This document shows, in pieces, positions 1 to 27,747 of a stretch of DNA of 27,747 bases. A program made the position numbers and the translations under genes. Numbering within the stretch: the stretch's first letter is position 1; each line of letters opens with the position of its first letter. The notes beneath the pieces are model-generated. The model was not told the DNA's origin. It saw nothing but the letters and a program-made list of their open reading frames with translations, and made no database searches. This stretch comes from a virus, in IMG/VR virus record IMGVR_UViG_3300023196_003206, positions 1 to 27,747 of that record. One strand, 5' to 3'.

Positions 1-48
1 AGGGGTATACGCAGGGCTGGTTAAAGCGGTTTTGGGGCTACTCTTCAT
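1..48 (-). CDS. start of an unidentified gene, cut by the window edge
   Basis: Only the first 16 codons are visible (MKSSPKTALTSPAYTP), and the frame is open to the window edge. The start is supported by a strong Shine-Dalgarno sequence, AAGGAG, six bases upstream of the ATG at 48. It follows the stop of the preceding small membrane-protein gene by 15 bases in the same direction, so it continues the same minus-strand operon. The visible residues are polar, with Ser, Thr and Pro; no function can be given. Confidence 0.6.
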   Translation of the reverse strand, partial: MKSSPKTALTSPAYTP

Positions 49-63
49 GTTCTTCTCCTTGGG

Positions 64-228
64 TTAAATAAAATATTCATCGGTGAGTTCACGGCAGATT
101 TTCCACCCAAATACAACGGCGTCATAAATTAGAAACGAAACCGCTCCCAGAAGGATAAAGGGGGACAATAAAGTGTAAGCGCACACTGCGCGTGCGATTC
201 TAAGTGCTCTTTTCATTAGTCTTTTCAT
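64..228 (-). CDS. small single-pass membrane protein
   Basis: Encodes about 54 residues: a very basic N-terminus (MKRLMKRALRIAR) followed by one hydrophobic segment at roughly residues 15-40, then a short polar tail. That predicts one inner-membrane helix with the basic end in the cytoplasm. The start at 228 is preferred over the upstream in-frame ATG at 249 because AGGAG lies seven bases before it; the ATG at 249 lies inside the upstream gene with no comparable site. It overlaps the upstream gene by 29 bases. Function is unknown: small phage membrane proteins may be lysis accessories or host-takeover factors, but nothing here decides between them. A holin role is possible but unsupported, since a better holin candidate lies at 24906-25403. 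Confidence 0.55.
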   Translation of the reverse strand: MKRLMKRALRIARAVCAYTLLSPFILLGAVSFLIYDAVVFGWKICRELTDEYFI

Positions 229-454
229 TAGTATTCTCCTTGATTTCATCAGTTATGGCTAGGTAGGCCTTTAGACGCTTTACGCGTTGTTTGTTGTACG
301 TGACCAGTGCCTGTGCGTACTCCACCGAAGTTTCGGCGCGCAGGAGCTCATGCTCAGCCTGCGTCAGTTCTTTTGCGGTAATCTGTGCAGGGGTCATGCC
401 CTTTACCATTGTGGTAAGGCCCTTGCATAGTCCACTAAACATCAAAGCAAACAT
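200..454 (-). CDS. hypothetical coiled-coil protein
   Basis: Encodes up to 84 residues. After a short hydrophobic start it becomes a charged helical segment rich in Ala, Glu, Leu and Lys (about residues 22-70), likely a short coiled coil, and ends with a repeated Asn-Glu-Lys-Thr/Ser polar tail. The start is uncertain: the ATG at 454 follows the upstream stop by five bases, consistent with translational coupling, but has no strong Shine-Dalgarno sequence, and internal Met codons at residues 5, 16 and 20 are alternatives. No family is recognised. Confidence 0.45.
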   Translation of the reverse strand: MFALMFSGLCKGLTTMVKGMTPAQITAKELTQAEHELLRAETSVEYAQALVTYNKQRVKRLKAYLAITDEIKENTNEKTNEKST

Positions 455-459
455 TGAGC

Positions 460-789
460 TTAGTCTTGCCGCTTAAGCATCAAGACGGCCCCGGCCACTG
501 CTTCTTGGACGCCGCCCACCAATCTGGCGGTCATGTTCACTGCTCGCGCGTGATCCGGCTCCATGCCAATGGTAATAAGTTTCAACGTAGAAGCTATCTC
601 ACCCAGTCGCACAAGTGCAAGCTCAATAGCCTTGATCCGTGGGTCATGGCTTAGGGGGTTGTAATCGTGCTCATCTGGTGCAGGGGGCACGGGCAAAAAG
701 GGTTCAGGCTGCCACTGGTTTTTGCGTGGGCGACCGGGGCCGCGTTTCACTGCAATGGGCTTAGCTTGGGGTTTGATTTTCGATGCCAT
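460..789 (-). CDS. hypothetical protein with an AT-hook-like motif
   Basis: Encodes 109 residues. The basic N-terminus carries KRGPGRPRK at about residues 15-23, with the GRP core typical of AT-hook minor-groove DNA-binding motifs, followed by a Pro-rich linker and a helical C-terminal half (about residues 50-105). The start is well supported: AAGGAG lies seven bases before the ATG. It overlaps the end of the upstream gene by 29 bases. A DNA-associated role is inferred from the motif alone. It might bind phage or host DNA, or tether another protein. No specific phage family is recognised. Confidence 0.6.
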   Translation of the reverse strand: MASKIKPQAKPIAVKRGPGRPRKNQWQPEPFLPVPPAPDEHDYNPLSHDPRIKAIELALVRLGEIASTLKLITIGMEPDHARAVNMTARLVGGVQEAVAGAVLMLKRQD

Positions 790-1264
790 TTTTTATCTCC
801 TTGGGGTTTATGGTAATCATCTTTCCGACTATCCGCTCTTTGTTCACCAGTGCGATGGCTCTTTCCATGTCTTTCACGGTAATGACTTCCATCTGCGCGT
901 CGTGAAGCTCAAGCAGCTCATTCAATGCCGTGATTTGTGGCCCACGGCATATGAATTTTTGATCTGCAGCTCCTCGCCTGCAGACATCTAGCAGGGCCTC
1001 TCGCCCGTTGTTCATGTACTCTTTAAATTGTGTTCCAAATCCCATGCGCAGTAAGGCATGAACAACGTTATTCATGCTAATGAGGTTGTCCATATCGCTC
1101 TTCTCGGCTTTTTCCATGATAAGGGCCTGCATTGCCAGAGCATTTTTTATCTTGAGGTCGATTAGGAAATCGTCGTGCAGGGCCACCGGCTTCATGCTCT
1201 CGATTGTGTAGCCGACAGGATCCACAAGCACCGGGCGTGGCCGGTATTTAGAGCGCTTACGCAT
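761..1264 (-). CDS. conserved-looking phage protein of unknown function
   Basis: Encodes 167 residues, soluble and mostly helical with no signal or membrane segment. The N-terminus is basic (RKRSKYRPRP), followed by a helical region containing AMQALIMEKAEKSD and a segment with GREALLDVCRRG near the middle. The start overlaps the upstream stop by eight bases (ATGCGTAA), and no strong Shine-Dalgarno sequence is seen, so translation is probably coupled. I do not recognise a named domain. Its place in a run of small early genes suggests an accessory role rather than a virion component. Confidence 0.6.
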   Translation of the reverse strand: MRKRSKYRPRPVLVDPVGYTIESMKPVALHDDFLIDLKIKNALAMQALIMEKAEKSDMDNLISMNNVVHALLRMGFGTQFKEYMNNGREALLDVCRRGAADQKFICRGPQITALNELLELHDAQMEVITVKDMERAIALVNKERIVGKMITINPKEIKNGIENQTPS

Positions 1265-1439
1265 TTTTAAAAATTGGTGCCCATTTGGTTTTGGGCTCCG
1301 CTGCGTGCTTGATGTAGAAGTGGATCAGGTGGTCAAACGTCTGCACGTAACTCATCCTTACCCCGGTCTGTGCCTCAATCACATCCCTGATCTTGTCTAC
1401 GTTGGCGTCTACAAGAATTGTTATTCGTTTGGTGCTCAT
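1257..1439 (-). CDS. small protein with ribbon-helix-helix-like pattern
   Basis: Encodes 60 residues. The pattern is a short strand (KRITILVDANV), a helix, a turn near TGVRMSY, and a second helix (FDHLIHFYIKH), which resembles an Arc/CopG-type ribbon-helix-helix fold. The match is by secondary-structure pattern only. The start shares ATGA with the stop of the cell-wall hydrolase gene upstream, and its own stop overlaps the next gene by eight bases, so the three are translationally linked. If the fold is right it would be a second DNA-binding regulator in this operon; otherwise it is hypothetical. Confidence 0.5.
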   Translation of the reverse strand: MSTKRITILVDANVDKIRDVIEAQTGVRMSYVQTFDHLIHFYIKHAAEPKTKWAPIFKNA

Positions 1440-1879
1440 AATTTTCTTTTCGGGTATTTATAAAAAACGTGGAAACCTATGACTTCAGTCAGTTCTAAAT
1501 TAGCCGCCCATGATGGATACACCGCTATCGTGTGATAGTGCGTAGACTTGCGCGTGTTATCCCTCAGCCTTCCTGCAATTGCCTTAGACACGACACGCTT
1601 CACGTCCGCTGTGTACGGCACACGCCTTGGGTCCCTCACTTTGTGGTTGTTGGCCCAGCTGAACTGTTTGTCTTGGTAAACCACCTGACAAATTGTGTTT
1701 GGCCATCGCTTATCTTTCACACGATTAAGCACCACATTTGCCACCGCCCTAATGCCTGCCAAATTCTCGCCTCTTGCCTCGTAGTGCAAAGTGTCCGCCA
1801 AGCACTTTGCCTGCTTGTTATACGGAACCGCAGCAGCGGTCATTGGTAGCAGCAGAAGGACTAGGGGCCACCTAGCCAT
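1436..1879 (-). CDS. exported SleB-type cell-wall hydrolase
   Basis: Encodes 147 residues of the SleB-like peptidoglycan hydrolase family (Hydrolase_2). The conserved block LHYEARGE at residues 31-38 includes the expected catalytic Glu34; further family features are NVVLNRV, the FSWA segment near 73 and STHYHT near 112, followed by the PSWA block. Residues 1-17 (MARWPLVLLLLPMTAAA) form a signal peptide with a likely cleavage after AAA, so the enzyme should reach the periplasm through Sec without a holin. The start at 1879 is chosen over in-frame ATGs at 1939 and 1924 because it begins exactly at the signal peptide, has AGCAGG just upstream and overlaps the previous stop by eight bases. It lies far from the holin-lysozyme pair, so it may be a second lysis enzyme or act during infection. 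Whether it is cleaved or membrane-held is not certain. Confidence 0.85.
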   Translation of the reverse strand: MARWPLVLLLLPMTAAAVPYNKQAKCLADTLHYEARGENLAGIRAVANVVLNRVKDKRWPNTICQVVYQDKQFSWANNHKVRDPRRVPYTADVKRVVSKAIAGRLRDNTRKSTHYHTIAVYPSWAANLELTEVIGFHVFYKYPKRKL

Positions 1880-2150
1880 TGCCTGCTGATGCCGTCGTGC
1901 ATCGGAATAGGTGCGCACAGTCATCACAGCACCGCTCAATCCTTACGTGGCCGCCTAGGTATGAGCCAAAGCAGATGGGTGTTCCCGAGGCCGCCTCCCC
2001 TTCATCCTGCAGGAATTCATCCTGATCCTCAGGGCACATTTGAGCAAACGTTTCAAAGTGGTTTTCACCACAACAACTAAACGACACCTTTGCCGTGCCG
2101 CAGTAGCAGCAGTACTCAGTGCTGTCTTCCATCCATTCATCTTTGGTCAT
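1872..2150 (-). CDS. Cys-rich putative metal-binding protein
   Basis: Encodes 92 residues. Cysteines cluster near the N-terminus (CCYCG at 14-18, CCGENHF at 26-32) and near the C-terminus (CCDDC at 74-78 and RC at 83-84). The spacing suggests one or two zinc sites, with His31 as a possible ligand. Between them is an acidic stretch (EDQDEFLQDEGE). The start at 2150 is preferred over the upstream in-frame ATG at 2198 because GGAGG lies seven bases before it, and the stop of the upstream gene is one base away. No named family is recognised. A nucleic-acid or protein-binding role is plausible but not shown. Confidence 0.65.
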   Translation of the reverse strand: MTKDEWMEDSTEYCCYCGTAKVSFSCCGENHFETFAQMCPEDQDEFLQDEGEAASGTPICFGSYLGGHVRIERCCDDCAHLFRCTTASAGNG

Positions 2151-2151
2151 T

Positions 2152-2406
2152 TCATCCCTCCATGTATTCAAAAATAGCTTCTTGGATGTTTTCCTCATCT
2201 TGGGCAGTTATCTTTTTTTCTAGCCAAGGGGCCCGGCGGCCACGGCTGTCAAGGATTTCAAAATCCCCCGTCCCACCTTCTGCCGGGTAGCAGTCCTCAG
2301 GAGGGCCGCTAATATATGCCGGTTGATACCTCTCGTAATCAACAACACCTATTAAGCAGGGGATGCCCGCAACACGGGCTTCAATCTCAGCAATGTACGT
2401 TTTCAT
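2152..2406 (-). CDS. hypothetical protein
   Basis: Encodes 84 residues starting MKTYIAEIEARVAGIPCL. It looks like a compact alpha/beta protein with an acidic C-terminal helix (AQDEENIQEAIFEYMEG). The start at 2406 is preferred because it shares ATGA with the stop of the upstream gene; the longer reading to 2499 would add a basic Arg/Gly/His stretch that is plainly the shadow of the gene in the other frame. No signal, membrane segment or recognisable motif. Function unknown. Confidence 0.6.
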   Translation of the reverse strand: MKTYIAEIEARVAGIPCLIGVVDYERYQPAYISGPPEDCYPAEGGTGDFEILDSRGRRAPWLEKKITAQDEENIQEAIFEYMEG

Positions 2407-2573
2407 GCCTTGACCTTGAGAGCGTCTTCGTCGATGTCGTCCGAATACAGGCTGATGCGGACCACGCCATCCGCCGTGCGGATGACCAGCTCTCGCCACA
2501 TGTGGTTTTCGCTCTCGTGCTGGGGGTCCAGCTCAATGCTGGTGACTTTTCGGATGTCTAGGGTAACTTCCAT
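2403..2573 (-). CDS. hypothetical small beta-rich protein
   Basis: Encodes 56 residues starting MEVTLDIRKVTSIELDP, with alternating hydrophobic residues that suggest several beta strands and an acidic C-terminal part (YSDDIDEDAL). The start at 2573 is preceded by CAGAAAGAGAGAAAGAA, the purine-rich leader shared with several other genes here (see findings); a longer reading to 2615 would ignore that signal. The gap before it (2574-2629) carries a direct repeat. Function unknown. Confidence 0.55.
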   Translation of the reverse strand: MEVTLDIRKVTSIELDPQHESENHMWRELVIRTADGVVRISLYSDDIDEDALKVKA

Positions 2574-2604
2574 TTCTTTCTCTCTTTCTGGGATTAAGGG
2601 CGTC

Positions 2605-2624
2605 ACGTATCGCATGACGTATCG
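2605..2624. repeat. short direct repeat in an intergenic gap
   Basis: The octamer ACGTATCG occurs at 2605-2612 and 2617-2624, twelve bases apart start to start, inside the 56-base gap between two minus-strand genes. A regulator-binding role is a guess from position and spacing. No promoter hexamers with good spacing were found beside it. Confidence 0.35.
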
Positions 2625-2629
2625 TAATT

Positions 2630-2857
2630 CTATTGCATTTTCTTCTGATCTGTCAACATTTGCAGATATTCCACTATTGCATCAATTGAAAAAGTGTTTC
2701 CAAAGCTTATTTCCTGCAGCTCCCCCCATGTCTCTTGGTCATCTTTCACCATGACGGGACCGAACAGCTGGTATTCGATGCCTGCCATTTTGATAGTGAC
2801 CTGCTGTAGCATGATGGGTGGGAGCCGGTTACCTGCCCATTGGGTTTTTACAGCCAT
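2630..2857 (-). CDS. hypothetical protein
   Basis: Encodes 75 residues with a beta-rich first half (MLQQVTIKMAGIEYQLFGPVM) and a helical second half ending DAIVEYLQMLTDQKKMQ. The start at 2857 has AGAGG about six bases upstream and overlaps the diphosphohydrolase-like gene by 29 bases; an internal Met at residue 16 is an alternative. No motif is recognised. Its overlap with the nucleotide-metabolism candidate implies co-expression only. Confidence 0.55.
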   Translation of the reverse strand: MAVKTQWAGNRLPPIMLQQVTIKMAGIEYQLFGPVMVKDDQETWGELQEISFGNTFSIDAIVEYLQMLTDQKKMQ

Positions 2858-3143
2858 CTGATGCCTCTGAGTTGACAGTTAATACAAACATCAAGGAGCA
2901 AATGGCATGAGCAAGGTGAGGAAGCCCGCTCTCTGGGTCGTATTCCTCCCCTTGCAAGTATGCGCTCATGTGCCGCAAAGCTGCCGCAGGATAGCGCTCA
3001 TCAGCGTGATCCACCCTGCGCCAGTTGTCAGGGCTATATTTACTTGCCCCGTACGTCAAAACTCGAACAACGTCATCTAATGCACGAAACGGCACAAGGT
3101 CGTAGCGCATTTTTTCCTGATCATTTTTTATTCCGGTTTCCAT
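2829..3143 (-). CDS. dATP/dGTP diphosphohydrolase-like protein (DUF5664/MazZ-type)
   Basis: Encodes 104 residues with the block order I associate with the DUF5664 (dATP/dGTP diphosphohydrolase N-terminal) family. K11 and RYDLVP are near the N-terminus, LTYGASKYSPDNW is at 29-41, ALRHMSAYLQGEE is at 55-67, and DPESGLPHLAHA is at 69-80. The conserved Asp, Glu and His residues in the last two blocks are likely metal or nucleotide ligands, in an all-alpha fold related to MazG-type pyrophosphatases. The expected reaction is hydrolysis of dGTP or dATP to the monophosphate plus pyrophosphate. The best-known members act in 2-aminoadenine (Z) synthesis, but relatives also occur in phages with ordinary DNA. 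The start has AAGAGG about eight bases upstream. No PurZ or DatZ gene is in this window. Confidence 0.7.
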   Translation of the reverse strand: METGIKNDQEKMRYDLVPFRALDDVVRVLTYGASKYSPDNWRRVDHADERYPAAALRHMSAYLQGEEYDPESGLPHLAHAICSLMFVLTVNSEASDGCKNPMGR

Positions 3144-3153
3144 TTTTTGCCTC

Positions 3154-3390
3154 TTACACAGGCTTTTGCGGGTCGACCAGAAATTTATAGCCCCCTATCC
3201 CAGACAGGTACTCTGTCTCATATGGAAGGCATTCTGTCCACTGGCGGGTGTTGCCCTCGGCGTTGTCATTTAGCACTTCCGGGGGGTCTATATAAGGGGC
3301 CACCGCATGTGTCTCACCGCACAATGTGCACACTAGGGTGGGGCCAATCGGGTCGCCCAGATAAGAGGGTTTTGGGAACGAATCAGTCAT
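3154..3390 (-). CDS. hypothetical protein with one CxxC pair
   Basis: Encodes 78 residues. A CTLCGETHAV segment near residue 21 contains a CxxC pair followed by a His, which could hold a metal but lacks an obvious second Cys pair. The rest is polar and rich in Pro, Gly and Tyr, suggesting a small, mostly extended protein. The start is well supported by AAGGAG about seven bases upstream. Not recognised. Confidence 0.6.
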   Translation of the reverse strand: MTDSFPKPSYLGDPIGPTLVCTLCGETHAVAPYIDPPEVLNDNAEGNTRQWTECLPYETEYLSGIGGYKFLVDPQKPV

Positions 3391-3416
3391 GAAATACTCC
3401 TTTTTGGGGGTGTGGT

Positions 3417-3620
3417 TTATCGTAGCAAACTTTGAGTGTGAGACTTCTGTAATTGTGAGAGCTGCAGCTTGCAGCTCTCAAATTCTAAGTGAGTACGGGC
3501 CCACTCAAGTCTCCATGTTCTTAACGCTTCTATTCGATCCGAAGCTATAAAAAGCGCCTCTTTTACTTCCTCGTTATCTGAAAGGGACGCAACAGTTTTT
3601 AAATAGTCCGTGTAGGTCAT
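3417..3620 (-). CDS. hypothetical helical protein
   Basis: Encodes 67 residues, almost entirely helical, with heptad-like Leu/Ala spacing through ALRTWRLEWARTHLEFE and a Leu/Gln-rich C-terminus (KLQLSQLQ). A short coiled coil is likely. The start follows the upstream stop by three bases and lacks a strong Shine-Dalgarno sequence, so translation is probably coupled to the previous gene. Function unknown. Confidence 0.5.
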   Translation of the reverse strand: MTYTDYLKTVASLSDNEEVKEALFIASDRIEALRTWRLEWARTHLEFESCKLQLSQLQKSHTQSLLR

Positions 3621-3623
3621 TTA

Positions 3624-3878
3624 TTAGCCCATCCAGAAAAGACGCAAAAACCTTTTCCACAGCGGCACCATGGCCCGTGTTCCTTGGATTTCGCGCAGGT
3701 AGTCGTTGCCATCCCACGATCTTTCAGTGCGATGGCTTAGTGCATCCTGCAGCAGGCGTATTTCCCGTAATGCAGCGTCTCGCTGCCCCCGGTATTCTTC
3801 TGCTCGGGCTTGCCAGTGAACAATACATGCTTTCATTGCTGCTTCGCTAAGTTGTATTACAGCGCCGTTACTGATCAT
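3624..3878 (-). CDS. hypothetical helical protein
   Basis: Encodes 84 residues from the ATG at 3878, chosen because GAGGAG lies about eight bases upstream; the longer in-frame start at 3899 is inside the upstream gene without such a site. The centre (about residues 15-50) is a charged helix, ARAEEYRGQRDAALREIRLL, likely a coiled coil. The C-terminus is basic and aromatic (LWKRFLRLFWMG) and could touch the membrane. It overlaps the upstream gene by 11 bases. Function unknown. Confidence 0.55.
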   Translation of the reverse strand: MISNGAVIQLSEAAMKACIVHWQARAEEYRGQRDAALREIRLLQDALSHRTERSWDGNDYLREIQGTRAMVPLWKRFLRLFWMG

Positions 3879-4098
3879 CACGTGTCTCCTCGATTTCATC
3901 CTCTAAGGAAATGATCTCAGACTCTGACAGCGAGGGGAGGATATTTGCCCTGCGCTTAACCCGGGAGGCGTCTGGATCACTTTGAACGGAAAATACTCCG
4001 GTGATATCAATTTGCCGAGGCAAATCATCTTCTGCAGGCAGGACCGTGTATTTAACCTCTATTTCAAGGCTTAAATGTGTTCTATGCGCGCGAGACAT
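3868..4098 (-). CDS. hypothetical protein
   Basis: Encodes 76 residues from the ATG at 4098, which begins inside the end of the upstream regulator gene (17-base overlap) with GGAG about ten bases before it. The first half has alternating hydrophobics suggesting beta strands (THLSLEIEVKYTVLP); the second half is highly acidic (SESEIISLEDEIEETRDD). No motif is recognised. Its position directly behind the ribbon-helix-helix gene suggests early expression. Confidence 0.5.
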   Translation of the reverse strand: MSRAHRTHLSLEIEVKYTVLPAEDDLPRQIDITGVFSVQSDPDASRVKRRANILPSLSESEIISLEDEIEETRDDQ

Positions 4099-4336
4099 GA
4101 GTAGGTTTCTCCGCTTGTTGCTGTTCCCAAAGTTTCTTTTTGAACTCTCGTTCAATCAGATCCATCGCGGCTTGGCCAATGGGGGTCTCGTTTAAGTCGG
4201 CAAGTTCACGCAGCATGGCGTAATGTTCGGACCGGATGGTAAGCGTGGTCCACGGCGTGTTCCGCTGGGACGGTGACTTAGGGGTCTTGTGGCCTTCCGG
4301 CGTGGGCTTTCGGCGTTTTCCGTAAATCGCTGGCAT
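4082..4336 (-). CDS. ribbon-helix-helix DNA-binding protein
   Basis: Encodes 84 residues. A basic, disordered N-terminus (about residues 7-28) precedes a ribbon-helix-helix pattern: strand TTLTIRS at about 30-36, first helix HYAMLRELADLNE, a turn at TPIG, and a second helix QAAMDLIEREFKKKL ending near 69. Such proteins form dimers that insert the paired strands into the DNA major groove and usually act as repressors. The start has AGAAAGGAG upstream. It is the first gene of the small-gene operon, just behind a candidate promoter, a typical position for an autoregulator. The fold call is fairly good; its target is unknown. Confidence 0.7.
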   Translation of the reverse strand: MPAIYGKRRKPTPEGHKTPKSPSQRNTPWTTLTIRSEHYAMLRELADLNETPIGQAAMDLIEREFKKKLWEQQQAEKPTHVSRA

Positions 4337-4367
4337 TTCGTTCTCCTTTCTAATAAAAACAGGCTTT

Positions 4368-4396
4368 AGTGTATCTTATATATACCTAGCAGGCAA
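4368..4396 (-). promoter_or_regulatory. candidate sigma70-type promoter of the small-gene operon
   Basis: On the minus strand TTGCCT (4391-4396) is followed after exactly 17 bases by TACACT (4368-4373), with AT-rich TATATATA in the spacer. It sits directly downstream of the polymerase terminator and about 30 bases before the ribbon-helix-helix start codon. TACACT also occurs on both strands of the divergent region near 11148. Confidence 0.5.
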
Positions 4397-4403
4397 GGTC
4401 AGG

Positions 4404-4438
4404 CGAAAAAAAACCGGTAAGGAGTAACCCTTACCGGT
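4404..4438 (-). terminator. intrinsic terminator after the DNA polymerase gene
   Basis: A perfect 10-bp stem (ACCGGTAAGG with CCTTACCGGT, 4413-4438) with a six-base loop is followed on the minus strand by eight T residues (4406-4413). This is a standard Rho-independent terminator. It ends the primase-helicase-polymerase transcript and insulates the small-gene operon. Confidence 0.88.
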
Positions 4439-4455
4439 AGGACTTAACCAAAGGA

Positions 4456-4482
4456 GGCAGGCCCGGCAACAATGGGCCTGCC
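4456..4482. other. second stem-loop between polymerase stop and terminator
   Basis: A perfect 9-bp GC-rich stem (GGCAGGCCC at 4456-4464, GGGCCTGCC at 4474-4482) with a nine-base loop. No T-run follows on either strand, so it is not itself a classic terminator. It may protect the 3' end of the transcript or assist the terminator 18 bases further on. Confidence 0.65.
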
Positions 4483-4501
4483 CTTCAACTATAGCGCGAA
4501 A

Positions 4502-6370
4502 TCACTTCGCATCGCCCCAGCTTTTTCCAATTTCAACGTCTACTTTGCTGGGGACCTCAAGCGTGACGGCTGTTCTCATGATCTCCGCAGCTTCGCGCGC
4601 GTCCTCCATGTTGTCCACACTCAGCGCAATCTCATCATGGACCTGCAGCAGGATACGGAATCCGGCTTTGTGTAGGGCAACCATGGCGGCCTTGGTCTGA
4701 TCTGCCGCAGACCCTTGGATAAGCTTATTTAGGCCCTTGTATGTGGCTGCCCGCTTGACTCGCGCGCCATACTTGATGACAGCTTCTTGGTAAGGCAGCG
4801 CCTTGTTGATTCCCCACTCTGTAGGCTCCCATAATGGGAACCTGCACTTACGGCCCAAAAGAGTACGGATGGACCCTGCAGACGCCGGATGCTCAATGCG
4901 GCGCATAACAGCGTCTACGGTTCCGCGCAGGAATGGGACTTTCGCATGAAACACCTTCATCAGCTCGCCCGCTTCGTCTACAGGCAGGTCGAGCTGCGCG
5001 GCAAGCTTGGCTTTGCCCATGCCGTACATAAGGCCCAGACCAATAGTCTTTGCCTGCTTGCGTTTGATCCCCGCCATGTCCGCCACCATTTGGTGAAAGT
5101 CAGTATTAGGGTCCGCTCTGTACGCCTCCGCCATGTTTTCCGCACCGGGAAGCTTAAGTAGCGTGGCGTAGTGAACCAGCAATCGGGGTTCCTGTGAGCT
5201 AAAGTCATTTGCTGCCCACAGCTGGCCCTCTTCAGGCAAGAACAGAGAGCGCACCAGAGGCCCAATAATCTCGTGTCGGGCCGGGACTTGCTGTAGGTTA
5301 GGGTTGGACATGGAAAGGCGGCCCGTGACTGTCCCACCATTGTCTGAGCGCAGTTGGTTGACGTGAGGATGTATACGTCCATCAGCCTTGGAAAAATCTA
5401 AGTAGGGCTGCAGAAAAGTCCCGTGGGTCTTGTTGAGCTCTCGCGCTTCCACAATCATTTGAGCAACAGGATGCTCACATGCGTCTAACCAGCTCTTTGT
5501 AAAGCTTGGTACGTTGGTGTGAGTCTTAGGGTACGCAATTTTGAGGGCGTCAAATGCAATCGCAACGCTGGAAGCTGCCCAGATATCCACGCTGTAACCG
5601 GTGGCCTTTCGTATGTCCTTGAGCAGCTGCTCTTCCCGTGTTTTGTAATCAGCTATCACGCGCTGCGCCTTGTCCCGGTCAAACCGAATACCCTTCATTG
5701 TGAGCTCAACAAAAATAGGAAGTAACTCGGTCTCCAGACTGAACATGGACTCGACTTCTTCTTGCGCCAACACCGTTTTAAGGTGACGCCAAAGTTTCAA
5801 GGTAAGCGCTGCGTCCTGCTCTGCGTAATTTCCCACATACATCGCAGGAAGTTTCCAGAGCTCTTTTTTAGGGTGCACTCCAAAGTCACTCGCAGCTTCT
5901 TTAAGGCCTTGCTCTGACTTAACCTCTTTAAGGTAATCAAAGCCAAGCGTGTTCAGGCTAAAGGAGAACCTGTTTTCGTCAATGAGCGGGGCCGCCAACA
6001 TCGTATCAATGATGCGTCCGGAAATGGTAAATCCACTGGCAAGCAACCATCCGGAATCATAGGCCGCGTTATGCATTACCTTGTCTGCAGGAGTGGCCAA
6101 GACTTTTTTGATCCAGCGTTCCACGACGCCACGATCAAGGTTTCCGCCGCCCGCATGTGCAACAGGGTAATACCCTGACCATCCGTCAACTGCTATGGCG
6201 TATCCAACAATGTAGCCATCGTTACGGGGCCACCCCGGGCCCATGCTCTCCAAGTGAGGGTCACACGTCTCAAGGTCAATTGCGATTTCTTTAGCGTCAG
6301 ATAGGTCAGGAAAATGGCTAGGTGGGAGCCACTCAGCAGACGTGGGAAAAAGAGACATAGTCCGGTTCAT
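4502..6370 (-). CDS. polA: family A DNA polymerase with 3'-5' exonuclease domain
   Basis: Encodes 622 residues. The N-terminal DnaQ-like proofreading domain has Exo I IDLET (D32, E34), Exo II HNAAYD (100-105) and Exo III YAEQD (182-186). The polymerase domain has TGRLSMSNPNLQQVP (349-363), motif A NDFSSQEPR (388-396, catalytic D389), motif B RKQAKTIGLGLMYG (437-450) and motif C VHDE (577-580). All metal ligands are present, so both activities are expected. In motif B, R437, K441 and Y449 align with E. coli R754, K758 and Y766, placing Leu445 at the Phe762 position. The motif A variant SSQEPR replaces the usual SQIELR but keeps the Glu. There is no 5'-nuclease domain. The start shares ATGA with the helicase stop; it is the last gene before the terminator. 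Confidence 0.96.
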   Translation of the reverse strand: MNRTMSLFPTSAEWLPPSHFPDLSDAKEIAIDLETCDPHLESMGPGWPRNDGYIVGYAIAVDGWSGYYPVAHAGGGNLDRGVVERWIKKVLATPADKVMHNAAYDSGWLLASGFTISGRIIDTMLAAPLIDENRFSFSLNTLGFDYLKEVKSEQGLKEAASDFGVHPKKELWKLPAMYVGNYAEQDAALTLKLWRHLKTVLAQEEVESMFSLETELLPIFVELTMKGIRFDRDKAQRVIADYKTREEQLLKDIRKATGYSVDIWAASSVAIAFDALKIAYPKTHTNVPSFTKSWLDACEHPVAQMIVEARELNKTHGTFLQPYLDFSKADGRIHPHVNQLRSDNGGTVTGRLSMSNPNLQQVPARHEIIGPLVRSLFLPEEGQLWAANDFSSQEPRLLVHYATLLKLPGAENMAEAYRADPNTDFHQMVADMAGIKRKQAKTIGLGLMYGMGKAKLAAQLDLPVDEAGELMKVFHAKVPFLRGTVDAVMRRIEHPASAGSIRTLLGRKCRFPLWEPTEWGINKALPYQEAVIKYGARVKRAATYKGLNKLIQGSAADQTKAAMVALHKAGFRILLQVHDEIALSVDNMEDAREAAEIMRTAVTLEVPSKVDVEIGKSWGDAK

Positions 6371-7866
6371 AACCTGAAACCCTTGTATTCGTTCTTTGGC
6401 AGAACTAAATGAAGTGATTGACGTGTTCGAGTCACGCCTACGTAAAGCAGTCGATTGATATCATCGGAATTGGTGTTGTAAGCCGCAGCCGACTTACTGG
6501 ATAGATCCGTAAGCAAAAGTACATTGTCCGCTTCACCGCCTTTAGCCCCATGGATCGTGGAAAGTTTGATGGAGATTTTCCCCGACAGTTTTGTGCCGCG
6601 CCGCAGCATTGCAATCAAATAGTCCCGCTTCTCCTCGCCTATTTTTGTCAACACGTTATGCCAGATCCCATTGGTCAACAAGCCGTGGTCCTTGGTCAGT
6701 GACTCCAATGTAAAGAAGCCTTCCGGGTTAACATTCCGAAGCGTTTTGTGACCGCGAGTTACAAACTCTGTTCCAATATGCTTGTATATCTGTTGGAGCA
6801 CAGAGAAAGGCACTTCTTTGCCCTTTCGCAGGGCCTCCCACCCCATTACAGCATTCAGTACAGCCTCAGAGACACTCCGGTGGCCATGCCGCTCAAACAA
6901 CAGGCCTTGGCTCTTTATCCAGTTGTGCATGTCGTTGAGCATGTAATTGGCCGAAGCCATGATCAGCCACTCGCCGTTTGTGATGTCGACATGCTCATAG
7001 GCGTTGTAGTACTTGATGTCCCCTTCAAACTCACGCGGGTTCCAGTTCTTGGCCTGTCGTGTGCGAATACGATTAACAATGGTATTTGCCAACGCGTGAA
7101 CTTTTGCGGGCACGCGGTAGGACTGCTCGAGAATGACAATATCGCCTTCAAACGCTAAAAAGCTGTTTACGTCGGCCCCCGCCCAAGTGTAGATTGCTTG
7201 GTCATCATCCCCGGCTAAAAAAGCTCGCTGGGCCCTCATTGCAAGGTTTGACACAAGTGTCCACTGAAGTCGAGAAAGGTCCTGTGCCTCATCGATTACC
7301 AGCACTTCTAGGCTCGGTAAAAGGTGTGGCATTTCATTAATCTTTTCCAGTAGGTCCGTGAAATCCATTAGGGATTTCGATTCTTTGTACTGGCGGTACG
7401 CGCGTTCCACGTACTCAAAGTGGAACCACTCGATCTTCATCTCACTGCTGTTGTAGTGCTCGCGCAAATCTTTGCCACGAATGCGCGCAATGTTGATCTC
7501 GTTAAGGATTGGGTGATCCGCCTTGACCATGAAGTCTTCGTCGCCGCTTTCAATTGAAAGCTCCAGCCCTGCTTCTCTGGCAAATTCCACGTAATGCTCT
7601 GTCCGCATCATGTCCTTGGTCGTGATGCCAAGGCAGCGATACGCCAAACTATGTAGCGTCCTAAACCATGGGAAGTCCGTTGCCTCATTTAAAGCGGGAA
7701 ACTTCGTTATTGCACGTTCTTTAGCCTCAGTGGCAGCTTTGCGAGTAAAGGCAAAATAGCCGATCTGTGTGGGATGGGTGCCATCCAAAAGCTCTGCCTC
7801 TATCATGCGCAGGAGGTAAGTTGTTTTCCCGGATCCGGGCGGGCCAAATACTTTGATCGTGCTCAT
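6367..7866 (-). CDS. UvrD/Rep-like superfamily 1 DNA helicase
   Basis: Encodes 499 residues with the SF1A motif set in order: Walker A GPPGSGKT (8-15), motif Ia FAFTRKAATEAKERA (38-52), FRTLHSLAYR (68-77), Walker B DEAQD (192-196), motif III GDDDQAIYTWAGAD (219-232), motif IV QSYRVP (248-253), motif V STIHGAKGGEAD (436-447) and motif VI LLYVGVTRTRQSL (473-485). It is shorter than cellular UvrD (about 720 residues), as in many phage versions. It should translocate on single-stranded DNA and unwind duplex at the phage fork or in repair. The start shares one base with the primase stop (TGATG) and the stop shares ATGA with the polymerase, so primase, helicase and polymerase are translationally coupled. 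Confidence 0.93.
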   Translation of the reverse strand: MSTIKVFGPPGSGKTTYLLRMIEAELLDGTHPTQIGYFAFTRKAATEAKERAITKFPALNEATDFPWFRTLHSLAYRCLGITTKDMMRTEHYVEFAREAGLELSIESGDEDFMVKADHPILNEINIARIRGKDLREHYNSSEMKIEWFHFEYVERAYRQYKESKSLMDFTDLLEKINEMPHLLPSLEVLVIDEAQDLSRLQWTLVSNLAMRAQRAFLAGDDDQAIYTWAGADVNSFLAFEGDIVILEQSYRVPAKVHALANTIVNRIRTRQAKNWNPREFEGDIKYYNAYEHVDITNGEWLIMASANYMLNDMHNWIKSQGLLFERHGHRSVSEAVLNAVMGWEALRKGKEVPFSVLQQIYKHIGTEFVTRGHKTLRNVNPEGFFTLESLTKDHGLLTNGIWHNVLTKIGEEKRDYLIAMLRRGTKLSGKISIKLSTIHGAKGGEADNVLLLTDLSSKSAAAYNTNSDDINRLLYVGVTRTRQSLHLVLPKNEYKGFRL

Positions 7867-9395
7867 CAGAACGGACTCCCTTTTTGCATTTCTGGAGTGT
7901 CAAACGGCGCATCCTGTCGATCAAAGCGCGGAAGCCTCCACACCCGAGTTGTGCGACCCTTCAGAAACAAGCTAATAGGCTCTCCGCTCATGTCGCGAAG
8001 TCGTTGAGCCATCTTAGGGGCAGTCATGCCGATAAAATTGTTGCGCTTTAAGTGGGCTTCAAGGTCCTTAATTCTCATGTAGACCTTGCCTTCTTCCTCA
8101 TTGGTCCAAGGGCGGCCCATCAAAATCTCGTCCCTATCAATCGCCTGTTGCAAGTGCGTGCAGAACTCTTCCACAAGGTCAGCAAAACGGCCAGATATGC
8201 TCGTGTCTTCAGAGGCGTCTTGAATCTGTTCAAGCTCCACCATTTCCGAAAGCAGCGCATTCAGCAGCTGTTCCCAATCCTGTTTTTTAAGGGTAGGGGG
8301 CAGCAGGTTCAGCTTTTCCATGCACGCCTTCTGGAAGAATGCTTGATTAAAAAAGTGGTCAGTGTCCAGCTCGATCCGCTTAGAGTTGACATCTAAGAAC
8401 CACAAGGGCGGCTCAGAGTTGTACTTAGATAGTGAGCCCAGCTGCGGGGAGTCTGGGCCATCTCCCCCAATCCCATATTTCCGCGTCCGGCACAGGCCAG
8501 AGTTGCAAAAGGAGTTGAGCGGGGCATCCTTACACTTGTACTTGTAGTCTTTTTTATTGAGCTGCTTGATGATGATCTGCAGCTCGGCGTTACCAAGAGG
8601 CGGCCCAAAGTACTTCTGGTTGTACTCCATCAGCTTATCTTCCCAACTGACTATGTTGACGCGTTTTAAATAGATGCCAAGGCTAAACAAGCCGTTATTT
8701 CGGGTGCCCTCTGGGAACCCTTGAGAGCAAAGCGCTTGCAAACATGGAGGTCCGTCTTTTACAGGGTGCTCAGGCTCCGGCGCAGCCTCTGGGAATTTTA
8801 CAGGGGTGTCTTGGACATACCTCTCGTATAACTCATAAAACTCTTCTAGCGAGGCACTTGATCCGTCGTCCTTGATGCCGTAGCGAAGGGACTCATCCCC
8901 GCCAAAATACGGCAGGTTTAGAAAGTTCCCGGTGTCACCGCGCTCAACTAAAATTTCAGATTGCTTTGGAAATATTTCTCGCCCCGCTTCGCCAAGTAGA
9001 GCCGCAACAGACTTTAGATACCGCTGCATCTCGGAGGCAGCGATAGGCTCTTTTGTAAAAAGAAACACGTGCGCGCCGCCTGACTTGCTTCGGCACACAA
9101 CAAGGGGCAGTTCCAACTTACGTATTTTTGTGACTAGGCCAAGCAGGTCCAAAGGGTACTGGTCAATGTCGACACAGCCCCAAATACAACTGTTGTCCGC
9201 TCGGATGGGGATGATGCCCAGACTAGGCTCTACGCCGTCAAGGTGTTTTTGCCAAAGGTCATCAGTTGGGGCTTTGCGGACAACAACAGCTTTTCCTGCT
9301 TGCTTGCCGTTGTCTTTAGCCTTCTCAATTCGATATGTGCCGTAGGCTATATCGAGTCCTGCGAAGATCGCTTGGAACCGGGTGATATCTGTCAT
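7866..9395 (-). CDS. archaeo-eukaryotic-type (AEP) primase, TOTE-like
   Basis: Encodes 509 residues from the ATG at 9395; the longer reading to 9440 would start inside the terminator hairpin. The AEP catalytic core shows VDID (D76, D78), SGGAHVF (105-111, with His109) and RGDTGNFLNLPYFGGD (152-167), the three motifs for metal binding and nucleotide transfer. A PriCT-like segment follows (about 216-245, with GFPEGTRNNGLFSLGIYLKR) and then cysteines at 288, 297 and 302, which with C218 or C223 could hold zinc or an Fe-S cluster. The C-terminal 150 residues are not recognised. It should synthesise primers, and may also extend DNA as AEP enzymes can. No helicase domain is fused; separate helicases flank it. 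It ends with the tip GSPF. Confidence 0.85.
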   Translation of the reverse strand: MTDITRFQAIFAGLDIAYGTYRIEKAKDNGKQAGKAVVVRKAPTDDLWQKHLDGVEPSLGIIPIRADNSCIWGCVDIDQYPLDLLGLVTKIRKLELPLVVCRSKSGGAHVFLFTKEPIAASEMQRYLKSVAALLGEAGREIFPKQSEILVERGDTGNFLNLPYFGGDESLRYGIKDDGSSASLEEFYELYERYVQDTPVKFPEAAPEPEHPVKDGPPCLQALCSQGFPEGTRNNGLFSLGIYLKRVNIVSWEDKLMEYNQKYFGPPLGNAELQIIIKQLNKKDYKYKCKDAPLNSFCNSGLCRTRKYGIGGDGPDSPQLGSLSKYNSEPPLWFLDVNSKRIELDTDHFFNQAFFQKACMEKLNLLPPTLKKQDWEQLLNALLSEMVELEQIQDASEDTSISGRFADLVEEFCTHLQQAIDRDEILMGRPWTNEEEGKVYMRIKDLEAHLKRNNFIGMTAPKMAQRLRDMSGEPISLFLKGRTTRVWRLPRFDRQDAPFDTPEMQKGSPF

Positions 9396-9410
9396 TATAA
9401 CTTTCTCGGT

Positions 9411-9438
9411 ATAAAAAGCGGGGGCACAAGGCCCCCGC
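9411..9438 (-). terminator. intrinsic terminator between SSB-like gene and primase
   Basis: A perfect 8-bp GC-rich stem (GCGGGGGC at 9418-9425 with GCCCCCGC at 9431-9438, five-base loop) is followed on the minus strand by TTTTTAT. It lies four bases after the SSB-like stop and about 16 bases before the primase start. No convincing promoter for the primase was found after it, so it may act partially, lowering primase-helicase-polymerase expression relative to the upstream proteins. Confidence 0.8.
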
Positions 9439-9442
9439 AAGA

Positions 9443-10213
9443 TCAGAACGGAGCGCTCATACCAGACTCAACGGTATCGCCCTCATGCTTGGCTTGAACT
9501 TTACCGGAGTTAATTTGCTCCGCAAAAGATTTAGCCGCTGCATAAACGTTCTGGTCTTCTACCGACCCAACTCGCTCAACTTCCCATCCAAACCACTTGC
9601 CCTTGTCGTTAGACTCGCCTGCGGTTGTAAGACGGTAAACCTGACTGTAGCAGGCGGGTGTAAACAACCCGTTCTTACCTTGCAGCTTTACCGACATCAT
9701 CATCGAATTCCACTTCCGGCTTTTCTTGAGCTGAGTAGATTTCATGACGATCAATGCAGGATTGGGAAATCCATTTTCGTCAAGAACAATCACGTAATGG
9801 TTGGCGGTGTTTTCAATGTAATTACCGCTGTCCAAATAGTCTTTGTTGTCACCCGGCTCACGGTGGGTCTTGGTAAGAATGTCGCTGGTCGATGGATAAA
9901 TTGCAAGCGGCGCACCGCTGCCGCTGCCACGGGGTGCCCACTCAATGTACTGACGAATGTAAGTGGTTGGGACAACGAGAATGCCCTTTTTACCGTCGTA
10001 CAATTGGCCGGTTACGCTGTTGTAGATCATGCCGGGCATTGCGCCATCTACTTCACCAATCTCAGGTGACACATTAGTCAGGAGACGCAAAAACGGAAGC
10101 GCGAAGTCATCCTGATTCATGTTCTCAAAACCGGACTGTGCGTCCTCTTCAAACATGCCAATAACAGCCAGCTCGCTCTGGGCCTTGATTGCTACTTCTT
10201 GAGTCTTGCTCAT
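9443..10213 (-). CDS. putative single-stranded DNA-binding protein
   Basis: Encodes 256 residues with no signal or membrane segment. It contains aromatic and basic patches (MKSTQLKKSRKWNSMM near 160) and a beta-rich central part. The acidic tail (EGDTVESGMSAPF) ends in Pro-Phe, as bacterial SSB tails do (consensus DIPF). The gene lies between a coiled-coil early protein and the primase, the usual place for a phage SSB. The function is inferred from tail and context; the fold is not recognised with certainty, and an annealing or other DNA-binding role is possible. The start has AAGGAAA about eight bases upstream. Placement ahead of a terminator would allow higher expression than the enzymes, as expected of an SSB. 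Confidence 0.5.
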   Translation of the reverse strand: MSKTQEVAIKAQSELAVIGMFEEDAQSGFENMNQDDFALPFLRLLTNVSPEIGEVDGAMPGMIYNSVTGQLYDGKKGILVVPTTYIRQYIEWAPRGSGSGAPLAIYPSTSDILTKTHREPGDNKDYLDSGNYIENTANHYVIVLDENGFPNPALIVMKSTQLKKSRKWNSMMMSVKLQGKNGLFTPACYSQVYRLTTAGESNDKGKWFGWEVERVGSVEDQNVYAAAKSFAEQINSGKVQAKHEGDTVESGMSAPF

Positions 10214-10231
10214 GATAATTTCCTTTTTTCG

Positions 10232-10786
10232 TTAAACGGATTTAATAACCGCTTTTTGGCCAATGTATGCACCAAAAAGTTCTGAGTCGAATTCGTTGCC
10301 TCTTTCGACCTGCTCTTTAACCCATGCTTTTAAGGTCATGGGTTCTATCTTCTCTGCTTGATCGGCGGGGTAGCCTTGCGCACGGAGGAGATTCAATAGA
10401 CGAACGCAAAAGTCGTCTTCGCCTCGGCCAAATCGGACCGAGACTGTGTTCTTGATGATGTCGTCAAAGCCGTGTTCCCTGAGCCATTGATAGGCTTCAG
10501 CTCGACGTGCTTCTGGGATAGAGGCGCTGTAGAAAGGCTTGATGTCAATGGAGCTTCCATCTTCCATCACAAACTTCTTCATGCCCATACCGGTCAAGGC
10601 TTCGGGAATCGCCTCTTCGGTAAGCTTGCGGTATTGCTCTTTGAGGGTCTTGAGCAATTGTTCTTGCTCAAGAATGTCGTTCTCAAGGGATTTCGCAAGT
10701 TTGGCCAAAGCGGCAATGCCAGAGATGTCCTCATCTCTGACCTTAAGTGCACCTGCGTCCTGCTCAAAAATATTCGTCAAACTCAT
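10232..10786 (-). CDS. conserved-looking phage early protein with N-terminal coiled coil
   Basis: Encodes 184 residues. A coiled coil spans about residues 25-60 (KSLENDILEQEQLLKTLKEQ), followed by an alpha/beta domain with GSSIDIKPFYSASIP (77-91), a WLREHGFDDIIKNTV segment (about 100-114) and the C-terminal TLKAWVKEQVERG. I have a general recollection of similar proteins in phage replication modules but cannot name a function. Gam-like host-nuclease inhibitors also begin with long coiled coils, a weak analogy only. The start has AGAAAGGAG upstream and overlaps the previous gene by 23 bases. Confidence 0.6.
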   Translation of the reverse strand: MSLTNIFEQDAGALKVRDEDISGIAALAKLAKSLENDILEQEQLLKTLKEQYRKLTEEAIPEALTGMGMKKFVMEDGSSIDIKPFYSASIPEARRAEAYQWLREHGFDDIIKNTVSVRFGRGEDDFCVRLLNLLRAQGYPADQAEKIEPMTLKAWVKEQVERGNEFDSELFGAYIGQKAVIKSV

Positions 10787-11111
10787 CGCTGTCTCCTTTC
10801 TGGGGGAATAGATCTACTTGGATCGGAATATAACGCCGCTCAAGCTTGTCCCATTTGAGACACTTAAAACGACCGTTATTTTTGGAAGCCGCAATCGCAC
10901 TGATGATCCCAATTGCTGTGGGGTCACCAATGAAAAGGAGATAGTCCTCATCAGTGAACTTCTCTAGTTTTCTTTGGATGCGGCGAACTGTGGGGGTAAC
11001 AGAAAACGCAATTTGTGCGTTAGGGGGCAATACGGTCTCAATGACACCGTAGTCCATAGCGGACGATATGTTGTGGCTTCCGGTCTCGGAAACAACGTAG
11101 ACTTTTGCCAT
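10764..11111 (-). CDS. small early phage protein of unknown function
   Basis: Encodes 115 residues in an alternating alpha/beta arrangement: MAKVYVVSETG, a central DYLLFIGDPTAIGIISAIAAS and LKWDKLERRYIPIQVDLF. The pattern suggests a small Rossmann-like domain without a recognisable cofactor motif. The C-terminus is acidic and ends in an aromatic residue (GDSDEFDEYF), loosely like the tails of phage SSBs such as T7 gp2.5. The start is preceded by TAGAAAGAGAGAAA, matching the leader of the divergent helicase. It is the first gene of the minus-strand replication operon. Confidence 0.6.
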   Translation of the reverse strand: MAKVYVVSETGSHNISSAMDYGVIETVLPPNAQIAFSVTPTVRRIQRKLEKFTDEDYLLFIGDPTAIGIISAIAASKNNGRFKCLKWDKLERRYIPIQVDLFPQKGDSDEFDEYF

Positions 11112-11197
11112 TTCGATTTCTCTCTTTCTAAGTACGAGGGTTCAGTGTACACTCATTTCTGCGGGGTGTGCAACCCCCAAACCAGAAAGAGAGAATC
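11112..11197. promoter_or_regulatory. divergent promoter/operator region with AGTGTACACT palindrome
   Basis: This 86-base gap separates the two divergent replication operons. At its centre (11144-11153) is a perfect 10-bp palindrome, AGTGTACACT, which presents TACACT on both strands. On the minus strand a TTGCAC (11168-11173) lies 18 bases upstream of TACACT; on the plus strand the -35 is weak (TTTCTA, 17 bases upstream). A small hairpin (GGGGT with ACCCC, 11163-11177) lies in the helicase leader. Overlapping -10 boxes or an operator would both fit. Confidence 0.5.
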
Positions 11198-12652
11198 ATG
11201 AACGTCGAATTTTTAGCAAACTACCCCTTTAAGAACAAGCCGTTTCTTCACCAAAGCGCCTATTTAAGCCGTTTCTGGGCAAAATCCGTAGCTGCGCTTT
11301 TTGCAGATATGGGTACTGGAAAAACCTTCATGATCATCAACAACATTGCGATGTTGTACGACCACGGGAAGGTAAATGGGGCTCTAATCATTGCGCCTAA
11401 GGGCGTGTATCGTAACTGGCTTAATATTGAGATCCCCAAGCACATGCCTGCCCATGTTGTACACCGCATGGCGCTGTGGACCCCGTCCCCTCGCAAGGCA
11501 GAGCAGGCTGCATTAGATGCCTTGTTCACCGTGACAGAGGACTTAAAAATATTAATCATGAACGTAGAAGCCTTGTCCACCGAAAAAGGCATGAAGTACG
11601 CGCAGCGCTTTTTGTTGTGCCACCAATCCTTCATGGCGATTGATGAGAGCACCACAATAAAAAGTCCAACCGCGCGGCGAGCCAAGAACGCTGTCAAAGT
11701 TGGAAAAGGCGCTCATTACCGTCGGATCATGACGGGTTCCCCGGTTACAAAAAGCCCGTTAGATCTGTATCAGCAGTGCGCTTTTTTGTCAGACGACTGT
11801 CTCAACCTTGCCAGCTACTATTCATTTCAAGCGCGCTACGCCATCACTGTTGAGCGCAACCTTGCCAGCCACAGTTTTAAGCAGATTATTGGATACCGGC
11901 GTCTGGATGAGCTGAAAGAAAAGATGGATAAGTTTGCATTTCGTGTGACCAAAGAGCAGTGCCTTGATTTACCGGAGAAGATGTTTGTCAAGCGGGAGGT
12001 GGAACTTACCGATGAACAGGTAAAGGCCTACAACGAAATGAAACAGCTTGCTCTTGCGTCGTTTAAGGAAGGGATGACCTCAACCGTCAATGCCTTGACG
12101 CAGATGATGCGGCTTCATCAAATTGTGTGCGGCCACATCAAGCTCGACAGCGGGGAAGTCATTGAGCTGCCCAGCAATCGAATAAAAGAGCTGTTGAGTG
12201 TCATTGAGGAGTCCGATGGGAAAATGATCATTTGGGCCAACTACAGACACGATATCTTGGCCATCAAGAACGCCTTGCAAAAAGAATACGGCATGAACTC
12301 GGTTGCTACCTATTTCGGGGACACTGAGTCAGAAGAGCGCCAGCAGATCGTCGACAACTTCCAAGACAAGAACAGCGAGCTTCGCTTTTTCGTTGGAAAT
12401 CCCAGCACAGGCGGCTATGGCCTGACCCTCACAGAAGCAGCTGTCGTCGTGTACTACAGCAATAGCTTTGACCTCGAGAAACGCCTCCAATCGGAGGATC
12501 GAGCGCACCGCATTGGGCAGACAAAGAACGTCCTGTACGTCGACCTTATCGTCCCAAAAACCATTGACGAAAAGATTGTTACGGCCCTTCGCAACAAGAT
12601 CAATATCGCTACCCAAGTAATGGGAGAGGAACTAAAAGCATGGTTGATTTAA
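11198..12652 (+). CDS. SNF2-family superfamily 2 DNA helicase/translocase
   Basis: Encodes 484 residues. Motif I is DMGTGKT (37-43), Ia APKGVYRNW (66-74), motif II IDEST (148-152) in place of DEAH, motif III MTGSP (178-182), then the second RecA lobe with motif V GGYGLTLTEA (405-414) and motif VI QSEDRAHRIGQ (431-441), diagnostic of SNF2 proteins. It should translocate on duplex DNA using ATP, possibly remodelling protein-DNA complexes, forks or recombination intermediates. The start at 11198 is chosen over 11168 because CAGAAAGAGAGA lies just upstream and the longer form would begin inside the leader hairpin. It overlaps the nuclease gene by 13 bases. These two are the only plus-strand genes in the window. 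Confidence 0.92.
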   Translation: MNVEFLANYPFKNKPFLHQSAYLSRFWAKSVAALFADMGTGKTFMIINNIAMLYDHGKVNGALIIAPKGVYRNWLNIEIPKHMPAHVVHRMALWTPSPRKAEQAALDALFTVTEDLKILIMNVEALSTEKGMKYAQRFLLCHQSFMAIDESTTIKSPTARRAKNAVKVGKGAHYRRIMTGSPVTKSPLDLYQQCAFLSDDCLNLASYYSFQARYAITVERNLASHSFKQIIGYRRLDELKEKMDKFAFRVTKEQCLDLPEKMFVKREVELTDEQVKAYNEMKQLALASFKEGMTSTVNALTQMMRLHQIVCGHIKLDSGEVIELPSNRIKELLSVIEESDGKMIIWANYRHDILAIKNALQKEYGMNSVATYFGDTESEERQQIVDNFQDKNSELRFFVGNPSTGGYGLTLTEAAVVVYYSNSFDLEKRLQSEDRAHRIGQTKNVLYVDLIVPKTIDEKIVTALRNKINIATQVMGEELKAWLI

Positions 12653-13347
12653 TACCCATCCGCAAGCTCTACAAGTACGAAAAGTTGCGGCGAATAGACG
12701 GAGAAGAAGGCGGACGCAAGTACGTTTACGGCGACCAAAAGCTGCCCAGCGTCACCACAGTGTTGTCCGCAACAAAAGACAAGTCGGGCCTTGATGCGTG
12801 GGCCGCAAGAGTTGGTGAAGCAAACGCGGAGCGTATTAAAAATGACGCGGCGGCTGTTGGCACGCATATGCACAATGTAATTGAACGAATGATTGCGTAC
12901 AGAGACTTGCCGCGCCCGACAAATTGGCTCATGTGCAAGGGTTTTGAGATGGGGTACCGATTGATCAACACCTACTTCAGCAATATGCAGGAGATCTGGG
13001 GATCAGAAGTAGCACTGTACTACCCTGAAAAATACGCAGGTACAACAGACCTTGTTGGCGTTTACCGGGACAAGCCCTGCATCATGGACTTTAAGCAAAG
13101 CATCCGGCCAAAAAAGCGGGAGTGGATTGACGACTACTTTCACCAGCTGGGGGCTTATGCATTAGCCCATGACATCGTTCATGGAACAAACATCGACTAC
13201 GGCGTCATTTTAATGGCCAATCAAGATGGCACTACTGCGGAGTATTCCACAGCGGGTTCCGAATTTCGCCAATACAAAGACGCATGGCTGAGACGCGTGG
13301 AGCAGTACCACGCGTCTCAAATCACATTACCTAGGAGCAATAATTGA
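12640..13347 (+). CDS. PD-(D/E)XK nuclease (RecB/Cas4-like exonuclease)
   Basis: Encodes 235 residues. An early helical part carries VGTHMHNVIER (73-83, His76/His78), followed by the core: a Glu in WGSEVAL (E123), GTTDLVG with D137, IMDFKQS with D150 and K152, and QLGAYA (Q169, Y173). This order (His, Glu, Asp, DxK, QxxxY) is that of RecB/Cas4-type PD-(D/E)XK exonucleases. No four-Cys Fe-S cluster is seen, unlike typical Cas4. It probably resects DNA ends in phage recombination or degrades host DNA. It overlaps the SNF2 helicase and converges on the late operon, overlapping its last gene by 21 bases. Confidence 0.85.
   Translation: MVDLIPIRKLYKYEKLRRIDGEEGGRKYVYGDQKLPSVTTVLSATKDKSGLDAWAARVGEANAERIKNDAAAVGTHMHNVIERMIAYRDLPRPTNWLMCKGFEMGYRLINTYFSNMQEIWGSEVALYYPEKYAGTTDLVGVYRDKPCIMDFKQSIRPKKREWIDDYFHQLGAYALAHDIVHGTNIDYGVILMANQDGTTAEYSTAGSEFRQYKDAWLRRVEQYHASQITLPRSNN
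13289..13319. other. perfect 12-bp stem-loop at the convergent junction
   Basis: TGAGACGCGTGG (13289-13300) pairs perfectly with CCACGCGTCTCA (13308-13319) around a seven-base loop. It lies inside the last codons of the nuclease gene, 8 bases before the end of the convergent late gene. No T-run follows on either strand. It may pause polymerase or protect 3' ends from both directions (see findings). Confidence 0.65.
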
Positions 13348-16300
13348 AGAAACAGGATCATTTGGAAACATTCTCTGGAATGCCGCACGGCTGTCTGAAG
13401 GAGGCCCTGCTGGAGCAGCAGCGCCCCCTGCTGGAGGCGTGGCCCCTTGTGTTGGACGCTGTGGCATGCCGGGGATTCCGCGTGTTGAAGGAGCAGGAGG
13501 AAGCTGCCGAAGAAGCTGTCTGCTAGTGCTCCCACTTTGTGGCCGAAGCATCTCATTGGACATCCCGGTAGAGAAGTCAGGCTGGTTAGGCATTGAGAAG
13601 TAGTTTTGAGGCCGCGCAGGTACTTGGCTTTCGTCAAATTGCGAATAGTTCAAGCCTGCTGCAACCATGTACGAATGTAACGAGCGGGCCATCTCAAACT
13701 TTTCAGTTTCTGATCTGCCCCGTTTAAGAAGCTGGGCCATCAAGTTAGGATCCTTGCTCGCTTCTTCAATAATCCCACGTATGAACAGAGTTGGAGTCTT
13801 ATCAAAGATCTGGCGCATGTACTTTGAACCTGCGCTAGATGCAATCAAGGACCCGGAGCCTCCACTTGCCATTGCGCCGCCTACTTTTGCACCAACAACC
13901 CGTAGGGCCAGCTCGGTAACGGCATCCCCGCCTTGGACAACCGTGTCCATAAGCTGGTCATTTTTCATGGCCGCTTCAATTCTCTCCATTGGCCGAATAA
14001 GCTTTCGCAAATTTACACCCTCGCGGATGCTCATCACATCCTGAGAGCGCATCACTGAAAACAGTGAAGGCTGGCCGGGAGATAGAGGCTCAAACAAAGC
14101 TTTCTGAAAAGCTGCCGGGCTAAACCCACGCTCTCCGCCTGCTTTAATAAATGCGTAATCGTAAAGGCTTGCTTTAAGGCCTTCTACAGCGTCCGCACCT
14201 GCCCGGTTGGCCATGCGAACGATACCCGAAAAGTTACGCACAGGGTTTTTGCTGTTAAGCGCGTCCGTTATGGCAGAAGTTGGGTTTTCGTATTGGACGA
14301 CTTTGGCAAACGCAGCTTGGTTGTTAACAGTGCGCAATACACGGCTGTTCTCCGCTTGAAGACCACGGAACATGTTTTCAGCACGGGTAGCATCAGTTAA
14401 GTCCCCTGTAATCTGCAGCCGGTCCAGCATTGTCTTGTTTTCGCCAATAAATCGCTCCAACTGGCGGGGATTTACTCTTCCTGTTACTGGATCTATTGAC
14501 TTTGCGGCGGCCAGTCGCATCACACGTGTCTGAGCGTCACGAATAGACGCCACACCTTGGTCAGCCAGCTCTGCAAAAGGCTTAAGCTCAGCAGCTTCCG
14601 GGCTACGTGCTCCAAACTTCTTCACGGCGTCATCGTACTTTGTACGCATCATACCAACCGCGCCTTCAATCTGTTCCATGCGCAATGCGGCAAGGTCATT
14701 ACCTGCCCCAAATGCTCTCTGGACAAGGATCTCGGGGGCCATTTGAGTCATGCCACGCGTGGTTGTTTTACCTACATCCGAAGCAAAGCTTCGTGTGAAA
14801 TAATCATTCAACGAACGGGAGAAGTCTCGGGCCTTGTCGTAGTTGGGAAGGTTCATGCCTTCCAGATCTTTTAAAACACCGCTGGCAAGCTTGCTGTAAA
14901 AGCCTGTGTTTGCCACTTCACCGCGTGCTGAAGCGTTCCGGGCAAAATCCAATAGGTCGCTGCGGATATTAATCAAGTCCTCGACGTCGGTGCGATTAAA
15001 CACAGACTGCGTCTTCGTGGTCCGTGGTCCGGCGGGCTTGGTTAAGTACGAGGACGGCACAATACCTGTGTCGACAAACTCTTGGGTACGCCGACCAGCC
15101 GCAAAACGTTGAATGCTTTCTTGATCCACGCCCAATCGGGACATGATCCCACGCACATCGGCAGGCAGCGAGTTAAACCGCTCAGGGGACATGCTAGTTG
15201 CAATCTCCAGAGCAGAGCGGCCCGTGTTGTCCGGGACAACGTTCCTAGGAACAAGGGTTGTTACGCCCTCACGAGTTTGACGCTTAAGGGAGTCCCGGTA
15301 CGCAGATGTCCAAAGTTCTTTCTCGTATAAGCGTGCGTCTTGTAATGCGCTTTCAGTCTGCTCTTGGACAATCCGGCCAATTTCCACACGTGCGGCAGGA
15401 GTGTCTTTTGTGATCCTAGTCACACGTTGTGCGGCTTCGACTTCTGCAGCTTTAACCCGTGTGTCCAGCAAATCCGTAAACATTTTTTGACGGACTTGAG
15501 CAGCTTGCCGTAGGGCTTGAGGAGATCCAATTTGGTTTAGATTTTGAATCAGCAGCTCATACGCCTGAATAGACTCAACACCTTGTCGCCTTACCTCTGC
15601 CGCAAATCTAGGATTGCTGCGCCCAAGCGTTGTTTCCAACACTCCCAACGCGGCATTTCCTGTTTTTTGTGCGGAAGTAGAGGCCACGCCCGTAGGCACG
15701 TTTGCCTCAAGTTCACGAATAAGGCGGGGGATATCTTCCCCAGTCTCTTCTAAAATGGTAAACAGGCGGTTTGCGGCACGGGCTTGGCGAGCATCTGAGC
15801 TTGCACTGCGGACTAATGTGCCCAAAAAGTCCTTGGTAGACCCTGCCGCATTGGCCACAAACCTGCCGGGGGAAAACATTCCCCCAACCATTTCGGCAAC
15901 TAAACGGGTTCCGGGAGAATCAGGCGCATATTGAATGGCTGCGCCGCCTGCTGTTCCCGCGCCTACGCCACTTAAAGCTTCCCCGGTAAAAAACGACTTT
16001 GGGTACTTCCTTGCAGACTCCCCAAGTTTGGTCACAAAGCCTGCTACACGTCCGCCTGTTATAACAGGCAGCCCAAACACCGCAGGTGCCGCACCAATTG
16101 TCTGCCCAAACGTCTTTGCGCCCTCACGGTAAGGGATTAAATCTTGCCGCGCAACAGCAGGAAAGAGTTCGTCAAAATCTTTGGTTAACATGTAACCAGC
16201 GCCTGCCCCTAAAACGGCACCTACTACAGGCATTACAGGAGCAAACGGACCCGCAAAAGGTGCGGCGGCTATACCTGCACGAAGGCCCCAAGTGGCTCCT

Positions 16301-16539
16301 CCAGTGACGCTTGCGCCTTGACCTATGCCACTACCAAACCCGTACAGCATCTCTTTACGGATTTCCTCTGGGGAGGCATCTACTCGATTCCCCATTTGAA
16401 CCTCTGGGGGCGGCTCACTGCTGCTTGCGCTTGTGTCACGCATTTGGGGCTCAGCAGGAAGGGCCAAAAGCTCCACGTTGGGAGGTAATGCATTCCCCTG
16501 AGATAGTACGGTAGGATCTTGAGCCTGTGGATCAGCCAT
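13327..16539 (-). CDS. large putative internal virion/DNA-ejection protein
   Basis: Encodes 1070 residues, the largest protein here. The N-terminal 60 residues are polar and Pro-rich. Residues 66-118 are a Gly/Ala-rich hydrophobic region (GFGSGIGQG, then PVVGAVLGAGAGYML) able to insert in a membrane. The long middle (about 180-950) is helical and Ala/Arg/Glu-rich with coiled-coil character, and the last 90 residues are Pro/Gly/Ala-rich. This resembles the large ejected internal proteins of podoviruses, such as T7 gp16, in size and build, but no lytic transglycosylase motif is recognised. AAAGGAAC precedes the start by eight bases. It is the last gene of the late module and overlaps the convergent nuclease gene. 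Confidence 0.55.
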   Translation of the reverse strand: MADPQAQDPTVLSQGNALPPNVELLALPAEPQMRDTSASSSEPPPEVQMGNRVDASPEEIRKEMLYGFGSGIGQGASVTGGATWGLRAGIAAAPFAGPFAPVMPVVGAVLGAGAGYMLTKDFDELFPAVARQDLIPYREGAKTFGQTIGAAPAVFGLPVITGGRVAGFVTKLGESARKYPKSFFTGEALSGVGAGTAGGAAIQYAPDSPGTRLVAEMVGGMFSPGRFVANAAGSTKDFLGTLVRSASSDARQARAANRLFTILEETGEDIPRLIRELEANVPTGVASTSAQKTGNAALGVLETTLGRSNPRFAAEVRRQGVESIQAYELLIQNLNQIGSPQALRQAAQVRQKMFTDLLDTRVKAAEVEAAQRVTRITKDTPAARVEIGRIVQEQTESALQDARLYEKELWTSAYRDSLKRQTREGVTTLVPRNVVPDNTGRSALEIATSMSPERFNSLPADVRGIMSRLGVDQESIQRFAAGRRTQEFVDTGIVPSSYLTKPAGPRTTKTQSVFNRTDVEDLINIRSDLLDFARNASARGEVANTGFYSKLASGVLKDLEGMNLPNYDKARDFSRSLNDYFTRSFASDVGKTTTRGMTQMAPEILVQRAFGAGNDLAALRMEQIEGAVGMMRTKYDDAVKKFGARSPEAAELKPFAELADQGVASIRDAQTRVMRLAAAKSIDPVTGRVNPRQLERFIGENKTMLDRLQITGDLTDATRAENMFRGLQAENSRVLRTVNNQAAFAKVVQYENPTSAITDALNSKNPVRNFSGIVRMANRAGADAVEGLKASLYDYAFIKAGGERGFSPAAFQKALFEPLSPGQPSLFSVMRSQDVMSIREGVNLRKLIRPMERIEAAMKNDQLMDTVVQGGDAVTELALRVVGAKVGGAMASGGSGSLIASSAGSKYMRQIFDKTPTLFIRGIIEEASKDPNLMAQLLKRGRSETEKFEMARSLHSYMVAAGLNYSQFDESQVPARPQNYFSMPNQPDFSTGMSNEMLRPQSGSTSRQLLRQLPPAPSTRGIPGMPQRPTQGATPPAGGAAAPAGPPSDSRAAFQRMFPNDPVSSIIAPR

Positions 16540-16566
16540 TACTGGTTCCTTTAACGTGTTTGGGGG

Positions 16567-18675
16567 TCATTTGCGGGTAGCTTTGATTGTCGCCCACTCT
16601 TCCCCATTCCAGAGAAACTGTGTCCCCACAGGAAGGATTTTCAGACGTTCGTCCTGCCAACTGTAAATACGTATGGGAGCACCTAGTACCTCCCGGGCAC
16701 CGTGGATCTCTGTAAGTTTTTGACGGGCATTTTGGCGCTGCTCAACAGTCAGCTGCGGGTTGTTCGTGTTGCGCAAGGCCTCTCCTTGCATTTGCAGCAG
16801 TGTGTCATCTAGTGCAAACAAACGCGCGCGATATGCAGGGGGATTGTCAATTATCCCGGGCATCAGATCCAATTGTTTTGCAATCGCTGTCCGCTCGCCT
16901 TCAGCAAACTTCGGGTTTTGCGCAATTGCGCGGTTTATTTGGTTAGTTGCAGTGTCCAAAAAGGTTCTGGCTTGCGCAGACTCTTTTGAGCCAAGTTGTT
17001 CCCCAATCACTGGAAGCCGAGATACGGCACTTCCAATTGCTGAAGAAATCCCCGTTCCCTGCTGCGAAGCTCCATACATTGTAGGAACAAGCTGCGTATA
17101 GTAGCTTTGCAAGTTGGGGACAACCGCCATGGGATTGGTATTTTCTGGCCGGTAGTTGGAAGAAACTGCCGCAGGGCTTACTTGCCCTGTTGAAGCAACA
17201 GAGCTTCCTTCGCGTTCTGGGAGTGGAGTCAAGGTTGGACCTTGGGCCGTGGGCTTTGCACCTCCGTTTTGCCCACTTGCAGCCGGAGTATCTGTCTGAC
17301 CTTGGGGCACAGGAAGGGCTGCGTTAAGTCGTTGGCGCGCTGCGATCGCCGTTTGCACAAAATCAGGTAGCTGGTTTTGGATTGTGCGGATGGATTTAAG
17401 GCCAGTAATGGGGTCTACGGACTCGACCTGCTGCTGCTGTGTGTAATCTCGCACACCCGTCTCAAAGATACGGTCCTGATCCGGAGTAGTTATGCCGGTA
17501 GCGTAATTTGGAGAAAGCTGGGTAAAGAAAGTCAAAATACGGCCATCTTTTCCCGATCCAAACGGGTTAGCGGACGTGGACGATTTGAGTACATCCGTCC
17601 ACATCTTACGTTGGCTTTCCACAAGTTTCAGGTTCTGTGACCGGATAGAATCGATGTCTTTCTCAGTGGCCTGCAATGCGGCCATCTTAATGCCTTGATC
17701 TGTTTTTGCTTGTTCCGCAACGCGCGCGCCGATTTTGCCGGGCAACGGAGCAACAGCGCGGGACAACCTAGAGACGGCGCTTCCACGCAGTGGTCTGCCC
17801 TGATCGTCTACGTTACCCGCGTAGTTAAATGCAGCCTGCGCCACGTCCATGAGCATCTGGCCTTGAGCCACATTCTTGTCAGTGCCAAGAAGCTTTTCGT
17901 ACATGGGCACACGTTTATCTATTCCTGCCCGCAAATCAGGCACCGCAAGAGGCTTACTGGTTAAGTAAGTCATTATTTCTGCGCGGGCCTTGGACAGCTG
18001 GTCGCCGTCAAAAGTCCCTACTGGGAATGCAGAGGATGTTCCTGAAACAGGGGAGGCGCCATCCTCATCGGTCCCCTCTGCGAAATTTTGGACAAGGCCG
18101 CCTTGGTACATTTGCACAGGCGGTGCGCCTGCCCCTGCCATTAAGGAGCCAATACCGCCTTCAGGCATGCCGGGGGGCATTCCTTGAGGAGGCATTCCTT
18201 GAGGAGGCATTCCCATGTCTGGAGGCGCACCCATGTCTGGAGGCATCCCGGGAGGCATACCCATCCCGGGAGGCATACCCATCCCGGGAGGCATGCCCTG
18301 AGGAGGCATTCCTTGTGGGAGCGCTCCAATCCCAGCTTGTGCTTCTTTTGCAAGCACAGGCTGCAGTAGCGCCAGAACCTCTGACGGGGTGCTAGAAGCC
18401 GCGTTATAGCCCACCAGATCAGCAAGCTCCTCGACACGGGCATCAATGGAGCGCATGTCGCCCCGCAGGTTGTTCATCAGGATCTCAGGAGAGCGAGCAC
18501 TGCGCATAGCCGGGTCTTCCGACACGCCCTCCCCCATGTCTTCGTCTTCTAAAATGCCCATCTCTTCTTCATCGAGCATTTCTGAAAAACCCTGCATGAT
18601 GCCGACGTTTTCCGGATCGACTTCGGCCTTGTCTTTTTTGTTAAACAGAGGCCGGTCTAAGATTTTTGATTTCAT
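16567..18675 (-). CDS. putative structural/ejection protein with PPGMG low-complexity region
   Basis: Encodes 702 residues. An acidic N-terminus (about residues 18-55) is followed by a helical segment, a Met/Pro/Gly repeat region (about 120-174, units such as GMPPGMGMPPGM), then QGGLVQNFAEGT (191-202), a Gly-Gly motif with a relative in the neighbouring 683-residue protein. The remaining 500 residues are soluble and mixed helical. Size, position among large late genes and low-complexity content suggest a virion protein, perhaps ejected with DNA. The repeat is in frame and uninterrupted. AAGGGAA precedes the start by eight bases. The exact role is unknown. Confidence 0.5.
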   Translation of the reverse strand: MKSKILDRPLFNKKDKAEVDPENVGIMQGFSEMLDEEEMGILEDEDMGEGVSEDPAMRSARSPEILMNNLRGDMRSIDARVEELADLVGYNAASSTPSEVLALLQPVLAKEAQAGIGALPQGMPPQGMPPGMGMPPGMGMPPGMPPDMGAPPDMGMPPQGMPPQGMPPGMPEGGIGSLMAGAGAPPVQMYQGGLVQNFAEGTDEDGASPVSGTSSAFPVGTFDGDQLSKARAEIMTYLTSKPLAVPDLRAGIDKRVPMYEKLLGTDKNVAQGQMLMDVAQAAFNYAGNVDDQGRPLRGSAVSRLSRAVAPLPGKIGARVAEQAKTDQGIKMAALQATEKDIDSIRSQNLKLVESQRKMWTDVLKSSTSANPFGSGKDGRILTFFTQLSPNYATGITTPDQDRIFETGVRDYTQQQQVESVDPITGLKSIRTIQNQLPDFVQTAIAARQRLNAALPVPQGQTDTPAASGQNGGAKPTAQGPTLTPLPEREGSSVASTGQVSPAAVSSNYRPENTNPMAVVPNLQSYYTQLVPTMYGASQQGTGISSAIGSAVSRLPVIGEQLGSKESAQARTFLDTATNQINRAIAQNPKFAEGERTAIAKQLDLMPGIIDNPPAYRARLFALDDTLLQMQGEALRNTNNPQLTVEQRQNARQKLTEIHGAREVLGAPIRIYSWQDERLKILPVGTQFLWNGEEWATIKATRK
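18154..18318 (-). repeat. in-frame Met-Pro-Gly repeat region
   Basis: About 55 codons of near-repeats built on GMPPQ, GMPPGM and DMGMPP, encoded by imperfect 15- to 18-base units such as GGAGGCATTCCTTGA read on the plus strand. The repeat lengths are multiples of three, so the protein frame is kept. The copy number probably varies between relatives. Confidence 0.8.
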
Positions 18676-18684
18676 GGTTTTCCC

Positions 18685-19917
18685 TTATCCGCCAAACAGC
18701 TTGTTTGCACCGGCAATGGTAGATCCCGCACCTACAGCAGTGCCAACTACTTGTTGCCATGGGCTTGCGCTAGGAGACGACTGAGATGTCAAGGCCATCT
18801 GAGAGGATGGTGCACCTTTATAGATGTCTGACACAAAGGCTAACTGCTGGTACGGAGCCATAGTCCGTTGCAACTGAGTAGCACGTTGCGCGTCCAACTG
18901 GGCTTGAGCATTTTGCTGCTCTTGAGTACCGAGTTGAGACATCAGCGACACATCGGCAGCATTAAGTTGAGAACCCAGCTGGCCCAGTGCAGCTTGTTGT
19001 ACGCCCATAGAGCCAATGCCTTGGCCAAGTTGGCCAAGCAGCTGGCCTCGACTAATGTCAATGCCTGCTTGTGTCCCGGCCAGTCCTCCAATACCTTGAC
19101 TTAGCTGGCCCTGCAAAGCGGCCCCTGACTGGCCAATCTGCGCGTTTGATACGGCCTGTTGCCCAAACTGAGCCCCAATTTGGCCAAGTTGATTTGCTGC
19201 GGCAAGCCCTCTTTGCTGCTGTGCCTCGAAACCCTGCATACCGGCCTGCTGCGCCTGCTGGTAGTTTTGAGCGTAATCTTGTGCAATCTGGCGGGACATT
19301 ACGTCATTAAGGCCTCGCGACATTTCCGCCCGCTGAACACCTTCCCGAGTCCCACCAAATGCCCCTGTTTTAACTGCCTGTGCTGCTGCGCCTTGCTGCT
19401 GAATAGCACCCTGACGCTGCAGCTCCCGCATTGTGTTTTGAGTGACCTGCTCCTGATAAGGATTCATGTAGGCCGCTGTCATCTGCGGGTTGTATCCACC
19501 TGTTGCACCTGCGGCACCCTGAGCAGCTCCTGTCAGATAACCCTGCGACGTTGTAAAGTCAGGGGACAAAGAGGACCCTGCTGTGCGCATGGCCTCTGCC
19601 ATGCCGTCTTGGGCCTGACCAAACTGAGCCCCAACATTAATTCCTGCAATACCTTGAGCCGCTGCTTGCGAAAGGTTTTGGCCCTGAGTCAGAGAGTTGG
19701 AGCCTGCTTGAATATAGGGCTCATATTGGCCAATACCCTGCTTTGCAAGGTTGGTAGCCTGAAGCTGTGACTGTGACTGGCCTGCGGCCTCATATGCAGG
19801 AAGGTTTAACGGCTGCGTGTTGTACAACCGCTGCGCCTCTGCAAGCATGCCGGTCTTATAAGCCTCGATCTCCGGGGCTTCGCGGACTATCTGTCCTGTG
19901 TAGCTGACTTCGCCCAT
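18685..19917 (-). CDS. Gln/Ala/Gly-rich putative internal virion protein
   Basis: Encodes 410 residues, strongly enriched in Gln, Ala and Gly throughout. A helical segment at about 170-210 contains GAFGGTREGVQRAEMSRGL, a pattern I associate with tailed-phage virion proteins of this kind. The second half is a Gln-rich run of Leu-Gly-Gln elements (LGQIGAQFGQQ, LGQLGQGIG) likely forming long helices, and the C-terminus has a small Gly/Ala hydrophobic stretch (VVGTAVGAGSTIAGAN). The composition recalls Gln/Ala-rich ejection proteins such as those of P22, but this is analogy. GGAAGG precedes the start. The gene sits tightly between two other putative ejection proteins. Confidence 0.5.
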   Translation of the reverse strand: MGEVSYTGQIVREAPEIEAYKTGMLAEAQRLYNTQPLNLPAYEAAGQSQSQLQATNLAKQGIGQYEPYIQAGSNSLTQGQNLSQAAAQGIAGINVGAQFGQAQDGMAEAMRTAGSSLSPDFTTSQGYLTGAAQGAAGATGGYNPQMTAAYMNPYQEQVTQNTMRELQRQGAIQQQGAAAQAVKTGAFGGTREGVQRAEMSRGLNDVMSRQIAQDYAQNYQQAQQAGMQGFEAQQQRGLAAANQLGQIGAQFGQQAVSNAQIGQSGAALQGQLSQGIGGLAGTQAGIDISRGQLLGQLGQGIGSMGVQQAALGQLGSQLNAADVSLMSQLGTQEQQNAQAQLDAQRATQLQRTMAPYQQLAFVSDIYKGAPSSQMALTSQSSPSASPWQQVVGTAVGAGSTIAGANKLFGG

Positions 19918-19919
19918 GA

Positions 19920-21971
19920 TTATGCCTTCCCTTCAAGTGACTTCATTAGTGCGTACATACGCTTAGCCCCCGCGCGCCGTGATCCTTTGCCCGCGCCGCG
20001 TACAGCTTTTGCCGTGAAAACAAACTCACCGTCCGAAAGCATGGCAGGAATTGAATCGGAAGTGGCTGTCCCGGGCCCGTTAATGGGGCCTGTTCGACGG
20101 GGATACTGGTTTACCTTACCGCCCTTAGCATACCCTGAAAGTCCCGCCACACCTCCCGTTACCGGTGCCTTTTTAGGGACAGACGTCTGGTACATGTAGT
20201 CATAGGGGTTTAATGCGTAAGAAGTTCTTGCTCCTGCAAAATTAAGCCCGTAAGTTTCCGGTTTTTCTTTTAATAAATCCATACCTGTTGGGCCGTCAAA
20301 GCCCGGCGGGAGCTGAGCTTCTTCTTTTTTGAACCCTCCGGTCAAGCCCATTGCTGCAACGCCTGCTAATGCCATCGGACCATAAGTACTTATCAGACCC
20401 GGCATTGCTGTTTTGAAAGCCGTCTGATACGCGCTGTCTAACATAGCTGGGGTAGCGTTTGGAATGCGTGCTTTTAAAGCCTCCATTGCACTAAAGCCCG
20501 CTTCTTGAGCTGCCCCAGTACCAGACTGTTGAATTTGTGACGGAGAAATATTGCTGTATGCAGACCTAGCCGCATCCATAAAATTACCCTGCTTCAAAGA
20601 ATCCCATACGCCCGGGGTTGCAGTACCTGCGGTGCTAGGGAGGCTGCCAATCCCACTTGAGAAATTCTGTGCAACCGTAGGCGTTACCCCGGGGACCTTG
20701 ATCCCTTCTCCGAAGTAACCTGCCTTATTAATTCCGTCGCCTACTAGATCAGGTATATTTGAAGGAGCATTGACCACTGAAGGAGCATTGACCACTGAAG
20801 TGGCATTTGGAATCACTTCATTAGGTGTAAGTACCGAATTTGCCGCGTTTTCGACAGCAGCGATGGGAGGAAGTGGTTGGGTGGTTATGCTCGCGTCTGG
20901 GATAGCGGTTATTTCAACGCCGGGACCCGCGAGTGCCGAATCCACAACAGTGGTAGGTGCTGCAGCAACGTCGGTAGCCGCAGTACCCGCTACATTGGTA
21001 CCCGCGCTACCGGAGGCCTCATAGCCGGGAGGAAGGCCCAGAAGAGCGCTGCCACCAAATGCCGCAAGACCAGAGACTGCGCCTGTTTTAAGGGCATCGC
21101 CAAGGTTTTGGCCTCCTGCAAGTCCTACTAAAGTGGCGGCCGCAAAAGTGTTTACTCCTACCGCAGCCGCACCGGTAATTCCCGTGATAGAGCCTGCTGT
21201 TCCTGCAAAGTTTAATCCTGCGGGTCCCATAAAATAGACAGCAGCCGCTGTCAATATGATCTTTCCAACAGTGCTTGACGCTACGTCTTTTACAACTTTT
21301 ACAACGCCCTTTACCGCGCTGGTTACCGCATTTCCTACGCTTTTAAAAACTCCGCCAATGGCTTTGGTAATACTGCTGAAAAAGCCGAATTCTTGCAAAC
21401 CGGTGTAAGGGTTAACAGATCCTCTGCCCCCACGTCGACGAAGCAGCCGCGCTTCGCTAGGCGTAATGTGCGCCATCATTGTGTCTTCATTGCGCCCCAT
21501 ATTTCCCATTGCAGCCACCAACGGCTTTAAAGTGGCAATGCCACCTTTTGCCATTTGCAGGGTCTCGGGGGGAGCGGAAGGCGTCGACCCTGACAGCTGG
21601 TCCAGCGCAATGTTCAATGCCGCAAAGTACGGCATGTCAAACGTTTCTGGAAGAAGCTCACGAGGGACGCCCTCCTGTAGAAGTTCCGCGCGAATCTCAG
21701 CGTATCGTTCAGGCTGGCCCATTACCAAGTCAACCATCTGCCCCATGGCATCAAGCACCGCTTCAGGTAGTTGGATGTTTTTGAGATAGGATTTAAACTG
21801 CTTAACAAGCGCTGGATCAGCGCTTTCCATGCTGTTAAGCATGTCATTGCCAAATTCAACGGGTTGGTTTTTTGCGTAAGATTCAACTACGGGGCTAAAC
21901 AAAGACGGGTCAATTGTCTCTTCAGTAGGGGCCTGTGAAAGTCCCATAATCCCTTGCATCGCGTCAGCCAT
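19920..21971 (-). CDS. putative virion/ejection protein with membrane-active region and conserved phage C-terminus
   Basis: Encodes 683 residues from the ATG at 21971, preferred over 21998 because AAAGG lies upstream of it. The N-terminal 130 residues are helical. MAKGGIATL (140-148) precedes GRNEDTMMAHITPSEARLL (159-177) and SVNPYTGLQEFGFF (185-198), blocks I associate with phage virion proteins. Residues 200-312 are an amphipathic then hydrophobic Gly/Ala region (KAIGGVFKSVGN, ILTAAAVYFMGPAG) that may enter membranes. The middle is low-complexity Ala/Pro/Thr/Val. The C-terminus has YAKGGKV and then GPGTATSDSIPAMLSDGEF (632-650) followed by AVRGAGKG, a motif shared with many phage tail and tape-measure proteins. 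Confidence 0.6.
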   Translation of the reverse strand: MADAMQGIMGLSQAPTEETIDPSLFSPVVESYAKNQPVEFGNDMLNSMESADPALVKQFKSYLKNIQLPEAVLDAMGQMVDLVMGQPERYAEIRAELLQEGVPRELLPETFDMPYFAALNIALDQLSGSTPSAPPETLQMAKGGIATLKPLVAAMGNMGRNEDTMMAHITPSEARLLRRRGGRGSVNPYTGLQEFGFFSSITKAIGGVFKSVGNAVTSAVKGVVKVVKDVASSTVGKIILTAAAVYFMGPAGLNFAGTAGSITGITGAAAVGVNTFAAATLVGLAGGQNLGDALKTGAVSGLAAFGGSALLGLPPGYEASGSAGTNVAGTAATDVAAAPTTVVDSALAGPGVEITAIPDASITTQPLPPIAAVENAANSVLTPNEVIPNATSVVNAPSVVNAPSNIPDLVGDGINKAGYFGEGIKVPGVTPTVAQNFSSGIGSLPSTAGTATPGVWDSLKQGNFMDAARSAYSNISPSQIQQSGTGAAQEAGFSAMEALKARIPNATPAMLDSAYQTAFKTAMPGLISTYGPMALAGVAAMGLTGGFKKEEAQLPPGFDGPTGMDLLKEKPETYGLNFAGARTSYALNPYDYMYQTSVPKKAPVTGGVAGLSGYAKGGKVNQYPRRTGPINGPGTATSDSIPAMLSDGEFVFTAKAVRGAGKGSRRAGAKRMYALMKSLEGKA
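20761..20800 (-). repeat. 18-base tandem repeat in the coding region
   Basis: GAAGGAGCATTGACCACT occurs twice in a row on the plus strand (20761-20778, 20779-20796), followed by GAAG. In the minus-strand gene it encodes the duplicated hexapeptide around SVVNAPSVVNAPS, within a low-complexity linker. It looks like a recent slippage duplication. Confidence 0.85.
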
Positions 21972-22044
21972 ATAAGTTACCTTTCGTGTGTGTGCCAAAA
22001 AGCCTCATGGGCTGCGCGTTTTAAAAAACACGAGTGTGGCGTCT

Positions 22045-22074
22045 ATTATCCAATATGCTGTCATGTTCTGTCTA
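22045..22074 (-). promoter_or_regulatory. candidate promoter ahead of the ejection-protein genes
   Basis: On the minus strand TAGACA (22069-22074, five of six matches to TTGACA) is followed after 18 bases by GATAAT (22045-22050, five of six to TATAAT). The -35 overlaps the last codons of the upstream gene. The 89-base gap that follows, up to the start at 21971, is the longest in the late module and contains a self-complementary T/A-rich stretch near 22015-22032. Confidence 0.4.
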
Positions 22075-22399
22075 CAAGCAGCGCCGAAACAGTGACCGAA
22101 ACATCTGCCCCAGAAGACTCAACTCTAAGCCGATCAAGCCCTTCAAGGATTAATGGTCCTGTGGCCTTGGTTCCTATGACGTCATAGTACTCCCCTGCAG
22201 CAATATCGTGGCTAAAGGCCAAATAATGCGTCCCAGAGCCTAGGGGAGACATCGACACTTTTACAGTCGACAAGGCTCCGCTGTTGTTGCTGATCCATAT
22301 AGATCGGACAATCATAGTGGAAGCGTCTGGAACGACCAAAACAACTGTCGAAGTTGCAGCAGGAAGGTCGGCTATATATCGTTTGTATGAATTGGCCAT
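22061..22399 (-). CDS. small beta-rich putative virion protein
   Basis: Encodes 112 residues with regularly alternating hydrophobic and polar residues throughout (STVVLVVPDAS, VRSIWISNNSG, DVSVTVSALLV), indicating a beta-sandwich. There is no signal or membrane segment. Start and preceding stop overlap as TAATG. In gene order it follows the gp10-like protein and a 58-residue protein, and similar small beta proteins in phages are head-tail or decoration components; this is inference. No specific family is named. Confidence 0.5.
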   Translation of the reverse strand: MANSYKRYIADLPAATSTVVLVVPDASTMIVRSIWISNNSGALSTVKVSMSPLGSGTHYLAFSHDIAAGEYYDVIGTKATGPLILEGLDRLRVESSGADVSVTVSALLVDRT

Positions 22400-22575
22400 T
22401 AGTTACCAAAGAACCAAGACTGAGCTTGATCCTTATCCTCCGTTACAACAGGGGTGTAAGCTTGATTGAGCTGAAAAATAACCTGTTCAAGGGATCGAAC
22501 AAGCTGGTTAAACTGCTCAGAGTTGTATTCCTTTGACGCCACCGTAGGCAGCCGCACGTTGTTAATTTTGCTCAT
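22399..22575 (-). CDS. small putative structural protein
   Basis: Encodes 58 residues from the ATG at 22575, which shares ATGA with the stop of the gp10-like gene; a longer reading to 22623 only shadows that gene. It has a polar N-terminus and one helix (SEQFNQLVRSLEQVIFQLN) of coiled-coil character, then ends WFFGN. The tight overlaps on both sides imply co-translation with virion genes. It could be a small chaperone or connector, but nothing proves this. Confidence 0.5.
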   Translation of the reverse strand: MSKINNVRLPTVASKEYNSEQFNQLVRSLEQVIFQLNQAYTPVVTEDKDQAQSWFFGN

Positions 22576-24431
22576 CTCGAACCATCCGGTTGAATGTCGA
22601 CCCGCCAAGTTCCAAACCTCCAATTGCTGTCAAGCGTGTCACTATTAATCTCTAAGGACATTTGACGGCCCCTTGCTCGGGTGTCTACTTTTTGAGTTTG
22701 TGGAGTTATTACGTACGGATCGATAGAGCCAACTGTCTCGGGGGCTTGCGGGTATAGCTTTAAGAAAATATTAACAGTCAGATTTCCTACTTGATTTTTA
22801 AAGTCTGGAATAAATCGCTTCATAAACATGACCTGATCCCCGTCCCCAATATCAAAGTAACCGGCTTTTAAGTACGCCGCAATAGGCTCGTTAATAGCAT
22901 TTACTCCGCTTTCTTGGTTATAAACCAGTGATCTGCCTGCCGTTAGCCCATGTATTACCCCAATTGTTGGGGCATCACTTGTTGGAAAATAAGGGGAACC
23001 AAGGGGCTTATTATAGGTTCCGACGTCTTTCCACGCTGTTCTTGGCATTGTTCCAACATGCCAAGTGTTCTCAAGGTAGTTGTATGTCACAAAACGATCG
23101 ATAAAGTCGTTTGCGCCAGAGCAGTACCACCAAGTTACTTCGTTAAACTGGGAGTTAACACCCACATGAAACTTTTGCGACTGCACCAGATTAATGTCAC
23201 CAAAGACGTAGTCCTGAACCGTGCAAGGCACTTTTTTGACCGTACCATCAAACACATAGAACGCTTCTACGCCCATCCAAAAGGATAGGCCGTTAACGTC
23301 TACTGCAGCATGCGGACCAACGCACCCACAGTTGGCACCCAATTGGTTAAAGCCAAAAGAATACGGAGGGCCCACGAACTGCATACTATGAAGCGCAGTG
23401 TCGGTAAAAATCAACACCTGCCCCCGAGAACGAATAGCCGAAACAATCAAGCTTCCATCGTTTAATCGCTGCCCGCCTGCGGTGTTTGTCGCGGACGGAA
23501 TAAACTCATTTATGTCCTCTTGGGAAGAGAACCGTACGTACATTGGGTCTTGGGTATTGGCGGAGCCAATGGTTGTCTCTGTCCCAAAGCAAACGAGGTG
23601 CCTGTCAGGGGTTGAAACAAGCGCATACTTACTTGCGGTTGGGGCCCCGGGAACGTAAGAAGCAGGGGTCCCTGTTCCCAAACTCGGCTGCCAAATAAAG
23701 GTTGGCCCATCTACTAACTGGCATATGACATCTTCACCATAGCTGTCAAATTGCCATACGCGGGAAAGCAGCGCAATGCCTTGTGAGCCAAGATTTGAGC
23801 GGGGAGTTCCCCACGTCTCTTCTCCCCAAACTCCGGTTCCCCACCCATAGTCAAAGTAATTTACGTCAGAGCCAACATTAATTTGAAAAGTGGCAGTCGC
23901 GGACCCTGCCGCTGTCTCTGTCAAAGTCGCAAAATCAGGAGACAGGATGGAAAATTCATTGGCGTTAATAATCGCCTGAATCTGGTACTCCGCATCAAGG
24001 TTGCTGCTTAAAATTCCTCCGGGGTTTCCTGTAACCGCAGAAAGGGTCAGAAAGTCCCCCACAATGGCATTATGCGCGGCGGCATTAACAACCACGGTCC
24101 GTGATCCGGTGATGGTGTCAAAAGTTACATTGTTGATGGTCTCTCGCACAGGAGTAACGTCAGCCCATTGTGCGTTTGTAAAAACGTACAGCTTCCGATT
24201 GGTACCCAAAATAGCGTAAGGGATCCCGGCCAAGTTGTTCCAAGAAAAGATCTGGCTAGGCTGGCCAACTAGGTAGGCAGCGGTGTCGTTAAACAGCGTC
24301 CATCCTCCGATTTTCTCGGGCAAGCCATATTGGAATCGAACAAAGTCGCAGTCTACCCAGCCGCCTTCGGCACCGTACTCGGTATTCTGTTTATCGATCC
24401 CCGGTTTCAGAAAAAGACGTTGTAATGGCAT
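22572..24431 (-). CDS. P22 gp10-like tail hub / packaged-DNA stabilisation protein
   Basis: Encodes 619 residues, largely beta. The N-terminus (FLKPGIDKQ, then DFVRFQYGLPEKIGGW at about 29-44) and the C-terminus (ARGRQMSLEI, then WRFGTWRVDIQPDGSR) match features I recall in the phage stabilisation protein family typified by P22 gp10. Many Trp, Tyr and Gly residues in short strands suggest a beta-propeller-like build. In P22 gp10 plugs the portal-tail channel after packaging. The gene follows lysozyme by 16 bases and is followed by two small overlapping genes, in line with a tail-assembly block. The family call is moderately confident; a general tail protein is the fallback. Confidence 0.65.
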   Translation of the reverse strand: MPLQRLFLKPGIDKQNTEYGAEGGWVDCDFVRFQYGLPEKIGGWTLFNDTAAYLVGQPSQIFSWNNLAGIPYAILGTNRKLYVFTNAQWADVTPVRETINNVTFDTITGSRTVVVNAAAHNAIVGDFLTLSAVTGNPGGILSSNLDAEYQIQAIINANEFSILSPDFATLTETAAGSATATFQINVGSDVNYFDYGWGTGVWGEETWGTPRSNLGSQGIALLSRVWQFDSYGEDVICQLVDGPTFIWQPSLGTGTPASYVPGAPTASKYALVSTPDRHLVCFGTETTIGSANTQDPMYVRFSSQEDINEFIPSATNTAGGQRLNDGSLIVSAIRSRGQVLIFTDTALHSMQFVGPPYSFGFNQLGANCGCVGPHAAVDVNGLSFWMGVEAFYVFDGTVKKVPCTVQDYVFGDINLVQSQKFHVGVNSQFNEVTWWYCSGANDFIDRFVTYNYLENTWHVGTMPRTAWKDVGTYNKPLGSPYFPTSDAPTIGVIHGLTAGRSLVYNQESGVNAINEPIAAYLKAGYFDIGDGDQVMFMKRFIPDFKNQVGNLTVNIFLKLYPQAPETVGSIDPYVITPQTQKVDTRARGRQMSLEINSDTLDSNWRFGTWRVDIQPDGSR

Positions 24432-24447
24432 GGTTTGCTCTTCTCGA

Positions 24448-24906
24448 TTACATCAAAGCGCATTCGGCTTTGCGACGTTTTACTAAGCCCGGTAGTACTC
24501 TCCCGCCCCCACGCGTCCAAAGCAAGAGCTGCTGTTTAGCGCCTTCCCAGTCTCTAGCTCTGATCTTACGCCTAAGAGTGCTTGTTTGGAGGCGACCGCC
24601 ACCAAGGTTAAATGTGAAATCCACAATGGCATTAAATCTGTTCCACTCCCCTGTGGCAACTGCGTCAGCAAATAGCTCAGGGCAAAGCCTTGCCACACTG
24701 GGCGCAAACGAGACCTCTAGCTCATGCAACAAAAGTTTTTCGGCTTCTTTACGAGTCATGCTGGGGTCACTTAACGTGACCTTTTCCCCGTCTGCGTAGT
24801 ACGTGCTTCCATACCCAATGGTAGGAACATTAGCCGGGCACAGGTACGGCAAGGAACGAAACCCCTCAAACTGTCGGCAAAGTTCGGCAGCTAGGGTAAG
24901 GTCCAT
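24448..24906 (-). CDS. phage lysozyme (GH24 endolysin)
   Basis: Encodes 152 residues. The catalytic block has FEGFRSLPYLC and VPTIGYGST, giving Glu14, Cys23 and Thr29 with spacing E-8-C-5-T. This is the E-(D/C)-T arrangement of T4 and P22-type lysozymes, with Cys in place of Asp. The fold continues with MTRKEAEKLLLHELE and FTFNLGGGRLQTSTLRRKI. It should cut the MurNAc-GlcNAc bond of peptidoglycan. It has no signal peptide, so it needs a holin, and the gene directly upstream encodes one candidate; the two overlap by one base (TAATG). Length fits the family. Confidence 0.9.
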   Translation of the reverse strand: MDLTLAAELCRQFEGFRSLPYLCPANVPTIGYGSTYYADGEKVTLSDPSMTRKEAEKLLLHELEVSFAPSVARLCPELFADAVATGEWNRFNAIVDFTFNLGGGRLQTSTLRRKIRARDWEGAKQQLLLWTRGGGRVLPGLVKRRKAECALM

Positions 24907-25403
24907 TAAAGCCCCCGCTTGGTCAGCGTACGGTCAAGGAACCAGTAGTTAACTGTTCCCGCTACCAAAGCGCTCATGTCAGGGGTCATCATGGTCTTAA
25001 ATACAGTAACCGCAGGCTCACCAGTTGACCATGCACTAAATGCGTAAAACAGGTGCACAAATGACCAGAGAAACATAAGCCAATAGGTGACGACAGGGCG
25101 GACGGAAACAGACAAAGTCGCTGCCCAGCTCCCGCCTGCTGCTTTTACCATCTCTGCCTGCTGGTCTATGGCGGACTTAAACGCCGACATTACACCAACA
25201 TCAACGGCGGCGTCCCGTACGGCCCCTATTTCAGCCAGCTTCTGAGTGCCGCGCTGCTCTTCGAGTTGGCACTGTCTGTCAAACATTGACATCTCATGGG
25301 ACCGCTCGTTTTTCCTATCCAGCCACTTAAGTACCTCTGGCGCAAGACGAAAAACACCCCCCAGTAGTGACCCGAAAATTCCACCCCCAAGTAATTCAAT
25401 CAT
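24906..25403 (-). CDS. holin-like protein of the 3-TM (GTA holin) type
   Basis: Encodes 165 residues. A Gly-rich hydrophobic N-terminus (IELLGGGIFGSLLGGVF, 2-18) is followed by a charged segment (DRKNERSHEMSMFDRQCQ, 29-46), a soluble helix, then VRPVVTYWLMFLWSFVHLFYA (about 101-121) and a third hydrophobic stretch (SALVAGTVNYWFL, 144-156) ending RTLTKRGL. The order and the VRPVVTYW and WFLDR elements fit the holin family named for gene-transfer-agent release. It should form lesions that let the lysozyme reach peptidoglycan. TAAGGAG precedes the start by eight bases, and the lysozyme gene overlaps its stop by one base. No spanin gene is visible nearby. Confidence 0.65.
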   Translation of the reverse strand: MIELLGGGIFGSLLGGVFRLAPEVLKWLDRKNERSHEMSMFDRQCQLEEQRGTQKLAEIGAVRDAAVDVGVMSAFKSAIDQQAEMVKAAGGSWAATLSVSVRPVVTYWLMFLWSFVHLFYAFSAWSTGEPAVTVFKTMMTPDMSALVAGTVNYWFLDRTLTKRGL

Positions 25404-25414
25404 TGTACGTCTCC

Positions 25415-26365
25415 TTACCGGAATTGAGTGAAAGTGAACGTTGGGTATGTTCCACCGTCATTTTTTAGAATTCCCCAACCATAAATGTACTCGTTATTGC
25501 TATAGTTCCCATTAGGAGAAGTCGCGCTTACGTTAACCGTCTGACTGCCTCCGGTGCCTAATGAAAATGCGGATGGGCTAACGGTGGTAGAACCCCCTGT
25601 TGGACGTTGAATCTCCTGCACGGTTATTGAGCCTGACCCCGATGTTGCAGTGACGTTAAAACTTGCATAAGAAGTTACTGGTGCACTCTGCCTTGCAATA
25701 GTTGTGGACGCAGAGGAAGGGCTGACAGAAATATTGAATACCGCAGGCGTTGTAACTGCATTGCTGTACTCACTAAATGAACTTGCCCCGTACGCATTAT
25801 TTGCGTACACCCGGAACTGGTAAGTTGTGCCCGCTTGCAGCCCACTTACAGTGATCGGCAAGTTACCTGAAGTGTTAACCGACCCTGAGTATCCGCCCGG
25901 AGAAGATATCGCCACAAAAGAGGTAACCGTAGCGCCTCCATTGTAGTTTCCAGTGTAATTTACAGTCGCTGCAGAAGTGCCATCAAGGAATGCGCTGACA
26001 ATAGTCGGTGCATTAGGTACTCCAAACATCCTGATCTGGTTACTAGACTGGCTATTAGGGCTGTTTCCAAGCACCGTTGTTGCATATACAACAAAAGTGT
26101 AGTACTCCCCTGAGGTTAATCCGCCCACGTTAATTGTGCCCGATCCCGATTGGGTAACAGTGGCCGACTGGCCTCCCGGGGCTGCAACTGCGGTATAGCT
26201 AAGAATCGGCGACCCGCCGTTACTTAAAGGCGCTGTAAAATTAACAGACGCCGTGGATGACCCTGTTGCCGTCGCAGTTCCAATAATAGGCGCAGTGGCA
26301 AGCGACAAGCCTGCAAAGCCATACCCTCGAACTCCTGCGTTTGCTAAGGTACTGATCAGTGGCAT
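25415..26365 (-). CDS. virion surface protein with two fibronectin-III-like domains
   Basis: Encodes 316 residues with no signal peptide. After a short N-terminus (MPLISTLANAGVRGYGFAG) come two fibronectin type III-like repeats, about residues 25-110 and 117-206. Each has a Pro start, an SASVNFTAP or AATVNYTGN strand, and a GLxxGxxYxFxVYA strand (GLTSGEYYTFVVYA, GLQAGTTYQFRVYA). A third beta domain (about 210-316) rich in Ser, Thr and Gly follows. Such domains in phage virions are thought to contact carbohydrate or the cell surface. It overlaps the tail-fibre gene by one base (TAATG) and precedes holin and lysozyme. The structural role is inferred from position and composition. Confidence 0.7.
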   Translation of the reverse strand: MPLISTLANAGVRGYGFAGLSLATAPIIGTATATGSSTASVNFTAPLSNGGSPILSYTAVAAPGGQSATVTQSGSGTINVGGLTSGEYYTFVVYATTVLGNSPNSQSSNQIRMFGVPNAPTIVSAFLDGTSAATVNYTGNYNGGATVTSFVAISSPGGYSGSVNTSGNLPITVSGLQAGTTYQFRVYANNAYGASSFSEYSNAVTTPAVFNISVSPSSASTTIARQSAPVTSYASFNVTATSGSGSITVQEIQRPTGGSTTVSPSAFSLGTGGSQTVNVSATSPNGNYSNNEYIYGWGILKNDGGTYPTFTFTQFR

Positions 26366-27363
26366 TATGCGAACCTCGTCTGCGCCTCGAGCACGGTATA
26401 CACACCTTCCCCTGTCTTGATAACAGTTACCAAGTAGGAGTCAATGCTATTTGCGTTGCCAGAAGTAGGTTGTGTTCCGCCCTGCCACTTGGCACTGACA
26501 GTGTTCCCGTCAATCAAAATAGTGCCTTGGTAATATCCAGTGCTCCCATTGGTGTTGAGGAATGCAATTGAAATCGCATCTCCAACCGCCAACGTTGAAT
26601 TGAGAGTGGTAGACGCGTTTCCACGAATGTTCAGTGACCAATTACCAGAGGAAACGCCTTGGTAATACAGAACAGACGATGTCAATACGTCAAAATTTAC
26701 TGTCCCACTAGAGCCACTTGGAGACACGGACACCCGTTCACGAGTGGCAAAAATGCTCTTGTTAGAGAGGTCTTGCACGGCAGTTGTGAAGACGTCGCCC
26801 ACAGTTGCATATTCAACATCTGTTGCGCCTGCGTTAACTACAAGGGCTTTGGAGGCATTCCCAGTGTAGGACGGCAGAAGGTTTGTGCGTGCGGTAGCGG
26901 CGGTATTTCCACCAGTACCACCGCTTGCCAGCGCAAGGGCAGTTGACAGCGTTAATGAAGACGCGTGGTCCATGGCGCTCGAGACATTAACGCCGTCGTT
27001 GTAGACGATCATCGATGCGCCCGCAGGAACCACGGTTCCTGTGCCAGTTGCATTACGCACTGTCACTGGGTCCGCTAGACTGTTCGTGACCAAATACATC
27101 TTCTGGACTGCAGGTATTTCAAGCTCACGTGCGCCTGAAGAACTTCCGTACAGATACAGGCGCATTTTCCGCGCTGGCTGTGAGGTGTTTGTGTTGGTCA
27201 ACGCTAATTGAACATTGGCCCCACTAAAAAGGACCTCTGCGGTGTTAGCAATGGCCTCCTCTACCGCAGTGCCGAGGTTGGTATTGGTGACATCGCCCCA
27301 TGTGCCGGAGTTTTCACCAGTCCCCATCAGCTGTATTTTTAAGGGGGTATACGAGGAAGGCAT
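26365..27363 (-). CDS. tail-fibre-like protein
   Basis: Encodes 332 residues. The N-terminus (YTPLKIQLMGTGENSGTWGD, 5-24, then TNTNLGTAVEEAI) matches the start of many phage tail-fibre and collar proteins as I know them. The middle (about 110-190) includes LASGGTGGNTAATARTNLLP, a fibre-shaft element. The C-terminal domain (about 205-332) is a beta-rich tip with YYQGVSSGNWSLNIRG, GDAISIAFLNTNG and VSAKWQGGTQPTSGNANSID. It likely binds a receptor on the host surface. TAGGAG precedes the start by about seven bases. It overlaps the fibronectin-domain gene by one base. Confidence 0.75.
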   Translation of the reverse strand: MPSSYTPLKIQLMGTGENSGTWGDVTNTNLGTAVEEAIANTAEVLFSGANVQLALTNTNTSQPARKMRLYLYGSSSGARELEIPAVQKMYLVTNSLADPVTVRNATGTGTVVPAGASMIVYNDGVNVSSAMDHASSLTLSTALALASGGTGGNTAATARTNLLPSYTGNASKALVVNAGATDVEYATVGDVFTTAVQDLSNKSIFATRERVSVSPSGSSGTVNFDVLTSSVLYYQGVSSGNWSLNIRGNASTTLNSTLAVGDAISIAFLNTNGSTGYYQGTILIDGNTVSAKWQGGTQPTSGNANSIDSYLVTVIKTGEGVYTVLEAQTRFA

Positions 27364-27380
27364 GTTTTGCTCCTAATGTC

Positions 27381-27747
27381 TTAATGGATCACTTCAGTCC
27401 AGTCATCGTCCTGTGCGTCGTCTACCGGAGTCCAAGTAGTGGGCGGTATAACTGGCGCGGTCCAAGTAGTTTCTTGAGCTGCGTTAACCTGCACCCACAC
27501 ATCCTCCTGTGTGTCATCAACGACAATCCAGTTCGGGTCTTGTGGGGTCGGAATCTCGCCCCATACTAACACATTGCTAATGTTGATGATAGCCTGCTGA
27601 GAGGTCAGAATGACGTTTGCTTCGCCTATCGCCGTCAATGAGCCATAGCTCATCACCATTGGATTTTCTAGTACCAGAGTTGTAGCCTGAGCACTGGCGC
27701 GTACGTTAGCTATCGTGGATACAAGCTCTTGCGTAGTGAGTAACAGG
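27381..27747 (-). CDS. putative virion protein with W-rich repeats, 5' end outside the window
   Basis: The minus-strand frame is open to the window end, so the true start lies beyond 27747; the Met codon at 27659 is internal and has no strong Shine-Dalgarno sequence. At least 121 residues are visible. The first part (LVSTIANVRASAQATTLVLE, then VMSYGSLTAIGEANVIL) is Ala/Val/Thr-rich. The C-terminal 50 residues hold three copies of a Trp-bounded unit: WIVVDDTQEDVW, WVQVNAAQETTW and WTPVDDAQDDDW. It lies just ahead of the tail-fibre gene in the same operon, so a tail or virion role is likely. No family is named. Confidence 0.55.
   Translation of the reverse strand, partial: LLLTTQELVSTIANVRASAQATTLVLENPMVMSYGSLTAIGEANVILTSQQAIINISNVLVWGEIPTPQDPNWIVVDDTQEDVWVQVNAAQETTWTAPVIPPTTWTPVDDAQDDDWTEVIH

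Follow-up and report, generated by a model that had tools for sequence, protein, structure and literature searches.

The DUF5664 gene and its neighbourhood

The window, that is, the whole stretch of DNA analysed here, is the entire virus record IMGVR_UViG_3300023196_003206, a linear contig of 27,747 bp. It holds part of a genome which measures about 60 kb in relatives, in agreement with an earlier sequence-only reading of this DNA, which had taken the genome to be incomplete. On the minus strand, at positions 2829–3143, an open reading frame with an ATG start encodes a stand-alone DUF5664 protein of 104 residues, a predicted dATP/dUTP/dGTP pyrophosphohydrolase. The Pfam family PF18909 (dGTP_diPhyd_N, or DUF5664) covers residues 2–92 (E-value 2.5e-32, 111.2 bits for a gathering cut-off of 27), and the match takes in positions 2–91 of the 99 positions of the profile. 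The sequence-only reading had recognised the DUF5664 pattern in this frame, and the profile match confirms it at exactly these coordinates and on this strand. The best PHROG is number 801, "dATP / dGTP pyrophosphohydrolase" (E 3.4e-38). NCBIfam recognises neither the window protein nor the DUF5664 proteins of phages SH-Ab 15497 (MazZ) and Wayne, nor the fusion protein of locus L040 (see below), and PADLOC likewise finds nothing for the window protein and three of its neighbours.

The frame is a real gene. The plus strand of 2829–3143 has stops, and the sequence AGAGG lies 6 nt upstream of the ATG. Comparison with the homologous genes of L004 and G043 by the Nei-Gojobori method gives pN values of 0.15 and 0.14, versus pS values of 0.66 and 0.87, respectively, which indicates that the protein is under purifying selection. 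This selection, the AGAGG sequence and the kept gene order rule out a chance frame.

The surrounding genes are on the same strand. A 75-residue frame without a Pfam match (2630–2857) is directly downstream of the DUF5664 gene, whose end it overlaps, and a 78-residue frame with neither Pfam nor PHROG match (3154–3390) is directly upstream; both also adjoin DUF5664 in L004, L005 and G043. Further out are a 70-residue frame (2403–2615), a frame with a YuA_Gp49 domain (PF20788, 2152–2499), and a 67-residue frame (3417–3620) which is also present in the phage DSL-LC04, where DUF5664 is missing. The YuA_Gp49 domain starts at residue 38, so that the true start of this frame is probably further in. 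Homologues of these five frames flank DUF5664 in L004, L005 and G043 in the same order. A cell wall hydrolase gene (PF07486, E 6.7e-26) is found at 1436–1939, also on the minus strand, amid small genes beside the replication module.

The conserved block sits downstream of a canonical polymerase gene. The latter (4502–6370, minus strand) encodes a family A DNA polymerase with a 3'-5' exonuclease domain (PF00476 and PF01612), as the sequence-only reading had stated, and is accompanied by genes for a UvrD-family helicase (6367–7866, minus strand; PF00580, PHROG 1967) and an AEP-type primase (7866–9440, minus strand; PF22548, PHROG 21866).

Architecture and conserved residues

The window protein had been described from the sequence alone as "MazZ-type". 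MazZ from Acinetobacter phage SH-Ab 15497 is a protein of 385 residues which has DUF5664 at 3–98 and a C-terminal DUF550 at 170–244, and its gene adjoins PurZ and DatZ. Its N-terminal DUF5664 domain has the same core motif as the window protein (33% identity over 78 residues). However, DUF550 (PF04447) is absent from the 104-residue protein, and the "MazZ-type" architecture is rejected on this ground. The search for DUF550 gave no match in the whole window, in G043 or in DSL-LC04, and two of ten Z phages scored over the cut-off.

The window protein is a bare DUF5664 domain, and it therefore resembles the protein from Arthrobacter phage Wayne (ALY10775.1, gp51) rather than MazZ. The Wayne protein, of 198 residues, has PF18909 as its sole Pfam domain (98–195), no DUF550, and the same core motif residues. 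It differs from the window protein by an additional N-terminal part of 97 residues, and the two are 37% identical over 91 residues. The Wayne gene lies beside PurZ0 and a DmtZ-DutZ fusion according to the available text of PMC12884076, whereas neither was found in the window.

Residues G32, K35, Y36, H58, D69 and H76 are invariant in all 42 aligned DUF5664 domains, which include those of Wayne, SH-Ab 15497 and the window. N40, W41 and R57, which the window protein has, are identical in 41 of the 42. Residue 11 is a lysine in the window protein and a glutamate in the Wayne row, so that K11 does not count among the essential residues common to the family.

Fold

The AlphaFold2 model of the 104-residue protein has high confidence (pLDDT 88.7, pTM 0.78) and is nearly all helical. 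Foldseek finds no match in the PDB at E ≤ 0.001; MazZ from phage S-2L (7ody) is among the weak matches. With VIA-align, AF0060 (2p06) ranks first, with a Z score of 7.2 over 78 residues at 3.6 Å, a weak value, as is any Z below about 13 when the model is helical. MazG (1vmg), DCTPP1 and S-2L MazZ (7ody) have Z scores of 3.5–3.8 (7ody 3.5, 1vmg 3.8), amid unrelated helical proteins. The available text of PMC4030988 lists 2P06 in the all-alpha NTP pyrophosphatase superfamily.

Among solved structures, a search with the single sequence returned just two sub-significant matches to seryl-tRNA synthetase (E 0.07), and a profile search with the window protein returned none. S-2L MazZ and the NTP pyrophosphohydrolases of the MazG-HisE fold are all-helical and catalyse the type of reaction predicted here. 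MazG-type enzymes have an ExxE...ExxD pattern. The window protein differs from them in that its sequence matches no MazG-type enzyme of solved structure and has the conserved H58, D69 and H76 with no clear ExxE...ExxD. Based on the model, it is plausible that the protein is a divergent MazG-like enzyme with the all-alpha NTP pyrophosphohydrolase fold (that of MazG, HisE and dimeric dUTPase).

Relatives of the phage

The closest relative by polymerase among the 80 loci listed is G043 (IMGVR_UViG_3300020200_000001), with 83% identity. It is 60,489 bp long and has an exact direct terminal repeat of 127 bp. The phage DSL-LC04 is circular, complete and 61,547 bp long. G043 is taken as complete because of its terminal repeat and of its size, which is near that of DSL-LC04. 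Its DUF5664 protein is 76% identical to that of the window, and some 1.8 kb separate the DUF5664 and polymerase genes; the DUF5664 proteins of G043, L004 and L005 have 76–78% identity to the window protein and the same gene order. L005 is another carrier of DUF5664, and its partial polymerase gene is 80% identical to that of the window, which places the polymerases of G043 and L005 at 80–83%.

DSL-LC04 has no DUF5664 gene. The presence of DUF5664 was checked in 45 of the 80 polymerase relatives and that of PF00709 in 29 of the 80, the longer records being chosen. G043 is the only one of these 45 records, many of which are fragments, to have DUF5664, so that the gene is dispensable in this lineage.

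A Pfam scan of 73 frames of at least 60 residues in G043 (E-value limits of 1e-4 for two batches and 1e-6 for the third) lists DUF5664 as the sole family of nucleotide metabolism, and none of base modification. G043 also has a bilin/heme-oxygenase gene cluster, located outside the DUF5664 region. This cluster, on the minus strand at 4902–5597, 5627–6169, 6174–6707 and 6710–7375 (within G043:1-20000), matches a ferredoxin-dependent bilin reductase (PF05996, 1.3e-18), a heme oxygenase (PF01126, 2.8e-12) and two 2OG-Fe(II) oxygenases; aquatic phages with tetrapyrrole genes and PcyX are already described in the literature. In L146 (phage 023Pt_psg01) and L148 (HTVC027P), which have related polymerases, the next gene is annotated as PurM (phosphoribosylaminoimidazole synthetase), an enzyme of purine synthesis.

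Does the phage have a Z genome?

The sequence-only reading had raised the possibility of a 2-aminoadenine (Z) genome, while pointing out that PurZ and DatZ are missing from the window. The latter point holds: neither PF00709 (PurZ/PurA) nor PF12917 (DatZ) has a match there. Their absence inside the window proves little since the window is a fragment, and relatives were therefore used. PF00709 is also without a match in G043 and DSL-LC04, whereas the same searches pick out SH-Ab 15497, phiVC8 and Wayne and the family is found in all ten Z phages used as controls. Similarly, PF12917 has no match in G043 or DSL-LC04, and matches eight of the ten Z phages.

The polymerase had been suggested as a candidate for comparison with DpoZ in a tree. 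This comparison was made with 19 family A polymerases, ten of them encoded by phages that have PF00709 and nine by phages that do not. The tyrosine of helix O is kept in all nine phages that lack PurZ, including that of the window. A phenylalanine is found at this position in nine of the ten PurZ phages, the exception being Ochrobactrum phage OH, which has PF00709 and a long branch and was kept in the counts; the available text of PMC8599892 describes this phenylalanine as common to both DpoZ clades. The window polymerase has none of the insertions around helix O that are seen in phiVC8-like DpoZ. A branch of the tree with support 98/100 has all nine PurZ-less rows, the window among them, on one side, and seven DpoZ of the phiVC8/SH-Ab type are set apart by another (99/99). 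Judging from its sequence, the window polymerase is outside the DpoZ groups.

The tree of DUF5664 points in the same direction. The window protein groups with those of L004, G043, L006 and L007, within a set of 29 rows without PurZ (97/92). The two groups that contain Z phages are separate from it: Wayne is placed with Breylor17 and Mufasa (100/96), and VLCpiS6a with SH-Ab 15497 (99/98). The deep branches of this tree are unsure, the domain being short, and the "noPurZ" labels of contigs rest partly on fragments. According to the available text of PMC12884076, the Z phages hold two separate DUF5664 groups, with relatives in Arthrobacter phages that have canonical DNA.

For the phage to have a Z genome, PurZ, with DatZ or other partners, would have to be in the missing half of the genome, and DUF5664 would clear dATP and dGTP. 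That the record is a 27.7-kb fragment is in favour of this idea, as is the occurrence of DUF5664 in the Z phages SH-Ab 15497, VLCpiS6a and Wayne; moreover, the polymerase of DSL-LC04 is among the closer non-DpoZ matches of SH-Ab DpoZ, with 28% identity. These points are set against the nearest complete relatives, G043, which keeps the DUF5664 gene, and DSL-LC04, which does not have it, both of them without PF00709 or PF12917, and against the helix-O tyrosine and the position of the window in the two trees. On the searches for PurZ, DatZ and DUF550 in the window and its relatives, the motif and tree of the polymerase and the tree of DUF5664, a Z genome is rejected as very unlikely indeed. What stands of the sequence-only reading as a whole is thus the assignment to the DUF5664 family, and not the MazZ label or the Z genome.

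Distribution of DUF5664 in phages without PurZ

The tblastn search with the window protein matched 1549 of 50,697 phage records, and the search with SH-Ab PurZ found PurA/PurZ-like genes in 217 of the same number, the two values being totals of separate lists and not a record-by-record overlap. PF00709 is absent from all 43 DUF5664 records of IMG/VR searched, the window included (of the other 42, 18 have a length of 30 kb or more and the rest are shorter), and was matched in three of three Z phages. It is likewise absent from eight of eight named phages that carry DUF5664 and whose record titles say "complete genome" (CRP-821, Clickz, PVA1, KF-1, Breylor17, Mufasa, PHL301M00 and Pan1), with Wayne as a positive control. 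The window protein is a new member of a widespread and already known family of phage enzymes. The automatic annotation "dATP/dGTP diphosphohydrolase" suggests Z-DNA, but the DUF5664 domain alone is a poor marker of it, given 1549 records versus 217 with PurA/PurZ-like genes.

Predicted activity and role

The sequence-only reading had stated that studied DUF5664 members clear dATP and dGTP. This agrees with the available text of PMC12884076, where the purified stand-alone DUF5664 protein of Wayne converts dATP, dUTP and dGTP to monophosphates, with kcat values of 0.48, 0.22 and 0.053 s−1, respectively. The window enzyme is probably active. We infer its activity from this assayed homologue, as well as a metal mechanism, a substrate order and a physiological role. 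The enzyme would split dNTPs into monophosphate and pyrophosphate with a divalent metal, its substrates being most likely dATP and dUTP and, to a lesser extent, dGTP. It may serve in the control or sanitation of the nucleotide pool during replication, where dUTP and excess or damaged purine dNTPs would be kept low, and the dNMPs would go back to host kinases. The DNA of the phage would consist of ordinary A, T, G and C. That the protein is an ordinary dATP/dUTP/dGTP pyrophosphohydrolase devoted to pool control in a phage with normal DNA appears the probable explanation, and we hold it with reasonable confidence, in view of the family match, the invariant residues, the assay of the Wayne protein, the kept gene block and its selection, and the lack of PF00709 in the DUF5664 records searched and of Z genes in G043.

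Gene neighbours give weak backing to a role in nucleotide metabolism: among 109 frames near DUF5664 in 28 loci, three encode ThyX (Thy1) and one a dUTPase (four of 109 in all). In KF-1, thymidylate synthase is encoded two genes upstream of DUF5664. In Mycobacterium phage Mufasa (L159), a gene annotated as nucleoside deoxyribosyltransferase precedes the DUF5664 gene, and the protein at 2204–2836 of this locus seemingly has two DUF5664-like stretches, the first one degenerate.

In some loci, DUF5664 is the first part of a larger protein. The proteins encoded in L038 (9965–10876) and L040 (3163–4023) have, after DUF5664, a stretch that contains a DxDGVLAxF motif. The L040 protein is identical in L041, L042 and L045, that of L043 is close, and that of L044 is not of the fusion type. 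The match of this second region to NT5C reaches 17.0 and 21.4 bits, under the cut-off of 24.8. A profile search of solved structures with the fusion protein gave nothing useful, and its AlphaFold model is poor (pLDDT 46). As a lead, the second region may be regarded as a putative 5'-nucleotidase, in which case the fusion would pair the conversion of dNTP to dNMP with the dephosphorylation of dNMP.

Several points count against the pool-control explanation: the greater length and low identity of the Wayne protein, the difference at residue 11, the weak backing from gene neighbours, the presence of DUF5664 in one of 45 polymerase relatives, and the hydrolysis of dATP, which looks costly to a phage that needs dATP. 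The main natural substrate could be something other than dATP or dGTP, for instance dUTP, the protein then acting as a phage dUTPase, or oxidised or deaminated nucleotides, or a host signalling nucleotide. The Wayne enzyme cleaves dUTP too (PMC12884076, available text), no dUTPase family is listed for the 73 frames of G043 that were scanned, and the wide spread of DUF5664 in phages without PurZ calls for a role unrelated to Z. However, the activity reported in the same text is on dATP, dUTP and dGTP, and a dUTPase is encoded near DUF5664 in one locus (one of the 109 frames), so that the two are not exclusive substitutes. This change of substrate seems rather unlikely.

Even further from expectation is a binding or regulatory protein devoid of enzymatic activity, such as an inhibitor of RNA polymerase, which we consider highly improbable. 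It would account for the matches to PHROGs 2252 and 5033, both of which carry the label "endolysin; inhibits RNA polymerase" (E 1.3e-30 and 2.6e-26), but the nucleotide pyrophosphohydrolase family PHROG 801 gives the stronger match (3.4e-38), the invariant charged residues are kept, and the word "endolysin" fits no amidase or lysozyme domain in the 104-residue protein. The label found on DUF5664 proteins (PHROG 2252, PHROG 5033 and records such as NC_018269 and NC_022330) has probably been carried over by mistake.

Significance for the family

On the preferred explanation, pool control by a dNTP pyrophosphohydrolase, purifying selection maintains in phages of ordinary DNA an enzyme by which dATP is probably destroyed. 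We tentatively consider, as a possibility that is less likely than not to be correct, that ordinary-DNA phages widely carry DUF5664 as an accessory dNTP hydrolase with a role that has gone unrecognised, and that Z phages recruited it at least two times from this reservoir. Candidate roles would then be the removal of dUTP or damaged nucleotides, the starvation of the host for dNTPs, or the hydrolysis of a host signal nucleotide. If this is true, the 104-residue form would be the minimal catalytic unit of the family, useful for the study of its mechanism.
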